Shown here piece by piece: positions 1 to 64,000 of a stretch of DNA of 64,000 bases. The notes below the pieces were generated by a model, which had not been told where the DNA came from, made no database searches, and was given only the letters and a program-made list of their open reading frames with translations. Position 1 is the first letter of the stretch, and the number at the start of each line of letters is the position of its first letter. The DNA comes from Spirosoma sp. SC4-14 (lineage in GTDB: Bacteria; Bacteroidota; Bacteroidia; Cytophagales; Spirosomataceae). The stretch covers positions 2,727,001-2,791,000 of the forward strand of contig NZ_CP147518.1 in assembly GCF_037201965.1 (NCBI RefSeq), given 5' to 3'. The translations under genes and the position numbers were made by a program.

Positions 1-2981
1 GAAGCCAGAACGGCATCGGGCGACTGCTTGGCCAAAATCGCCTTATGCTGGGCAATAAGTTGGGGCGATTTGGTTTCGGTGATGGCTTCTTCCAGCTCAA
101 GGCTCTGTTCAACCGGTAATTTACCCGCCGACAGGTCAGCGAGTAACTGGTCGAAAATGGGCTTGGTATTGGCAACCGGTAATTTCCCCAGCGTAACCAG
201 CGCAGCCTGTTTTTCTTCCGTCGAATGCGTTTTCAGAACGTCCGACAACTGAGCAACCATCTGGTCTTTGGGCATATTGGTTTTGCCAATCAGGTCCAGC
301 GCAGCTACCCGCACCCGTTTGTCCTTATCGGCAAGGGCTGTTTCGATGGCTGTGCCAATCTGCTTGTCGTTCAGGGCGGCCAGCGCGCGGAGGGCTTCTT
401 CCCGAATTTCAGCTTCCCGGTCGTTTTTAAGCCGATCAATAAGCACAGGTCCGGCGGCAGTAATTGATAACTTGCTGATTGCCCGTATGGCACTCCGGCG
501 TAGTGGCAGTTCAGAATTCGTTGCCATTGCCATGAATAGCTGGGCTGATTTGGTCTTAAGAGCCGCAGGATCGCGTGTTATTGGGCCCCTGTATCGACCA
601 TCAACCCGGTCGAGCAGCGACGGTTTTGCCCAGGTGCTCAGCGCATCCATAGCTTCGGCACGTAGCGGAACTGGGTTGCCATCGGTATTGGCATAGCGAA
701 TCAGATTTTGCATCGCTTCGGCCGTGCCTACCCGCAAATTGGCGTTGATAGCCCGGCGAATAAGTGGTTCGTTCGTAAACTTGGTGCTTGTCAGGACTTT
801 TCCCAATGCTGGCAGGGCCTGCGGAATCGATAAATCGTCGTTGATGCCGCGAGCTGCTTCGGTGACCACAAATTCGTCGCTGTCGTTCAGGAAGTTGGCA
901 ATGCCGGGGTTTTGCATCCGACGCAAAGCCACCACGGCTGCGATACGCACCGCCCGCGACGGATGATTGGATAAAGCAATAATTGGTTCAGCCTTGCCGA
1001 TACGCGCCAGTGCCAGACTGCCCGCATGACGGATGTACGTATCTTCGTCGTTGTTAGCTTCGAGCAATGAAATGATTGGCTGAATAGCTGGTGCATACGC
1101 AATACGGCCCAGTGCTTCGGCGGCAAAAAAGCGTGTGCGGCTATTTTCATCTTTCAGCATTGGCACCAGCGCCGGGCCAGCCGCAGTGTAACGCATGTCG
1201 CCCAGCCAGCGAGCGGCCTGCGCCCGGATTTCGGGATCGCTGTCTTTCAGATACGGCATCAGCCGCTGTGCATATTTGGCATCTTTACGCGCCAATTGGC
1301 TCATGCCCCAGATGCTATGCACGCGGGCGAGTTGGTGTTCGGTCTGCTGAAGCATTTGCCCGAAAGCCGCAGCGCCCGCTTCGCCCCGTTTCACCAGTTC
1401 GAATTGTGCTTTCTGCCGAACACGCATATCCGCATTTTTCAGATAGCCACTCAGTTCGCTTACGGGCGTCTTACTGAAATTCTGTGCCAGTAACTTTTTC
1501 GTGAGGGCCCGTTCAGCCCAGTTTGCGCCATCCTTATCGTCGAGCTTCCAGACGCGGCCGTAGTCTTTGGTATCCCAACCGTTAATCCAGTCGGCTACGT
1601 ACATGGCGCCATCAGGACCGAAATCGATACCCGTTGCCAGCACATTACCCAGAATCTTCTTCGACTTGTCTAGCTCAAACGACGCGCCTTTGGGCTTCAG
1701 CGTAAAGGCATGAATACCCGACGCGGCCGGACTGCCGACGAATTCGGCAATGAAAAAGGTGTTTTTGTATTTCGGGCTCAGGGCCGTGCCGGGGTTGTAA
1801 AGCATACCCGCCGGACCGCTGACAAAGTTGGCCAGTGGGGGCAGAATATAAGCCGCCTGCCCGTCGAAACGGGGTTTAAACATCTGCTCGTCCATCCAGA
1901 CTTTGTAGGTGTTGTTCAGCGGATCGCGGTATTTACCGTATTGCCAGTTGCTGCGCCAGCCCGTGTCGGAACCGTTCACGATGTAGACCAGCCGTTCTTT
2001 TTCACCGGGATGGTCGCCGTCGTTGTCTTCGCTGATCAGGTTACCGTATTCGTCAAAGACAAATTCGTGTGTGTTTCGAACGCCATAGGCAAATACTTCA
2101 AAATCGCTGCCGTCAGGATTCGACCGCACCACAACACCGCTATTCGGATGTTCCCACTTTTTACCATCGGAGCCAAGGCCGTTGAAACCAATGTCGCCGA
2201 TTTGCCAGTAGATACGGCCATCGGGCCCCATTTCAACACCCGACAGACCATGCCCGCTGAAACCAATGTGAACGCCATAGCCGTGCGACAGCGATTTCTT
2301 TTCATCGGGAATGCCGTCGCCATTTTTGTCGCGTAGCCGCCAAAGGTCCGGTGCAACCGTCACATATAGATCGTTTCCATCCGATAAAACGCCACCCATC
2401 ACGTCAGTTGTTTCGTCGTGGAAGTCGTTGACGATCATTTTCGAGAGGTCGGCCACGCCATCGCCGTTGGTATCTTCGAGCCGGAAAACCTGCTCGCGTT
2501 CTACGGTCATGTCGCGCCAGTCGTGCGAACCGTCGCCATTTACGTCTTTTAACCACTCATTTTTTTTGCTGTTGGCGGGCGACAGAACCTTATGCAGAAA
2601 GGCCCTCTTGTCTTCAACCGTCTGGAGTCGGTTCGATTCGATTTCCCAATCCTGATGCCCGCGAATATCGAACTCCGAATTTTTCTGACGATTGGTCCGG
2701 GTATAATACAGCCGCCCCTGATCGTCGATGTCGATGGCAATCGGGTCGGAAACCAGCGAATCGACACCCCATAGCTTTAGCGTAAGGCCCTCGGCAAGTT
2801 GCGGTTTTACCAGTGCTTCAACGGCATGGGCCATTTCGACAGCTTTTTGGGGAGCTAGCTTTTTAATGCGTGACCCAATGGGGTCATCCATAAATCCGGT
2901 AAGCCCTACCCAGGTGGTCAAGCCAATGGCTGCCAGAGGAAGCAGGGATTGTCGGAACGGAAAGCGGATTATTTTTTTCAT
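1..2981 (-). CDS. Exported beta-propeller/HEAT-repeat protein (PVC-type dehydrogenase-like), C-terminus cut by window
   Basis: The frame is open from ATG at 2981 to the window edge (993 codons seen), so the C-terminus is missing. It begins with a signal peptide (MKKIIRFPFRQ, then a hydrophobic stretch to about residue 30). Residues about 60-490 look like a soluble glucose/sorbosone-dehydrogenase-type propeller with GPDG(A/R)(M/I)Y motifs. Three acidic calcium-type loops (DVNGDG near 145, DTNGDG near 170, DKNGDG near 215) are inserted. From about residue 510 there are tandem HEAT repeats (VRQKAQFEL, IRAQAARWLG, TRFFAAEALGRIAY and others). This architecture matches the membrane-bound dehydrogenase / DUF7133 proteins common in Bacteroidota and PVC bacteria, which often end in a cytochrome c CxxCH domain; that end is not visible. 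Substrate unknown; probably periplasmic or cell-surface. Confidence 0.85.
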   Translation of the reverse strand, partial: MKKIIRFPFRQSLLPLAAIGLTTWVGLTGFMDDPIGSRIKKLAPQKAVEMAHAVEALVKPQLAEGLTLKLWGVDSLVSDPIAIDIDDQGRLYYTRTNRQKNSEFDIRGHQDWEIESNRLQTVEDKRAFLHKVLSPANSKKNEWLKDVNGDGSHDWRDMTVEREQVFRLEDTNGDGVADLSKMIVNDFHDETTDVMGGVLSDGNDLYVTVAPDLWRLRDKNGDGIPDEKKSLSHGYGVHIGFSGHGLSGVEMGPDGRIYWQIGDIGFNGLGSDGKKWEHPNSGVVVRSNPDGSDFEVFAYGVRNTHEFVFDEYGNLISEDNDGDHPGEKERLVYIVNGSDTGWRSNWQYGKYRDPLNNTYKVWMDEQMFKPRFDGQAAYILPPLANFVSGPAGMLYNPGTALSPKYKNTFFIAEFVGSPAASGIHAFTLKPKGASFELDKSKKILGNVLATGIDFGPDGAMYVADWINGWDTKDYGRVWKLDDKDGANWAERALTKKLLAQNFSKTPVSELSGYLKNADMRVRQKAQFELVKRGEAGAAAFGQMLQQTEHQLARVHSIWGMSQLARKDAKYAQRLMPYLKDSDPEIRAQAARWLGDMRYTAAGPALVPMLKDENSRTRFFAAEALGRIAYAPAIQPIISLLEANNDEDTYIRHAGSLALARIGKAEPIIALSNHPSRAVRIAAVVALRRMQNPGIANFLNDSDEFVVTEAARGINDDLSIPQALPALGKVLTSTKFTNEPLIRRAINANLRVGTAEAMQNLIRYANTDGNPVPLRAEAMDALSTWAKPSLLDRVDGRYRGPITRDPAALKTKSAQLFMAMATNSELPLRRSAIRAISKLSITAAGPVLIDRLKNDREAEIREEALRALAALNDKQIGTAIETALADKDKRVRVAALDLIGKTNMPKDQMVAQLSDVLKTHSTEEKQAALVTLGKLPVANTKPIFDQLLADLSAGKLPVEQSLELEEAITETKSPQLIAQHKAILAKQSPDAVLA

Positions 2982-3149
2982 GTATGAAAGAGTGCGTCAG
3001 GCAAATTGAGTAAGCCAGGTTGTTTGTACGTTCCTGACGACCAATTTACAAAGTGGCTTTTGCTACTGATTTACTGACACAATGTAGCGCCTTTTAGCTT
3101 CCCGAAAAGGCAAAACTTCTGGGAAGTTGATTTCTGATTCTGCAAAACG

Positions 3150-3167
3150 TACTTCCGTACGGAAGTA
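3150..3167. promoter_or_regulatory. 18-bp perfect palindrome, possible operator
   Basis: TACTTCCGTACGGAAGTA is a perfect palindrome about 170 bp upstream of the start of the propeller/HEAT gene and just before a region of decayed ORFs. Its size suits a dimeric regulator site. No regulator is identified and no promoter consensus is evident beside it. Confidence 0.25.
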
Positions 3168-3189
3168 ACCGCTAAGAAAAATAACGGAT

Positions 3190-3514
3190 ATGGTGGTTGA
3201 CAAATTAACTGATCAGGAAAGAGAAAAGGAGCTTCGATTGATTGAGTCTCAACTTGCTGGTATACAGGCTACATTGGGTCGTTTGGTGTCAAGTCATCCG
3301 ATACCCTTCTGGATATGAGTGACTAGCTAACTATAAATCTGTATGCTAAAAACATACCCTTTCTCAGCAGGTTGTAAACTTGATCCGGAGGGAAGTGATT
3401 CTGGCTGAATGTACCCAAGGTGTCCTTGAACTAAATGATATAAGGCTAGTTCTAGACTACATTTATAAGCAAACTCGTCATCGGCACATTACCCTGATAA
3501 AACGATCTTACTGA
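3190..3514 (+). pseudogene. Decayed small ORFs, possibly an excisionase-like DNA-binding protein
   Basis: A 42-codon ORF (3190-3318, begins MVVDKLTDQEREKEL) is followed by an ATG-less open stretch (3350-3514) containing NDIRLVLDYIYKQTRHRHI. Coiled N-terminal helix followed by an 'IYKxTxxRxI' motif is reminiscent of small excisionase/helix-turn-helix proteins (MerR-like family) frequent near mobile DNA in Bacteroidota. If so, a stop and at least one frameshift have destroyed it. The similarity is by eye only, and the pieces could be chance ORFs. The rest of the 663-bp gap 2982-3644 shows nothing else apart from the palindrome at 3150. Confidence 0.22.
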
Positions 3515-3644
3515 GAGGACCTATAAACTGCGTCAGCAGGATCTTGTTCGATGTGAAGGACAATCCCTACAGAAAGGATTGAACATCCTTCTGGCTGGGC
3601 ACTGATTTACTTAAAGTTAGTATGAAATTTTATTAGAATATATA

Positions 3645-4286
3645 TCATTTAATCCTTATATATCTTATGGTAGGACTATCGTCATGATATATAAGTAAAC
3701 TATCTTCCGTAGGTTTGAACCTATAAACAGTTTCCCCAAACATATTATCAATACTAGTGCTAAACGGATCTTTACTCTCTTTTGCATAAGGGAAGCCATC
3801 AATACGGACTTCAATTATTGAATCGGCCAAATACGGCCTAAAATTACATGTGCCTTTTAGATAATTTTTTCCGGACCATATTTTAATAGAGTCGTCGTGG
3901 ATTAAGAGTCGCGATTGATGGTCTTTTCGAATGTAGTTACCAAAGAGTAATTGCTTGGTGGTACTATACACATATCCCCAGTACGTAAAGCTAAAGGCAA
4001 GAAAACTTAGAATTACTGGCTTAAATTTAATAGCTGGTTTTCTCCCTGCTAACATTCCCCAAAATCCATAAAACAGTAGGCCAATAAATACTAGGGAAAG
4101 AAAAATGTAACTATCCAGGATAGGCGTCAATATAAAATATATGGTATCCATTGCTAAACGAAGAGTTAACCTGATTAAATACCAGGCAATAACAATGAGT
4201 ACTAGAGAAAATAAACATCCTCCAAAACCGCTGGACTCGCGCTCATGGCGTCTTCCTCTTTCGTAATCCGACTCCCAAAAAAACAT
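3645..4286 (-). CDS. Hypothetical multi-pass membrane protein
   Basis: 213 codons from ATG at 4286; a TTG nine bases upstream is also possible. I do not recognise a family. After a charged N-terminus (WESDYERGRRHERES) there are hydrophobic segments at about residues 22-45, 50-77 and 89-107, then a soluble C-terminal half of about 100 residues ending in a beta-rich stretch (DSLLIYHDDSPTIRYIRIK). It is AT-rich compared with the genes on either side and sits in a gene-poor stretch with remnants and hairpins, which fits recent acquisition or relaxed selection. It could be an orphan protein; function unknown. Confidence 0.6.
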   Translation of the reverse strand: MFFWESDYERGRRHERESSGFGGCLFSLVLIVIAWYLIRLTLRLAMDTIYFILTPILDSYIFLSLVFIGLLFYGFWGMLAGRKPAIKFKPVILSFLAFSFTYWGYVYSTTKQLLFGNYIRKDHQSRLLIHDDSIKIWSGKNYLKGTCNFRPYLADSIIEVRIDGFPYAKESKDPFSTSIDNMFGETVYRFKPTEDSLLIYHDDSPTIRYIRIK

Positions 4287-4382
4287 TCTTTGCAATATTT
4301 ATGAACTCAATTAACATTTATCATCGCGGGCGATTCGAAACCTCATGATAAAGATTTATGGTCTAAAAGTATAGTAGTAACG

Positions 4383-4458
4383 AACTTTGTCTCAGCCGCT
4401 TCTGGGTTATGTCGTGAGCGACAGAACTCCTGACTCAGAAGCGGCTGAGACAAAGTTA
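4383..4458. repeat. 21-bp perfect inverted repeat with 34-nt loop
   Basis: Left arm 4383-4403 (AACTTTGTCTCAGCCGCTTCT) is matched exactly by right arm 4438-4458. The loop holds a second small hairpin (GTCG-TGAG-CGAC). It lies between two minus-strand small membrane genes. Arms this long without a U-run fit a small non-autonomous mobile element or transposon-end relic better than a simple terminator, but it could also be a strong 3' stem. Confidence 0.5.
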
Positions 4459-4527
4459 TAAGTGTGATTACTTACTCTCGAAACTTGAAAAGAAGTGAAA
4501 ACAACACTGCAATCGGATTCAGAAAAT

Positions 4528-4770
4528 CTACTGGCTTTGTTGTTGATTTTTGATGGCTTCTATCAGCTCATTATTTCGCTTTTCAGCTTTCCCGTTGTTG
4601 TATGAAATGACAGCCCAAACAGCGGTGCCCAACCAGATAAAGAAACCAAGCCCAAAAAATACGAACGTTAAGAATGCAACAATCTGCAAGATGACGGCAA
4701 TAATACCTGAGATAATTTTTCCTCTTAGTAAGAATGAAAGGCCTGGCACAAGAATGGCGAGTAGGATCAT
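4528..4770 (-). CDS. Small two-helix membrane protein, YqaE/Pmp3-like
   Basis: 80 codons from ATG at 4770. Two hydrophobic helices (about residues 2-15 continuing to 36, and 40-57) are separated by a short turn with RGK, followed by a charged tail rich in Asn, Glu and Gln. The opening MILLAILVPGLSFLLRGK and the length resemble the YqaE/Pmp3 stress-associated small membrane family, but the fit is partial and the call is tentative. It stands alone, 740 bp from the next gene on its 5' side. Confidence 0.55.
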   Translation of the reverse strand: MILLAILVPGLSFLLRGKIISGIIAVILQIVAFLTFVFFGLGFFIWLGTAVWAVISYNNGKAEKRNNELIEAIKNQQQSQ

Positions 4771-5516
4771 AAAATTAGGGTAAAGTATAGTTTAACAAAA
4801 AATGAATACCTCTCAGCTAGCCTTGTTTAATCTTAATATCGGTGTATTTGACTGTCAACTGCACTCCGACAGAGTAAGTCTAAACCAGACCTTGGATATC
4901 AACATCATGTAGCACCCAGTTCACGCCTTTTAGCAACTGTTTTTCTGCATCATTCAACTGTCAGGGGAGGCCACATTTTGGAGATTGAAGAAATACGCAT
5001 GTATCTCTCTGCGAGTTGCAAGTATATTAATATACATACTTATATGCAACTAATTGTACACTAAAAAATATCCGGATGAGGTATATAAGCTATTGTGAGG
5101 CTGATAGCTTTGCTAACCAATCATATATAAATTCCTCTTTAAGATTAAACCGCTCAGGGATGTATAAACTGTCAGTAATCGATTTTCTAGTATGTTCGAT
5201 AGGCTGCGGGCTCCAAATTGACAGATTTTACAGTAGGCCCTAGCCATACTGATCGGAGTAAAGACAGTTGATGTACGTATGAAAATGCCATAGATAGGGC
5301 ATTATGTAGCTAGCTACCGAACCTATTGACAAAGAATCCCAAAGGAGTGACAGCATCTGTCACTCCTTTGGGATTCTTTGTTACAAAACTATTACCGCTA
5401 CTCAGTTGAGGTTTTACGGTGAAACTTGCTATCTCCGGGGTAACAGTCTGCCAGTTAAAACTCCTTTTTAGTTCTATGAGAGATAGTGATCTCTTATATT
5501 GGATACATTGGTCACT
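4771..5516. other. Gene-poor AT-rich interval
   Basis: No convincing gene in these 746 bases. Reading frames on both strands are short and interrupted. The only clear structure is the long hairpin at 5330-5380 near the end of the downstream esterase gene. Base composition is visibly more AT-rich than the flanking esterase cluster. Confidence 0.5.
5330..5380. terminator. 23-bp perfect hairpin, 5-nt loop
   Basis: Left arm 5330-5352 (CAAAGAATCCCAAAGGAGTG + ACA) is perfectly complementary to 5358-5380 around the loop GCATC. It sits about 140 bp beyond the stop of the minus-strand carboxylesterase at 5517 and has no other gene near it. A strong terminator or stabilising 3' stem for that gene is most likely; the arm length would also suit a small repeat element. 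Confidence 0.5.
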
Positions 5517-7142
5517 CTACATCGACTTACCTGTCGCGATTTCGATCAGTTCTTTGTCGGGATGATTTTTTACCTGGCAGGTATTATCGAACAGCATCGT
5601 AGCGCCATTTTCAGCATTGTATTGTGGCCAGTTGGGTAGGCTTTTGTTGTTTGGATTCCCGGTGTGGGCGAAGGCAATCCAGGCATTGCTTATTTTATCG
5701 GCGAGCGCATAGGCGTCTTTACCGCCACCCGTCATTTCTTCGCAGCGAGCGATGTTGTTGAAGGCAAACGGAATTTCCATGCAGTGCATCGATTTGTACA
5801 TACCGTCGTTTACGGGCGAGTTCCAGGTGAAGAGGTACATATAAACCGGTGCGGCACCCGCTACAGCTTTTTGGTTGGCCTGCCGGATAACCCCCGCCCG
5901 GAAATTGATGTCGATATTGATGTAATCGGCCGGGCTGGCTGTTTCGGGGTAGGCTTTCTTTACGGCGGCCATATAGGCATCGGTTTTGTCGCCAATTCGT
6001 TTCTGCATGGCTGCTTTGGCGGCTTCCATATCAGTTACCCGGTTAGCTGGGTTGAACGGGCCAAACTCTGTCTTGGTCGAACCAACCAGCAAGGGAATGT
6101 TTTTGGCCAGTGCCATCGCTGCGGGTTCCGAAATCTGGTAAGGCAGAAAATTACCGTCATGGATGGGGCCCCAGCCGACTCCAAAACCTCCCTGACTCTG
6201 ACCTTTCAGACTTTCGTTCACTTTGCGCAGGGCGCGTTTACCGGCAGCGTTCAGACGCTCGTAGGAGATCTTTTGCAGCGAATCGATCTGATCAGGCTGA
6301 AAATGCAACTCTTCCAGTAAGGCAACTCCCACCTTTTTAGCAACGTCGCTTTCCGTGAAACTGGTCAGATAGCTGCCGCTTTGTACGATGGCTTTGTGAA
6401 ACAGACCTTTGGCCGATGGTGCGTTCATCAGGCTCGTGACTTTTCCGCCCCCGCCCGACTGACCGAAAATCGTTACGTTGTTCGGGTCGCCCCCAAACTG
6501 CGCAATGTTCTGTTTCACCCATTCGAGCGAAGCTACCAAATCCATCAAACCGGCATTGGGCGAGTTTTTGTATTTCTCACCATATGCCGACAGGTCCAGA
6601 AAGCCCAGAATGTTCAGCCGGTGATTGACCGTAACCACCACCACATCGCCTTTTTTGGCCAGATTTTCACCATCGTACGATGGCAGCTCTACCGAGGATC
6701 CAGCGGTAAAACCACCGCCGTGGAACCACACCATGACCGGACGTTTTTTAGCCTGAGACAGTTGAGGTGTCCAGACGTTCAGGCTCAGGCAGTTTTCGTT
6801 GGTGTAGCCCCAGTCGTGGTGAAACGGGAACTCGATCTCGTCGTAGGTGGAGGTAGTTGGGTCCATTGGGCAGACTGGGCCATAGGTCATCGAAGAGCGT
6901 ACTCCCGTCCACGAATTGGGTTTCGATGGACCCATAAACCGCTCGGCCTTTGCATAAGGAATCCCCTTGAATGTGAACGTACCGTTGTGAATGTAGCCGC
7001 GAACCTTGCCCGATTCGGTTGATGCAACGGCAATGTCTTTGCCCGCCATGATAGGTGTAGGAGCTGCTTTGGGCGTTTGCGCTACGGCCAGTAGCGGAAG
7101 GGCAAGCGCCGTTAAAGAAAGCAGAAGAGCTTTGGTTTTCAT
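5517..7142 (-). CDS. Exported type-B carboxylesterase
   Basis: 541 codons from ATG at 7142. N-terminal signal peptide (hydrophobic residues 5-20, cleavage after AVA/Q). The alpha/beta-hydrolase carboxylesterase fold is clear: oxyanion-hole HGGGF (141-145), nucleophile Ser229 in GQSGGGG, acid Glu359 in STKTEFG, His453 in MHCMEIPF. It would hydrolyse carboxylic esters in the periplasm; substrate unknown. The nucleophile motif is GQSGG rather than the family's usual GESAG. It is followed on the same strand (upstream) by a second carboxylesterase at 7356-8900, separated by 213 bp that contain CCCCGAAGGGG-type hairpins, so joint transcription is uncertain. The two proteins are clearly diverged paralogues. 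Confidence 0.88.
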   Translation of the reverse strand: MKTKALLLSLTALALPLLAVAQTPKAAPTPIMAGKDIAVASTESGKVRGYIHNGTFTFKGIPYAKAERFMGPSKPNSWTGVRSSMTYGPVCPMDPTTSTYDEIEFPFHHDWGYTNENCLSLNVWTPQLSQAKKRPVMVWFHGGGFTAGSSVELPSYDGENLAKKGDVVVVTVNHRLNILGFLDLSAYGEKYKNSPNAGLMDLVASLEWVKQNIAQFGGDPNNVTIFGQSGGGGKVTSLMNAPSAKGLFHKAIVQSGSYLTSFTESDVAKKVGVALLEELHFQPDQIDSLQKISYERLNAAGKRALRKVNESLKGQSQGGFGVGWGPIHDGNFLPYQISEPAAMALAKNIPLLVGSTKTEFGPFNPANRVTDMEAAKAAMQKRIGDKTDAYMAAVKKAYPETASPADYINIDINFRAGVIRQANQKAVAGAAPVYMYLFTWNSPVNDGMYKSMHCMEIPFAFNNIARCEEMTGGGKDAYALADKISNAWIAFAHTGNPNNKSLPNWPQYNAENGATMLFDNTCQVKNHPDKELIEIATGKSM

Positions 7143-7217
7143 TGAGTTTGGTTGGTTTGATTTACACTGATTTATGGATTGTTGAGCATTACCTCCAATC
7201 CGTTGAATGCCGGTATC

Positions 7218-7334
7218 AGCCCCGAAGGGGGTTTATAATTATAGAGAAAAGCGGTCCATCTAGTCTTTCACCCCTTCGGGGCTAAACTGAAACTTATGTT
7301 CTCTAATTCTATAATCCTGACATCCCTACGGGAT
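7218..7334. repeat. CCCCGAAGGGG-type inverted repeat cluster
   Basis: AGCCCCGAAGGGG at 7218-7230 pairs with its exact complement at 7271-7283. Each arm itself contains the palindromic core. A further small palindrome ATCCC-TAC-GGGAT lies at 7322-7334. All of it is in the gap between two esterase genes. Such short GC-rich stems recur in Bacteroidota intergenic DNA; here they may end or stabilise the upstream esterase transcript. Confidence 0.5.
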
Positions 7335-7355
7335 TCAAACGACGATTGCTTTGTT

Positions 7356-8900
7356 CTATCGTTTACTAATGGTCGAGAACAGGAAATCCAGCGCGGGGCT
7401 ATCGGCCATTGGCGCTGCGGCTGTTTTATCGCCAAAAACCATAATGTGCTTGTCTTTTGCCGAATAGGATGGCCATTGCGAAAGCCCTTTACCGTTTGGA
7501 TTGCCGGTTTTGATGAAATTAGCAAAGTAGGCTGACATATTTCTGGCCAGTTCGGCGTCGGTCGGTTCCAGCGGACGTAGCGTGTGGTCGATAAACTTAA
7601 GGTTGTCGTAGGCGTAGGCGACCTCGCCCGTGTGGAAAGCACCATAATGGGCATAATCGCCCGTAGCCGGAACTTTTCGGGTAAATCGATACACGTACAC
7701 AGGCTTGCCCTGCCCGCTGGCAATATTTGCCCAGGTGTAGTTCTGCGCACCAAAGATCATATCTCGGGAGATTTTCATTTGCGAACTGGCCGCTTCGGCG
7801 TCAGTGTTGCCGGGGTAGTATTTCAGAAATTGTTCAGCGTTCGCGCCGTACTGCTGCTGAATCTGTTTTCGGTATTCGTCCGCAGTTTTCTTTGGACCGA
7901 AAGACATGCCCTCATCTTCGTTCCAGCCCGTCAGCAGTATTACGTCATTTTCTTTCCCAGCCGCAAAAATGGCCGGAATCGACTCCGGCAGTACGTACCC
8001 GTCAATAATCGGACCGCGTCCCTGTGCTTTTTTCATGATCTCCTCCGCGGGTTTGGCCCGCAGTTCGGCCAGCGACGATGCACCCAGTGCCTGCGCCATT
8101 TTCAGCCCGGCTTCTTCGCCCTGCTGAAGCGTTGGATGTGGATTGGCAAAGCTGGCTCCGCTTTCGGCAATGGCTTTTTTAAACAGACCTTTCGCCAGTG
8201 GAGTTGCCACCATGCAGTTTACACTCATCGACCCGGCCGACTGCCCGGCAATGGTTACGTTGTTTGGATCACCGCCAAACTGGGCAATATTTTTCTTCAC
8301 CCACTGCAAAGCCGCTACCTGATCCATTAGCCCGTAATTGCCCGACGCCTGTTTGCCCGATTCTTTAGTCAGTTCGGGATGGGCGAAGAAACCAAAGGGA
8401 CCAACGCGGTAGTTGGCACTAACAAAAATTATACCTTTTTTGGCGGTGGCTTCCCCATCATAAATTGGGCAGGCGGTGCCGCCACTGCCAAAACCTCCAC
8501 CATAGATCCAAACAAGCACAGGTCGCTTTTCGCCCACCGATTTAGCTCCCGACCATACGTTGAGGTACAGACAGTCTTCGCTAATTGGCTCTTTGGGGAT
8601 CAGAAACTCAGCGCTCCACGGCCCGAATGGATTCGGTGTGCCCTGCATCGGACTTGCACAAAACGCATCGCATTTCCGAACGCCCGACCACGGTTTTACG
8701 GGCTGAGGGGCTTTCCAGCGCAAGTCGCCAACGGGTGGAGCGGCAAAGGGAATCCCCCGGAAAATGTGTACGTCGCCGTCCTGATTGAGCGTGCCGGAAA
8801 TCATACCGCCTTCCACTTTTACCGTGTCGAAATCCTTCGTTGAGGTAAAAGCTGCTGTTCCAAGCAGGCTCAGGAGTAAAAGTGAAAGAACGGATTTCAT
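7356..8900 (-). CDS. Exported type-B carboxylesterase (second copy)
   Basis: 514 codons from ATG at 8900, with signal peptide (MKSVLSLLLLSLLGTAAF). Standard carboxylesterase/cholinesterase features: start of the fold at GGMISGTL and FRGIPFAAPPVGDLRW, the disulfide-type motif SEDCLYLNVW, oxyanion-hole YGGGF, nucleophile Ser221 in GQSAG, acid about Glu330 in WNEDEGMSF, His423 in GAFHTGEVAY. The motif is more canonical than in the neighbour at 5517-7142. Predicted to be a periplasmic ester hydrolase. Upstream is a GC-rich repeat (8947-9069) and then a three-gene esterase operon on the same strand, giving five exported alpha/beta-hydrolases in a row. Confidence 0.92.
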   Translation of the reverse strand: MKSVLSLLLLSLLGTAAFTSTKDFDTVKVEGGMISGTLNQDGDVHIFRGIPFAAPPVGDLRWKAPQPVKPWSGVRKCDAFCASPMQGTPNPFGPWSAEFLIPKEPISEDCLYLNVWSGAKSVGEKRPVLVWIYGGGFGSGGTACPIYDGEATAKKGIIFVSANYRVGPFGFFAHPELTKESGKQASGNYGLMDQVAALQWVKKNIAQFGGDPNNVTIAGQSAGSMSVNCMVATPLAKGLFKKAIAESGASFANPHPTLQQGEEAGLKMAQALGASSLAELRAKPAEEIMKKAQGRGPIIDGYVLPESIPAIFAAGKENDVILLTGWNEDEGMSFGPKKTADEYRKQIQQQYGANAEQFLKYYPGNTDAEAASSQMKISRDMIFGAQNYTWANIASGQGKPVYVYRFTRKVPATGDYAHYGAFHTGEVAYAYDNLKFIDHTLRPLEPTDAELARNMSAYFANFIKTGNPNGKGLSQWPSYSAKDKHIMVFGDKTAAAPMADSPALDFLFSTISKR

Positions 8901-8946
8901 TAAAGATTTAGGTTTGTAGTCGTTCGCTTGTCGGTTGCTTTTCGAT

Positions 8947-9069
8947 CGCTCGTCCGCGATTGTATCGCGGATGACCGAGGCCCGCGTCTATGACGCGATC
9001 ATCCAGTTGGTTTGTTATCGCGTCGCAGACGCGAATCTCCAGCATCCGCGATTGCATCGCGGACGAGCG
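8947..9069. repeat. REP-like nested palindromic element
   Basis: Outer arms 8947-8973 and 9043-9069 match at 24 of 27 positions as an inverted repeat, and each arm contains its own TCCGCGAT...ATCGCGGA palindrome. Inside lie two more stems, CGCGTC-TAT-GACGCG (8982-8996) and CGCGTC-GCA-GACGCG (9020-9034). It occupies most of the gap between esterase genes 9076-9960 and 7356-8900. The nested design is typical of repetitive extragenic palindromes; no transposase is nearby. Confidence 0.65.
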
Positions 9070-9075
9070 GGTTTT

Positions 9076-9960
9076 TTACTGATTCATTGTGCCGTTGGCT
9101 TTCAGGATTTTACTGAAAAACAAGACCTGATACGGCAGCGAATTCTCCCAGTATGCCCAGGTGTGAGCGCCGGGCCGTTCGGTATAGTCGTGTGGCGTTT
9201 TGTTTTCGATGAGTTGCTGATGCAGATCCCGATTGCCGACAATTAGAAAATCATCGACGCCAATGTCGAAAATGAGCGGGAGCCCGTTTTTCTTTAATTG
9301 ATCGGCCAGCGTCACCATCGTATAGCCCGGATAGGGTGCATCGCCTTCTTTCGGTGGGCCCAGGAGCTTCGCGAAGTTTTCCGAACGGGATTTGGCAAAG
9401 TCGGCGGGTACTTTCCAGGTAGCCGTATTGATATTCATGACGCCACTCATGCTTCCGGCTGCGCAATACAGATCCGGGTGCCGACTCGAAATAAACATGG
9501 CACCGTGCCCGCCCATGCTCAAACCCGCAATAATCCGGCCCTTACGATCATGAATGGTACGATACGTATTGTCGATTTTGTCGATCAGTTCTTTTGAAAT
9601 AAATGTCTCGAACTGACTGGTTTTGACGAGTGGACTATCGAAATAATAGCTGGTTGGGTCGCCGTCGGGCGTAACGATAATCAGGTTATACTGATCGGCC
9701 ATTCGGTGAAGCAGCGTCTTATCGGCAAGTTTGGTTAGCCAGTCGCGGAAGCTGCCTGTACCTCCATGCAGCAGGTAAAGCACCGGGAAGGGCGTAGCAT
9801 CCCGTTTTTTAGCGTTTACGTAGCGTTCCGGCAGGACGACAGCTGCCCGTAATGTCCGGTTCATGCTAGCGCTTGCTACGTCCAGCGTATCGACTTTTGC
9901 CGCCAGTGTTTGAATTGCAAAAAGACAGCCAATCGCAGCCGTGAACAGTTTAGTATGCAT
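9076..9960 (-). CDS. Exported esterase, alpha/beta-hydrolase (putative esterase family), paralogue 3 of operon
   Basis: 294 codons from ATG at 9960, with signal peptide ending at TLAA. It belongs to the 'putative esterase' (esterase D / S-formylglutathione hydrolase-like, PF00756) group: LYLLHGG near 62, nucleophile Ser148 in GLSMGGHG, acid Asp236/237 in FDIGVDDFLI, His266 in ERPGAHTW. Because it is exported, cleavage of acyl or feruloyl esters on carbohydrates is a reasonable guess, not formylglutathione. It is the last gene of three tandem paralogues, 12 bp after the preceding one, all sharing the AAKVD(T/S)LD start after the signal peptide. The REP-like element follows directly after its stop. 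Confidence 0.88.
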   Translation of the reverse strand: MHTKLFTAAIGCLFAIQTLAAKVDTLDVASASMNRTLRAAVVLPERYVNAKKRDATPFPVLYLLHGGTGSFRDWLTKLADKTLLHRMADQYNLIIVTPDGDPTSYYFDSPLVKTSQFETFISKELIDKIDNTYRTIHDRKGRIIAGLSMGGHGAMFISSRHPDLYCAAGSMSGVMNINTATWKVPADFAKSRSENFAKLLGPPKEGDAPYPGYTMVTLADQLKKNGLPLIFDIGVDDFLIVGNRDLHQQLIENKTPHDYTERPGAHTWAYWENSLPYQVLFFSKILKANGTMNQ

Positions 9961-9972
9961 TATTGATACGGA

Positions 9973-10842
9973 CTATTGAGATAAAGATCCATTCTCTTTT
10001 AACACGTTTTGAAAAAATAAGATGTGGTTCGGCAGCGAGTTTTGCCAATATTCCCAGCTATGTCCGCCAGGTCGTTCGCTGTAGTCGTGAGGAGTTTGGT
10101 TGAAAACCAGCCGGCGGTGCAATTCGCGATTTGGTTCGATAAGAAAGTCGTCGACACCGCAGTCAAAAATCAGCTTCTGTCCATTGGTTTTTAGTTTATC
10201 GGCCAGATTAATTACCGAAAAAGTTGCGTAGGTATCCGGCACCTGCTCAATAGGCCCCAGTATTTTCTCAAACTCCAGTTTAATGCCTTTGGCCATTTCA
10301 GGCGGCAGTTTCCAGCTTTGCATGTCGGGGTTGAGGGCTCCACTCATGCTACCTGCCGCACAGTAGAGGTCAGGGTGACGGGCAGCCAATAAAAGCGAGC
10401 CGTATCCTCCCATACTTAGGCCCGTAAGAACACGCCCTTTTCGGTCGCGGATAGTACGATACGTATTGTCGATTTTAGAAATAACTTCTTTGGTCAGGTA
10501 TGTTTCAAACTGGCTTTCCTTGTTGACCGGACTATCCAGGTAATAACTGAAAATTTCACCTTCCGGCATTGCAATAATCAGGTTGTAGTGGTCGGCTAGT
10601 CGCTGAATTAAGTGCTTGTCGGGCGTTTTAGTGATCCAGTCGTTAAAATGTCCGTAGCCGCCATGGAGAAGGTACAACACCGGATAGTTGGCCTTGCTTT
10701 TCGCATAGGATTCAGGCAATACAACTACTGCCCGGAAATTCTTTTTCATGACAGCACTTGGAATGTCGAGCGAATCGACTTTAGCTGCAAAGGAAGTCAG
10801 CGTAGAAATCAGGCTAAGTATGATTATCAACGTTCTAATCAT
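9973..10842 (-). CDS. Exported esterase, alpha/beta-hydrolase, paralogue 2 of operon
   Basis: 289 codons from ATG at 10842, signal peptide with cleavage near SFAA. Same family and layout as its two neighbours: LYLLHGGYG, nucleophile Ser143 in GLSMGGYG, DCGVDDFLIEPNR, and the C-terminal His in ERPGGHSW. The mature protein starts with KVDSLDIPSAVM, close to KVDTLDVPSAAM in the next copy. The gap to the upstream paralogue is 14 bp and to the downstream one 12 bp, so one transcript is likely. Exported ester hydrolase of unknown substrate; the three copies suggest duplication with specialisation. Confidence 0.88.
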   Translation of the reverse strand: MIRTLIIILSLISTLTSFAAKVDSLDIPSAVMKKNFRAVVVLPESYAKSKANYPVLYLLHGGYGHFNDWITKTPDKHLIQRLADHYNLIIAMPEGEIFSYYLDSPVNKESQFETYLTKEVISKIDNTYRTIRDRKGRVLTGLSMGGYGSLLLAARHPDLYCAAGSMSGALNPDMQSWKLPPEMAKGIKLEFEKILGPIEQVPDTYATFSVINLADKLKTNGQKLIFDCGVDDFLIEPNRELHRRLVFNQTPHDYSERPGGHSWEYWQNSLPNHILFFQNVLKENGSLSQ

Positions 10843-10857
10843 GGCATTTTGCGGACG

Positions 10858-11733
10858 TTATTGAGCAATCGAACCATTTTCTTTCAGAATTTTCTGGAAA
10901 AACAGCAGGTGATAAGGCAGCGAGTTTTGCCAGTAATCCCAGGTATGACCACCCGGCCGTTCAGTATAGTCATGCTCAACGTTACTGTAAACCAATCGGC
11001 GATGCAGTTCGCGGTTTGGCTCGATGAGGAAATCATTGACACCGCAATCTATAATGATTTTCTGACCGTTTGCTTTGATTTTGTCGGTCATGTAAACGAC
11101 CGAGTTCGCTATGTAGTTGTTGGGGATTGAACCCATCGGTCCCAGGATTCGGTTAAATTCTGGTTCTATTCTTTTTTCGAAAGTCGGATCGATACGCCAG
11201 GTCTTGTAGTTCAGATCGACGGCGCCACTCATGCTGCCAGCCGCGCAGTAAAGCTCAGGATGCCGCGTTGCCAGATACAATGCCCCGTGGCCGCCCATGC
11301 TCAGGCCCGTAATGACCCGGCCTTTACTCTCACGAATGGTGCGGTACGTATTGTCGATCTTGCTAATTACTTCTTTGGTAAGATAGGTTTCAAACAGATT
11401 GTCTTTTTGCGTTGGACTGTCCAGATAGCCGCTAAGCTTGTCGCCTTCGGGCATCACAATAATGAGGTTGTAGTGATCGGCCAGTTTGTGGATCAGCATC
11501 TTATCCGGCGTTTGTTTGAGCCAGTCGCTGAACTGACCACCCCCTCCATGCAGCAGGTATAAGACAGGATAGGTTGTTTTGCTCTTCGCGTAGGATTCGG
11601 GAAGGACCACAGCCGCCCGCATACTCCGGTTCATGGCGGCACTCGGTACGTCCAGTGTATCGACTTTAGCGCAGAAAGCAAGCTGAGGTAAAAAAAACAA
11701 GCAAAAAGCAACCGGCCGCAAAATAGATTTCAT
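10858..11733 (-). CDS. Exported esterase, alpha/beta-hydrolase, first gene of operon
   Basis: 291 codons from ATG at 11733, signal peptide MKSILRPVAFCLFFLPQLAF then CAKVD. Catalytic features match the two downstream copies: LYLLHGGGG, nucleophile Ser145 in GLSMGGHG, DCGVNDFLIEPNR (one acidic position of the DD pair is Asn here) and ERPGGHTW. It is the promoter-proximal member of the three-esterase operon; a textbook Bacteroidota promoter lies 76-106 bp upstream. The Cys at the signal-peptide end (AFCAKVD) is not preceded by a convincing lipobox, so a soluble periplasmic protein is more likely than a lipoprotein. Confidence 0.88.
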   Translation of the reverse strand: MKSILRPVAFCLFFLPQLAFCAKVDTLDVPSAAMNRSMRAAVVLPESYAKSKTTYPVLYLLHGGGGQFSDWLKQTPDKMLIHKLADHYNLIIVMPEGDKLSGYLDSPTQKDNLFETYLTKEVISKIDNTYRTIRESKGRVITGLSMGGHGALYLATRHPELYCAAGSMSGAVDLNYKTWRIDPTFEKRIEPEFNRILGPMGSIPNNYIANSVVYMTDKIKANGQKIIIDCGVNDFLIEPNRELHRRLVYSNVEHDYTERPGGHTWDYWQNSLPYHLLFFQKILKENGSIAQ

Positions 11734-11808
11734 GCTGTAAGACAGGAGTTAAGTATCTGTTCATGCAGGCTCCGGGCGGTAGGATTAAATTAGTCAGAAC
11801 CTTTGTGT

Positions 11809-11839
11809 CAAAAATACATAAAGACAGGGTTCTACCAAA
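11809..11839 (-). promoter_or_regulatory. Bacteroidota-type promoter of the triple-esterase operon
   Basis: Read on the minus strand: TTTG (11839-11836), a 19-nt spacer, then TATTTTTG (11816-11809), an exact match to the TTTG-N19-TAnnTTTG consensus of the Bacteroidota primary sigma factor. Transcription would start near 11802, leaving a leader of about 70 nt before the ATG at 11733. Confidence 0.65.
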
Positions 11840-12017
11840 ACATATTTGACTTTTTTGTAAAATATTGGGACTAATTATAATCTGAGACGGTTTTTGGTTA
11901 ATGGGTCAATAGAGGAGTTTGTATGCCACTATCAGATAATTAACACATAATCGGGGGGCTAATGTATGCAACTGGGCTTAAGCACATCGGAGCACTGCGC
12001 CAACGATTACCAGAACC

Positions 12018-12425
12018 TTATACTTGCTTACCAATCGGGTTAAATATAATTGGCTCGTCGGGAAGTCCTGGCAATTCATGTCCACGATAAAATTGAATGA
12101 GGCCTTTTACGCTGATGTCGGGTCGGCTGCGAAGCTGGTTTACAACCGGAGAAATGCGTCGGCGGCTAACGGGCAACCACACTCCGGCTACCAGAACATC
12201 GGCAGAACGGTCGCCATTTCGGCGAATATGGGTTATATGATGGGGATTAACGGCTAAACTTTTACTTAATCGGATAAAGTCGGGTACTGTGTCAATACAT
12301 TTCTTTAACGTAGTTGAGTTGACTTCTGGCACTGACGATCCAATTAAAAATACACGGGTGTAATTTCCCCATCCCATCAGATGGGTGATGCGATAGGTAT
12401 TGACACTCAGCTTACTAAGTTTCAT
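12018..12425 (-). CDS. Stand-alone LytTR DNA-binding domain protein
   Basis: 135 codons from ATG at 12425. The body resembles a single LytTR domain: the first strands ITHLMGWGNYTRVFL, the central TTLKKCID...FIRLSKSLAVNPHHI, and the closing strand VWLPVSRRRISPV, where the basic run would sit near the end of the domain. No receiver domain precedes it, so it would be a one-domain regulator that needs another signal input or partner. About 25 extra residues follow the domain. It is a single gene with no partner kinase nearby; targets unknown. Confidence 0.75.
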   Translation of the reverse strand: MKLSKLSVNTYRITHLMGWGNYTRVFLIGSSVPEVNSTTLKKCIDTVPDFIRLSKSLAVNPHHITHIRRNGDRSADVLVAGVWLPVSRRRISPVVNQLRSRPDISVKGLIQFYRGHELPGLPDEPIIFNPIGKQV

Positions 12426-12861
12426 GTATAGTTTCTCAAATTGAAATACAATTAGTTTACAATAAATATAAGAATCTTACCGAATAGTAAGCAAATAAGG
12501 CGGCCCTTAAAGAGCAGCCTTATTTAGTAGTTTGAAAAGAAAAGTCATCTGTACCTACGAGAATTTAATAAGGACGGATTTACAGAAATTGATTTTTTTT
12601 GAAAAATCTCGCCAGATGATCATTAGGACTAATCTTTAAGACTGCAATGGCTGTTTGTGTTACGTTTTTGTAAAACGTAGGTATTGGCCGGGAAAGTGGC
12701 ATGTGGAATAAAGTATTTATAATCTACAGATTCTGTAGAAAATAATAAACACAATTTGTATTGCAAAATGGTTAACTGTCAGATAATCAGTAGTTGGCAT
12801 GGTATTGGTAAAGAGTTAGGCAAAATAGAATAATTGACTAACCTCAAAACCACAAGTAATT
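12426..12861. other. Intergenic region with two small palindromes upstream of the DUF892 gene
   Basis: No gene seen in 436 bases. TACGTTTT-TGT-AAAACGTA (12661-12679) and TCTACAG-ATT-CTGTAGA (12723-12739) are perfect short inverted repeats 120-200 bp before the start at 12862 and might be regulator sites or small hairpins in a leader. No clean TTTG/TAnnTTTG pair was found. Confidence 0.3.
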
Positions 12862-13572
12862 ATGGCAACGTTTGGAGAACGCATTGCAAACTTTTTTGGT
12901 GGAAATGACACCGAAACTCAGGAAGGACTACGTAGTCTGTTCGCAACAGAGTTGAAGGATATGTATTATGCCGAGAAACAGGCAGTTGATGCCCTGGGCG
13001 AACAGGCCGATGCGTCGACAACCGATGAAGTCCGCAACGCATTTTTGCAGCATCAGAGTGAAACCCGCAATCAGGTGATGCGATTAGAGCAGGTTTTCAA
13101 CAGTATTGGCATTGATGTAGATGAGGGAACCTGTGATGCAATTGATGGGCTGGTCGACGATGCTCAGCGTGTTGTATCGAACACCGACTCGGGTTCACTA
13201 ACGCGCGACGCTGGGTTGATTATTGCTGGTCAGAAAATTGAACATCACGAAATTGCTGCCTACGGTTCGGCCGTAACATTAGCCCAGGTGCTCGGCTATA
13301 CGGAAGCCGCCAGGCTGTTGCAACAGACGCTAGATGAGGAGAAAAACGCCGATAAAAAGTTAACTATGCTTGCCGAATCATTTGTGAACAACAGGGCTGC
13401 GTCTGAGCAGGATGGCGACAATGATTCGTACCGAAATGACCTTAATCGGACAGATAATGCCGACCGCCAGGGTGTGGTTAATCCAGATGGAACACGTTAT
13501 GCCGAAAGTACGACCACAACCGACTATAATACCGGAACCGATATAAATCGGGGAAGTACCTTTGGTATATAA
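12862..13572 (+). CDS. DUF892 ferritin-like (YciE/YciF-type) stress protein
   Basis: 236 codons from ATG at 12862. Residues about 20-175 form a four-helix ferritin-like bundle of the DUF892 family, beginning LRSLFATELKDMYYAEKQ, with repeated Glu/His pairs (ELKDMYYAE, HQSETRNQV, KIEHHEIAAYG, TLDEEKNADKK) in the positions expected for a di-metal site. The last 60 residues are polar, low-complexity and likely disordered (NDSYRNDLNRTDNADRQ). Proteins of this family are cytoplasmic and induced by stress; the exact role is not established. A strong hairpin terminator follows the stop after 3 bp. Confidence 0.88.
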   Translation: MATFGERIANFFGGNDTETQEGLRSLFATELKDMYYAEKQAVDALGEQADASTTDEVRNAFLQHQSETRNQVMRLEQVFNSIGIDVDEGTCDAIDGLVDDAQRVVSNTDSGSLTRDAGLIIAGQKIEHHEIAAYGSAVTLAQVLGYTEAARLLQQTLDEEKNADKKLTMLAESFVNNRAASEQDGDNDSYRNDLNRTDNADRQGVVNPDGTRYAESTTTTDYNTGTDINRGSTFGI

Positions 13573-13575
13573 TTG

Positions 13576-13635
13576 ATAGCAACAACAAAAAACGGCACCG
13601 CAAACAATTGCGGTGCCGTTTTTTGTTGTTGCTAT
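13576..13635 (+). terminator. Strong rho-independent-type terminator
   Basis: 27-bp perfect inverted repeat (13576-13602 and 13609-13635) with a 6-nt loop AACAAT. The stem contains ACGGCACCGC followed by a T-run on the far side, directly after the DUF892 stop. It may work in both directions, since the acidic protein gene at 13702 ends toward it. Confidence 0.8.
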
Positions 13636-13701
13636 TTGTTGATTATCAGGCAGATGGGCGATGCTTTTGGTACAGACGCTATAGCAAAAGCAACTGGTTG
13701 T

Positions 13702-14031
13702 TTATTCAGGAAGCTCGTCATAATCCGATTCTTCCGGATCATCTTCCGTGCCATCGTTATTGCCCAGCGAATCGGCATTGCCGTAATTCGACAGATCTGG
13801 CGCCATATTCGGGCTTCCCGAAACGGCACCCATACCTTTGTTTATTTCCTGCGCTTCCTGCTCGTCAGTTGGGGTTGTTGGGGCAGAATTTGCATCACCC
13901 GATAAATCGGTAGGAGCATACGATTCGCTCAGCATATCACTTTCATCCGGTATCTGGATGGGGCCGCCTGTTTCGGGTTGAAACGATTGCGATGGCTCAT
14001 TGAGCATGGCATCCTGATTGGTATTTTCCAT
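13702..14031 (-). CDS. Small acidic, probably disordered protein
   Basis: 109 codons from ATG at 14031 (the frame extends 10 codons further to a TTG, less likely). No recognised domain. It is dominated by Asp, Glu, Ser, Pro and Asn with almost no hydrophobic runs (e.g. DGTEDDPEESDYDELPE at the end), so an unstructured acidic protein is expected. It converges on the DUF892 gene and shares its terminator region. Its composition resembles the disordered tail of that neighbour, and both may be stress-related, but this is only inference. Confidence 0.55.
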   Translation of the reverse strand: MENTNQDAMLNEPSQSFQPETGGPIQIPDESDMLSESYAPTDLSGDANSAPTTPTDEQEAQEINKGMGAVSGSPNMAPDLSNYGNADSLGNNDGTEDDPEESDYDELPE

Positions 14032-14082
14032 AGTATTTTGTTTAGCTGGTTTATAGGTCAAACTAAAATCCAGCCAATATGA

Positions 14083-14523
14083 TTAGCCTCGTGTAAATAC
14101 TTCCCACAGGCGGCTTTGCAATTTTCCGGCATAGGTCTTAACATCGAGATGGGACGCGTGAATCGTAAACGGACTAAACTGATGGGGAGCCGACGACAGT
14201 GGTTCAATCCGAATGGTTCGCCCGGTAGTCCAGCGCCCGGCCAACCGACGGACCGAGCCGGTTAACCGAACTCCGGCATCAATCAGATCAACGGCGCAAC
14301 TCTCGGGGTGTTGAGCTGTTGCCAGCACATGAGAAAACCGCTGCAATTGGTCGGCGTCGAACCAGGACAACTTCGGAAAATTCAATTGATTCGTCTGGCG
14401 GCCTTTGCGAAAAAGAACCTGTAAGGACAGTAAAGACTGTCCTGTTGCCGGACCTGACAATACTTGCAGGTCTAGAACTTCTAATGGTGATGTCCCTGAT
14501 GCTGTAGCGAGTTCAATGTTCAT
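14083..14523 (-). CDS. Hypothetical protein
   Basis: 146 codons from ATG at 14523; a TTG at 14565 would add 14 residues. I do not recognise the family. It has no signal peptide or membrane segment; it mixes short beta-like strands and basic patches (TGSVRRLAGRWTTGRTIRI). It lies 65 bp after the SDR gene on the same strand and 51 bp before the acidic-protein gene, so the three may be co-transcribed. Confidence 0.5.
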   Translation of the reverse strand: MNIELATASGTSPLEVLDLQVLSGPATGQSLLSLQVLFRKGRQTNQLNFPKLSWFDADQLQRFSHVLATAQHPESCAVDLIDAGVRLTGSVRRLAGRWTTGRTIRIEPLSSAPHQFSPFTIHASHLDVKTYAGKLQSRLWEVFTRG

Positions 14524-14588
14524 ATAGGGAGATGAAGAAGATAAAGTAAGCAGTAAACCGGACAAAGGTAGGAGATGTTTTCTCTTCT

Positions 14589-15338
14589 TTATACGTAGAT
14601 CATCTTCCGGGTTATGCCACCATCCACTATAAAGTTCTGCCCGGTGATAAAGTTATTTTCCGGCGCAATCAGAAACAGAATCATACGGGCAATATCGTCG
14701 GCCTGTCCCACTCGGCCAGCCGGGTGCTGAGCATGATCTTCGGGGCGTAGTTCTTCGGGTTTGGCTTTTGATTTTTTCTTTAATGCTGATACATCAATCC
14801 AGCCCGGACTGATGGCATTGACCCGAATGTCGGGGCCGAGACTAATGGCCAGTGAATGCGTCAGAGCCAGAATTCCTCCTTTGCTGGCCGAATAGGGGAA
14901 GGTATCGGGTTCAGATTGAAAAGCCCGCGTTGACCCCAGGTTAATGATACTCCCTTTTTGCTGGGCCAGGTACTGAGCCGTGTGCTTGGCACATAGAAAA
15001 GCACCCGTCAGGTTTGTACCGATTACGCGATTCCATTCGTCGAGGGTTAGTTTGTCGAGCGATTTTTCGATCATGATGGCTGCATTGTTAATGAGCGCAT
15101 CGATCTGGCCGAAATGTGAAACGGTTTGCTCGGCAGCTTTCCGAACATTCATCTCACTCGACACATCGCAGGATACGAAGAGAATCTGGGCCGACGATGC
15201 TTTGAATGCTTCGCGAAGTTCGGCCAGGGCATCGGTGTCCGACTCCCAGATGGCTACGCGGTAGCCGTGTGTAAGCAAATACTGTGTGACGACTCGGCCG
15301 ATACCCTGGCCTCCGCCGGTAATGATAGCTGTTCTCAT
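14589..15338 (-). CDS. Short-chain dehydrogenase/reductase (SDR)
   Basis: 249 codons from ATG at 15338. Classical SDR: Rossmann nucleotide-binding TGGGQGIG at 7-14, NNAA at about 84-87, catalytic tetrad Asn109, Ser136, Tyr149 and Lys153 (YSASKGG), and the C-terminal ITGQNFIVDGG typical of 3-oxoacyl-ACP reductase-like members. The residue after the second strand (WESD) suggests NAD(H) preference. Cytoplasmic oxidoreductase; substrate cannot be told from sequence. It diverges from the histone-deacetylase-family gene at 15449, with 110 bp between the starts. Confidence 0.92.
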   Translation of the reverse strand: MRTAIITGGGQGIGRVVTQYLLTHGYRVAIWESDTDALAELREAFKASSAQILFVSCDVSSEMNVRKAAEQTVSHFGQIDALINNAAIMIEKSLDKLTLDEWNRVIGTNLTGAFLCAKHTAQYLAQQKGSIINLGSTRAFQSEPDTFPYSASKGGILALTHSLAISLGPDIRVNAISPGWIDVSALKKKSKAKPEELRPEDHAQHPAGRVGQADDIARMILFLIAPENNFITGQNFIVDGGITRKMIYV

Positions 15339-15448
15339 ACAAGTTGGATAAATCCTAAAAACGTCTAAATCGGTAGGATTGGTAACAGAATTAGATGATG
15401 TTGGGTTAACTAAACCGTATCTTTATCGAACGGGCTATTTCTATTGGC

Positions 15449-16351
15449 ATGCTTCAGATTGCTTTTTCGCCGGTTTATCGACTTAGACTCCCTGAAGGTC
15501 ACCGGTTTCCAATGCTTAAGTATGAACTAATTTATGAACAGTTGCTTTACGAAGGCACTTGCAGCGATAACAATTTTTTTGCGCCGGACCCCGTTAACGA
15601 CCGTTGGGTGCTGGGTGTGCATACGGCGGAGTATGTGTTGGCCCTGAAAACCCTGACCATTGCGCCTGCGATGATGCGCCGGATTGGCTTTCCATTAACG
15701 AAAGAACTGATTGATAGGGAGTGGGTCATCACTCAGGGAACCATCGACTGCACACAGATTGCCTTTCGCGATGGTGTTGCCATGAACATTGCTGGCGGAA
15801 CACACCATGCATATCCCGATCGGGGCGAAGGTTTTTGTTTGCTTAATGACGTAGGTGTAGCTGCTCATTATTTGCTGGAAACGGGTCGGGCAAAGAAAAT
15901 TCTGGTCATTGATCTTGATGTGCATCAGGGCAACGGAACGGCCGTAATGTTTCAGCACGAACCACGGGTTTTCACGTTCAGCATGCACGGTAAAGACAAC
16001 TATCCGCTCAAAAAAGAACAGTCGGATCTGGATGTTGAACTTCCAACCGGCATGGCCGACAATGCTTATCTGACAACTCTTACCGATACGCTACCGGCGC
16101 TGATCCGACGCGAACAACCCGATTTTCTGTTTTATATCTCAGGTGTCGATATACTGGAGTCAGATCGGCTGGGTAAACTCGGCGTTTCGCGGGAGGGCTG
16201 TAAAGAGCGGGATGCATTCGTTTTCAATCAGGCAAAAGCATTCGGGCTGCCCATAGTAGTGTCGATGGGTGGAGGATATTCGCCCCGCCTGACCGATATT
16301 GTCGAAGCGCACTGCAATACATTTCGGGTGGCGGCCAATCTGTTTTTCTGA
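15449..16351 (+). CDS. Histone deacetylase/AcuC/AphA family hydrolase
   Basis: 300 codons from ATG at 15449. Class II-like bacterial HDAC fold: GGTHHAYPDRGEGFCLLND (substrate tunnel and catalytic His pair), then DLDVHQGNGTA carrying zinc ligands Asp and His, HGKDNYP, SGVDILESDRLG with the third zinc ligand Asp, and GGGYSP near the end. It should remove acyl groups from amines: polyamines, acetyl-lysine in proteins or a small metabolite. No acetyltransferase is nearby to indicate which. Cytoplasmic, monocistronic, divergent from the SDR gene. Confidence 0.9.
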   Translation: MLQIAFSPVYRLRLPEGHRFPMLKYELIYEQLLYEGTCSDNNFFAPDPVNDRWVLGVHTAEYVLALKTLTIAPAMMRRIGFPLTKELIDREWVITQGTIDCTQIAFRDGVAMNIAGGTHHAYPDRGEGFCLLNDVGVAAHYLLETGRAKKILVIDLDVHQGNGTAVMFQHEPRVFTFSMHGKDNYPLKKEQSDLDVELPTGMADNAYLTTLTDTLPALIRREQPDFLFYISGVDILESDRLGKLGVSREGCKERDAFVFNQAKAFGLPIVVSMGGGYSPRLTDIVEAHCNTFRVAANLFF

Positions 16352-16808
16352 CCCGGAACCACATAAATAGTGTTGTAGAAACGGTCTGTTGACTGGTTCC
16401 TGATCCAATCATGAGGTAGATAGAAGGCAAACAAAACGAAACCGTTGAGTTCACAATTCCATGATTGGGAGCGAGAACCAGGCTTCTGGGGTGCATTGAT
16501 TGGGGGTATTTTCAGGTTTGTCTGATCAGGCTATCTGTTAAATGAGTAGAAAAAGATTACCCCAGCCCCTATACTACAGGAAAACAACACCAGACCGGGG
16601 CTATGCCCGATCGATAAACCTGAACATTCATTCGAATGATAGCACAGTTTATCGGAGATTCTTAACTGTAGTTGTATCTTGGCATCACTATTAATAATGA
16701 TGAGCGTAGGTAATAGATCCGTTTTTCAGGCGGCTCTATCTAAGCGATTTCATCTGAGCGACTCCAAATGAAATAAAGCAAAACGAATGGCCTCGTTTTG
16801 TTCCTTAT
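16352..16808. other. Intergenic region upstream of the aldolase/hydantoinase cluster
   Basis: No gene is supported in 457 bases. The minus-strand frames here lack family features and overlap each other. The cluster promoter should lie here; TATCTTGG near 16674 is one mismatch from the TAnnTTTG element but has no matching TTTG partner, so I do not call it. Confidence 0.4.
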
Positions 16809-17570
16809 ATGAAGCAGAACATTGTTAAAACCCGGCTCAAAAATAATCAGCCCGTTTTAGGTATCCTTTCCAATAGTACTGATCCAACAGTAGCTGAACT
16901 TTGTGGTTTTTCGGGCCTGGATTTTTACATGATCGATGGTGAGCATAGTCCTGTAACTACTGCGCAGGTGCAGGAAATAGTGCGGGCTTGTGAAGTAAGC
17001 GGTATTACGCCACTGGCTCGTGTGCGCAGCAATGACCCCAAACTGATACTCCAGTTTCTGGACGCTGGCGTAATGGGTATTATGATGCCAGGAGTTAAAA
17101 CCGTGGCTGAGGTTGAAACATTGGTTCAGGCCGTAAAATATCCTCCGTTGGGGAATCGTGGTTTTGGCCCGGCCCGAGCGTCAGATTATTTACTGGGGGC
17201 TATGAACCAGGGCGAATTTGTTGCTTTCTCGAATGAACAGACGCTAATATTGCCCCAGATCGAAGATCGGGAAGCGATCGACAACATCGACGACCTGTTG
17301 GCAGTTGCAGGTATCGATGGGTTCGTAATCGGTCCTCGCGATCTGGCTATGTCGATGGGATACTACGATGGGCCTGCGCACGATGAAGTGAAGCGAACCA
17401 TTGCGGGAGTAGTCGAAAAAATACGAAAAGCAGGGCTGGTGGCAGGTACCACAGCCGCTACTGGCGATCAGGCCAGAGCCTTGATCGACCGGGGTGTTTT
17501 GTTTTGCCTCAATTCGTTTGCCGGGCTACTAAAGCTGGCCGCCGGCGATTACATGAAAGGACGGCAATAA
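16809..17570 (+). CDS. HpcH/HpaI-family class II aldolase
   Basis: 253 codons from ATG at 16809. Matches the HpcH/HpaI aldolase family (2-keto-3-deoxy sugar-acid and 4-hydroxy-2-oxo-acid aldolases): YMIDGEHSP with His46, ARVRSND with Arg71, and metal ligands Glu152 (LPQIED) and Asp178 (IGPRDLAMS). These enzymes reversibly split 4-hydroxy-2-oxo acids into pyruvate and an aldehyde using a divalent metal. The usual 'EHG' after the Asp is EHS here. First gene of a plus-strand cluster; the hydantoinase A gene starts 82 bp further on. Its presence beside hydantoinase-like ATPases suggests catabolism of a specific compound rather than housekeeping. Confidence 0.88.
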   Translation: MKQNIVKTRLKNNQPVLGILSNSTDPTVAELCGFSGLDFYMIDGEHSPVTTAQVQEIVRACEVSGITPLARVRSNDPKLILQFLDAGVMGIMMPGVKTVAEVETLVQAVKYPPLGNRGFGPARASDYLLGAMNQGEFVAFSNEQTLILPQIEDREAIDNIDDLLAVAGIDGFVIGPRDLAMSMGYYDGPAHDEVKRTIAGVVEKIRKAGLVAGTTAATGDQARALIDRGVLFCLNSFAGLLKLAAGDYMKGRQ

Positions 17571-17652
17571 GCAGGTATCAGCCAACAGGTGTGGCGATAC
17601 CATCCCAGGTCGGTTGTTGATTGATACCTGTTCATCGAAAAGGGTGTTTCTT

Positions 17653-19749
17653 ATGTACAAAATCGGTATTGATATAGGAGGTACGTTTACTGATCTGGTT
17701 CTGCTGAACGATACAACGGGTGAGCTGGTGTTTGGCAAAACCCTGACTACCTACCATAACCCCGCTGGTGGCATTATAACCGGCATTACCGATTTGCTGA
17801 ACCGGGCTGAACTGCACCTGAACGATATTGATATGATTGTTCATGGAACCACGTTGGTAACGAATGCCATTTTTGAGCGAAAAGGAGCAAAAACCGGGTT
17901 AATCACCACACGCGGATTTGAAGATGTACTGGAAATCGGGCGCGAATACCGATACGATATATATGATCTTCAGATAACAATGCCCGATCCGCTGATTCCC
18001 CGCAACCTCCGTTTGGGTATTACAGAGCGAATCGATTTTCAGGGCAATGTGCTGACACCGTTGCTGGAGACCGAGATAGCTTCTGTGGTTGATGAGCTTG
18101 TTGGCAAAGGGGTGCAGGCCATTGCGGTGTGTCTGCTTCAGTCGTTTGCCAATCCAGTTCACGAACGGAGAGTCGGTGATTTTATTCAACGGCATTATCC
18201 GGCTATTTCGGTTAGTTTATCGGTCGATATTATGCCCGAAATTCGGGAATATGAGCGTACATCAACTACTGTCTTAAACGCCTATGTACAACCCCTGATC
18301 GATCGGTATTTCAATGCGTTGCAGAATCAGCTTACGGCTTTAGGGTTTAAGGGAGCCGTCAGGATTATGGTGTCGAACGGTCGGCTGACCACGCTCGGCG
18401 AAGCGCAGCGAAAACCCATTCAGCTTCTGGAGTCCGGACCGGCTGGGGGGGCGATGGCAGGTGTATTTTTTGGGAAGCTTACGGGCCATACCGACATTGC
18501 TACGTTCGATATGGGCGGTACGACGGCAAAAACCTCACTCATATTTAACCATCAGCCCGAAATTACCAATGAATTTGAGGCTGCCAGAGTCCGGCGATTT
18601 AAGCAGGGATCTGGGTTACCGGTTCGGATACCGGTAATTGATATCAATGAAATTGGGGCAGGAGGGAGCAGTATAGCCTATGTAGATAAATTAGGCTTAC
18701 TCAAAGTGGGTCCCGAAAGTGCAACATCGGACCCCGGTCCTGCCTGCTATGGCCGAGGAGGGACACGCCCTACTGTAACAGATTGTGATTTGCTGTTGGG
18801 GTACCTGAACGAAGCATTTTTTCTGGGGGGAACTATCCGTCTGGACAAGGAAGCTGCTCAACAGGCAATCGAAGAACATATTGCCCGACCGCTCGGTATT
18901 AGTGTTCAGCAGGCTGCCATGGGCGTTCACCGGATTGTTAACGAAAACATGGCGAATGCGGCTCGGGTGCATATTCTCGACAAAGGCCATGATCCTCGTA
19001 ACTATAGTTTACTGGCTTTTGGTGGAGCAGGCCCTGTTCATGCATTCGATGTTGCCCGACTGCTGGGTTCTCCAGAGCTTATTATCCCAACGGGAGCAGG
19101 TGTAGCGTCGGCCTTAGGGTTTCTGGTATCGCCTACCGCCTACGAATGCGTACGTAGCTATGTAAATCATGTTGCCTCAATTGACTGGATTCGCCTGAAC
19201 GATCTGTTGGCCGAAATGGAAGAAGAAGGGTATGCGTTTCTGGAAAAAGCCGGACACAAGTCGGCTGATGCCATGGTTAGCCGGTCGGCAGGGATGCGCT
19301 ACGTTGGACAGGGGCACGAAATTGCCGTAAAGATTCCAAACGGAATATTGTCGGCGGTCTCGGCCGAAGAAATAGAAGCTAATTTTCGGGAAGAGTATGA
19401 GCTTCGGTTTGGCCGAACCATCGCTAAAGCCGCCATTGAGGCCGTAAGCTGGCGCGTAATTGTCAGTTGCCCTTCAGTATTGTTTAAGCCCAAGCAGCGG
19501 GAAATCAATACAACCTATCGGATCGGCGACCGTGATTTTTCGGGACTGAAAGGCTACCGGCAAGTGTATTATATGGGCGACGACGTTCCGTGTGCCTGTC
19601 CGGTTTATGATCGGTATAAAATTCGTCCGAACGATTATTTGTCGGGGCCTGTAATCATTGAAGAAATAGAATCTACTGTTGTCATTGGCCGTCATGCGTA
19701 TGTTCGTATGGACGAACACCGAAACCTGATTGTCAGTCTGCGACGCTGA
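17653..19749 (+). CDS. Hydantoinase A / N-methylhydantoinase-type ATPase subunit
   Basis: 698 codons from ATG at 17653, which puts the conserved KIGIDIGGTFTDLVL at residue 3; an upstream TTG is less likely. It has the hydantoinase/oxoprolinase N-terminal domain (phosphate-binding GIDIGGTFTD), HGTTLVTNAIFERKGA, the actin-like second half (ESGPAGGAMAG, FDMGGTTAKTS), DPGPACYGRGG and LLAFGGAGPVHA. The family uses ATP to activate a lactam, cyclic amide or carbonyl substrate (5-oxoproline, N-methylhydantoin, acetone). The B subunit gene follows 31 bp after the stop. Substrate cannot be assigned; a fused homologue of the same family is at 35531-39355. Confidence 0.92.
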   Translation: MYKIGIDIGGTFTDLVLLNDTTGELVFGKTLTTYHNPAGGIITGITDLLNRAELHLNDIDMIVHGTTLVTNAIFERKGAKTGLITTRGFEDVLEIGREYRYDIYDLQITMPDPLIPRNLRLGITERIDFQGNVLTPLLETEIASVVDELVGKGVQAIAVCLLQSFANPVHERRVGDFIQRHYPAISVSLSVDIMPEIREYERTSTTVLNAYVQPLIDRYFNALQNQLTALGFKGAVRIMVSNGRLTTLGEAQRKPIQLLESGPAGGAMAGVFFGKLTGHTDIATFDMGGTTAKTSLIFNHQPEITNEFEAARVRRFKQGSGLPVRIPVIDINEIGAGGSSIAYVDKLGLLKVGPESATSDPGPACYGRGGTRPTVTDCDLLLGYLNEAFFLGGTIRLDKEAAQQAIEEHIARPLGISVQQAAMGVHRIVNENMANAARVHILDKGHDPRNYSLLAFGGAGPVHAFDVARLLGSPELIIPTGAGVASALGFLVSPTAYECVRSYVNHVASIDWIRLNDLLAEMEEEGYAFLEKAGHKSADAMVSRSAGMRYVGQGHEIAVKIPNGILSAVSAEEIEANFREEYELRFGRTIAKAAIEAVSWRVIVSCPSVLFKPKQREINTTYRIGDRDFSGLKGYRQVYYMGDDVPCACPVYDRYKIRPNDYLSGPVIIEEIESTVVIGRHAYVRMDEHRNLIVSLRR

Positions 19750-19780
19750 TAAAAAAAGCCATAGACCCTATGTTGTAGTC

Positions 19781-21451
19781 ATGGAATCGACCGAAAGCCT
19801 GAATACCTATGATGCTATCACCCTAAGCATCCTCTGGGCACGACTCGTTGCTATTGTCGACGAAGCCGGAACAATACTACGGCGAACGTCTTTCTCGACC
19901 GGCACCCGTGAGTCCAGCGATTTCGCCATTGTATTGATGGATACTGACGGAAACTCACTGGCTCAGTCGACCACCAGCGTGCCTTCATTTATGGGAGTTC
20001 TGCCGATGCTGGTTCGATCCTTACTAGCCGGTAATTTCCCATTAGCAAAGTGGCAACCTGGCGACGTGGTAATTACAAACGACCCGTGGTTATGTGCCGG
20101 GGCGAAAGCGGATGTCGGGATTATTGCTCCTGTTTTCCGGTCGCAAAGTGATTTCGGTGACATAAAACTGATTGGTTTCATGGGATGCGTTGCCCACTCG
20201 CCCGACATGGGCGGAATACTCTGGGGAGCTGGCGCTCGTGATCTATATGAAGAAGGCTTGCTAATTCCGCCTGTTAAATTATATGAATCTGGTAATCAGA
20301 ATCAATTGATTCTGACACTTATTGAGGCCAATGTGCGGGCTCCGCAACAAACCATCGGCGATATTCGGGCGCAGGTGTCAGCCATTGAGCAGGGCGTTCG
20401 TTCGCTGATGCGCATGATGGACGAATACCAGATGGATAATCTTGAGCCATTGGCCCGGCAAATTCTCGACGCATCGGAGCGGGCAATGCGTGAGGCAATC
20501 CGAAAAGCACCTGATGGGCAGTACCACTATTTTTATCCGATTGATGGGGATGGACTCAATGAGCCTGCGTTTATCAACTGCCTGGTTCAGATTCAGGACG
20601 ATGAAATTACGGTCGATTATGATGGCACGTCGGGCGTTCATTCATTAGCAATCAATGCTGCTTTTAATTATGTGTATGCCTATACAACGTACCCGATCAT
20701 TTGCGTTTTTAGCCCCGACGTACCCAGTAATGAAGGCGCATTGCGTCCCATTCGGGTTTCTGCCCCTATAGGTTCATTACTCAATGCACAACCTCCTGCT
20801 CCATTAGGCGCTCGCTATATAACGGGCAATTTATTACAGGCTCCGCTTTTCGGAGCTTTGGCGCAGGCTGTTCCTGACTTAGTACAGGCCGATAGTGGTT
20901 CTGCCTGCTGGAGTATAGTTCTGCACGGACAGCGGGAAATTCCCGTAAAAACAAAAACTGGGGTCGAAACGCAAAAGATCGAATTTGTAGAATATTGTTT
21001 CCTGAATGGTGGCTACGGTGCTCGTCCGACCAAAGATGGTGTTAATGTATTGAGTTTCCCGACAAATGTAGCAAACGTGCCAATTGAAGTGCTGGAACGA
21101 AATGCTCCCATATTGATAACCGAAAAATCGTTGAGGCCAGGCACGGGAGGAGCCGGTAAATTTCGTGGAGGGTTAGGACAAGTTTTTTCGTTTAAGATGG
21201 TTGGTACTGACCCTATTACAGTGTCTATTCTGACAGAAAAAACAAAGACCGTTGCCCATGGAATGCTAGGTGGAGAACCGGGAGCAGCGGGAGCCATCAT
21301 TAGCAATCGGAAATTACCTCCCAAGGGACTTGCCCGGCTCTATGCGGGCGATGAAATCACGCTGCAACTACCGGGTGGGGGCGGATATGGATTGGCATCG
21401 GAGCGCGACCCGGTAGCCACTCGCCGGGATAATGAATTAGGCTATAGCTGA
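19781..21451 (+). CDS. Hydantoinase B subunit
   Basis: 556 codons from ATG at 19781; an alternative TTG at 19730 would overlap the A-subunit gene. Family features: LVAIVDEAGTILRRTSFS, RESSDFAIVLMDTDG, PGDVVITNDPWLCAGAK, GFMGCVAHSPDMGG, PEVRVSAPIGS-like middle and the C-terminal RPGTGGAGKFRGGLGQVF ... LPGGGGYG. It is the usual catalytic partner of hydantoinase A in ATP-dependent opening of cyclic amides. The usual HxxDIGG of the family reads HSPDMGG, which keeps the His and Asp. Directly followed by the methyltransferase gene (76 bp). Confidence 0.92.
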   Translation: MESTESLNTYDAITLSILWARLVAIVDEAGTILRRTSFSTGTRESSDFAIVLMDTDGNSLAQSTTSVPSFMGVLPMLVRSLLAGNFPLAKWQPGDVVITNDPWLCAGAKADVGIIAPVFRSQSDFGDIKLIGFMGCVAHSPDMGGILWGAGARDLYEEGLLIPPVKLYESGNQNQLILTLIEANVRAPQQTIGDIRAQVSAIEQGVRSLMRMMDEYQMDNLEPLARQILDASERAMREAIRKAPDGQYHYFYPIDGDGLNEPAFINCLVQIQDDEITVDYDGTSGVHSLAINAAFNYVYAYTTYPIICVFSPDVPSNEGALRPIRVSAPIGSLLNAQPPAPLGARYITGNLLQAPLFGALAQAVPDLVQADSGSACWSIVLHGQREIPVKTKTGVETQKIEFVEYCFLNGGYGARPTKDGVNVLSFPTNVANVPIEVLERNAPILITEKSLRPGTGGAGKFRGGLGQVFSFKMVGTDPITVSILTEKTKTVAHGMLGGEPGAAGAIISNRKLPPKGLARLYAGDEITLQLPGGGGYGLASERDPVATRRDNELGYS

Positions 21452-21527
21452 CCATAGCTTAAGTCTATCTTAAACCTTTCGGTAAGCCGTCAGTTTATTT
21501 GCAGGAGCACATAAACGGAAAAGATTG

Positions 21528-22733
21528 ATGAACGACGATAGGGCCATACTGTATAACCTGCCGCCTGTCTACAATCGTGTTGAAAAGCATGGTGCTTTTC
21601 CTGATATATCACACGACGAGACTGCCCGTTTCAATTTTCTGACCGGTTTGAACCGTCACCTGAATCGGATTGTAGAACCAGGGGTTAAAGCTATTTTTGA
21701 GAAGCGCGTAAGGCCTCGATTTGAAGCGCAGACTGGGCGTCTGTTTACCACCGCCGACGAAATTCAGGAGATGATGATGCAGGATTCTCAGTATCAAGTT
21801 GGCAGCGCGCTACGCCGGTCTACGATTGAAATGATTCAGCAGGCGACGCGCTCGGTGGTTTTGCGCCAGATTGATGAGTTGGCAGAAAAAGCGCGGTACT
21901 ATAATAACCAGCGTCCGGAAACACTCAAACTCAATCCGGCTGTAGAGATTCCCTGCTATCTGAGTGTTATTGATCAGGGCTGCATGCCGGGTAGTTATTA
22001 TACCGAATACGGCAACGACGATGTAACGAATGCGGCAAACTATGATGCTGGGCAGTTTCTTATAACGGATGGACGCTTGGGGAAGCTTTCAGACGGTATT
22101 GGCCGGGGTTTGGTTCAGTGGCTACGGCTTAACTATCCGACCTTTAGCCCAAAACAAATCCTCGACATTGGCTGTGGTAGTGGTTATCAAACATTACCAG
22201 TAGCTATGGGGTATCCTGATGCCGACATAATTGGGGTTGATGTTAGTGCCCCAATGCTGCGCTATGGTCATGCCCGTATGGTAGCGTTGGGTGTTGATAA
22301 GGTAACGTTCTGGCAAGCCAATGCCGAGCAATTGCCTTTTGTCGATAATTCATTCGATCTGGTTTTTACGACAAGATTTTTGCACGAGATTCCGGCAAAT
22401 TCGGTCGAGGCAATCATTCAGGAAATTTACCGGATACTAAAACCCAATGGCTTAATGCTTCATATCGATCAGGCTGGCAATGCAGAAGCTATTCCTTTAT
22501 TTGATCAGTTTGTGCATAATTGGCGAGCCCTGACCAACAACGAACTTTTTAGCCTGGATATACCCCAAAGAAACATTGTAAAATGGCTTCACTCGGGCGG
22601 TTTTGCCGAAAGAGATCGACTGCAATTTGGTATAGAGGTCATAAATGACTTTGCTGGAAAGAGTACACCCATCGAAGCAGGAGCTGAGCGTGTGGCACCT
22701 CTGATTCAGCATGTTTTTGGTGGCTGGAAGTGA
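21528..22733 (+). CDS. SAM-dependent methyltransferase with unrecognised N-terminal half
   Basis: 401 codons from ATG at 21528. The C-terminal half (from about 205) is a class I methyltransferase: motif I ILDIGCGSGYQTLP near 212-225, acidic end of strand 2 (IIGVDVS), VTFWQANAEQLPF, FDLVFTTRFLHE and ILKPNGLMLHIDQ. The first 200 residues are helical and not recognised (e.g. EKRVRPRFEAQTGR, MIQQATRSVVLRQIDELAEKA) and may bind the acceptor substrate or form a partner interface. Position right after hydantoinase A/B suggests it acts on the same metabolite. Methyl acceptor unknown. Confidence 0.85.
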   Translation: MNDDRAILYNLPPVYNRVEKHGAFPDISHDETARFNFLTGLNRHLNRIVEPGVKAIFEKRVRPRFEAQTGRLFTTADEIQEMMMQDSQYQVGSALRRSTIEMIQQATRSVVLRQIDELAEKARYYNNQRPETLKLNPAVEIPCYLSVIDQGCMPGSYYTEYGNDDVTNAANYDAGQFLITDGRLGKLSDGIGRGLVQWLRLNYPTFSPKQILDIGCGSGYQTLPVAMGYPDADIIGVDVSAPMLRYGHARMVALGVDKVTFWQANAEQLPFVDNSFDLVFTTRFLHEIPANSVEAIIQEIYRILKPNGLMLHIDQAGNAEAIPLFDQFVHNWRALTNNELFSLDIPQRNIVKWLHSGGFAERDRLQFGIEVINDFAGKSTPIEAGAERVAPLIQHVFGGWK

Positions 22734-22808
22734 ATGCCAGGAGGCAATTATTGCCTTCTGCGAAAACTTTTTATCGATATGGCAAACAAATTATCATAAA
22801 CTGCAATT

Positions 22809-23180
22809 ATGATTAATAACATTACACTTTCCGGAGCCAGAGCCAAAGGGCCACGGCCTTATAGTTTAGGCGATAGATCTCTGGAAGATGCACTGAATAT
22901 TATAATGGCACTGGCTGGTGAGCTGGCCGTTGTTCGTGAACGTTTAGACACGCTCGAACGATTACTTGAGCAAAAAGGGGTGGTTTTGCCGGAAGAAGTT
23001 GACCAGTTTGTTCCAACGTATGACCAGGAAAAAAAACGTCAGCAATGGCAGGCCGATTATATAGCGCGAATCCTTCGTATCGTACAACAGGAACTGGAAG
23101 CTATCCAACAACCGACCCTTAATAACTCTAATATGAAAGAAATCTTAGAAGAATTGGGAATAAGTCAGGAAATTGATTGA
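22809..23180 (+). CDS. Small coiled-coil protein of the hydantoinase cluster
   Basis: 123 codons from ATG at 22809, 75 bp after the methyltransferase. I know no family for it. The opening 25 residues are Gly/Arg-rich (SGARAKGPRPYSLGDRS); residues about 25-58 form a predicted amphipathic coiled coil (ALAGELAVVRERLDTLERLL) and a second helix runs from about 75 to 98 (WQADYIARILRIVQQELEAI). It could be a subunit or scaffold for the neighbouring enzymes. Same strand and spacing as the preceding genes, so likely part of the operon. Confidence 0.6.
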   Translation: MINNITLSGARAKGPRPYSLGDRSLEDALNIIMALAGELAVVRERLDTLERLLEQKGVVLPEEVDQFVPTYDQEKKRQQWQADYIARILRIVQQELEAIQQPTLNNSNMKEILEELGISQEID

Positions 23181-23183
23181 TGT

Positions 23184-23306
23184 ATGAAATCTTTTGTTGG
23201 CGAATTAACAGTTAATACCTATAATTGGACGATCAAATACTATTGGTCGTTTAAGGTTACAAAGGGCGAGTATTACAAAAGAAACATACCAATGGAACCT
23301 ACTTAA
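23184..23306 (+). CDS. Possible 40-codon peptide gene
   Basis: ATG at 23184 lies 3 bp after the stop of the coiled-coil gene and opens a 40-codon frame ending TAA at 23304. The peptide is rich in Tyr, Trp and Lys (TVNTYNWTIKYYWSFKVTK). Tight coupling to the preceding stop argues for translation; the small size and the lack of any known family argue against. It might be a chance ORF at the end of the operon, or a short accessory or precursor peptide. Confidence 0.3.
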   Translation: MKSFVGELTVNTYNWTIKYYWSFKVTKGEYYKRNIPMEPT

Positions 23307-23702
23307 CAGGTAGCCATCCATTCTTGTTTTTTTGAAAATATTATCCACACTCGATCATAAATTTTCCAACCGATATCTGTTTTTTAGAGTCTTGTTTTAA
23401 CGGATTGGACTAAGACTTTTAGAGAATAGGTAAAGTCAGTGATCAGCCTCTTTTAAGAAAAAAACAACATTTTACGTTTAACCAGATTAACTGTGTGCTA
23501 AAAGTTATAATAATTTTGTGTGGCAACTTAAGCATTAATCCGTCCTATAGTTGCTTGCAGAATCTTATAATATAGGCACTTAGTTAGAAGAGTAACAAAA
23601 GTTGTTCATTACCTGAGTTGGCCGTTACATAAGTTTCTTGAATGGCTTTTGGGAGAATTAAAGTTTAGTTTGAAACATTGCGTCAAAATTAATTACGTAC
23701 CT
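23307..23702. other. Intergenic region upstream of the outer-membrane protein gene
   Basis: About 400 AT-rich bases with no gene seen. TAATTTTG at 23511-23518 matches the TAnnTTTG -7 element, but no TTTG is found at the right distance. If used, it would give a leader of about 180 nt before the ATG at 23703. Confidence 0.35.
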
Positions 23703-25712
23703 ATGCGAACATTTATCCAACGACACCCCCTGCGGATGCTGGCTGGACTCGTGTTGCTGAGTTTTGCTGCCCCTTATGGCACAATGGCCCAACAGGCCGA
23801 TACTGTCCGGGCTAATACCCGAACCACCAATTACCAACGAGAGAATATCTATCGTTTGGGCAAAGGAGTCTATACTGATACACTACGTCGGGATGATTTC
23901 AAAGCTCAGGCAAGTGACGTTGCTGAGTTGGATGATTGCGACACTACCTTCCAAACATTTATTCTCGTACGGCGTTTGTCGCCCTGGCGGATTGGTCTTT
24001 TCGCCGGGCCTAACTTCGCTTATTGCGGTACGTGGGAAAATACGTTTGGTCCCAACAAACGGGATAAGACTCTCTACAATGGAGCCGGATTTAATATTAC
24101 GGCTACCGTTCAGTATTTTCTGACGCCAGCAACCCGTCGGCTTCGTTTTGCCGTAGGGTCTGTATTTGGGTATCAAAATTATATTACCCGAAATATTTAT
24201 CGGGATTACCTCTATGGTCTGGCAGCCGCTCAGGGTGTTACTCAGGATCAGGTAACCATCAAGCAACGGGCTTCGGAAGATATGTTCCTGACCGTTGGGC
24301 CAGCTTTAACATTTACGCTGGCACGGAGCCGTAAGAATCCGGATGCAACGACGTTTATTGAAGCAGGTGCATACGGCGGACTTTTCCGTACCGAAGCTGC
24401 AACCATTGCGGCCTTCATTCCATCGCAGGGTAACATCATTCCAAGTGGCCCGCTGGTAACAGGTGGCCGACTGATTCGTTCGGTTAATCCAAGCTCAAAT
24501 CTGTATCACTTAGGAGCTATTGGTAATCTGGGTATTTTCTTCCCAATTGGTCGCAACAACTGGAACATTGGTATTCAGGGGCAGGGCTTTATTACGAAGC
24601 TGAACTACCTGATCGTTAATGGCCAGCAGGATGTTCTGTATGAGTTTAAACGGACTCACGGTGGTTTCAGCGCTGGTCTGGCACTTCGTAAAGGATTTGT
24701 CCAGAAAAAGCTGATTCCAAAAGCACCAACGGTTTGCCCAACCTGCGACTCGATTCCAGAACTCCAGGTGCAGTTTAATGGAAATACGCTCAAAGGTGTA
24801 TCGCTGGCTTATGTTGATGAGTCGAATGCTCAACAAATGCCTCCGGTTAATACATCGGCAGCCGCTCCTGTAATTAGCTGGCGCAGCACAACACCGAATC
24901 CGAAAAACGAAACCTTTACGGCTCGTCTGTACTATCGTCCGGATTCTGTGACAACAAGTGCTTCGGATATGGTGATTGCTCAACTGGAAAATACGACCGA
25001 TACCCAACTGACATTCCCAACAGCTTACTTCGCAAATGGGCAAATGGCTCCAGGGTTCTATTACGTAACCGTTCACAACCAGCAGTCGGCCAAGTGCGGC
25101 TCTTGTATGAGTGAAGTGGCTACCACGAGCTTCTCGGTTCTTCGGCCGCGTAAAGAAGTGGTTGAGTGCGAATATCGCCACCGTCTGGAGCGTCTGGAAG
25201 TATACTACCGCACTCCATATACGCGTGAAGTGGCTAATGTCTGCTACTGTAATGGAACAATCACGTCGGTTGGCGACACCGTTACTCGCCTGCGCTACCG
25301 TGGTCTGAACCGTCAACTGGCTACCAGCGCCATCGAATTCGATACCAACACGGTTATCCTGAACCTGCGCGATCTGCCAGGCGATCTGGCTCAGCAGCTA
25401 CAGGCTGAAAAAGCCAAAATCGAAAGCGGTAATGCGATTCGTTACAAAGGCCGTCGCGTTCGCCCACAGGTACAGTACTTCCGCGCGGTGTTCACCGTTA
25501 CGAAACTGCCATGCAACGGTCAGCCTGAACAGCCAGTTGGTAGCTTCAACACAACGATTAGCGACAACAGCTACTCGATCACTGATCTGAAGCCTCTGAC
25601 CGATGAGCAGAAAGCTAAATTGCTGGCACCCCCTGCACCTAAGAAAAAAGCAACACGTCGCCGGGCTGGTAACAGCGGTCGCCGGTCAGATGTAATGTTC
25701 GGTGTAGAATAA
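23703..25712 (+). CDS. Exported outer-membrane-barrel-like protein with Cys-bearing C-terminal region
   Basis: 669 codons from ATG at 23703, giving a clean signal peptide (MRTFIQRHPLRMLAGLVLLS ... TMAQ); a TTG 54 bases upstream is unlikely. Residues about 70-340 alternate as amphipathic strands with aromatic ends (RIGLFAGPNFAYCGTW, FNITATVQYFL, RLRFAVGSVFGYQNYI), like an outer-membrane beta-barrel. The rest carries paired cysteines (CPTCDS, KCGSCMSE, CYCNG) and immunoglobulin-like strands. It ends in a basic tail (KKKATRRRAGNSGRRSD). Many Arg codons in the C-terminal half are CGT, which suggests strong expression. No function assigned. A clear terminator follows. Confidence 0.7.
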   Translation: MRTFIQRHPLRMLAGLVLLSFAAPYGTMAQQADTVRANTRTTNYQRENIYRLGKGVYTDTLRRDDFKAQASDVAELDDCDTTFQTFILVRRLSPWRIGLFAGPNFAYCGTWENTFGPNKRDKTLYNGAGFNITATVQYFLTPATRRLRFAVGSVFGYQNYITRNIYRDYLYGLAAAQGVTQDQVTIKQRASEDMFLTVGPALTFTLARSRKNPDATTFIEAGAYGGLFRTEAATIAAFIPSQGNIIPSGPLVTGGRLIRSVNPSSNLYHLGAIGNLGIFFPIGRNNWNIGIQGQGFITKLNYLIVNGQQDVLYEFKRTHGGFSAGLALRKGFVQKKLIPKAPTVCPTCDSIPELQVQFNGNTLKGVSLAYVDESNAQQMPPVNTSAAAPVISWRSTTPNPKNETFTARLYYRPDSVTTSASDMVIAQLENTTDTQLTFPTAYFANGQMAPGFYYVTVHNQQSAKCGSCMSEVATTSFSVLRPRKEVVECEYRHRLERLEVYYRTPYTREVANVCYCNGTITSVGDTVTRLRYRGLNRQLATSAIEFDTNTVILNLRDLPGDLAQQLQAEKAKIESGNAIRYKGRRVRPQVQYFRAVFTVTKLPCNGQPEQPVGSFNTTISDNSYSITDLKPLTDEQKAKLLAPPAPKKKATRRRAGNSGRRSDVMFGVE

Positions 25713-25730
25713 TTAAAGCAACACGGAATG

Positions 25731-25765
25731 AAAAAGCCGGAAGCCAACGCTTCCGGCTTTTTTTT
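25731..25765 (+). terminator. Rho-independent terminator
   Basis: Stem AAAAAGCCGGAAGC (25731-25744), 4-nt loop, complementary arm GCTTCCGGCTTTTT and a T-run to 25765, 18 bp after the stop of the outer-membrane protein gene. Confidence 0.88.
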
Positions 25766-25926
25766 GCCTGAAATAAGGTAGGCCATCGGTCATGGGCCAG
25801 AGGCTGGCAGACGATTAGTGAGTTTGAATAATAAGTTTGTCGATGGCTATTGCTGGCTCTCGGGATCACTAACAGTAACAACTTTCTGATTCAGCTCTCC
25901 AGGCCAATGCACCACTACAAAAAGGA

Positions 25927-26943
25927 TCAACGTTTAACGATAGTAAAGGCAGCAATACCTTCAAACGATTTTACACGTTCGGTTCGTGCTCCTTTCGGTT
26001 TGGCAAAAACATAAAGCGTTAAATTGCCCTGCTGCGAAACAGGTATGCTCAGTTGATAAGTGTTGCCCAACCGCTTCGTGGTAAACAGGACATCAGTGGC
26101 TGTAGAGCCGCCTTGCCGCCCAATTGAACACATAAATTCAATGTCCTGATCATTACGGAATGAAAGGGTAAGGGTGTTTCCTGAACGAATCAGGCCGTTT
26201 TTAGGGAAATCAGGATCGAAGCCCAGCCTAAAATAGGTATCATACAGTTTCGGGAAGTGGTCGAACTGCGCTTTAGTGATCGAAGGCGACAGTAATTGCC
26301 AGCGTTGATCGAGTGGAAAATGATTGGCTGCAAAAGGGAGTGGCTCGGTCAGGAAGAAGAAATCGTTTGGATGCAGTTGCCCATCGGTTCCTACTTTTGC
26401 TGTTGTTTGCGCCCAGGCAATATCGAGCAAATACCAGTCACCATCGAGCTGAACGGCATTCCATTCGTGATCAATCTGAGCAATTGGCTGGCCCGCATCG
26501 CTATCGTTGGTGCGCGAGTACCCTTTGATTGTGACAACCGGAATACCCGTACGTCCCAGTATGTGTTTGAATAAAAGAGCAAAACCCGTACAAACCGCTC
26601 GGCGGTTCCGTAATGTTCGGTTCGCATAGTCTATTTCTGACGAATACCGCCGACCACTAAATGCTGATTCATCATAGCGTATGTGCGATGTGATCCAGGC
26701 ATATACCGAGCGGGCTTTAGCCAGATCAGTGCGAGCCGGAGACGTCAGGTAATCGCTCAGAGTCGTTAAGTTTTTAGCCGCTGATTCGGGAGCATTCCGG
26801 GCATACGTATCGATGGTGCTATAGTCAATTTCAACAAATTTCGATGGGCGGGGAATTCCGGGGCCAACTATGCTGCGAGCTGTAAAAGCTGGCGTAAAAA
26901 AAGAAAGAAAAGCCAGTATAGGCCAGATGATGTAGTTTCGCAT
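25927..26943 (-). CDS. Exported transglutaminase-like (cysteine protease fold) protein
   Basis: 338 codons from ATG at 26943, signal peptide ending near FTA. The transglutaminase core is clear: Cys118 in RRAVCTGFA, His159 in IDHEWNAVQ and Asp174 in WYLLDIAWAQ, with the preceding helix VYAWITSHIRYD typical of the family. The final 90 residues look like a beta-sandwich. Bacterial relatives act as peptidases or cross-linking enzymes in the envelope; substrate unknown. It diverges from the PPC-domain gene, whose start is only 33 bp away, so both promoters must overlap the neighbouring coding starts or be very compact. Confidence 0.85.
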   Translation of the reverse strand: MRNYIIWPILAFLSFFTPAFTARSIVGPGIPRPSKFVEIDYSTIDTYARNAPESAAKNLTTLSDYLTSPARTDLAKARSVYAWITSHIRYDESAFSGRRYSSEIDYANRTLRNRRAVCTGFALLFKHILGRTGIPVVTIKGYSRTNDSDAGQPIAQIDHEWNAVQLDGDWYLLDIAWAQTTAKVGTDGQLHPNDFFFLTEPLPFAANHFPLDQRWQLLSPSITKAQFDHFPKLYDTYFRLGFDPDFPKNGLIRSGNTLTLSFRNDQDIEFMCSIGRQGGSTATDVLFTTKRLGNTYQLSIPVSQQGNLTLYVFAKPKGARTERVKSFEGIAAFTIVKR

Positions 26944-26976
26944 TCCTCAGTTCAATCTCACAACCTGATAACATAA

Positions 26977-27465
26977 ATGCGAAGTTTTTTATTGCTGATT
27001 TTACTAGTTTGCTGTATGACTCCTTCCGATGCTCAGCCAATTGTGCCTGTTGAGGCAACTATGCATACGTACTCGTTTCGCCTGCGTCCGGGGCAGGATT
27101 TAAAGAAAGAGCTGGAAACGCTGGCTCAGAAACAGCGCCTGGGAGCTGGGGTTATCCTTACCTGCGTAGGGAGCCTTACCGAGCTAACCTTACGCCTGGC
27201 AAATCAGGAGAAGGGAAGCAAATGGAGCGGCCATTTTGAGATTGTCTCATTGGCTGGAACGCTTTCCATGCATGGCAGCCATCTGCATCTGTCAGCTTCT
27301 GATTCAACGGGCAGAACCTTTGGCGGGCACTTACTGGATGGCTGTAAAATTTATACGACAGCAGAAATTGTGATCGGTGTAATGCCTGAGCTGGATTACG
27401 TTCGGGAACCCGACCCGACCTATGGATACCATGAATTAGTGGTAAAAAAACGAAAAAAGAAGTAA
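26977..27465 (+). CDS. Exported PPC (DUF296) domain protein
   Basis: 162 codons from ATG at 26977. After an apparent signal peptide (MRSFLLLILLVCCMTPSDA, cleavage before QP), residues about 30-150 match the PPC/DUF296 domain: HTYSFRLRPGQDLKKELE, GVILTCVGSLTELTLR, FEIVSLAGTLS, HLHLSASDSTG and GGHLLDGCKIYTTAEIVIG. The family is best known as DNA-binding in plants, with small bacterial trimeric forms of unclear function. The signal peptide implies a periplasmic role not tied to DNA. Tail is basic (VVKKRKKK). A convergent hairpin separates it from the nuclease gene. Confidence 0.85.
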   Translation: MRSFLLLILLVCCMTPSDAQPIVPVEATMHTYSFRLRPGQDLKKELETLAQKQRLGAGVILTCVGSLTELTLRLANQEKGSKWSGHFEIVSLAGTLSMHGSHLHLSASDSTGRTFGGHLLDGCKIYTTAEIVIGVMPELDYVREPDPTYGYHELVVKKRKKK

Positions 27466-27468
27466 CCC

Positions 27469-27523
27469 TACCTCATAAATAGAGCCGCCATCCCCAGGGG
27501 ATGGCGGCTCTATTTATGAGGTA
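27469..27523. terminator. Bidirectional terminator hairpin
   Basis: 27-bp perfect arms (27469-27495 and 27497-27523) around a single central A, core GCCGCCATCCCC. It lies between convergent genes ending at 27465 (+) and 27532 (-). Confidence 0.8.
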
Positions 27524-27531
27524 GAAGTAAA

Positions 27532-28128
27532 TTAGTTGCGCTTGCTCATTTCGTCACGAATTTTGGCGGCTCGTTCGTATTCTTCGTTGCCGAGAGCTTC
27601 TTCGAGCATCCGCTGCAACTCTTCCGAAGAGGCATTTTTTAGCTGATCACCAAACGATCGGCTGGAAGGACGATTCGACGAGCGAACCAGTTCTTCCTGC
27701 TCGTCTTCATCTTCGTTCGAACTGGCCGTAATGCCTGCTTCCGATAAGATCGATTCATTCGTGTAAATGGGAACATTGAACCGAATACCGATGGCAATGG
27801 CATCTGAGGGGCGCGCATCGATTACCGATTCCCGCACGCCATCGAAACAAACAATTTTAGCGAAGAAAATCCCTTCGCGCAAATCAGAAATGACGATTTC
27901 GCGTACAGTAAACTTAAATTGCTCGGCAAATTGCTTGAAGAGATCGTGCGTCATCGGTCGATTGGGTACAATCTTTTCAATTTCGATGGCGATGGCCTGT
28001 GCTTCAAACATGCCGATTATTATTGGCAACCGACGATTGCCATATTCTTCTCCCAGTACCAGCGCAAATGATCCCGATTGCGACTGGCTGGGCGATAGTC
28101 CTAATATTTCCAGCTTAATCTTATCCAC
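27532..28128 (-). CDS. Bifunctional nuclease family protein (DUF151) with C-terminal UVR motif
   Basis: 198 codons, starting with GTG at 28128 (GTG GAT AAG), the only sensible start for the conserved KIKLEILGLS. Residues 1-130 are the bifunctional nuclease domain: LGEEYGNRRLPIIIGMFEAQAI, RPMTHDLF and DARPSDAIAIGIRFNVPIY. After an acidic linker, residues about 165-195 form a UvrB/UvrC-interacting motif (LQRMLEEALGNEEYERAAKIRDEM). Characterised relatives degrade DNA and RNA; the UVR motif suggests contact with repair or protein-quality partners. Cytoplasmic, single gene. Confidence 0.92.
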   Translation of the reverse strand: MDKIKLEILGLSPSQSQSGSFALVLGEEYGNRRLPIIIGMFEAQAIAIEIEKIVPNRPMTHDLFKQFAEQFKFTVREIVISDLREGIFFAKIVCFDGVRESVIDARPSDAIAIGIRFNVPIYTNESILSEAGITASSNEDEDEQEELVRSSNRPSSRSFGDQLKNASSEELQRMLEEALGNEEYERAAKIRDEMSKRN

Positions 28129-28157
28129 GGTGCGAATTTAAGAATTTTTAGTCGTTT

Positions 28158-28214
28158 GTAGTCGGTGATTGATGGTCTGTTTAATCAATTTATAAAACAC
28201 CCGCCACCGACTAC
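28158..28214. repeat. Inverted repeat GTAGTCGGTG after etfA
   Basis: GTAGTCGGTG (28158-28167) is complementary to CACCGACTAC (28205-28214). It lies between the nuclease start and the stop of etfA, so it may act as the 3' stem of the electron-transfer flavoprotein transcript. The flanks carry related words (TAGTCGTTTGTAG, CCAACTACTA). Confidence 0.5.
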
Positions 28215-28220
28215 CAACTA

Positions 28221-29183
28221 CTATAATGCCTGCACCGCTTTTGTTAATCGGGGTAGTACATCAAATACATCACCGACGATACCATAATCCGCCGATTTGA
28301 AAAACGGTGCTTCTGGGTCTTTGTTAATAACAACAATTACCTTCGAGGAGTTTACACCAGCTAAATGTTGTATGGCACCGGAGATACCACAGGCAATATA
28401 AAGATTCGGACTGATTTTCAGACCTGTCTGGCCAACGTGTTCGGAGTGGGGGCGCCAGTCGAGATCCGATACGGGTTTTGAGCAGGCGGTGGCTGCATGA
28501 AGGGCATGAGCCAGATCCTCAACAATGCCCCAGTTTTCGGGACCTTTGAGCCCCCGCCCCGCAGAAACGACAATGTCGGCTTCGGGAAGCAATACGTCGC
28601 CTGATGCTTTTTCGGTACTCTTAACTGAAATAACAAAATCGCTATCGTTTAGCGCCGGATTGAACGCTTCAACGGAAGCCGTGGCGTCTGTTTCTTCGGG
28701 CGTTATCGTATTTTTCTTGATTGCCAGAATTTTGGTGTCGGCTTTCAACTCATTGTAGGCGAATGCCTTGCCGGTATAAATGCTGCTTTTTACCCGGAAT
28801 CCGTTCGACAGATCGGGCAATTCAACTACATTGGCAGCCAGAGCCGCTTTCAGTTTTCCGGCCAGGCGGGCGGTCATGGCATCGGCCAGGGATGATTTCG
28901 CCAGAACAAGTACGGTAGACCCTTCCTGTTGTGCGGCTGCCGCTACAACAGAAGCATAAGCCATCCCGTTAGACTCATTGAGTTTGGCATCGGATGCGTA
29001 CAGCACTTTGGTTGCACCAAAACGCCCGGCCGATGCAAGTTCGCTATCGCTAGCCTGACCAATTACAATAGCAGTGGCAGACGTTCCGGTTTGTTCGGCA
29101 ACTTTTGCGCCATAAAAAATAGCTTCCTGCGACGATTTCTTGATTTTACCTTCGTCTAATTCGGCGAATATGAGAACGGACAT
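28221..29183 (-). CDS. etfA: Electron transfer flavoprotein alpha subunit
   Basis: 320 codons from ATG at 29183. The FAD-binding C-terminal signature is complete: SAGRGLKGPENWGIVEDLA, RPHSEHVGQTGL, YIACGISGAIQHLAG and VVINKDPEAPFFKSADYGIVGD. It forms a heterodimer with EtfB and carries electrons from acyl-CoA and other dehydrogenases to the quinone pool through ETF-quinone oxidoreductase. EtfB is encoded just upstream on the same strand; the 115-bp gap holds a repeat element but no obvious promoter, so an etfB-etfA operon is likely. No acyl-CoA dehydrogenase lies nearby. Confidence 0.96.
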   Translation of the reverse strand: MSVLIFAELDEGKIKKSSQEAIFYGAKVAEQTGTSATAIVIGQASDSELASAGRFGATKVLYASDAKLNESNGMAYASVVAAAAQQEGSTVLVLAKSSLADAMTARLAGKLKAALAANVVELPDLSNGFRVKSSIYTGKAFAYNELKADTKILAIKKNTITPEETDATASVEAFNPALNDSDFVISVKSTEKASGDVLLPEADIVVSAGRGLKGPENWGIVEDLAHALHAATACSKPVSDLDWRPHSEHVGQTGLKISPNLYIACGISGAIQHLAGVNSSKVIVVINKDPEAPFFKSADYGIVGDVFDVLPRLTKAVQAL

Positions 29184-29202
29184 AAAAGAGTTTTCAGTTT
29201 AT

Positions 29203-29296
29203 GGTATATGGTTTACAGTGTATGGTTTACGGTTGCTCCGCTTAGTAGCATATATCCTTCTATAGCAGCGCAACCATAAACCGTAAACCCTATACC
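29203..29296. repeat. Dispersed palindromic element, copy 1
   Basis: Arms GGTTTACGGTTGC and GCAACCATAAACCGTAAACC enclose a 36-nt centre. That centre matches the reverse complement of the centre of the element at 61221-61300 at 28 of 36 positions, and the arms share the same words. It sits between etfB and etfA. Confidence 0.65.
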
Positions 29297-29298
29297 GA

Positions 29299-30036
29299 TT
29301 AAATAACTTTTGCTTCGGTATGGAGAAGTTGAATGAGCGTTTCGGCCTGGTCGGCTGGAATCATTTTCACTGAACCTCGTGGGGCTGGTAGTTCATAACT
29401 AGCCACGGTTATGAGTTTGTCGGTTCCGACTGGCTCTACAACCTTAAGGGGTTTGGTGCGGGCGGTCATAATGCCACGCATATTCGGAATTTTCCATTCC
29501 GCAATAGGCTCCTGGCAACCTAGCACAAGCGGTAGTTTGGCTTCTAACTGTTCTTTACCTCCTTCTATTTCCCGCGTGATTTGGGCCGTATCTCCATCCA
29601 GATCGAGTTGCATAACGGGTGAAATGGACGGAAAACCCAGCATTTCGCCAACAATACCGTGAACCTGACCGCCATTGTAATCGATGGATTCGCGGCCCAT
29701 CAAAATCAGGTCGTATTGAGATTCTTTGGCAATAACTGCAATTTGCTCGGCAACGAAATAAGCATCGGTGGGTTCGGCATTGACCCGAATGGCATCATCG
29801 GCACCAATTGCCAGGCATTTGCGAATAACGGGTTCGGAGTCGGCTTCACCAACGTTGAGTACAGTTACCGATGCTCCTGTTTTTTCTTTTAGTTCAACTG
29901 CCCGCGCCAGGGCGTAGTCGTCGTAGGGGCCAGTAATGAATGTTACCCCTGCCTTATTCAATTTGGTATTATTGTCCGTGAAGGCAATTTTGGTGGTGGT
30001 GTCGGGCACACTCGTCACACACACTAAAATTTTCAT
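29299..30036 (-). CDS. etfB: Electron transfer flavoprotein beta subunit
   Basis: 245 codons from ATG at 30036. Family features: MKILVCVTSVPDT at the start, TFITGPYDDYALARAVELKE, GADDAIRV, DLILMGRESIDYNGGQVHGI for AMP binding, and the C-terminal EIEGGKEQLEAKLPLV and MRGIMTARTKPL. It pairs with EtfA and is first in the operon. The start faces the TPR gene at 30216; the 180-bp divergent region has a symmetric pair of -7-like elements (30147-30165). Confidence 0.96.
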   Translation of the reverse strand: MKILVCVTSVPDTTTKIAFTDNNTKLNKAGVTFITGPYDDYALARAVELKEKTGASVTVLNVGEADSEPVIRKCLAIGADDAIRVNAEPTDAYFVAEQIAVIAKESQYDLILMGRESIDYNGGQVHGIVGEMLGFPSISPVMQLDLDGDTAQITREIEGGKEQLEAKLPLVLGCQEPIAEWKIPNMRGIMTARTKPLKVVEPVGTDKLITVASYELPAPRGSVKMIPADQAETLIQLLHTEAKVI

Positions 30037-30146
30037 ATTTCCTGGGGTTTTGTGATAGATTCTGACAGATACAGTCTAAGGACAGGGATGCGAATAGATC
30101 GATGAAGTATTGCTGCTTCGGGTCGTAATCACTGAGCGCTATCCAC

Positions 30147-30165
30147 TACTTTTGTGGCAAAAGTA
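30147..30165. promoter_or_regulatory. Back-to-back TACTTTTG elements between etfB and the TPR gene
   Basis: TACTTTTG-tgg-CAAAAGTA is a perfect inverted repeat; each half matches the TAnnTTTG -7 consensus, one on each strand. Clear TTTG -33 partners at the standard distance are lacking. It may hold two facing promoters, or be a regulator site. Confidence 0.4.
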
Positions 30166-30183
30166 CAAACTGTCTCAAATAAA

Positions 30184-30199
30184 AGTATGCATGCATACT
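30184..30199. promoter_or_regulatory. 16-bp perfect palindrome upstream of the TPR gene
   Basis: AGTATGCATGCATACT, 17 bp before the ATG at 30216. Position and symmetry suit an operator or a leader stem; no known regulator motif is recognised. Confidence 0.3.
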
Positions 30200-30215
30200 A
30201 TTTTTTTATCGAGAA

Positions 30216-30545
30216 ATGAATAACGATCGTATCCAACAATTAATTCGATTTGTACAGGAAGAACCCGATGAGCCGTTCAATGTTTATGCTTTAGCAATGG
30301 AATTTTTGAACGGTCGGCCAACGGAGGCAAAAACCTACTTCGATCAGCTTCTGGCTCAATTTCCTGACTACCTGCCAACTTATTATCATGCAGCAGCGCT
30401 CTATACCGATCTTGACGAGCGAGACCGGGCTGCGGAGCTCTACGAAAAAGGGATTGAACTGGCTCGGGCACAAAACAACCAGAAAACGCTACTGGAACTA
30501 CAGCGTGCTCAGCAGGCCTTTGACGACGATGATGATGAGTGGTAG
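30216..30545 (+). CDS. Small tetratricopeptide-repeat protein
   Basis: 109 codons from ATG at 30216. Two or three TPR-like helix pairs cover most of the length: PFNVYALAMEFLNGRPTEA, YFDQLLAQFPDYLPTYYHA and DLDERDRAAELYEKGIELA. It ends in an acidic tail (FDDDDDEW). No signal peptide, so cytoplasmic; TPR units mediate protein contacts, partner unknown. It diverges from etfB and converges on the lipoprotein gene, whose stop is 3 bp away. Confidence 0.8.
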   Translation: MNNDRIQQLIRFVQEEPDEPFNVYALAMEFLNGRPTEAKTYFDQLLAQFPDYLPTYYHAAALYTDLDERDRAAELYEKGIELARAQNNQKTLLELQRAQQAFDDDDDEW

Positions 30546-30548
30546 TTG

Positions 30549-31355
30549 TTAACGACGCCGTTTTGCCGTTTGCTGCACAAAGTCCTGCTTAAACAACAGT
30601 GGAACCGTGGCCTGTTCGGGAATTGTGTAGGAAATGGCCAGGAAGCGGGCATTGGGTACTTTAGGCAGGTACACAAAACCTCGTACGGATTCGTTCGGTG
30701 CTAATGTATTCGCTTTCAGAGCCAACTCACGCCAACGGTAGTCTTCGTAGTCGTAGCGTTGCATCCGGTTGGCAAACGTGCTGTAATCGACAGCGCGTTT
30801 GACTGCTATGCCCTGATAGGCAAGATAGTGAGCCGCTCGATTTGTTGTGTATTCGCGATAGGTACGGCTGTTGGCCGACGACGAAACGTCGGAAGCAATG
30901 GCAGCCACCATCAGCACCGTATTAAATACTTTCGCTCGTTTTAGTCGTTTTTCTTCCTGCCTGCGTTTCTGGTTAACGCGTCCTGCTTCGTAGTTGGGGT
31001 CGGCTGCTGAACCCGCCAGACTTAGTGCTGGATTATTCGGCTCGGATAAAGTGTCCTGATTGGCATTGAGGGCAGTAAAATGAAAATCGGCTGGATCAAC
31101 CGTTATGGGATGATCGGTATGGTTTTTAACCTCTATGTCCAGCGCTACGAATTCCAGATCTTCCCGTTCGAAGGAAGCTACAACACCTACTCCATTCGCT
31201 TCTGCTTTTGTTACAGGACGTCCATCAATTGTAGTAATGTCGCCCGAAGCCGGTGCCAATTGATACGATGTGGTGAGGGTAGGCGCACAACTGCTCAGCG
31301 AGCAGGCCAGAAAGGCCGTTCCAAGAATATAGACCGAAAAAGTAAATCGTTTCAT
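30549..31355 (-). CDS. Hypothetical lipoprotein
   Basis: 268 codons from ATG at 31355; a TTG 24 bases upstream is less likely. Lipoprotein signal peptide with lipobox LSSC, Cys23 (ACSLSSCAP). The mature part has Ig-like beta strands (LEFVALDIEVKNHTDHPI, SVRGFVYLPKVP) and a charged helical segment (QKRRQEEKRLKRAKVF). I cannot assign a family. Likely anchored in the outer membrane or inner membrane facing the periplasm. Convergent with the TPR gene with almost no spacing. Confidence 0.7.
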   Translation of the reverse strand: MKRFTFSVYILGTAFLACSLSSCAPTLTTSYQLAPASGDITTIDGRPVTKAEANGVGVVASFEREDLEFVALDIEVKNHTDHPITVDPADFHFTALNANQDTLSEPNNPALSLAGSAADPNYEAGRVNQKRRQEEKRLKRAKVFNTVLMVAAIASDVSSSANSRTYREYTTNRAAHYLAYQGIAVKRAVDYSTFANRMQRYDYEDYRWRELALKANTLAPNESVRGFVYLPKVPNARFLAISYTIPEQATVPLLFKQDFVQQTAKRRR

Positions 31356-31668
31356 GGGCAGATAGGTTGAAGCGTGCAATTCGCTTTGCTTTTGGTAAAG
31401 TTACAGATTATGTATGTTTTGTTGAAACAATCTGTTTCTGAATAGATGCCAGAACATCGTTGATGGTTGCAACGAACGTTCTGATGAGTATTTTTTTAGT
31501 AAACTGTAGTATATCGAAAATGAGAAAGCACGGCTTACAGCGTTGAAGACAGGCAAAAAACGTGTTCCTTTCGAGTAGCATAAAGTATATATATCAGAAA
31601 GAAAAATAAGATATGGAATCTGGAAATTTGTATCTTTAGCCACCATATCCCAAACCATTTTTGCTCGT
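31356..31668. other. AT-rich divergent intergenic region
   Basis: 313 bases without a supported gene, between the lipoprotein and the repeat-protein gene. TATCTTTA at 31631-31638 is one base from the -7 element and about 30 bp before the ATG at 31669, but I see no TTTG partner at the right distance. Confidence 0.35.
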
Positions 31669-32685
31669 ATGAAAATTTTTACGTTTAGTCTACTTGCTGG
31701 TGTTGTCGCTTTTTCTGCCAATGCGGTTGCGCAAAGTCAGATCGTAACACCCGATAATCAGGTGGTTAGCTTTCAGTCTGTCAACGGAACAAACAACCTG
31801 TTCATTGGTCAGAGTACCAGTGCCGTAATGGGGGGTACGTATAATACCTTTATGGGAAGTCAGGCGGGCCAGGGCAATACGACCGGCTCCTATAATACCT
31901 ATTTTGGCTATAAAGCAGGTTTCCCGAACACCATTGGTAGCCACAATACGTTTGTTGGTTATGAAGCCGGTAAATTAAATACGGACGGCGACGATAACGT
32001 ATTTATCGGATTTAATGCCGGCCAGGGCAACCGTCGCGGAAGTCGTAATCTTATTATTGGGCCAAACGCTGGTTTCGAAACGGTAGAGGGCGAAAACAAT
32101 ACCTTTCTGGGGGCTAATGCGGTTGGTGTTGGCGTCGGTTTATCCAATGCAACGGCTATTGGTGCCAATGCTCGTGTATTAACTAGCAATGCGATGGTGC
32201 TGGGCAACAATGTAAACGTTGGTATTGGCACATCGACTCCCCAGAACCGACTCGAACTCACTGCTGGTATTGATGGGCGGAGTGGTCTTCGGCTGACAAA
32301 CCTGACAACTAATTCGCCTGCATCTGAAGCTGCAACGAGTAAGTTTCTGACTGTTAACGACAAAGGTGATGTTACTCTGGCCGGACGACTTTCGGCCGTG
32401 GCTATGCAGGTACAGCCTAAGTCAGAAAACCAGTGGGCCGATTATGTGTTTGCGCCAAACTATCAGCTTCCGTCACTGGCCGAAACCGAACAGTATATCC
32501 AGCAGCATAAGCACCTTCCCGGAATACCAAGCGCTGAAGAGATGGTAAAACAGGGCACCGATCTGACAACTTTGCTGGCTACACTGGTGAAGAAAAATGA
32601 AGAATTGACCCTGCATCTTATTGAGCAGCAAAAACGTATCGAGCGTCTGGAGCAGCAGAATCGCCAGCTTCGGAAAAAGAAATAA
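31669..32685 (+). CDS. Exported head-repeat/coiled-coil surface protein (tail-fibre-like)
   Basis: 338 codons from ATG at 31669, signal peptide ending NAVAQ. Residues 56-140 hold five tandem 17-residue repeats of the form G-x-x-N-T-F-x-G-x-x-A-G-x-x-N-x-x (GTYNTFMGSQAGQGNTT is one), with degenerate copies on either side (40-55 and 141-157). This resembles the left-handed beta-roll head repeats of trimeric adhesins and phage fibres. Next comes a motif (IGTSTPQNRLEL), then WADYVFAPNYQLPSLAE and a C-terminal coiled coil (KKNEELTLHLIEQQKRIERL). The C-terminal block is common in Bacteroidota surface proteins. Likely trimeric and cell-surface; ligand unknown. Confidence 0.8.
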   Translation: MKIFTFSLLAGVVAFSANAVAQSQIVTPDNQVVSFQSVNGTNNLFIGQSTSAVMGGTYNTFMGSQAGQGNTTGSYNTYFGYKAGFPNTIGSHNTFVGYEAGKLNTDGDDNVFIGFNAGQGNRRGSRNLIIGPNAGFETVEGENNTFLGANAVGVGVGLSNATAIGANARVLTSNAMVLGNNVNVGIGTSTPQNRLELTAGIDGRSGLRLTNLTTNSPASEAATSKFLTVNDKGDVTLAGRLSAVAMQVQPKSENQWADYVFAPNYQLPSLAETEQYIQQHKHLPGIPSAEEMVKQGTDLTTLLATLVKKNEELTLHLIEQQKRIERLEQQNRQLRKKK

Positions 32686-32701
32686 TCGACATTATATCGT
32701 T

Positions 32702-32746
32702 ATAAACTAAAAGGGATCGTCTTAACGGCGATCCCTTTTAGTTTAT
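32702..32746. terminator. Bidirectional terminator
   Basis: 18-bp arms (32702-32719 and 32729-32746), ATAAACTAAAAGGGATCG and complement, 9-nt loop, between convergent genes ending at 32685 (+) and 32743 (-). The right arm overlaps the NRAMP stop codon. Confidence 0.8.
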
Positions 32747-33924
32747 TGGAGTGCCAGCCAAACGTTGCGAAGGCCCAAAAAAGCCGTTACGGCCACAACA
32801 AGCAGCATGGCCAGATTTTGCCAGAGTGAATTGCGGTATTGGGCGGGCAGGAGTGTTTTGTTGTTTACCGCAATGAACAGAAAAATGGTCACGACTGGTA
32901 ACAAAAGACCATTAGCGGCCTGTGCCAGAATAATGACCGGAACAGGTTTTACGCCCAGCAGACCAAATAGTAGCCCAATCAACATTACTGCCAGCCAGAC
33001 AATTCGATAGGGCATTGAGGTCTCGGACCAGCCTAACAAACTTTTGGCCGTTACGGCAGCCGCCAGCGGAGCCGTCAGGCAAGAGGTAAAACCGGCCGCA
33101 AACAGCCCAAAGCCAAACAGGCTACCTGCCCAGGAACCTATTCGAAGGCTAAGCGTTTGGGCAACCGTCTGAAACGAAAACTCGCCTGAGACCAACGTTC
33201 CCGATACCAGAATTGCCATTGAAATGAGACCACCAATCAAAACGGCCAATCCAATACCCCAGCGCATCTCCGCTAACGTTTGCTTTTGGCCAATGCCTGA
33301 ACCCAGAAATAGATTATAGGGGACAATAGTAGTGCCGATGAGGCCGATTACCAGAACCTGCCCATCGGGAGGTATGGAAGGAACAACCATTGCTTTGGCC
33401 AGGTCTACCCCATTGGGTGAGGCACTAATGGCTACATAAGCAAAGGCAATGCCCATCGAAAAAACGATAATACCCAAGATGTTGGCAATTGACTGGGTAG
33501 AACCTTTCCATAAAAGAGCCATTGAAAGAAGACCAATCAGCAGCGTAAGTAACTGGGGAGAAAGGCTGGTCAGTAATGCCAGGCCCGAAACAGCGCCAAG
33601 AATGTTACCAGCTTCGTAGGCCGCACATCCCAGCGCTACGGCTCCAAACAGCGTAACCATCAGCCAGCGCACTCGTATGCCATATGCTTTTGTAAGCAGT
33701 TCGCCCAGGCTCAGGCCAGAGGCAATGGTGACGCGGGCCGCAGCTTCCTGCAAAATAACAGTGCCAATTGTTGAGAAGGTAAGCGCCCAGAGGAGTTGTA
33801 AGCCAAAGCGCGAACCTGCCATTGCGCAGGTCGTGACGGTGCCGGGGCCAATAAATGCGGCCGAAATAACAGACCAGAATAAGACACTGCCGAGACCGGC
33901 ACGCAAGGAAAGTAACTTGGGCAC
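32743..33924 (-). CDS. NRAMP-family transporter lacking the canonical metal-site residues
   Basis: 393 codons from GTG at 33924 (GTG CCC AAG). About eleven hydrophobic helices give the NRAMP/APC fold. Helix 1 carries FIGPGTVTTCAMAG where typical Mn/Fe transporters have DPGN, so the metal-binding Asp and Asn are Gly26 and Thr29. Helix 6 reads TTIVPYNLF where A-x-x-M-P-H-N is usual, so Met becomes Val201. It is therefore an NRAMP homologue that should not bind Mn or Fe in the usual way; it might carry another ion or solute. A Dps gene lies 88 bp upstream on the same strand, with a hairpin between. Confidence 0.85.
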   Translation of the reverse strand: MPKLLSLRAGLGSVLFWSVISAAFIGPGTVTTCAMAGSRFGLQLLWALTFSTIGTVILQEAAARVTIASGLSLGELLTKAYGIRVRWLMVTLFGAVALGCAAYEAGNILGAVSGLALLTSLSPQLLTLLIGLLSMALLWKGSTQSIANILGIIVFSMGIAFAYVAISASPNGVDLAKAMVVPSIPPDGQVLVIGLIGTTIVPYNLFLGSGIGQKQTLAEMRWGIGLAVLIGGLISMAILVSGTLVSGEFSFQTVAQTLSLRIGSWAGSLFGFGLFAAGFTSCLTAPLAAAVTAKSLLGWSETSMPYRIVWLAVMLIGLLFGLLGVKPVPVIILAQAANGLLLPVVTIFLFIAVNNKTLLPAQYRNSLWQNLAMLLVVAVTAFLGLRNVWLALQ

Positions 33925-33933
33925 GAGTAAAAG

Positions 33934-34008
33934 TGAAGAGTTAAGAATGAAGAGTGCTGAATATAGAAAATTATCAACTATTCTACACGCTTCATTCTTA
34001 ACTCTTCA
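33934..34008. repeat. 19-bp inverted repeat between dps and the NRAMP gene
   Basis: TGAAGAGTTAAGAATGAAG (33934-33952) is complementary to 33990-34008. It occupies nearly all of the gap, so it could end dps transcripts or reduce read-through into the transporter. It belongs to the same style of word-repeat stems seen elsewhere in the window. Confidence 0.55.
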
Positions 34009-34011
34009 TTT

Positions 34012-34485
34012 TTACGAAAGGTATTTCCGCAGCATCCAGGCCATGGCTTCGTGCGCTTCCATCAACCCCGTCAGAAAATCGGCTGTGCCCGCATCGTTTA
34101 GCTCATCGGTGCATTTATCCACATCGTCGCGGAGTTCGCGGACAATTTGTTCATGGTCGGCCAGTAAGTTTTTAAACATTTCGGGAGTTCCATCCGGCGT
34201 GCCCGAATCTTCTTTCAGGCTGGTGTTATGAATAAATTCGGCCATTGTAGCCAGCGGCTTTCCGCCCAGTTGCCGAATGCGCTCGGCAACGGCATCAATT
34301 TCTTCTTCAATGGCTTTATACTGCTTCTCGAAGAATTTATGATACTCCATGAAGTTCGGACCAGCCACGTTCCAGTGGTATTTGCGGGTTTTGATATACA
34401 GAACGTGTAGATCAGAAAGAAAGTCGTTCAGTAAGGTGTTGTCCTGTTTCAGGACATCTTCTTCAAGACCAATGTTAGGCTGCAT
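34012..34485 (-). CDS. dps: Dps-family DNA-protection ferritin
   Basis: 157 codons from ATG at 34485. All ferroxidase positions known from Dps are kept: His37 (KYHWNV), His49 (MEYHKFFE), Asp64 and Glu68 (EEIDAVAERI). It should form a dodecamer that oxidises and stores iron using peroxide, protecting DNA under oxidative or starvation stress. Length is normal. The N-terminus lacks the Lys-rich DNA-binding tail of E. coli Dps, so protection may be mainly by iron storage. Same strand as the TIM-barrel gene upstream, separated by a small hairpin. Confidence 0.93.
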   Translation of the reverse strand: MQPNIGLEEDVLKQDNTLLNDFLSDLHVLYIKTRKYHWNVAGPNFMEYHKFFEKQYKAIEEEIDAVAERIRQLGGKPLATMAEFIHNTSLKEDSGTPDGTPEMFKNLLADHEQIVRELRDDVDKCTDELNDAGTADFLTGLMEAHEAMAWMLRKYLS

Positions 34486-34520
34486 GATAACGTGAGTTTG
34501 ATGTGTTGGTAACCAATAGG

Positions 34521-34543
34521 GTAGTGTGCACGATGCACACTAC
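34521..34543 (-). terminator. Small hairpin between the TIM-barrel gene and dps
   Basis: GTAGTGTGCA (34521-34530), loop CGA, TGCACACTAC (34534-34543). It lies 37 bp after the stop at 34580, so it likely ends the upstream operon before dps; no long T-run. Confidence 0.5.
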
Positions 34544-34579
34544 TCAGCAGAATAACCAGCAATCAAACGCTTTGTTTCG

Positions 34580-35518
34580 TTAATCGAGCAAGCTGGCAAA
34601 TACCGTTCGGGCATAAGCCAGATCCTGTTTGTGGGCTTCTATTGGCCCCATCGTATTGGGCGACTCTTTTTCCAGACACTGTTCCAGCACCAGATTAGGC
34701 CGAACGCCCAGTGCGTTCAGATCGCTTGTTAGCCGACGGTAATCAATATCGCCGTCGCCAAAGGTCTCCTGCCAGATTCCGTTTTTCGACTGCCGGATGT
34801 GGATTTCAACAATGCGTTTGCCGTATAACTTAACAACGTCGAACAGCGCAACCTGCGAATTGCCTGAGCCCCGGTATACCCAGTGTGCATCAAGACACAA
34901 CGATACATTTTTTGGATCAGACGCCAGCAGCATATGGTGAAATTCGCGGGCAGCCTGCCGATGTTCGGGCGCGTGGGTATGATAGGCAAGTGTGATGCCG
35001 CGTTTACGAAGTTCTGACCCCAGCCTATCCAGATTTTTAGCCTGTTCGATTAGTTCTGCATCGGTTTTATCGTCGGTACTGCCCCACTGAATCGGACTGG
35101 GATTGGTGACGAATATGGTGGTCCCGGCGGCTTTAGCGGCATCGGCAATCGCCAGCACGGAATCGATGGATTTTTGGGCTTCATCGGCTTTGTGCAGCGT
35201 ACTATTTACGTAGAGCGAGTGCATGGCCAGCCCATACTTTTTGAGCAGAGGCAGCAGTTTAGTAACCTCGTCGGCTGAGTTGATCGCGGGTTCATAAGCC
35301 GCCAGCCCCGCTTGGGTAAACTCGGTCAGGGAGGCATTGGGATCGTCCATCCAGTTTTTATGCTGACGGCCATAAAACGTTACCCACGAATAGGAGTTGC
35401 AGGCAATTGGAAACGACTTCGCGGGTTTACCTGCCTGGGCCCAAACTAAATCCGGCACGGTTAAGGCACCGGCAAGTGTGGCCGCTGAGGTTAGGAAATG
35501 ACGACGGTTTAGGGACAT
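34580..35518 (-). CDS. Tat-exported sugar-phosphate-isomerase/epimerase-like TIM-barrel protein
   Basis: 312 codons from ATG at 35518. Twin-arginine signal (SLNRRHFLTSAATLAGAL, cleavage after VWAQ), so exported folded to the periplasm. The remainder is an AP-endonuclease-2/xylose-isomerase-like TIM barrel: FTQAGLAAYEPAI, LAMHSLYVNS, ITLAYHTHAPE, VSLCLDAHWVYRG, IVEIHIRQSKNGIWQE and LVLEQCLE, with Glu, Asp and His positions for a metal. Such proteins isomerise or epimerise sugars or cyclitols. It follows the 5-oxoprolinase-type gene after only 12 bp and is probably in its operon. Confidence 0.85.
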   Translation of the reverse strand: MSLNRRHFLTSAATLAGALTVPDLVWAQAGKPAKSFPIACNSYSWVTFYGRQHKNWMDDPNASLTEFTQAGLAAYEPAINSADEVTKLLPLLKKYGLAMHSLYVNSTLHKADEAQKSIDSVLAIADAAKAAGTTIFVTNPSPIQWGSTDDKTDAELIEQAKNLDRLGSELRKRGITLAYHTHAPEHRQAAREFHHMLLASDPKNVSLCLDAHWVYRGSGNSQVALFDVVKLYGKRIVEIHIRQSKNGIWQETFGDGDIDYRRLTSDLNALGVRPNLVLEQCLEKESPNTMGPIEAHKQDLAYARTVFASLLD

Positions 35519-35530
35519 AGTAGGAGAAAT

Positions 35531-38500
35531 CTATGGTTTGAAAGTACAGTCTAAAATGGCTTTTATATTCCCAAAGCCACCACCACCCGGTGTTTCGATT
35601 CGGATGCGCTCGCCCGATTGCATGGCGCGGGTGAAAATGCCAGGAAGTGTTTCTTCGTGGCCATTCGCTTGAATTAATGTTTGATGACCTGTAGCTCCTG
35701 ACTTCCCACCGTTCAGTCCATAAGGCGCTACGACACGGTGCTGGCTGAGAAGTGTTGCCTGTACGGGTTCGAGAAATTCAATTTCCCGGACAATTCCATT
35801 TCCCCCCTGCCATCGACCAGCCCCACCCGAGCCATTGCGAATGGCAAACTGATGCAGCCGAACCGGGTAGCGTCGTTCGAATTCTTCGGGATCGGTGAGT
35901 TTCGTATTCGTCATGTGCTGATGCACAGCCGACCGACCATCGGCGCCTTCGGTTGCTCCCGCACCTCCACCGATGGTTTCGTAATAGCCGAACTGTTTAT
36001 TGCCGAACAGAAAGTTATTCATCGTTCCCTGACTACAGGCAGCCAGCCCCAGGGCTTTCAACAATGTATCGACCAATCGCTGACTAACTTCGGTGTTGCC
36101 GCCCACAACCGCCGGACAGTGGGCCGGATCATCGGGGAAAACAGGGTTCAGAAACGAGGATTCGGGCAGAATCAGATCAACGGGTGTCATCAAGCCTTCG
36201 TTCAGCGGAATATCTTTCTGGCACCAGAGCCGCAGCACATACAGCACGGCGCTGTAGAGAATCGAAATATTGGCGTTGAGGTTATTGGGATGAACAGCTG
36301 ATGTTCCCGTGAGGTCGAATGCAACACGACCTTCGTTTATTGAGACCGTTACCTGAATCGTATGCCCATCATCAAGCGATTCGGTTGCCCGAAACGATTG
36401 TCCCCGCAACGGAGCCAGCACCGTTGAAATGGCATCAGTGGCCGATTGTTTCAGCCGCGACATATAGCGATGTACGGTTGCCAGGCCATGTTGCCGAACC
36501 AACTGTTGAAGCGCCATTTCTCCCGCTTTCAGCGAAGCCAGTGCCGCTTCAATGTCAGCGCGGTTTTCGGCCAGTGCGCGGGTTGGATACGTAGCCCCTG
36601 TGAAACGAGCCTCCAGACCTATAGGGCCATCCCACTGAAATACACCTTTTCTGACAACATATTGCGGTTCCAGCACTACGCCTTCTTCGGCCAGCGACGT
36701 AGCATCAGGCGGCATTGATCCCGGCACTTTACCACCAATTTCGGCATGGTGCGCCCGATTGATGACGTAGCCAATCAGTTGGCCATCGTCGGCAAATACG
36801 CCACTGAGCAGCGTTACATCGGGGAGGTGTGAGCCGCCATATTTTGGATGATTCGTGATCACAACATCGCCGGGTTCCAGTTGAACCGTGCTCAGAACTA
36901 GTCGGGTACAAATGCCCAGGCTTCCCAAATGAACCGGAATGTGCGGGGCATTGGCTACCAGTTCGGCGTTGGCATCGAGCAAGGCGCAGGAGAAATCGAG
37001 TCGTTCTTTTATGTTTACTGAAAAAGCCGTTCGCTGCAATTGGGCTCCCATTTCTTCGGCAATAGCCCGAAAACGCTGTGTGAATAACTCAAGCTGGATA
37101 ACGGTCCCTTCCGCCCCCAAAGGGGGAGCTTTCTCTACTCCAGCCGAATGTTCTGTTGGGGGTATAGAGTAATCTTCCTCCTCAGGGGCTGTTGAATCGA
37201 CTCGAACATTATTATTGGCCTGCACAATCACTCGCCAGCCCGATTCAATAAAGGCCGATGAGGTTTTGTTGAGCAACAGGGCTGGGCCTCTAAACGTGTC
37301 ACCTTCCTGAAGTTGTGTCCAGTCGTAAGCCGGATAGCTGTCGGTTTCGAAAGCCGGAACAGCATGGCGGTGACTTTGGGGAGCACTGCTCACCGCGTCG
37401 GTTTCTTTTGTGGTGCTAACAATAACCCTGATGCTTTCGACTTCGACGGGCAGATTGGCTGGATAATGACCATAAAGATGCTGGTAGTTATCCCGAAAGT
37501 CGGCGGCTAAGTTCGACGTGGCTGGAAGGCCGATGGTTGATTCCTGCCCTTTTAACCGCAAAAAAATACGGGCCGATTTAGTAATGATTGGTACGTCATA
37601 ACCGATGTCCTGTCGAAGTTCTTCGGTTGCCAGTTCGCTTAATTCGGCAAGCAACCGGTTGATGGAATCGTTAATCACTTCGAGTGGCAACAAAACTGCC
37701 CGTGACGCCATTCGTTCGATCTGAGCCTGACCAATTCCGTAGGCGCTCAAAAGGCCGCCATCGAACGGTAGAATGAGCTGTTCCATGCCCAGCAATCGGG
37801 CAATGGCACAACCGTGTAAGCCACCTGCTCCACCAAAAACCAGGAGCGCATAGTCTTTCGGATCGAAACCGCGTGCTACCGAAATTTTGCGAATGGCTCC
37901 GGCCATCGTTTCGTTGGCAATTCGTTCAAATCCGCGAAGTAACTCCTGTAAATCGGGACTACTGCCCATTTGAGCTGCAATTTCCGAAGCTACTGCCACT
38001 AGTGCTTCGTGTGCTTTTTCAGGAAAAACCGGAATACCAAACTGTTTTGGATGGAGTTTGCCCAGCAGCAGATTTACGTCGGTAATTGTAAGCAGCATTG
38101 GCTGGCCGGGCGCACTGGCTCCATAGCAAGCCGGGCCTGGGTTTGCTCCGGCGCTTTGCGGCCCTACGCGAAGTTGGCCCGATGTGCTTCCGTGTTTTTC
38201 GAACCAGCAAACCGAACCGCCACCTGCGGCTACCGTTTCAATGGCCAGCGAAGGCAATTGCAGGTCAAATGGTCCAATTTTGGTCGAAAATCGATAATCC
38301 AGCTCATGCTGGATACGGGCAACATCAGTACTGGTACCGCCCATATCGAGGGTTAGAACAGGCTGCTCATTGCTAACGACCGATGCGCCGATAACACCAC
38401 CCGCCGGGCCACTCAGCAGGCTATCTTTCGGCTGAAATAAATCGGTCCGTACCAGACCACCCGAACTGGTCATGATCCGTACGGATTGCCCCAAACCGAG

Positions 38501-39355
38501 CTGCTCCTGAACATTGGTCAGATACGATCGCATTACGGGGGTCAGGTAAGCATCGACAACGGCGGTTTGCGTTCGTGGGATGTATTGTGGAGCCGTCGAA
38601 ACGTTGGTCGACAGTGTGATAAACGGAAATCCCGCGGCTGAAATAGCATCGAGTAATTGCCGTTCGTGAACCGGATTGCGGTATGCATTCAGCAGCGAAA
38701 TGGCGACTGAATCGGGGTTGATTTGGTGCAATTGCTGGATTAGTGCCGAAATGGATGGTTCGGATAGCGGAACCAAAACCTGACCATCGGCCGCAATCCG
38801 TTCGTTGACTTCCAATACCGAGTCGTACAATACTTCGGCAGGAGGAATCGCCAGTTCAAATAGATTCGGTCGTTGTTGGGTCCCAATTTTCAGTACATCC
38901 TTAAATCCCTGGGTTACCAGCAGGGCCACGCGGCCGCCTTTGCGTTCGAGCAGCGCATTTGTGCCTTTGGTAGTTCCCAATCGCATTTCCAGGGCTGGAA
39001 AAGGGCGATGAATGGGTGTTTGCGTGAGCAGGCGGGTGGCTAGTATGGGGGCTTCTTCGCCCGTAAATAATTCAACTGTCGCTAAGTTAGCTGATGCTGC
39101 TAAGGGACGGTTCAGGTGCAGCGTGCCATCGACAGATAGGGAGACAACTTCGTATAGCTCACCGGTTTCAATGACGCGCAGTTGATAGCCGTCGAAAAGA
39201 GGTGCGGTTAACCAGGGTGCAACCAGTTTGCCATCTTTTAACTGGCCGCGCAGCCGACTACTGCTTAGTACTTTGGTGCGATGAATGATGCCGTTGGTAT
39301 CCTGAGCAATGCCGTCGGTAAACGTGCCGCCCGTATCAATCCAGATTTGCCACAT
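35531..39355 (-). CDS. Fused hydantoinase A/B, 5-oxoprolinase type
   Basis: 1274 codons from ATG at 39355, the size of 5-oxoprolinase. Residues 1-700 form the A half: WIDTGGTFTDGI, GTTKGTNALLERKGGRVA, SGPAGGVIGA, LTLDMGGTSTDVARI, LLVFGGAGGLHGCA. Residues about 760-1270 form the B half: RFRAIAEEMGAQLQRTAFS, ERLDFSCALLDANAEL, PGDVVITNHPKYGGSHLPD, RAHHAEIGGKVPGSMPPD, GGAGRWQGGNGIVRE and IETPGGGGFG. Expected to hydrolyse a cyclic amide such as 5-oxo-L-proline with ATP. The linker between halves contains a Pro-rich insert that looks like a translated repeat (37105-37190). Sits between a DeoR gene (3 bp away) and the TIM-barrel gene (12 bp), forming an operon. Confidence 0.92.
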   Translation of the reverse strand: MWQIWIDTGGTFTDGIAQDTNGIIHRTKVLSSSRLRGQLKDGKLVAPWLTAPLFDGYQLRVIETGELYEVVSLSVDGTLHLNRPLAASANLATVELFTGEEAPILATRLLTQTPIHRPFPALEMRLGTTKGTNALLERKGGRVALLVTQGFKDVLKIGTQQRPNLFELAIPPAEVLYDSVLEVNERIAADGQVLVPLSEPSISALIQQLHQINPDSVAISLLNAYRNPVHERQLLDAISAAGFPFITLSTNVSTAPQYIPRTQTAVVDAYLTPVMRSYLTNVQEQLGLGQSVRIMTSSGGLVRTDLFQPKDSLLSGPAGGVIGASVVSNEQPVLTLDMGGTSTDVARIQHELDYRFSTKIGPFDLQLPSLAIETVAAGGGSVCWFEKHGSTSGQLRVGPQSAGANPGPACYGASAPGQPMLLTITDVNLLLGKLHPKQFGIPVFPEKAHEALVAVASEIAAQMGSSPDLQELLRGFERIANETMAGAIRKISVARGFDPKDYALLVFGGAGGLHGCAIARLLGMEQLILPFDGGLLSAYGIGQAQIERMASRAVLLPLEVINDSINRLLAELSELATEELRQDIGYDVPIITKSARIFLRLKGQESTIGLPATSNLAADFRDNYQHLYGHYPANLPVEVESIRVIVSTTKETDAVSSAPQSHRHAVPAFETDSYPAYDWTQLQEGDTFRGPALLLNKTSSAFIESGWRVIVQANNNVRVDSTAPEEEDYSIPPTEHSAGVEKAPPLGAEGTVIQLELFTQRFRAIAEEMGAQLQRTAFSVNIKERLDFSCALLDANAELVANAPHIPVHLGSLGICTRLVLSTVQLEPGDVVITNHPKYGGSHLPDVTLLSGVFADDGQLIGYVINRAHHAEIGGKVPGSMPPDATSLAEEGVVLEPQYVVRKGVFQWDGPIGLEARFTGATYPTRALAENRADIEAALASLKAGEMALQQLVRQHGLATVHRYMSRLKQSATDAISTVLAPLRGQSFRATESLDDGHTIQVTVSINEGRVAFDLTGTSAVHPNNLNANISILYSAVLYVLRLWCQKDIPLNEGLMTPVDLILPESSFLNPVFPDDPAHCPAVVGGNTEVSQRLVDTLLKALGLAACSQGTMNNFLFGNKQFGYYETIGGGAGATEGADGRSAVHQHMTNTKLTDPEEFERRYPVRLHQFAIRNGSGGAGRWQGGNGIVREIEFLEPVQATLLSQHRVVAPYGLNGGKSGATGHQTLIQANGHEETLPGIFTRAMQSGERIRIETPGGGGFGNIKAILDCTFKP
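37105..37190. repeat. Repeat-like insert inside the oxoprolinase linker
   Basis: CCCCCAAAGGGGG (37114-37126) is an inverted repeat followed by GTTGGGGG and CTCCTCAGGGG words, in frame within the A/B linker and coding for SIPPTEHSAGVEKAPPLGAE. Such G/C-tract stems belong to intergenic DNA in this group; the reading frame is kept. Confidence 0.35.
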
Positions 39356-39358
39356 GGG

Positions 39359-40111
39359 TTAATGAATCAGCGTAATTCCTGCCCGACGATAAGCGTCTAC
39401 AACCGCCGGGTTGGCCGTGTTGTCGGTGATCAGTACATCGAACAGGCTTAATGGTGCAAAATAGAGGTATTTGTTGGTTTCTAATTTCGACGAGTCGCAG
39501 AGAAGATAAACTTTTTGCGATTGCCGGGCCATTGCGGTGGCCGTACTGGCTTCCTTTTCGCCATTGGCACTCAAGCCGTGGGCCAGCGAAATTCCGTCGA
39601 CGCCAATAAACGCCCGGTTGGCTCGATAGCGGGCCATGTGCTCTTCGGCCATTAGGCCGTGAATAGCCTGCCGTTCTTTATCGAGTTCGCCACCAATCAG
39701 ATTGACCGACACTGCCGATGACATCAGTTCGGCTACAACAGGTAGTGAATTTGTAATAACGGTAATCCGTTTGTTGCGGATAAACTGACACAGTCGAAAA
39801 ACTGTACTGCCACAATCCATGAAAATGGCATCGCCTTCCTGAATTTCCTGAGCCGCCAGTTGGCAGATGTAATCTTTTTGTTCGGCATTGACGGCTGTTT
39901 TGTTGGCAAAGGTATGTTTGTCGGTTGCCAGACTTACTTTCATTGCCCCTCCACGTGTGCGATAAATCAACCCTGCTGTGGCTAGTTGCACCAAATCGCG
40001 CCGAACGGTCATCTCAGACGTTTGTAGCAGCTCGGCCAATTCGCTGACATCCACAGAACCACGTTCGTCGACCGTTTGGATAATTAATTGCTTTCGCTGT
40101 TGGAAATTCAT
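39359..40111 (-). CDS. DeoR-family transcriptional regulator
   Basis: 250 codons from ATG at 40111; a TTG 24 bases upstream would add a short tail. N-terminal winged helix-turn-helix (QRKQLIIQTVDERGSVDV, ELAELLQTSEMTVRRDLVQL, GLIYRTRGGAM), then the DeoR C-terminal sensor domain of ribose-isomerase-like fold (DAIFMDCGSTVFRLC, ITVITNSLPVVAEL, VNLIGGEL, FIGVDGISLAHGL and YLLCDSSKLE). These regulators usually repress sugar or nucleoside operons and respond to a phosphorylated sugar. It is first in the operon with the oxoprolinase and TIM barrel, and a symmetric site lies 18-53 bp upstream. Confidence 0.92.
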   Translation of the reverse strand: MNFQQRKQLIIQTVDERGSVDVSELAELLQTSEMTVRRDLVQLATAGLIYRTRGGAMKVSLATDKHTFANKTAVNAEQKDYICQLAAQEIQEGDAIFMDCGSTVFRLCQFIRNKRITVITNSLPVVAELMSSAVSVNLIGGELDKERQAIHGLMAEEHMARYRANRAFIGVDGISLAHGLSANGEKEASTATAMARQSQKVYLLCDSSKLETNKYLYFAPLSLFDVLITDNTANPAVVDAYRRAGITLIH

Positions 40112-40128
40112 ACTCAATTGTATTGTTT

Positions 40129-40164
40129 TGTTCAAAAATAAACAATTTTAAACATTTTTGAACA
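40129..40164. promoter_or_regulatory. Candidate DeoR operator between divergent genes
   Basis: TGTTCAAAAAT (40129-40139) is an exact inverted repeat of 40154-40164 around an AT-rich centre (AAACAATTTTAAAC). It fills the 55-bp gap between DeoR and nudK starts, so one bound regulator could control both. TGTTC/GAACA half-sites are common for DeoR-type repressors; identity of the binder is inferred from position. Confidence 0.55.
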
Positions 40165-40166
40165 TT

Positions 40167-40763
40167 ATGCTTGCTGAACGAGTGCAAATAACCGAGGAAA
40201 AGCTGCTTTCCGACAACTGGTATATCCTGAAACGGTACACATTCAATTACCTCGGTAAAAATGGACAATGGACAACGCAGCAGCGGGAAGCCTACGACCG
40301 GGGTAACGGTGCTACAATTTTGCTGCATAATCCGCAAACCAATACCGTGATTCTGACGCGCCAGTTTCGGTTGCCAACGTTTGTGAATGGCAACTGCGAC
40401 GGTAGCCCATCTTCCGGTATGCTGATCGAAGCCTGTGCCGGATTGCTCGACAACGAACACCCGGATGATGCGATCCGACGCGAAACCGAAGAAGAAACCG
40501 GCTACCGCATCAATTCGGTACAGAAAGTAATGGAAGCGTATATGAGTCCGGGGTCGGTTACCGAAAAGTTGTTTTTCTACATTGCGCAGTACTCGGCCGA
40601 AACGGAGCGGAACACAGGTGGTGGTATCGACGAAGAGGAAATCGACATTCTGGAACTGCCTTTTCAGGAAGCCCTGGCCATGATGGAGCGCGGAGAAATT
40701 ATGGACGGCAAGACCATTATGCTATTGCAGTATTTACGGCTTGAGCAGCTAAGACAGAACTAA
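40167..40763 (+). CDS. nudK: GDP-mannose pyrophosphatase-like Nudix hydrolase
   Basis: 198 codons from ATG at 40167. Nudix box LLDNEHPDDAIRRETEEETG is present, and flanking features match E. coli NudK rather than ADP-ribose enzymes: ILTRQFRLPTFVN, EACAGLLDN, MEAYMSPGSVTEKLFFYIA, GGGIDEEEIDILELPF and GEIMDGKTIMLLQYL. It should hydrolyse nucleotide-sugar pyrophosphates such as GDP-mannose to GMP and sugar phosphate. It diverges from the DeoR operon over a shared candidate operator, hinting that its product or substrate links to the sugar-sensing regulator. Confidence 0.88.
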   Translation: MLAERVQITEEKLLSDNWYILKRYTFNYLGKNGQWTTQQREAYDRGNGATILLHNPQTNTVILTRQFRLPTFVNGNCDGSPSSGMLIEACAGLLDNEHPDDAIRRETEEETGYRINSVQKVMEAYMSPGSVTEKLFFYIAQYSAETERNTGGGIDEEEIDILELPFQEALAMMERGEIMDGKTIMLLQYLRLEQLRQN

Positions 40764-40851
40764 CAATAAATTAGTAGTTAATAACTATTTAATATGAATA
40801 TTTGTGAATTTATTTACTTTCGTGCATTCACACAAACCAACGGAAGTAGTT

Positions 40852-41472
40852 ATGAAAAATGCACAGATACTCGTCTTACTGATTTTTTGCTCGTTTTCTA
40901 TTGCCAACGCGCAAACAGAAAAAGGTCGCTGGACGGTTGGGGCTCAGGTTGGTACCTTAACATTTCAGAGCAAGAGTAATTTCAAATCATTTGCGGCCAG
41001 TCTGCGACCATCGGCCGGTTATTTCGTTACGAATGGATTGATACTTGGGATGGGAATACCGATAACCATCAACAATCAGAAGTCCGATTTTGATAATTAC
41101 CGTTATAACCATTTTTCAACGAAAGCAATTGGACTGGCTCCTTTTGTTCGTTACTTCTTAGGGCGTTCGCAATGGAAACCGTATGTGGGCCTGTCGTATA
41201 GTTATCAGAAAATTTCCGGTACGATTAAGAACGATGACACAATTGGTCTCTATGAAGGAACGACAAAGGGCCATACAACTGCTTTGGTACCTTCTTTAGG
41301 AATTGCCTGTTTTGTGAATCGCAGTCTGGCTCTCACGCTGGAAGCCGATTATAACATAAACCATCAGAAGCAACATACGGATTATACGGCTCTTTTTGGC
41401 TCAAGTGATTCAGATATAGATACACGTTCGCTGTCGCTTGCCATTGGTTTTCAGTTGTTTTTGGGCAAGTAA
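40852..41472 (+). CDS. Small outer-membrane beta-barrel protein
   Basis: 206 codons from ATG at 40852, which starts a clean signal peptide (MKNAQILVLLIFCSFSIANA); a GTG 48 bases earlier is less likely. The mature part is a short barrel of the OmpA/OmpW-like 'outer membrane beta-barrel' type: GRWTVGAQVGTLTF, LRPSAGYFVTNGLILGMGI, KAIGLAPFVRYFLG, WKPYVGLSYSYQ and a last strand LSLAIGFQLFLGK ending near the hydrophobic-aromatic C-terminus needed for barrel insertion. Function unknown. It is 90 bp downstream of nudK on the same strand. Confidence 0.78.
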   Translation: MKNAQILVLLIFCSFSIANAQTEKGRWTVGAQVGTLTFQSKSNFKSFAASLRPSAGYFVTNGLILGMGIPITINNQKSDFDNYRYNHFSTKAIGLAPFVRYFLGRSQWKPYVGLSYSYQKISGTIKNDDTIGLYEGTTKGHTTALVPSLGIACFVNRSLALTLEADYNINHQKQHTDYTALFGSSDSDIDTRSLSLAIGFQLFLGK

Positions 41473-41475
41473 GCG

Positions 41476-41766
41476 TTAGCGTTTCGGGAAGCTGACGTGT
41501 TCGTAGATTTCGGCAAGAGGGAGCGAAACGCCATTGTAGACGATGAATTTCCGGGGGAGTGGTCTTAGGGCATATTTTAAAGCGCCTGTTAGGGTTGCTG
41601 CTAGTTGATTATGCCGAGCTTTCCCACCAGCCATACCAACGATCTTTCCGTTATAGAACTCATGTTTATAAAGCGAGCGTGCTTCCCGCGTCAGATATTT
41701 GTTGAGCGTATATTTTTTTCGGTTACTGTAGTCATGGCTTGGACAGGCTTTGTCAAGAATAACCAA
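41476..41766 (-). pseudogene. Remnant of an Uma2-family endonuclease-fold protein
   Basis: The frame 41476-41766 lacks an ATG start. Its core YTLNKYLTREARSLYKHE, FYNGKIVGMAGGKARHN and the downstream IVYNGVSLPLAE match the N-terminal half of Uma2 (restriction-endonuclease-like) proteins, which are normally about 190 residues. The catalytic second half is absent and the end (EIYEHVSFPKR) drifts before the stop. Uma2 genes are abundant in Cytophagales and often decayed. Between two hairpins; probably not functional. Confidence 0.6.
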
Positions 41767-41796
41767 AAAGTTTTAATGGTAGATTTGGTGATGCCC

Positions 41797-41854
41797 AAAC
41801 AGAAGGGTGGCCCGGTTATATCGTAAATCGAATAACCGGGCTACCCTTCTGTTT
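41797..41854. terminator. Long hairpin between the Uma2 remnant and the PIG-L gene
   Basis: 23-nt arms (41797-41819 and 41832-41854) pair with one mismatch; core AGAAGGGTGGCCCGGTTAT. It lies 12 bp after the stop of the PIG-L gene at 41867 (minus) and is followed by a short T tract, so it likely terminates that transcript. Confidence 0.65.
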
Positions 41855-41866
41855 GCTATGTTAATC

Positions 41867-44386
41867 CTATTTTCCAGCCGAAATCATGTTGGCGAACAGG
41901 CGATAAGCGCCCGGTACACCAGCCGGTAGTTCGCGGAAGAAAACCAGTCCTGTGTACATGAAATGGCCTTTGCCGTATTTAGCATAAATCAGGCTTCCTT
42001 CTTTAGGCGCTTCGTTCTGGTCGTGCGATGAGAAAATTGGCTCATAGGCTTTGTCCCAGTCGCGGGCGAAGTAAATACCCCGCTCCTGAATCCAGCCATC
42101 GAAATCGGCCTGAGTGATCTTATTCGGGTAGTTGAGCAATGGGTGTTGCGGATTGATGAACGTCATGGGCGCATCTTCTTCGGTAACGCGCTCGTTAACA
42201 ACCTTAAACGGGTACGGTCCCAGGCTGTTGACCTTCAGCCCATTCTGGATAAAGCTGGAGCCGCCTGGTGTTACGTACTGTACAATCAGATTGCCACCAT
42301 TTTTGACGTATTCCATCAGATTCGACTGGTAGTTGGCCAGGTAGCCGTTGATGTTATAGGCCCGTACGCCCACAACGATGGCATCATAGGCCGACAGGTT
42401 CCGGCTTAATTCGGCTGGGCCCAGCATGGTAACCTTACAACCCATTTGTTGCAAAGCAGCCGGAACTTCGTCGCCAGCCCCAACGATGTAGCCAATATTT
42501 TTAGCTGTAACCTTAACGTCGAGTTTTACTAGTTTGGCTTCGGCAGGAGGGAAGAGCGTTTGAGTCGGAATGTGCTTGTAGGCAATGATCCGTAAGCCCG
42601 TCGTAAATGTGCCCGCAGGGGTGCTCATGACAGCCTGCAATTTCCCATTCTGTGCTTTTTCGGTGGGGGTTATGGTAAACGTAACCCGCTGTTCACTGCC
42701 TTTTCCGGCCAGCGAGAACGGCACCGATGCCGGTTCGATACGCCAGCCAGCAGGCGCTTCTATTTTTACCGTGCCCGATACATTCGGGCGACCCGCTTTC
42801 AGAACAAGCTCGGCCGTTTTAGGAGCTACCCCGGCAAAAACATACACCCGCTCTGTCAGATTGGCCGTCACATCGGGTTGGATAATAAACGGACGATAGA
42901 CCTCCCCATCGACCGGATCGGTTGATTTATAAACCACCGGACGGCTGAACGTAAACCGTTGGCCGTTGATCTCAAATGTATAGCTGGCCGTTAGGGCGGG
43001 CGGATTTTCGGGAAGGCCAATCAACTGCTGATCATCAACCTGGAATACACCTTTGACAATTGGCTTTTCGAGCCAGTAAGGCTGCGAAATCTTGTGCGTT
43101 TTCGGTATTGTTACCTGGGCCGATACAACCACAACGTCGTTAGCTTTTAAGGGCAAATTCAACGTTGTGTCATAGCCAGTTGAATAGCGAACGTCCAGGA
43201 GTTTGATAGGCGTATCGGCCCGGTTAACGATGTTGGACAGTAGCTTGATCGATTCGCCCGGAGTGGCGGCATAGTCGGTGGGGTTGGTTTCGAACCACAA
43301 TCCCAGGCATTCCTGAATCAGCGTTTCTACTTCCTGGCGTTTAGTTTTTACGTAGAGATTGGTCGTGTCGAGTTTGCTGATGCTTTCATATAGCTGAGTC
43401 AGTGCCGGTATGGAGGCATTGGGCTGATCGGGTTTGAAGTTGGCAATAAGCTGATTCACCTGTGCCTGTACGGCATTGCTCCCCGGCACACGCTTCCAAC
43501 TGGTATCGATGCCATCCAGCGGATCTTTTTCGACCGGATCGCCCCCTTTCAGTAACAGATAATCAATCTTTTCGCCCCGGTTTGCCGGTACACCAAACCC
43601 CTGGCTTTTGTGCTGGCTCCGACTTTCGGCCGCAATTTCACCATACGACTTGCCTAGCAGCGGATTATACAGCCCCGTTTCGATACCAATCAGGTTACCT
43701 GCTTCATCGGGTTTTTTGTTGCTCATGAACGCTCCCGGAATAAACACATTCCACAGAATGCGTTTGGCTTGCCAAGGTTTTACGTACTTGAGCTGCTCCG
43801 GGAATTTGGTTGGGTCGTTCGAAATTTTGAACGCTTCTTCGGCCAGAAAACCCGATGCGCTGTGGTGGCCGTGACCCGCGCGGGAATCGGGCGGGAAGCG
43901 CGTAATAATGACATCGGGCTGGTATTTCCGAATGCGCCAGACCACATCGGCCAGTACTTTTTCCTGGCCCCAGGTACGGACAGCCTCGTCGGTCGATTTG
44001 GAGAAACCAAAATCATAGGCCCGGCTAAAAAACTGGTCGGGACCATCGATACGCCGGGCGGCCAGCAATTCCTGCGTGCGAATGATACCAATGTTTTCGC
44101 CTTGTTCGGGGCCAATCAAATTCTGGCCCCCATCGCCCCGTGTTAGCGAAAGATAGCCGGTGCGCACCAGCCGGTCTTTGGCCAGATAGGCAAGCATCAA
44201 TGTATTTTCGTCGTCGGGGTGAGCCGCCACGTAGAGGACACTGCCCAGTACATTGAGTTTTTTCAGGTTCAATAGAATGTCGCCCGGTGGTGCCGGTTTT
44301 ATAGGGCCATAAGGAACCTGGGCGAAGGAAACAGATGCGAGTGAAAATGCCAGCACACAAGCTGACAGATAGTTGCGGAGTGACAC
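41867..44386 (-). CDS. Exported PIG-L (LmbE-like) family deacetylase
   Basis: 839 codons from GTG at 44386, the first start giving a normal signal peptide (SLRNYLSACVLAFSLASV); a longer TTG start at 44509 is unlikely. The PIG-L domain at about residues 45-290 has the zinc/catalytic AHPDDEN (55-61) and AGHGHHSASG (172-178). The remaining 550 residues form beta-sandwich domains and a final glutamine-amidotransferase-like module (YDAIVVGVRAYNINGYLANY). PIG-L enzymes remove N-acetyl groups from sugars such as GlcNAc conjugates. It lies 132 bp after SusD and close to a GH20 gene, so breakdown of N-acetylhexosamine-containing glycan is plausible. Confidence 0.85.
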   Translation of the reverse strand: MSLRNYLSACVLAFSLASVSFAQVPYGPIKPAPPGDILLNLKKLNVLGSVLYVAAHPDDENTLMLAYLAKDRLVRTGYLSLTRGDGGQNLIGPEQGENIGIIRTQELLAARRIDGPDQFFSRAYDFGFSKSTDEAVRTWGQEKVLADVVWRIRKYQPDVIITRFPPDSRAGHGHHSASGFLAEEAFKISNDPTKFPEQLKYVKPWQAKRILWNVFIPGAFMSNKKPDEAGNLIGIETGLYNPLLGKSYGEIAAESRSQHKSQGFGVPANRGEKIDYLLLKGGDPVEKDPLDGIDTSWKRVPGSNAVQAQVNQLIANFKPDQPNASIPALTQLYESISKLDTTNLYVKTKRQEVETLIQECLGLWFETNPTDYAATPGESIKLLSNIVNRADTPIKLLDVRYSTGYDTTLNLPLKANDVVVVSAQVTIPKTHKISQPYWLEKPIVKGVFQVDDQQLIGLPENPPALTASYTFEINGQRFTFSRPVVYKSTDPVDGEVYRPFIIQPDVTANLTERVYVFAGVAPKTAELVLKAGRPNVSGTVKIEAPAGWRIEPASVPFSLAGKGSEQRVTFTITPTEKAQNGKLQAVMSTPAGTFTTGLRIIAYKHIPTQTLFPPAEAKLVKLDVKVTAKNIGYIVGAGDEVPAALQQMGCKVTMLGPAELSRNLSAYDAIVVGVRAYNINGYLANYQSNLMEYVKNGGNLIVQYVTPGGSSFIQNGLKVNSLGPYPFKVVNERVTEEDAPMTFINPQHPLLNYPNKITQADFDGWIQERGIYFARDWDKAYEPIFSSHDQNEAPKEGSLIYAKYGKGHFMYTGLVFFRELPAGVPGAYRLFANMISAGK

Positions 44387-44518
44387 AGGCAGGAAACGGA
44401 TTATTAACGTATCTGACAAATTTACGATTTCGTACTCTGTTTTGGTTCCGATTGGCAAAAAGAAAAGGCTACTCCAACGGAGATAGCCCTTTAACACATT
44501 ACCTAACAACTAAGGAGG

Positions 44519-45949
44519 TTACTGATAGATCGGTAATTTCTGGAACTGATCGGCAATCGGTTTTGGAACATTTGGATTCGTATTGACTTCACTTTGCGGA
44601 TAGATGAATCGCTCGGGTTTTTGAGAGCCCGTATACAATGGAATTGGTAACTGAACCAGAGGGGTCGCTTTTTCCAGCCTGCGCACATCATTGAAGGCTT
44701 CGTATTGCATCAGCAAAACAGTATACCGTTGGGTGATGATCTCATAGAGCAGGGCCGTTTGCACCGATGCATAGTTGTTCGAATTGGCCAGGCCCGATGG
44801 CCCAAAATCGTCCAGCACGTAGGCATCATATTTTCGTCCGGTTGCCGAGATCGTTTTACCGTTGATATACCCACTGGCTAGCCCACTACGCACCTGATTG
44901 AGGGCCGCCAGCGCTATGGTATTATCGCCCAGTCGGGCCTGTGATTCGGCAATGATGAGCTGGTTTTCGTAGTAGGTCAAGAGCGGATGGGGCGCGTCGG
45001 TTGTAAAGGCTCCATCGACTACATTCGGATCTAAGCTACCCGTGGCAGTAATACCTACTTTGATATAGTGGTTATACAGCGCTGTTTCATTGGTTTTCGT
45101 ATTTGCCGAATTGGACCGCAATTGCAGCAATTTGGGCAGATAAGCGCCATCGAAACCCGTATCGCCAGGGCGGTTGAGTTTAAAAAATACATAGTTCAGA
45201 TTGGCGTCGATTCCCTGACTGCCGCCGTGGGGAATGAGGGCATCGTCGGCTGTGCTGCTGATACCGGCTGTTGCACTTGCCAGGGCGTTCGTATAATCGC
45301 CCATGTGCAGATAAAGCCGCGCTTTGAGCGTATTGGCCGCTTTTATCCATTTCGAAACATTGCCTTTATAGATAAAATCCTGTGCGCTGAACGACAGACC
45401 TGCTGGTGCCGACAAATTTTCAATCGCACTGCTCAGTGTTGCCAGCAATGCTTTATACACATCAGCCTGTTTATCGAAAACCGGTGTTGGGTATTTAACA
45501 TCGTCGAAAGCCTGGCTATAGGGAACATCGCCGTAGAAATCAGTTGCTTTGGCAATGAGCAGTGCCTCCAGCACCTGTCCAACACCTTTTGTCCATTTAT
45601 CGCCAGCGGCATCGGCTTTAATCTGTATCAAGCGAGCCTGACTGGCAACGGGATAGAGTGGGTCCCAGGAGAAATTGCCTGCCGAAACAATATAATCGGC
45701 ATAGCCCTGGTGCTGGCGGCTAAGTCCGTTTAACTGACCCGCCCAAATGGCGGCAATTCGGACGTCGGTATCTTCGTGGAGTTCGGCAACACCTACTAAA
45801 GTTCCCGACAATAGCGTAGCCACATCGACATCGGTAACGGCATTTGGGTTGCTCTGAATATTCGGCTCATCGAACAAATTCTTGCAGCCGCTTAGCAGGG
45901 TAATGGCCAGCAGCGAAACGGCAATTTTATTGGAAAATAGTTTTTTCAT
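44519..45949 (-). CDS. SusD/RagB-family nutrient-binding lipoprotein (SusD-like type 2)
   Basis: 476 codons from ATG at 45949. Lipoprotein signal with lipobox LLSGC (Cys22). TPR-based SusD-like fold: NPNAVTDVDVATLLSGT, IWAGQLNGLSRQHQGYADY, LEALLIAKATDFYGDVPYSQA, ISKWIKAANTLKARLYLHMGD-like helices and LYEIITQRYTVLLMQYEAFND near the end. It would cap the SusC barrel in the outer membrane and bind the glycan or peptide substrate. The layout (GQLNGLS, GYADY) fits the SusD-like_2 subgroup. Encoded 100 bp after SusC on the same strand; the gap has a hairpin (GCTCATGCC / GGCATGGAGC) as often found between these two genes. Confidence 0.93.
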   Translation of the reverse strand: MKKLFSNKIAVSLLAITLLSGCKNLFDEPNIQSNPNAVTDVDVATLLSGTLVGVAELHEDTDVRIAAIWAGQLNGLSRQHQGYADYIVSAGNFSWDPLYPVASQARLIQIKADAAGDKWTKGVGQVLEALLIAKATDFYGDVPYSQAFDDVKYPTPVFDKQADVYKALLATLSSAIENLSAPAGLSFSAQDFIYKGNVSKWIKAANTLKARLYLHMGDYTNALASATAGISSTADDALIPHGGSQGIDANLNYVFFKLNRPGDTGFDGAYLPKLLQLRSNSANTKTNETALYNHYIKVGITATGSLDPNVVDGAFTTDAPHPLLTYYENQLIIAESQARLGDNTIALAALNQVRSGLASGYINGKTISATGRKYDAYVLDDFGPSGLANSNNYASVQTALLYEIITQRYTVLLMQYEAFNDVRRLEKATPLVQLPIPLYTGSQKPERFIYPQSEVNTNPNVPKPIADQFQKLPIYQ

Positions 45950-46049
45950 GAGTCAGAATGTTTTTCGGTTTTCGATCTTCGGTCAATGGTAAGCTCATGC
46001 CGTTTTGTTCGGGCATGGAGCCCCCGTAAACCGAAAGCTGTAAACGGGA

Positions 46050-49000
46050 TTAGTAAGTGATTTTCAGAGAGAACAGAATTGATTTCGTGTTCGGATTGGT
46101 AAACCAGTCCTGTCCGCGAGAAAGCCCGGCACCCGTAATGTTCACTTCGGGGTCGGTGCCTGTATAGTTGGTCCACAGAACGAGGTTCCGACCTGTGAGG
46201 CTGAAATCGACATTCGACAGATGGGTTAGTCGACGGAATTTTTCGCTGCGCAGGCTATACGACAGCGTGATTTCGCGCAAACGGGAAACGCTGCCATCTT
46301 CAATGAACTGCTTGTATGAGGCTGAGTTGAACGATGTTCCACGACCCTGATACCAGGCCTGGTTAAGTGCCACCGGTCCTGCACCGAAGTCTTTTATCTG
46401 TCCCTGAAACTTTGTGCCTTCTGGTAGTAAATTGCCATTTACGTCCTTTAGACCGCCCGCTGGTGCAACAGCCGTGCCACCCTGGTCGGCATGAACACCG
46501 AATGTGTAGAGCGCTCCCCGTGTTCCGTTATAAAAGTCGTTACCCGCTACACGGTCGAATAGCACATAAAGTGAAAGACCTTTATAGGAGAATGTGCTTC
46601 CCAGGCCACCTCGCCACTTTGGGTTGGGGTTACCGATAATTTCGTTGCTGGTACCACCCTGCGGAAAACCGTTGGCATCCAGAATATATTTGCCCGATTC
46701 ATTTTTGAGGAAGTCTGTCGAGTAGAAGACACCGAAGGGTTGTCCGGCAATCAACGACGCGTTTTCCTGATAGCTGTCCGACAGTGTTTGCGATTCGGCA
46801 CCGGCCAGCGAAACCACTTTATTGCGGTTCATGGAGAAATTGGCCGACAGATTCCATTTGAAATCCGCAATCGTTAACAGATCGGCTCCTGCTTCAAATT
46901 CGAGCCCTTTGTTCGATAATTCGGCCGCGTTGACGTTACGAACCGAATAGCCCGTTTCGACCGGTACGTTAAGTGACAGAATAACGTCTTTCGTGCTGTT
47001 GCTATAGGCCGTACCCGAAAAACTGATCCGGTTGTTGAGAAAGCGCAGGTCCACTCCAATCTCGCTTTCGGTTTTCCGTTCGGGGCGCAGGTAGTCATTT
47101 CCGGCGGTTGAACTACGGGTATAACCACCCGCATACAGTGCACTGGCCGACGATAGCCCACCGGCATAACTATCTGAGTAGGCGGCTGGTGAGAACGTTG
47201 TAAAATTCTGATAAGGCTGAGGCTGAATACCCACCTGTCCCCAGGTCAGACGTAGTTTACCAAAGCTAAGTACTGGGCTGGTTTCCAGGCTTTTCAGTTT
47301 TGAGAACTGCCAGGCGAGCGCTGCCGACGGGAAGAAAAAGCTACTGTTGGTTTTGGAGCCAAACGTCGAGGCACTTTCGCTCCGGCCTGTCAAGGTCAGG
47401 AAGAGCATATTATAGGCCTGTACTTCGGCCTGCGCATAATAGGCATACGTCCGAATCAGCGAGTTGTAATTGCTGGCCGTGAGGTTCGAGTTCAGCGCAT
47501 TGGTCAGAATGTCGGGAGCCGATGGAACAATGAGGTTCGTAATAGCATCGCTCAGCAAGGCTTTCCGGCGGCTGTTGTAGTTGACCCCAACCAGCACCGA
47601 GCCTCCAAAGTTATTGCTGAAGGTTTTGGTTGCATTGGCGAAAACATCGGTGTTGAACTGCTTTTCCTGAATCCAGTTTTTCGATAGGAAACCACCCAGG
47701 TAAGAGCCTGAGTTTCGCGCAAATCGCTCCAGACGGCTATCAACGAAGTTGTCAATACCCGTACGGCCCGTAATGGCAAGCCACGAAAGGGGAGTAATGT
47801 TTAATTCGACGTTGCCCATGATGCGGTCAACATCGGTGGTATTTTTGTTATTGTTGATGTTCCAGATCGGGTTTGAGTAAATCGTACTCTGGTCTACGCC
47901 CAGTGGATTCCGGAACGATACGTGCGCATCCTTGAAAACCTGGCCGGCTGGATTGGTATACGTACCGGTATAATAATCGTTGTTAAAATCGCCCGGTGTT
48001 CGTAGGGCATCAAGCAAAATACCGTCGAGGTTGTCGCCCTGCTGCACCCGCGACGAATAGGTTTTGGTATACCCTACACTGGCCGAGGCCCGGAACCACT
48101 CGGTAAACTGGCTGGCAACATTGACCCGTGCCGTGTTGCGGTTGTAGTTACTGAATTTCTTAACAACCCCTTCCTGATTCAGATTCGAATAGCTGATCAT
48201 GAAGTTACTCCGGGCATTTCCACCACTAATATTAATGCTGTTATCGACAAAATGCCCGGTCTGAAAGGGATCTTTCGTATGATCGTAGACTTCTTTTGAA
48301 TTTTTTCCACCGTGCGGGTTTGCTGCCGTACCATTGGCAATAGCATAACGCTTGGTGCCGTCCGGGAATGTGATATATCCTTTATAGCCAGCTGCGGTGG
48401 GGTCTGTTATAAACGCATCTTCACCACCCGATCGGTCGGCAATCAGATCGCCAAATGTTGTACGGTTGCCCTGCATATATACACCGCCCGATCCTTGTCC
48501 GTAGTTGGTTTGCAACTGGTGCATTTTGTTGACCTTGTCGAACGATACCGTCGATTTGAACGAAATATTAACTTTGCCTTTGGTATCCTTCCCTTTTTTG
48601 GTGGTGATAATAATTACACCGTTGGCGGCTCGTGTTCCCCACAAAGCTGCGGCCGAAGCCCCTTTCAGGACTTCCATACTTTCAATGTCTTCGGGATTGA
48701 TGTCGTTGATGCGTGATTGTTGCACAATACCGTTACCGGCTGCCGTACCGGTGTTGTCGCTGGAGTTACTAACCGGAATACCATCAACAATAAACAGCGG
48801 CTGCGCATTACCATTGATGGTGTTCTGGCCACGAATCTGAATATAAGCACCAGCGCCCGGATCGCCCCCATTACGGGTGATCAATACGCCAGAGGCTTTA
48901 CCACTTAACCCCGTCAGTAGGCTGGTTTCGCCCGATTTGGCGATGTTCTTCCCCTCTACTGTCGAAACCGAGGAAGCAAATTTGTCGCGTTCTTCCTTAA

Positions 49001-49337
49001 TCCCAAGTGCTGTCACAATTACTTCGCCCAGTTGTTTGGTATCACTCTTGAGCGTCACGTCGATGGTGTTTCGTGTGCCGATTGCTTCTTCGACCGTTTC
49101 CATACCTACCGCCGAGATAATTAATGCATTTCCAGAAGGCGGAACCGTTAGCGAATATTGCCCTTTAGCATCCGTTACCGTCCCAATCGTAGTACCTTTT
49201 ACCACAATTGTAGCGCCCGCAAACGGAACGCTCCCTTCATCGACAACAACTGTGCCGCTTATCTTTCGGCCTTGTGCGTACACGAACGCATAACTTGAGC
49301 TTACGAGTAGTAAGCTAAGCAGTAGTAATTTTTTCAT
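46050..49337 (-). CDS. SusC/RagA-family TonB-linked outer-membrane transporter
   Basis: 1095 codons from ATG at 49337. Signal peptide to VYAQ; carboxypeptidase-regulatory-like domain at about 25-100 (GRKISGTVVVDEGSVPFAGA, GTVTDAKGQYSLTVP); TonB plug from about 110 with the family motifs GEVIVTALGI, YIQIRGQNTINGNAQPLFIV and MEVLKGASAAALWG(T)RAANG; 22-strand barrel to the end (NTKSILFSLKITY). It imports a substrate bound by SusD, powered by TonB. Followed by SusD and the PIG-L deacetylase, it forms the core of a utilisation locus; the promoter at 49375-49404 matches the Bacteroidota consensus. Confidence 0.96.
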   Translation of the reverse strand: MKKLLLLSLLLVSSSYAFVYAQGRKISGTVVVDEGSVPFAGATIVVKGTTIGTVTDAKGQYSLTVPPSGNALIISAVGMETVEEAIGTRNTIDVTLKSDTKQLGEVIVTALGIKEERDKFASSVSTVEGKNIAKSGETSLLTGLSGKASGVLITRNGGDPGAGAYIQIRGQNTINGNAQPLFIVDGIPVSNSSDNTGTAAGNGIVQQSRINDINPEDIESMEVLKGASAAALWGTRAANGVIIITTKKGKDTKGKVNISFKSTVSFDKVNKMHQLQTNYGQGSGGVYMQGNRTTFGDLIADRSGGEDAFITDPTAAGYKGYITFPDGTKRYAIANGTAANPHGGKNSKEVYDHTKDPFQTGHFVDNSINISGGNARSNFMISYSNLNQEGVVKKFSNYNRNTARVNVASQFTEWFRASASVGYTKTYSSRVQQGDNLDGILLDALRTPGDFNNDYYTGTYTNPAGQVFKDAHVSFRNPLGVDQSTIYSNPIWNINNNKNTTDVDRIMGNVELNITPLSWLAITGRTGIDNFVDSRLERFARNSGSYLGGFLSKNWIQEKQFNTDVFANATKTFSNNFGGSVLVGVNYNSRRKALLSDAITNLIVPSAPDILTNALNSNLTASNYNSLIRTYAYYAQAEVQAYNMLFLTLTGRSESASTFGSKTNSSFFFPSAALAWQFSKLKSLETSPVLSFGKLRLTWGQVGIQPQPYQNFTTFSPAAYSDSYAGGLSSASALYAGGYTRSSTAGNDYLRPERKTESEIGVDLRFLNNRISFSGTAYSNSTKDVILSLNVPVETGYSVRNVNAAELSNKGLEFEAGADLLTIADFKWNLSANFSMNRNKVVSLAGAESQTLSDSYQENASLIAGQPFGVFYSTDFLKNESGKYILDANGFPQGGTSNEIIGNPNPKWRGGLGSTFSYKGLSLYVLFDRVAGNDFYNGTRGALYTFGVHADQGGTAVAPAGGLKDVNGNLLPEGTKFQGQIKDFGAGPVALNQAWYQGRGTSFNSASYKQFIEDGSVSRLREITLSYSLRSEKFRRLTHLSNVDFSLTGRNLVLWTNYTGTDPEVNITGAGLSRGQDWFTNPNTKSILFSLKITY

Positions 49338-49374
49338 GAAGTAGTTTGATTAAGAAAACGTGGTATTTACTCTA

Positions 49375-49404
49375 CAAAACTATTTTAACGTTGCACAAAT
49401 CAAA
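49375..49404 (-). promoter_or_regulatory. Bacteroidota-type promoter of the susC-susD operon
   Basis: On the minus strand: TTTG (49404-49401), 18-nt spacer, TAGTTTTG (49382-49375), matching TTTG/TAnnTTTG. Transcription would begin near 49368, 31 nt before the SusC start. The flanks are very AT-rich. Confidence 0.55.
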
Positions 49405-49624
49405 ATAAAATTCTAATTATTTTGATTATAGAAGAATATTATATTACATATACAATAAAATAAGGAATATATTACATTTTAATTCTGTTTTAATCTTGTT
49501 CCTGTTCTTCGGGTGAATAAGTATTTTTCCTGTTGGTTCTGGTAGCCTTATGGTTGGGTAGAATCGTTATAATTGGATGCTAATCTTCTTTTCATTTTCA
49601 TTGAAGTCACAAACCATTTATACA

Positions 49625-51505
49625 ATGAGAATACATACGGTGAGCATTCTGCTTTTCTGGCTTTCCATGGCATTTGCGAATGCTCAGCAATCTATTTCAC
49701 TGATTCCGCAACCGGTCGATCTGCAACCGCAACAGGGTGTTTTCACGCTCGGCCGATCGGCTTCAATCGGGTTCACTAAACCGCAGGGTAAAACTGTGGC
49801 CGATATGCTGGCTCAAAAGCTAAGTAGGGCAACGGGTTTTTCGATAAAGTCGAAGGCTGCCACGAAGGCTGATATTTTGCTGGCGTTGACCGATACGCCT
49901 AATCCAAAACTAGGGAAAGAAGGGTATACGCTCAATGCATCGTCGAAAGGAGTGGTTATTTCGGCCAATGAACCCGCCGGACTCTTCTATGGTATGCATT
50001 CGCTGCTTCAGCTATTGCCAAAAGAAGTAGAAGGAAAAACGGTTGCGAAAATTGCCTGGACTGTCCCGGCGGTTCAGATCACGGACTATCCGCGATTTGG
50101 CTGGCGTGGCGTTATGCTCGATGTGAGCCGTCATTTTTTTTCGAAAGAAGATGTCAAAGCCTATATCGACCAACTGGCCCGGTTCAAATTCAACACGTTT
50201 CATTGGCACCTGACCGATGATAACGGCTGGCGGATTGAGATTAAATCGTTGCCTAAACTGACCGAAGTAGGAGCCTGGCGTGTGCAACGGGCTGGCCATT
50301 TTGGCAATAGAGCCGAGCCTAAACCGGGCGAAGCGGCCACCTATGGGGGCTTTTATACGCAGGACGATATTAAAGAGATCATCCAGTTCGCTCAGGACCG
50401 TAACATAACCATTATTCCCGAGATTGATGTGCCAGGGCATAGTATGGCAGCATTGGCGGCCTATCCAGAGCTGAGTTGTACGAAAACTCCCGTATTCGTG
50501 AATCCGGGAACAGCATTTTCGGAATGGTATGGCAACGGTACATTTAAAATGCTGGTCGAAAACACGCTGAATCCGTCGGATGAAAAAGTCTACGACTTTC
50601 TGGATAAAGTGTTTACTGAAGTGGCCGCTCTTTTCCCGACTCCCTATATTCATGTTGGGGGCGATGAATGTTACAAAGGCTATTGGGCGCAGGACCCCGG
50701 CTGTCAGGCACTGATGAAGCAACTCAACATTCGGCATGTTGAAGATTTGCAGGGCTACTTCATGAACCGGGTCGAGAAAATTCTGAAAGCAAAGGGTAAA
50801 AAACTACTGGGATGGGATGAAATTCTGGAAGGTGGTATTTCGCCCGACGCAACCGTAATGAGCTGGCGTGGCATAAAAGGCGGTATAGAAGCGGCTCAGA
50901 TGGGGCACGATGTGGTGATGACACCGACCACATTTGCCTATCTCGATTACCAGCAAAGTGATGCCGATCCGACAATCTATGCCAATCTGCGTACTAAAAA
51001 GAGTTATAGTTTTGAACCCGTACCCGATGGCGTCGATGCCAAATACATTCTGGGCGGGCAGGGTAATCTCTGGACCGAGCAGATTCCTACGCTGCGTTAT
51101 GCCGAATACATGACCTACCCGCGTGCCTGGGCACTTGCTGAGGTATACTGGTCGCCGAAAGAAACCAAAAGTTGGGAGTCGTTTGTGCCACGCATGGAAG
51201 CGCACTTCGACCGGGCCGATGTGGCGCAGATCAACTATTCTCGATCGGTATATGACGCAATCATTAAAACGAGTATGCGGAATGGTAAACTGGTGCTGGA
51301 ACTTGCCGGTGAAGTGCCAGGACTGGATATTTTCTATAGTATCGACGATACCATGCCCGACAATTTTTCGGCACGCTATAGCGAACCGGTCGAATTGCCC
51401 GATGGGCCCATAACGCTACGGGTCATTACCTATCGCGCTGGCAAGCCAATTGGTCATTTGCTGGTGCTATCGCGCGATGCTCTACAGCGTCGGGCTGGTC
51501 GGTAA
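49625..51505 (+). CDS. Glycoside hydrolase family 20 beta-N-acetylhexosaminidase
   Basis: 626 codons from ATG at 49625, which begins the signal peptide (MRIHTVSILLFWLSMAFANA); an earlier ATG at 49577 would add 16 residues before it. GH20 features: N-terminal domain (SLIPQPVDLQPQQGVFTL), then the barrel with YPRFGWRGVMLDVSRHFF, FNTFHWHLTDDNGWR, PEIDVPGHSMAALAAYP and the catalytic pair Asp347-Glu348 in HVGGDECYKGYW. It removes terminal N-acetylglucosamine or -galactosamine from glycans using the substrate acetamido group. Diverges from SusC, so probably supplies the SusCD system. Confidence 0.95.
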   Translation: MRIHTVSILLFWLSMAFANAQQSISLIPQPVDLQPQQGVFTLGRSASIGFTKPQGKTVADMLAQKLSRATGFSIKSKAATKADILLALTDTPNPKLGKEGYTLNASSKGVVISANEPAGLFYGMHSLLQLLPKEVEGKTVAKIAWTVPAVQITDYPRFGWRGVMLDVSRHFFSKEDVKAYIDQLARFKFNTFHWHLTDDNGWRIEIKSLPKLTEVGAWRVQRAGHFGNRAEPKPGEAATYGGFYTQDDIKEIIQFAQDRNITIIPEIDVPGHSMAALAAYPELSCTKTPVFVNPGTAFSEWYGNGTFKMLVENTLNPSDEKVYDFLDKVFTEVAALFPTPYIHVGGDECYKGYWAQDPGCQALMKQLNIRHVEDLQGYFMNRVEKILKAKGKKLLGWDEILEGGISPDATVMSWRGIKGGIEAAQMGHDVVMTPTTFAYLDYQQSDADPTIYANLRTKKSYSFEPVPDGVDAKYILGGQGNLWTEQIPTLRYAEYMTYPRAWALAEVYWSPKETKSWESFVPRMEAHFDRADVAQINYSRSVYDAIIKTSMRNGKLVLELAGEVPGLDIFYSIDDTMPDNFSARYSEPVELPDGPITLRVITYRAGKPIGHLLVLSRDALQRRAGR

Positions 51506-51508
51506 CAG

Positions 51509-51587
51509 GTAGTGGTCAATGGTCCTTAGTCAATGGTCATTGGATACTAAGTCCATTATCCAATGACCATTGACTAAGGACCACTAC
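51509..51587. repeat. Word-repeat hairpin between GH20 and the FAD oxidoreductase
   Basis: GTAGTGGTCAATGGTCCTTA... at 51509-51544 pairs with 51559-51587, the left arm carrying a 7-nt extra copy of TCAATGG. It separates convergent genes and overlaps the last codons of the minus-strand one, so it can end both transcripts. Confidence 0.65.
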
Positions 51588-53245
51588 AACGTCAGTCGTT
51601 GCTTGTCTTTTAACAATACAGCTTCCAGTTTTTCGTATGGCAGCTTTTGCGGAGAAACCTTGTTTTCGATAGCCAATACCGCTGCGGTGGCTGCCGATTG
51701 ACCCAAAATCATGAACACAGGTTCCATGCGTATAGACCCAAAGGCGATGTGCGAACTGGATACGCAGACGGGTACAAGCACATTGTTGCATTCACTTTCT
51801 TTGGGCAGAATCGATCCGTAGGCAATCGAATAGGGTTTGTCGGGGTGAACGCCAATGTCGCCTTCGTTCTGTACATAGCCGTCTTTCTTCACATAACGCT
51901 GGGCATTATGCGCATCGAGCGAGTAAGAACCCATCCCAATTGGTTTCGGAACGCTCGTTCGTCCCAGAACGTCTTCTTCTGTCATAACAAATTGCCCAAG
52001 CATTCGGCGGGCTTCCCGAATGTAGAGCTGCCGGGGCCAGTTTCCATTTTCGGTGAATTCGTCTTTTGCCAGCCCCCACTGCTTCATTTTTGACTGCACA
52101 TCTTCGGGCACGCGTGGGTCATTAGACAAAAAATACATCAGCCCTTTCTGATAAAGTTCATGATCGTTGATGATCTGTTTCCGGCGCTCGTAGGAGGCTT
52201 CCGGGTAATCGTAATTTTTACCGATATAATCCGTACTGAACGGGCCGTGATTGTTGGTATCGGTTTTCCGGTTCGGAATCGGGTCGAACTTATCGAACGT
52301 TTCGCGCCAGCCAGTGGCAAAAACGCGGGCTAACAGTTCGTAGCGATCGGGGTTATAGCCTTCCGGTTTCGGAAACGGCACCCGGTTGTCGGGATGATTG
52401 CTCAGGCACATCCGAAAACAGTAGGCTTGTATTTTATTGTCGCCCGAACCTTTCTCGCCGGGCGGATTGGGCGATACTTCGGGGAGCAATCCACTCTTCG
52501 GATCATCGGGGACCACGTATGGGCTAACGTTCGATTTAAAATAATGACCATGCTGAAACACGTCCGTTTCGACGCCGTTCCATTTCTCGCCATACACACT
52601 GTTGGCTTCGCGGCCAACGTGGTAGTTAATACCGGCAGCAGCCATCAGATCGCCTTCGTAGGTAGCGTCGATAAACATTTTACCTTCGTAGACAGTCCCT
52701 TTCAGTGTACGAATAGAACGAACGGTACCATTACTTTTGGTCAGTCCCTTTTTAGATCGATCGAGCCATTCGTCGCGATAGATGGGAATATGGTATTCCT
52801 TAATAAAATCCTCGAAAACAGCTTCGGCAGCGTGCGGTTCAAAAATCCACATGGTTCGGGCATTGCCATCAATGGCCGGTGTGCCTTGGCCTTTGTTGCC
52901 ATATTCTTCCTGTTTCTGCCATTTCCAGGAGCCTGGTTTCTGGTAATGCTGGTAAAGCCGCTGGTAAAATTCGCGTGATAAGCCACCAATAACTTCCTTA
53001 TTGCCGGTATCGGTGAAGCCAAGCCCCCCCGACGAAAGGCCACCCAGATGCGTATCGGGCGACACAATAATGACCGACTTGCCCATTTTCTGAACCTGAA
53101 CGGCGGCAATAACGGCGGCTGAAGTGCCTCCGTATACGATAACATCGGCCTTGCGAACTATAGCAGGATTGGTTTTGACGACCGTGTAGCCCGGCAGAAG
53201 GATAATCAGACTAAGGAGCAGAATAGCAAAACTTGGTTTATTCAT
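51584..53245 (-). CDS. Exported FAD-dependent oxidoreductase
   Basis: 553 codons from ATG at 53245, the start of a signal peptide (MNKPSFAILLLSLIILLPGY). Upstream TTG/ATG frames are less likely. FAD-binding N-terminus ADVIVYGGTSAAVIAAVQV with acidic-strand region IIVSPDTHLGGLSSGGLGFT, a motif typical of the FAD-dependent oxidoreductase family PF12831 found with polysaccharide-use genes. Later: GKMFIDATYEGDLMAAAGI and RTSVPKPIGMGSYSLDAH. It would oxidise or hydrate a sugar- or peptide-linked substrate in the periplasm. Divergent from the gamma-glutamyltransferase gene. Confidence 0.85.
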   Translation of the reverse strand: MNKPSFAILLLSLIILLPGYTVVKTNPAIVRKADVIVYGGTSAAVIAAVQVQKMGKSVIIVSPDTHLGGLSSGGLGFTDTGNKEVIGGLSREFYQRLYQHYQKPGSWKWQKQEEYGNKGQGTPAIDGNARTMWIFEPHAAEAVFEDFIKEYHIPIYRDEWLDRSKKGLTKSNGTVRSIRTLKGTVYEGKMFIDATYEGDLMAAAGINYHVGREANSVYGEKWNGVETDVFQHGHYFKSNVSPYVVPDDPKSGLLPEVSPNPPGEKGSGDNKIQAYCFRMCLSNHPDNRVPFPKPEGYNPDRYELLARVFATGWRETFDKFDPIPNRKTDTNNHGPFSTDYIGKNYDYPEASYERRKQIINDHELYQKGLMYFLSNDPRVPEDVQSKMKQWGLAKDEFTENGNWPRQLYIREARRMLGQFVMTEEDVLGRTSVPKPIGMGSYSLDAHNAQRYVKKDGYVQNEGDIGVHPDKPYSIAYGSILPKESECNNVLVPVCVSSSHIAFGSIRMEPVFMILGQSAATAAVLAIENKVSPQKLPYEKLEAVLLKDKQRLTL

Positions 53246-53367
53246 GCACGCAGGTTTGTTTAAATAATGAGGATACGTTGATGTAACGAGCAAATAAGCC
53301 ATTTTTCTACTGGTTTTACCCGTTTTTGTGGGTATTATCCCTGCCAAAACCTTGCCTGACTAATTTA

Positions 53368-53388
53368 ATCGCTATTTTTAATAGCGAT
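53368..53388. promoter_or_regulatory. 9-bp inverted repeat in the divergent region before the GGT gene
   Basis: ATCGCTATT-TTT-AATAGCGAT, 74-94 bp upstream of the ATG at 53462 and 123 bp from the divergent start at 53245. Could be an operator for both genes; no family is recognised. Confidence 0.35.
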
Positions 53389-53461
53389 CTAGCACAACCT
53401 GATTTGCGGGGCAGGAACTGCCTTTTGCTACATACAGAACTCAATCAACACATTCATCTTC

Positions 53462-55165
53462 ATGAAACACATTGTATGGACGACTGCCTTTCTTATCGTG
53501 GGCAGCGTATCGCCATTTGTTCGGGCTCAGGACCGATTAAGCGGAAAAACCTTTGCCACACGGGCTGTGGTGATGGCTCGCCATGGCATGGCCTGTACGT
53601 CGCATCCACTTTCAACCCAGGCTGCTGTCGACATTTTGCGTTCGGGTGGCAACGCCATTGATGCTGCCATTGCTGCCAATGCAATGGAAGGACTCGTTGA
53701 ACCGCACGTCAACGGTATTGGGGGCGATCTGTTCGCCATTGTCTGGTCGGCAAAAGATCGGAAATTATACGGTCTCAATGCATCCGGGCGATCGCCATAC
53801 ACGCTAACACTAGCCGAATTTCAGAAACGGGGCCTTACGCATATTCCATCAGATGGGCCTTTACCGGTTTCAGTACCCGGTTGTGTGGATGGCTGGTTTG
53901 AACTCCACAAGCGATTTGGTCGAACGCCCATGCCCAAAATTCTGTCGCACGCTATTCGATATGCCCGAGAAGGCTATCCTGTTCATGACGAAGCGGCTTT
54001 TTACTGGACTAGTATGATCAGTCGGTTTAGCAAGTATCCGAACGTAAAAGAAACTTATGCGCCGAATGGTGCTGCTCCGAAACGGGGCGAGGTCTTTACG
54101 AATCCGGCATTGGCCAACACGCTCGAAAAAATTGCCAAAGGAGGACGTGATGCCTTTTACAAAGGTGAAATTGCCCAAACTATCGACGCATTCATGAAAA
54201 AGATGGGTGGGTATCTGAGCGCTAAAGATCTGGCCGATCATACCTCCGAATGGGTAGAGCCAGTTTCGACCAACTATCGGGGCTACGATGTATGGGAACT
54301 GCCGCCTAACAGTCAGGGAATTGCCACGTTGCAAATGCTGAATATTCTGGAGGGTTACGATTTTTCGCAGATTCCGTGGGGTAGTCCCGAGCATATTCAT
54401 CGCTTTGTGGAGGCTAAAAAACTAGCCTTCGAAGATCGGGCCAGATACTATGCCGATCCGGCTTTTGCGCAGATTCCGGTACGGGAGCTAATCTCTAAAG
54501 AATATGCCGCCAATCGTCGGAAACTAATTGATATGAACCGGGCGGCCAGCCGTGTCGATGCCGGAAATCCAGCGCTCAAACAGGGCGATACCATTTATCT
54601 GACCGTGGCAGACGATGAAGGAAATATGGTATCGCTAATTCAGAGTAATTACCGGGGTTTTGGGTCGGGGATGGTTCCTGATGGACTTGGCTTTATGTTG
54701 CAGGACCGTGGGGAATTATATAGCCTGATCGATGGACAGAACAACACTTTTGCGCCACATAAACGGCCATTTCAAACCATCATACCCGCTTTTGTTACAA
54801 AAGATGGTGAGCCGTTCATGAGCTTTGGTGTTATGGGGGGGAGTTTTCAGCCGCTTGGTCATGTGCAGATCATTATGAACATGATCGACTACGGCATGAA
54901 CCCGCAGGAAGCAGGGGACGCTCCCCGTATCGACCATCACGGCTCGTCGGAACCAACCGGAGAGAAGATGACAGATTCGGGGATGATTACACTTGAGTCG
55001 GGCTATCCGTACGAAACCATCCGGGAGCTAATGCGTCGTGGGCACAAAATGGGCTATGAAATAGGCGGCTATGGCGGTTATCAGGCCATTATGTACGATG
55101 CCCGAAATAAAGTTTACCACGGCGCTACCGAGTCCCGAAAAGACGGCCAGGCCGCTGGGTTTTAG
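53462..55165 (+). CDS. Exported gamma-glutamyltransferase family protein
   Basis: 567 codons from ATG at 53462, signal peptide ending at VRAQ. Gamma-glutamyltransferase layout: STQAAVDILRSGGNAIDAA, EPHVNGIGGDLFAIVW, VPGCVDGWFELHKRFG, ELPPNSQGIATLQMLNILEG, the autocleavage region GDTIYLTVADDEGNMVSLIQ with likely nucleophile Thr377, GSGMVPDGLGFMLQDRG and the C-terminal PGGSFQPLGH-like GGSFQPLGHVQ. The usual TTH after cleavage is TIY, so substrate choice or activity may differ from glutathione transferases. Probably processes gamma-glutamyl or N-acyl peptides outside the cytoplasm. Confidence 0.88.
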   Translation: MKHIVWTTAFLIVGSVSPFVRAQDRLSGKTFATRAVVMARHGMACTSHPLSTQAAVDILRSGGNAIDAAIAANAMEGLVEPHVNGIGGDLFAIVWSAKDRKLYGLNASGRSPYTLTLAEFQKRGLTHIPSDGPLPVSVPGCVDGWFELHKRFGRTPMPKILSHAIRYAREGYPVHDEAAFYWTSMISRFSKYPNVKETYAPNGAAPKRGEVFTNPALANTLEKIAKGGRDAFYKGEIAQTIDAFMKKMGGYLSAKDLADHTSEWVEPVSTNYRGYDVWELPPNSQGIATLQMLNILEGYDFSQIPWGSPEHIHRFVEAKKLAFEDRARYYADPAFAQIPVRELISKEYAANRRKLIDMNRAASRVDAGNPALKQGDTIYLTVADDEGNMVSLIQSNYRGFGSGMVPDGLGFMLQDRGELYSLIDGQNNTFAPHKRPFQTIIPAFVTKDGEPFMSFGVMGGSFQPLGHVQIIMNMIDYGMNPQEAGDAPRIDHHGSSEPTGEKMTDSGMITLESGYPYETIRELMRRGHKMGYEIGGYGGYQAIMYDARNKVYHGATESRKDGQAAGF

Positions 55166-55199
55166 TTATTGGTCAGTTGCCTTCGGCGTAATTGGTTAA

Positions 55200-55242
55200 T
55201 TGGTCATTAGTCATCCGGTTTATTCTAATGACTAATGACCAA
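55200..55242. repeat. 15-bp inverted repeat terminator between GGT and the amidohydrolase
   Basis: TTGGTCATTAGTCAT (55200-55214) pairs with 55228-55242, 13-nt loop. Located 35 bp after the GGT stop and before the convergent amidohydrolase stop; shares GGTCA/TGACC words with the hairpin at 51509. Confidence 0.6.
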
Positions 55243-55247
55243 AAACA

Positions 55248-58200
55248 TTACGGCCGTGTCAGTAACTGGTCGATCAAAAACACTTCCCCGTTTTTGATAA
55301 CCTGCTCCACATTCAGCGCATCGGTTATGTTGCTGAGTGGATCGCCATTGACAATGACCAGATCGGCCAGCTTTCCGGGCTCAATTGATCCTAAGTCTTT
55401 GCTGACGCCTACTGTTTCGGCTGCCCAGAGAGTAGCCGAACGCAGTGCCTGGTAGGGCGTTAGTCCGGCTCCTACAAACGATTGAAGTTCGGTGTGCAGG
55501 CTAAGTCCATACGGGACAAACGGACTGTCGGTACCGGTGGTAACATGCGCACCAGCATCGATCAGCGCTTTTACGCCTTTCTGTAGGTTACCGAAGTTAG
55601 TCAGGTAGCCCGGACTGATTTTAGCGTACTGTGCGGCACTAGCCTGTAGGGCATTGCTATATTCTTCGGAATAAAAGGCCTTATACTGCCGGTTGTTGTA
55701 AAGGCTCGGGTTTTTGGTGCCCAATACCGAAAAACCTCCCTGCAACGAAGCTGTAGGCGTAATGTTCATTCCTGATTTGGCCAGCAATTGAATGACATCC
55801 TGATAACTCCGATTCATTGCCGTAATCTTGGGCGAATAGCCCCGGCGGCTGGTTCCGCCGATATGCTCAACCGCATCAACATCGTAGCGCATAGCCGGAA
55901 AAATCTCGTGCGATGATACGGGCATTCCATTGGCATGGGCAAAGGCCGTAATCCGTTGTTGCATGGCGTCGGGCATACGCACGTAGGTTTTGATCAGATC
56001 ATAGCCCAATTTTACGGAGCGATTGAGTTCGCGGTCGAGCTGTTCGTCCGAATTGATGCTGGTAGCGGCACCATAGTAGATACGGGTACCGTCGGTAAGG
56101 CCACCCGTAAAAAACTGCCGGGGGCCGGGCCGGGTGCCACTAGCCCATGACTCTTTGCGTTCGAGGGCATCGTAGGGATCGGCACCCGGCTCCCGAACGG
56201 ACGTGATGCCGAAGGATAACCAGAGCCGCCCGATTTTTTCGCCAACCATCGAATGCTGATGCGTGTGCATCTCAAACAAACCAGGAATAATGGTTTTCGT
56301 CGATGCGTCGATCAACTTGCCCGCCCGACCCGTTTTATGTGGTTCGATCGCCTTAATTCGATGACCATCAATCAGGATGTCGACATTGTTGCGGTATGTA
56401 TTGGCTTTTCCGTCGAAGAGTCGACCGGCATGGACCACCACAACCCCCGTTGGCTGACTGCTTTGCCAGGTCAATTCCATCGGGTGGGTTTCGACATGGC
56501 CATCGGCCAGGTAGACCTGTTTCAATACATCGGTGGCCAGAAACAGCAGGCTTTTTGAGTCGCCAGTCCAGGTGGGGGTATCGGTTTGCTCGCTGGTGAG
56601 CTGGCGGGGCGTTCCAACAATAGAGCCGTCTGCTTTTACATCGGTAACATAAAGGAGTCCATCAAGCACGTAAGCCATTTTGGTACCATCGGGCGACCAT
56701 ACGGGGCCGTTCTGGCCACGGGTTGCCAAACTATGTCCTGGAGCAGGCGTAACGTACCGATCGTTTTTGCCGTCGAGTGATAGCAGCAATACTTCGCTGA
56801 CGCCCTCGCGGTAACGCGACGAATAGGGATGAAGGGCCGATAGGGCAATGGTCTTCCCGTTGGCCGACCAACTGGCCTGACTGGGCACAAACACCGATTC
56901 GTGCAGTTTTTGCGTTTTAGGAACCGTTACATCGGCTGTGTAGGTGACATCGGCCGTATAGAGTGTGCTGCGGCCCCAGGCATTGCGTGGGTCGCTCTGA
57001 TAAAAAGCAATTTTGCTGCCATCCGGCGACCAGATCGGATAATGTAAATCGTCGGCCATATTAACCAGAATGCGATCCTGCCCCGTTTTTAAATCCCGAA
57101 TCCAGACATCCATATTCCCATTTCGATCCGACACATACGCCAACTTCGTGCCATCGGGCGACCAGCTTGGTTCAAGTTCCATCGTTGGCCCCTGGGTTAA
57201 TCGTTCGGGTCGTTTAGTGCCCTTAGCCAGTAGCCACAAATCACCCAGAGCCGCAAAGGCAATCTGTTGACCATCGGGCGAAATAGCGGCCCCCTTAATG
57301 CCTTTAACCGCTTGCGCCGTCTGGCTGTCGAAATCATACGTTTTGCGTTTATAGGTAGTTCGGGGGAGCGAAATGATTGCCTGAAACGGAATGGTCTGTG
57401 CCGTAGCGCTACCTATTTTCCGACGCTTGAGTAATCCGCTGGAGGTAAAAACATATTCGGTGGGCGAAAGCCAGCTAGCCCGGAACGGAAACACATCTTC
57501 TGTGGCATCGGTGAGCATCTGGGTTTTGCCGTCGGTTATCGATACTGCTTCCAGGCCACTTTGCGATTTGGTCAGTGCGTTATAGTACAGGTGTGAACCG
57601 GTGGGTTGCCACGAAGGGCCAGCAAGTTTAGCGGTGGATGGCGAAATGAGCTTTTCGGTGGTGTTGGGCGAAGCAGCATCGGGAGTCAGCACATAAACGC
57701 CGGGGGCATCGGTCCGATCCGACACAAAAGCAACCTGTTTGCCATCGGCTGAAAAAGCCGGATTGAAATCGTTTCCCGAATCGGTAGTTAGCTGAGTGAG
57801 TTTGCCATCGGCTACGGCAAGTTGCCAAATGTCGTAATTACCACTCCGATCCGATGAGAATACAATATGTTTACCATCGGGCGACCAGTACGGTTCGCGG
57901 TCGTCCTGAAGTCCTGAAGTTAGCTGCTTTGGTTTACCCCCAATTGCCGGAACCGTCCAGATGTGGTACCGACCGTCCCAAAAAGCATGAAAGGCAATTT
58001 GGCTTCCATCGGGCGACCAGCTTGGCTGGCGGCAGTCGCCCAGATTATCGGTAATGGGTTTGGCTACACCTCCCGTTATGGGCAAAACCCAGAGTGTTCC
58101 CTGTAAGTCGATGACTAGTTTAGTCTTATCGGGCGACAAATCGGCGGCCATATTAGTGCCTTCCGTGACGGTTACCCGGATTGAATCGATCCCGCTTGCT

Positions 58201-58283
58201 CGTATTTGATGTATTTGAAGAAAAAATAGAATTAAGCCTGAACGGGCTACTCGAAGTACGGTTGGAAGTCGCATAGGTTTCAT
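55248..58283 (-). CDS. TolB-type propeller fused to an amidohydrolase
   Basis: 1011 codons from ATG at 58283 (a GTG at 58355 would only lengthen the N-terminus). Signal peptide, then about 620 residues of WD40-like PD40 blades of the TolB/DPP type (PSWSPDGSQIAFH, PYWSPDGKHIVFSSDRSGN, PSWSPDGTKLAYVSDRNGN, PIWSPDGSKIAFY and others). From about 640 an amidohydrolase follows: VDILIDGHRIKAIEPHK, IIPGLFEMHTHQHSM with the metal-binding HxH, TYVRMP, SSHEIFP and LGSIEPGKLADLVIVNGDP at the end. An exported hydrolase of a cyclic amide, dipeptide or similar; the propeller may bind the substrate. Confidence 0.9.
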   Translation of the reverse strand: MKPMRLPTVLRVARSGLILFFLQIHQIRASGIDSIRVTVTEGTNMAADLSPDKTKLVIDLQGTLWVLPITGGVAKPITDNLGDCRQPSWSPDGSQIAFHAFWDGRYHIWTVPAIGGKPKQLTSGLQDDREPYWSPDGKHIVFSSDRSGNYDIWQLAVADGKLTQLTTDSGNDFNPAFSADGKQVAFVSDRTDAPGVYVLTPDAASPNTTEKLISPSTAKLAGPSWQPTGSHLYYNALTKSQSGLEAVSITDGKTQMLTDATEDVFPFRASWLSPTEYVFTSSGLLKRRKIGSATAQTIPFQAIISLPRTTYKRKTYDFDSQTAQAVKGIKGAAISPDGQQIAFAALGDLWLLAKGTKRPERLTQGPTMELEPSWSPDGTKLAYVSDRNGNMDVWIRDLKTGQDRILVNMADDLHYPIWSPDGSKIAFYQSDPRNAWGRSTLYTADVTYTADVTVPKTQKLHESVFVPSQASWSANGKTIALSALHPYSSRYREGVSEVLLLSLDGKNDRYVTPAPGHSLATRGQNGPVWSPDGTKMAYVLDGLLYVTDVKADGSIVGTPRQLTSEQTDTPTWTGDSKSLLFLATDVLKQVYLADGHVETHPMELTWQSSQPTGVVVVHAGRLFDGKANTYRNNVDILIDGHRIKAIEPHKTGRAGKLIDASTKTIIPGLFEMHTHQHSMVGEKIGRLWLSFGITSVREPGADPYDALERKESWASGTRPGPRQFFTGGLTDGTRIYYGAATSINSDEQLDRELNRSVKLGYDLIKTYVRMPDAMQQRITAFAHANGMPVSSHEIFPAMRYDVDAVEHIGGTSRRGYSPKITAMNRSYQDVIQLLAKSGMNITPTASLQGGFSVLGTKNPSLYNNRQYKAFYSEEYSNALQASAAQYAKISPGYLTNFGNLQKGVKALIDAGAHVTTGTDSPFVPYGLSLHTELQSFVGAGLTPYQALRSATLWAAETVGVSKDLGSIEPGKLADLVIVNGDPLSNITDALNVEQVIKNGEVFLIDQLLTRP

Positions 58284-58464
58284 AGGAGGAAGGACAACTT
58301 GCTGATTACGAGAAGTATGATTAATTCTACTTATTCGGTTTCTGAACCTACGCACCCAAAGCTATACTTCCAAACATCGAACTGATTTGTGGGGTGTTCA
58401 CCAAAAATTCCCTTGAAAAACCGTAATTATCCTTAAAAAAAGTCTACGTAACTTGTTTTTTACA

Positions 58465-58495
58465 TTGGGTTATGCAGGGGCAAATTCTATATTTG
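58465..58495 (+). promoter_or_regulatory. Bacteroidota-type promoter of the pyrophosphatase gene
   Basis: TTGG (58465-58468), 19-nt spacer, TATATTTG (58488-58495), an exact TAnnTTTG with one mismatch in the -33 element. Start site near 58502 leaves about 40 nt before the ATG at 58543. Confidence 0.55.
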
Positions 58496-58542
58496 TAGGC
58501 ATTCCTATTTCTAAATTCACTTATAACCTATTAACTAATCGC

Positions 58543-61218
58543 ATGAATTATAGTGTCTATCTAGTTCCCGCACTAGGTATTGTTGGCTTGCTGCTAATGT
58601 TTACCAAATTTATGTGGGTTTCGCGGCAGGATGCTGGCGACGACCGCATGCAGGAAATCGCTACGTATATCGCCAACGGTGCCCTGGCCTTCCTCAAAGC
58701 AGAGTGGCGTGTATTGACCTATTTTGGCGTTATTGTTGCTATTTTGCTGGCTTATTCCGGTTCTTTAGTCGAAAATTCAAGCCCCCTCATTGGTGTGTCT
58801 TTTGTGCTTGGGGCATTTTTGTCCGCGCTGGCGGGCTATATTGGTATGACCATTGCCACCAAAGCCAATGTGCGTACTGCTCAGGCTGCCCGAACCAGCC
58901 TGACTAAAGCGCTGGAGGTATCGTTTACGGGTGGTTCCGTTATGGGTATCGGGGTGGCTGGTCTGGCTGTGCTGGGTCTTGGGAGTTTATTTATTGTACT
59001 CTACAACTTATATGTTGGCCCTAATGGCGACGTGAACGGGCTGCCAATGGAGAAAACGCTCGAAGTACTGGCAGGTTTCTCTCTTGGTGCTGAATCCATT
59101 GCTTTGTTTGCCCGGGTAGGCGGTGGTATTTACACAAAAGCGGCCGACGTTGGGGCCGATCTCGTTGGTAAAGTAGAGGCCGGTATTCCGGAAGATGATC
59201 CGCGCAACCCGGCAACCATTGCCGATAATGTGGGCGATAACGTGGGCGATGTAGCCGGTATGGGGGCTGACTTGTTCGGTTCGTATGTAGCTACCATTCT
59301 GGCTACTATGGTTCTTGGACGTGAAATCAAGATTCCAGCCGAGGCTAATATTTTTGGACATGCACCTATCGTACTGCCAATGGTGATTGCCGGTGTTGGA
59401 CTGATTTTCTCGATTGTGGCTACATACTTCGTGCGCGTAAAAGATGACAACGGCAGTGTACAGGGCGCGCTGAATTTTGGCAACTGGGCATCAATTATTC
59501 TAACGCTGATTGCGTCGTACTTCCTGGTCACAAACTACCTGCCCGATGTTACAATGGAAATTCGTGGAGTTACATTTACGCGGATGGATGTGTTCTACGC
59601 TATCGTTACCGGCTTGGTTGTAGGTGCTCTGATGTCTATCATTACGGAATATTATACCGCAATGGGACGCCGTCCGGTACTGTCAATTATCCGGCAGTCG
59701 GCTACAGGAGCGGCTACCAACATTATTGGTGGCTTATCCGTAGGGATGGAGTCGACCGTATTACCGATTCTGGTGCTGGCGGCTGGTATTTACCTGTCGT
59801 ATGAATTTGCGGGTTTATATGGCGTGGCCATTTCGGCCGCTGGCATGATGGCAACAACGGCCATGCAACTGGCGATCGACGCGTTTGGACCTATTGCCGA
59901 TAATGCGGGTGGTATTGCCGAAATGAGTTATCTGCCCGAAGAAGTTCGGGGACGCACCGATATTCTCGACGCGGTTGGCAACACAACGGCGGCTACAGGC
60001 AAAGGCTTTGCTATTGCATCGGCTGCGCTAACGGCTCTGGCGTTGTTTGCTGCTTTTGTGGGCATTGCTGGTATTTCGACGATTGATATTTACAAAGCAA
60101 ACGTGCTGGCAGGACTCTTTGTAGGGGCCATGATTCCGTTCATTTTCTCCTCGCTGGCGATTGCGGCCGTGGGTCGTGCCGCCATGAAGATGGTGGAAGA
60201 AGTTCGTCGCCAATTCCGCGAAATTCCGGGTATTCTGGAAGGAACTGGTAAACCCGAATACGAAAAATGTGTGGCTATTTCAACGCAGGCATCTATTCGG
60301 GAGATGGTGTTGCCGGGAGCCATTGCGCTTTCAGTGCCGGTTATTGTGGGCTTTACGTTTGGCCCTGAAGTGTTGGGCGGTTTGCTGGCCGGTGTAACGG
60401 TATCGGGCGTATTGATGGGGATTTTTCAGAACAATGCCGGTGGTGCCTGGGATAATGCCAAAAAATCGTTCGAAAAGGGTGTTATGATCAACGGTGAAAT
60501 GTTCTACAAAAAATCAGAACCGCACAAGGCATCGGTAACGGGCGATACGGTGGGTGATCCGTTTAAAGACACATCAGGACCATCAATGAACATCCTCATT
60601 AAGCTAATGTCGATTGTATCGCTGGTCATTGCGCCCTATATCGCCGTTAAGCCTGCCAACCATACCGGTGAGGTAATTGTTACCGAGGTCGATGAAGTGC
60701 TGCTCCCTGCCGGTGATACACCAGACGGCATGGCCGAAACTGATCCAACGGCGGCCAATCTGGGTGAGTTCATGAAGCGGAAACTGTCGAGCGGCACCGA
60801 ACTCAATATCCCGGAAAATGGTATCGAAAACAACCTGCTGAAATTTATCGAGAGCGATAAGCCCGTCGACAAAACGACCTGGTTCGATTTCGATCGGTTG
60901 CTGTTCGAAACCGGTAGCGCTACGCTGAAACCACAGTCGCAGGAGCAACTGAAAAATATTGCCGAAATTCTGAAAGCGTTTCCGGCAGTGAACATCAAAC
61001 TGGGCGGTTATACAGACAATACGGGCAATGCCGCCAGCAATCTAAAGCTCTCGCAGGATCGGGCTAACTCCGTTCGGGTTGAGTTAGAAAAGATGGGTAT
61101 TGACAACAACCGTCTGGAAGCCGAAGGCTATGGACAGGAGCATCCCGTAGCCTCTAACGACACTGAAGAGGGCCGTGCCAAAAATCGCCGGATTTCAATT
61201 CGCGTGACGAAGAAATAA
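58543..61218 (+). CDS. hppA: Membrane ion-pumping pyrophosphatase fused to an OmpA domain
   Basis: 891 codons from ATG at 58543; a TTG 90 bases earlier is less likely. Residues 1 to about 720 are a membrane pyrophosphatase with about 16 helices. The signature [20 protein letters not shown] and the catalytic [20 protein letters not shown] are intact. [10 protein letters not shown] has Ala at the position that marks the K+-dependent class. It couples pyrophosphate hydrolysis to H+ or Na+ export. Residues about 775-890 add an OmpA-like peptidoglycan-binding domain ([43 protein letters not shown]). The C-terminus of these pumps faces the periplasm, so the domain would reach the cell wall. Confidence 0.93.
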
Positions 61219-61220
61219 TC

Positions 61221-61300
61221 GGTTTATGGTTTACGGTTGCGCTGCCAGAGCAGGATGTGTGCTAACAGGCGGAGCAACCGTAAACCAAATACCGTAAACC
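61221..61300. repeat. Dispersed palindromic element, copy 2
   Basis: GGTTTATGGTTTACGGTTGC and GCAACCGTAAACC...CCGTAAACC surround a 36-nt centre related (28/36, inverted) to that of the element at 29203-29296. It lies between convergent hppA and the 61303 gene. Confidence 0.65.
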
Positions 61301-61302
61301 AC

Positions 61303-62673
61303 TTACTTCTTCCGTTTGGCAATGATAAAGCTTCCCCAAATGGCTCGGGTGCGTAGTGTATCGGTTCCGGCAATGAGAGTGCCGCTAATTCTGCCAGCGA
61401 GGTATTCATTGCCATTTCGGCTGACCTGTGTCAGTATCTGCGAGTTACGTGGGAAGCCTGGGTCTTCAAATGATACTCCATAACTTGTTGCAGTCGCCTG
61501 TTCAGGTTTCAGTGCCGGAAAACTTAACTGCGTAAATGCATAAGGAGTTGATATTGTATAGGTTTTGCCAAAAGCGGTTAGATTCGTGCCGTGATTAAGG
61601 GTTAGCGCCATGTTGCCACCGGCTCCGTCGTATAGTCCTGTCATATAATCAACATCGCTGCCTGCCAATACAGTTGAGAAAGCAGGCTGGCGATTCACAA
61701 ACTTAGCCAGATAACTATCTTCTTTCTGGCTTGTCCGTAACGTGTCTTTACCAAAAATAAACGGCGTTCGTTCGGCTGTGAAAGTAGTGGCAAACCACAG
61801 GTTATCGTTTTCGTCTACGGCCAGAAAGCCTTTCTGAGTCAATGCGCCTGAAGGCTGCTCAAATGACCAACGTTCATTACCGGCAAAATCCCATTCTTTA
61901 ATCAGGATACTACTGCTGTTGCTAAAACGTTCTCCGCCCACGGTGAGCGAATAGAACGTGTTATGCTTACTCAGGCGCAGGTCGTCGGCATTGTCGAAGA
62001 GAGCTGTGTTAATTGGCTTTTCCCAGAGCTTCGTTCCATTCGGATCGAAAGCAACCAGAAATGTATCATCGTCACCAGTATGGCCATTTTTACTGATGTT
62101 TGAACCCTGAGCTACAAAATTTCCATTAGGCAGCACGAGCAACTGCTCCAGAGATGTATTTTTTGCTGTTCGAAACTCTTTTGCCCAAAGTAGCCCGCCG
62201 TTTTTATCCAATTTAGCAATGAAGCCCCGGAATAGTGAGTCGTAAGGAAACAAAAGCTGTTCTCTGTAGGTCAGTGAACCGTAGAATCCGCCACAAACCA
62301 GTATGTTCTGATCCTTGTCGACTACAACCTTATTCGCAAAACAACGATCGTCGCGATTATCTGTGTTTTTTGGCATAAATTGATAATACCATTCACAGGT
62401 ACGATCTGGATGAAATTTCAGGACAACGCCACTAAAATGGGTACCTGTCACCTGGGTTTGTTGGCAAAAGAGTGTCTGGCCAAAGCCAATTCCGGCTACA
62501 TACAAATTTTCAGAAGCGTCGGCTACGAGTGCTTCTGTAGTGTAGCCCTGGCCAGGAAGGCCATCGGTAAATAACCAGGCTTCGGTAATCCGTTTATCGG
62601 AACAGGGCTTAAATAGGCAGCAGGCCGATACCAGAATAGAAACCAGAGGAATAAGGAGTAGTGATTTTTTCAT
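61303..62673 (-). CDS. Beta-propeller-like lipoprotein, function unknown
   Basis: 456 codons from ATG at 62673. Lipoprotein signal with lipobox VSAC (Cys18) and several further Cys just after it. The body is built of repeated strands of the SBBP/PKD-like propeller type (GVVLKFHPDRTCEW, NILVCGGFYGSLTYRE, RGFIAKLDKNGGLLWAKEF, TFLVAFDPNGTKLWEKP), about 50 residues per blade. Such lipoproteins occur on Bacteroidota surfaces with unknown ligands. No operon partner is evident: it converges on hppA through the repeat element, and the bestrophin gene upstream is 160 bp away. Confidence 0.75.
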   Translation of the reverse strand: MKKSLLLIPLVSILVSACCLFKPCSDKRITEAWLFTDGLPGQGYTTEALVADASENLYVAGIGFGQTLFCQQTQVTGTHFSGVVLKFHPDRTCEWYYQFMPKNTDNRDDRCFANKVVVDKDQNILVCGGFYGSLTYREQLLFPYDSLFRGFIAKLDKNGGLLWAKEFRTAKNTSLEQLLVLPNGNFVAQGSNISKNGHTGDDDTFLVAFDPNGTKLWEKPINTALFDNADDLRLSKHNTFYSLTVGGERFSNSSSILIKEWDFAGNERWSFEQPSGALTQKGFLAVDENDNLWFATTFTAERTPFIFGKDTLRTSQKEDSYLAKFVNRQPAFSTVLAGSDVDYMTGLYDGAGGNMALTLNHGTNLTAFGKTYTISTPYAFTQLSFPALKPEQATATSYGVSFEDPGFPRNSQILTQVSRNGNEYLAGRISGTLIAGTDTLRTRAIWGSFIIAKRKK

Positions 62674-62833
62674 GGTGGGTATAACTCGGTTAAAGTTTTA
62701 CCCTAATAACCAGTTTTTTAGCAGTTTTTTCAACTGACTATCCCTGAATTAGATACCCACGAAAGGCCCATCGTACTTTACGGTCTTTTTTCTGGTTTTG
62801 ACCCGGTTATAGCCTTTGATAACGGCTCTTTAA

Positions 62834-63844
62834 TTACATCAAAATGTTATTCACGGCCTGAATAGCTGGTGGAAGGTTAGTTTCGTCGAGCATTTCGCGC
62901 AGGTCGATTTCAATAGTTCGACTCATCGAGGTGATGGGCGTATCGTTGGGGCCACCTTCGAATGGGTTCTCGGTGCTTTCGCCAATTTTTTCGAGGGTCG
63001 TAAAAACCCACGAAACTACTACGCTAAAAGGAATGGTTAACCAAACCAGATTGTCGCCCAGTTTGTCGAACTCTTTCAGCAGCCCAAACGGAACCATGAT
63101 CACGAACAGGCGAATGAAAAACTGGTTGATGGTGGCGAACTGACGCGGGTAAGGAAAATTTTTGATTCGTTCGCTCTTTCCCTGATGGTCGTAGAACTCT
63201 TTCAAAAGCGATTCAAGCTGCACATACTGTAATTCGGTAATCCAGCCCTGATCCGATAAGGTCTGTAATTGCTTCGATTGTAAGCTAATGAGTTGGGTAG
63301 CCCGGTTTTTCTTGCTCAACACATACGACACCTCATCGGGCGACAGCAACGGCTGAAGCTCATCGTTCAGATTGCCGACCCGCTCCGGAATTGTGTAGCG
63401 TGAAGCATATTCGGTATTATAGCGTTTCGTGAAAATATTTTCCCAGCTACGCGATTCGCGTAGCTGATACCGAAGGGCGGTCATCCAGGCAATATGCCGG
63501 TAAATGAGCTGTTGGTGAACAAGCAGCCGCTCGGATGCCGTTGCTGAGGGCGAACGAATAAAATCCCGCACCATAATTCCCCAGGTTCGACTGCTGTTGA
63601 CGATACCACCCCAAATTTGCCGGGCTTCCCAGGCACGGGCATAGGTGGCACTATTCTTAAAACCGGCAATAAATGCAGCCGCAGTTCCCATTAAGGCGAC
63701 TGGCACCCATGGAATAGACAGCCAGTTCCAGCCAGCAACGGCATACAGACCCGTAGCCAGAACGGCTATGCCAGTAAGAACATAAATGTCTCGTCTTGTC
63801 CAGAGAATGAGTTCCTTAAACGTATAGTTACGGCCAGTGTGCAT
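62834..63844 (-). CDS. Bestrophin-family anion channel protein
   Basis: 336 codons from ATG at 63844. Bacterial bestrophin (UPF0187/YneE-like) features: RNYTFKELILWTRRDIYVL, FKNSATYARAWEARQIWGGIVN, the long cytoplasmic helices, VMVPFGLLKEFDKLGDNLVWLTIPFS-like region and FTTLEKIGESTENPFEGG, which is the conserved gating/oligomer motif. Four membrane segments expected; pentameric anion or cation channel. It starts 3 bp after the stop of the preceding gene fragment, so they form an operon. Confidence 0.9.
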   Translation of the reverse strand: MHTGRNYTFKELILWTRRDIYVLTGIAVLATGLYAVAGWNWLSIPWVPVALMGTAAAFIAGFKNSATYARAWEARQIWGGIVNSSRTWGIMVRDFIRSPSATASERLLVHQQLIYRHIAWMTALRYQLRESRSWENIFTKRYNTEYASRYTIPERVGNLNDELQPLLSPDEVSYVLSKKNRATQLISLQSKQLQTLSDQGWITELQYVQLESLLKEFYDHQGKSERIKNFPYPRQFATINQFFIRLFVIMVPFGLLKEFDKLGDNLVWLTIPFSVVVSWVFTTLEKIGESTENPFEGGPNDTPITSMSRTIEIDLREMLDETNLPPAIQAVNNILM

Positions 63845-63847
63845 AGG

Positions 63848-64000
63848 TTATTCGGGTCTTTGTGTTTGAGAAGAAACAATACCCAGCGCATAATTAAGCT
63901 GGATGGCGATAATGCAGGCAATGCTTAAATAAGTGCTGACGAAACAGAGGAGTGCACAAAAAAAATAGAGACTTTGGGCCGTTCGGATGCGGCTCCTGAC
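63848..64000 (-). CDS. C-terminal end of a membrane protein, cut by the window
   Basis: The frame is open from the window edge to TAA at 63848 (50 codons). The visible part is mostly one or two hydrophobic segments (LYFFCALLCFVSTYLSIACI) followed by a short polar tail. No family can be named. Its stop lies 3 bp before the bestrophin start, so the two are probably co-transcribed. Confidence 0.6.
   Translation of the reverse strand, partial: VRSRIRTAQSLYFFCALLCFVSTYLSIACIIAIQLNYALGIVSSQTQRPE

Follow-up and report, generated by a model that had tools for sequence, protein, structure and literature searches.

We analysed a 64,000-nucleotide stretch (the window) of the 8.1-Mb genome of Spirosoma sp. 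SC4-14, in which six open reading frames follow one another on the forward strand (Table 1). The first five encode an aldolase, the paired subunits HyuA and HyuB of a cyclic-amide hydrolase, a methyltransferase (MT), and a small helical protein (cc); the sixth has 40 codons. A sequence-only reading had described these as six same-strand frames with gaps of 3–82 bp. The positions and gaps are exact (82, 31, 76, 75, and 3 bp, from the aldolase to the 40-codon ORF), but the sixth frame is not a gene. The same reading had assigned an HpcH/HpaI aldolase, a HyuA/HyuB pair, and a methyltransferase, and Pfam bears out all of these assignments.

Codon comparison with Spirosoma-type relatives places dN far below dS for all five genes. 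Synonymous sites are often saturated among these relatives, and ratios are given only where they could be computed: dN/dS lies at 0.02–0.20 for the aldolase, HyuA, HyuB, and MT, and at 0.08–0.35 for cc. The five are real genes under purifying selection.

Table 1. Features of the locus, in window coordinates.
Feature	Coordinates	Strand	Evidence
Aldolase, HpcH/HpaI-type (class II pyruvate)	16809-17570	+	Pfam; YfaU/HpaI motif alignment
HyuA, ATP-binding subunit of ATP-dependent cyclic-amide hydrolase	17653-19749	+	Pfam, NCBIfam, solved relatives
HyuB, catalytic subunit partner of HyuA	19781-21451	+	Pfam, solved relatives
MT, SAM-dependent methyltransferase	21528-22733	+	Pfam, AlphaFold model, relatives
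cc, small helical-hairpin protein, near-obligate MT partner	22809-23180	+	Gene order; low-confidence model
40-codon ORF, chance frame, not a gene	23184-23306	+	Broken in related loci
Exported-looking protein, genus-conserved, downstream edge of variable site	23703-25712	+	Neighbourhoods of loci L210-L212

The 40-codon ORF had been put forward as a possible peptide gene, and it could in principle be the precursor of a ribosomally made, modified peptide that is tailored by MT and the Hyu enzymes: it begins 3 bp past cc and is rich in Tyr and Trp. Alignment with five related loci refutes it as a conserved peptide gene; two of the five have ACG or GTG where the ATG start should be, and stops fall inside the frame at codon 7, 15, 24, or 31. 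Moreover, the full operons found elsewhere (see below) encode enzymes of small-molecule catabolism, and we regard a peptide system as scarcely credible. The frame is a chance ORF over conserved DNA. Some 40–55 bp right behind cc (23184–23240) are kept in six of six loci of the clade that carries the cassette, persist even where cc is reduced to a tail, and are found only in that clade. This interval also holds a promoter-like match, of a kind that occurs at chance level in the region; promoter and terminator scans as a whole are near chance there, and an Rfam scan of 14000–27000 returned no match.

The HyuA–HyuB pair has the complete domain set of its family (Hydant_A_N, Hydantoinase_A, Hydant_A_C, and Hydantoinase_B), with Pfam E-values of 2e-90 for Hydantoinase_A in HyuA and 1e-139 for Hydantoinase_B in HyuB. 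N-methylhydantoinase is the closest solved relative of both subunits (HyuA 443 bits, HyuB 202 bits). Among NCBIfam models, caprolactamase ranks above acetophenone carboxylase, and caprolactamase alpha is the closest to HyuA. The pair nonetheless scores below the curated thresholds: 556 and 168 bits against a cut-off of 1000 for the CapAB equivalog, and 326 bits against 1500 for the acetophenone carboxylase (Apc) equivalog. Since the nearest relatives are N-methylhydantoinase and caprolactamase rather than the carboxylases, a cyclic amide is the suggested substrate class.

The aldolase belongs to the HpcH/HpaI superfamily by its Pfam match (PF03328, 1.6e-33) and conserved catalytic motifs; its best solved relatives are YfaU and HpaI, and the GEH, Q-x-E, and GP-x-DL motifs align. 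It falls short of the HpaI, GarL, and 2-keto-3-deoxy-L-rhamnonate aldolase equivalogs, with 169, 139, and 148 bits against cut-offs of 369, 407, and 441. The gene occurs in 35 of 36 genomes of the genus, often without the cassette of hyuA, hyuB, MT, and cc, and MT in 5 of the 36; the aldolase is thus a genus-core gene and need not serve the cassette. It shares 48–54% identity with its homologues inside the full operon described below. In loci L038–L041 and L051, a regulator pair (a Reg_prop/Y_Y_Y histidine kinase and a response regulator) lies divergent to the aldolase. Next to the aldolase in the window (15449–16809), this two-component regulator pair is absent.

MT is a class I SAM-dependent methyltransferase: Pfam recognizes the class I domain from residue 209, and the Rossmann domain (209–360) carries the D-I-G-C-G-x-G SAM motif. 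Its first 200 or so residues had been called unrecognized, and this holds: residues 1–205 have no credible match in Pfam, NCBIfam, or PDB by sequence. In the AlphaFold model (pLDDT 78), this N-terminal domain is helical, and it is specific to the family. A structure search listed only the common class I methyltransferase fold, and the matches cover mainly residues 103–401 and barely test the N-terminal region. Searching 84,980 species genomes with the N-terminal half as query confirmed 287 relatives, and the family is present in Bacteroidota, Cyanobacteria (Nostocales), and Alphaproteobacteria. Nitrospirillum amazonense (L141, L142, L145) has four MT-family genes; one has a CaiB-type gene next to it, together with hydratase subunits and hyuAB, and another has an amine oxidase gene and an MFS gene nearby.

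The 123-residue cc protein is helical, with a low-confidence model of a helical hairpin, and has neither a Pfam or NCBIfam match above cut-off nor a credible sequence relative in PDB. Two assignments were considered and rejected: anticodon-binding or nitrile hydratase proteins, whose matches stay under cut-off with a Pfam hint in only 1 of 13 members, and a duplicate of the MT N-terminal domain, whose helical motifs look similar but which gives no profile–profile match with about 100 sequences on each side.

It is gene order that sets cc apart. The neighbourhood search proposed earlier, with the 22809 protein and the MT N-terminal half, finds cc homologues next to MT almost everywhere. In the fetched loci, the cc profile detects cc on the same strand and at most 500 bp downstream in 100 of 109 MT-family matches; among the other nine, five have cc within about 2.3 kb, two are cut by a contig end (leaving 107 scorable loci), and two have no cc. 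In Spirosoma's family, the two genes adjoin wherever both are visible. The pairing holds in Bacteroidota, Alphaproteobacteria, and Nostocales, while the neighbours vary: hyuB in Bacteroidota, HapK and SDR genes in Alphaproteobacteria, and a trpB-like gene in Nostocales. In several Nostocales genomes (L147–L160), MT-cc adjoins this highly conserved trpB-like gene, with no hyuAB in the stretches seen. A lack of homologues of the small proteins in similar clusters had been named as evidence against the proposed cluster; the 22809 protein has such homologues, and the 40-codon ORF is the one broken in relatives. The simplest reading of cc is as the second subunit of a two-subunit methyltransferase, a physical interaction suggested by gene order alone. 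The pair has stayed together in three phyla, although cc belongs to no known family and MT carries a domain of no assigned role, which makes it a strong candidate for a two-component enzyme.

In Flavobacteriaceae, Saprospiraceae, and Chitinophagaceae, the genes sit in a long, stereotyped operon. It runs from an aconitase-type large subunit (aconL) through an amine oxidase in some loci, the small subunit (aconS), the aldolase, a HapK-like gene, and an SDR to HyuA, and on through an FAD oxidoreductase in some loci, HyuB, MT, cc, and SnoaL. We counted these genes in 75 loci, the best-scoring part of the 287 relatives and a sample biased towards Bacteroidota; genes were called with a simple caller, and an apparent absence may reflect a contig end or a missed call. 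AconL, aconS, aldolase, HapK, SDR, HyuA, HyuB, and MT occur all together in 37 of the 75; the gene just before MT is HyuB in 45, the gene just after it is cc in 55, and SnoaL is present in 46. The frequencies of HyuB and SnoaL near MT make the link to a ring-opening pathway strong in Bacteroidota. The small hydratase subunit matches the LeuD/DmdB family, the FAD enzyme resembles flavocytochrome c/fumarate reductase, and some taxa add CpeT/CpcT-family, VOC, DUF1838, DUF3598, or MFS proteins.

Two Maribacter genomes encode a TonB-dependent receptor, two MFS transporters, and the E1 and E2 components of pyruvate dehydrogenase just upstream of the operon. Genes for uptake, ring opening, hydration, aldol cleavage, and pyruvate oxidation thus stand together, and catabolism is the best reading, although biosynthetic use may also be compatible with the gene content alone. 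We found no paper on the operon in the open-licence PMC literature. It is apparently an undescribed pathway, probably one that degrades a ring-shaped nitrogen compound. This long operon with its fixed gene order is common among Bacteroidota, yet its curated matches go no further than generic families; once its substrate is identified, the orphan cc, HapK-like, DUF1838, DUF3598, and CpeT-like families would gain a function.

The window holds much less than this operon. In the aldolase tree, the five MT carriers and one genome with only a tail of cc (L051) form a clade (support 96/96), and the hyuAB-MT-cc cassette is confined to it, with losses inside the clade. The site is bounded downstream by the 23703 gene, whose exported-looking product of 669 residues is about 90% conserved among the closest members of the genus and has no Pfam match. 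Between the aldolase and this gene, the site is empty in L210–L212, where the two directly adjoin; it holds a GNAT gene alone in L206, L207, and L213, and hyuA-GNAT-hyuB without MT-cc in L204. L040 and L041 keep MT-cc without hyuAB, and still other genomes have the aldolase beside different genes altogether. The SnoaL and small hydratase subunit of the operon, on which our genome-wide statement of absence for the genus rests, were found in none of the 36 genomes, and the positive controls elsewhere were detected. Without these two genes, what the window carries is a shortened version that remains under selection and not the full pathway. The simplest history in the genus is piece-by-piece loss of an operon fragment.

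These results reshape what had been proposed for the six frames. As a unit they do not stand: a core aldolase beside a cassette that erodes piecemeal means that the frames are not one unit, and hyuAB and MT-cc are themselves separable. The enzymes do, however, recur together in other genomes, and the proposal of an undescribed metabolic or modification system survives in altered form, since they co-occur in an apparently undescribed operon. Our preferred explanation, to which we give a probability of about 0.55 with its pathway included, is that the hyuA-hyuB-MT-cc block is what remains, in reduced form and in one clade, of the widespread Bacteroidota catabolic operon. Judging from the enzyme families, HyuA and HyuB would use ATP to open the ring of a lactam, hydantoin, or imide; MT would methylate the substrate or an intermediate, with cc probably serving as a dedicated stabilizing or activating subunit. 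In complete operons, the FAD enzyme would desaturate, the LeuCD/DmdAB-type hydratase would hydrate an unsaturated dicarboxylate, and the SDR would oxidize; the HpcH/HpaI aldolase would then cleave to pyruvate, which could feed the pyruvate dehydrogenase encoded beside the Maribacter operon. Ring opening, methylation, and the core aldolase are what is left in Spirosoma, where they probably modify or detoxify compounds of the same class in a few steps.

Two observations weigh against the catabolic remnant: the distance of HyuA and HyuB from the caprolactamase cut-offs, and the occurrence of MT-cc without hyuAB, in two Spirosoma-type loci and by the trpB-like gene in Nostocales, which may point to a role of its own. 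Indeed, MT-cc could be a self-contained two-part methyltransferase that acts on a small molecule or macromolecule in many contexts, its job not defined by the hyuAB side. Pairing across three phyla despite differing neighbours, its retention in L040/L041, and the existence of small methyltransferase activators such as Trm112 all speak for such independence; the frequent company of HyuB and SnoaL in the 75 loci speaks against it, and we consider it possible but doubtful. Rather better placed, though still tentative, is a combined proposal. MT and cc would make up a two-subunit methyltransferase of a new class, and the complete operon would encode an aerobic route, so far undescribed, for a natural product with a cyclic amide that may derive from a bilin or pyrrole; this route would be common to Bacteroidota and, in part, to Alphaproteobacteria and Cyanobacteria.

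A narrower proposal, in which bilins or other lactams and imides derived from pyrroles are what the full operon breaks down, strikes us as improbable. HyuAB would open the ring imide, the DmdAB-like hydratase would handle a dialkylmaleate, and CpeT/CpcT-like and DUF3598 lipocalin-type proteins would bind the chromophore. A member of the CpeT/CpcT (phycobilin lyase) family does occur in Flavobacteriaceae clusters (6e-14; for example, L095:11984-13036), as do a second, weakly CpeT-like family and DUF3598, and the LeuD/DmdB match of the small hydratase subunit fits. Yet CpeT-type proteins are missing from some clusters and none was seen at the window locus, the aldolase is HpaI-like and not a dimethylmalate lyase, no bilin-cleaving or heme-oxygenase-like gene was noticed among cluster genes with identified families, and the open-licence PMC literature yielded no supporting paper. 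The second CpeT-like family (c17) was rejected as a bilin lyase, since its resemblance is weak and confined to 3 of 14 members and no PDB match turned up. It is also unlikely, if slightly less so, that the Spirosoma cassette is a decaying leftover without function. The piecemeal losses (the cc tail in L051, the lone GNAT genes, and L204 without MT-cc) and the missing SnoaL and hydratase subunit are what decay would leave, but the five window genes are intact, with dN well below dS against relatives whose synonymous sites are near saturation.

Like the known N-methylhydantoinase, 5-oxoprolinase, and caprolactamase systems, the HyuA–HyuB pair has both subunits at full length, with N-methylhydantoinase as best solved relative; unlike them, it lies far under the curated equivalog cut-offs, and to our knowledge, a context of MT-cc, aldolase, and hydratase has no match in those systems. 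The aldolase shares with the class II pyruvate aldolases HpaI, GarL, and YfaU a near full-length match and motifs aligned to YfaU, but it is under every equivalog cut-off and is a genus-core gene in Spirosoma. Methyltransferases with a small activator subunit, such as the Trm112 partners, likewise combine a catalytic protein with a dedicated small partner gene, a partnership suggested here by gene order; cc differs in having no credible sequence match in PDB or Pfam. Nicotinate fermentation uses a DmdAB-type hydratase followed by dimethylmalate lyase, which yields pyruvate. The operon similarly couples a LeuC/LeuD/DmdB-type hydratase to a pyruvate-yielding cleavage enzyme, but its aldolase belongs to another superfamily than dimethylmalate lyase, and it adds HyuAB, MT-cc, an amine oxidase, HapK, and SnoaL.
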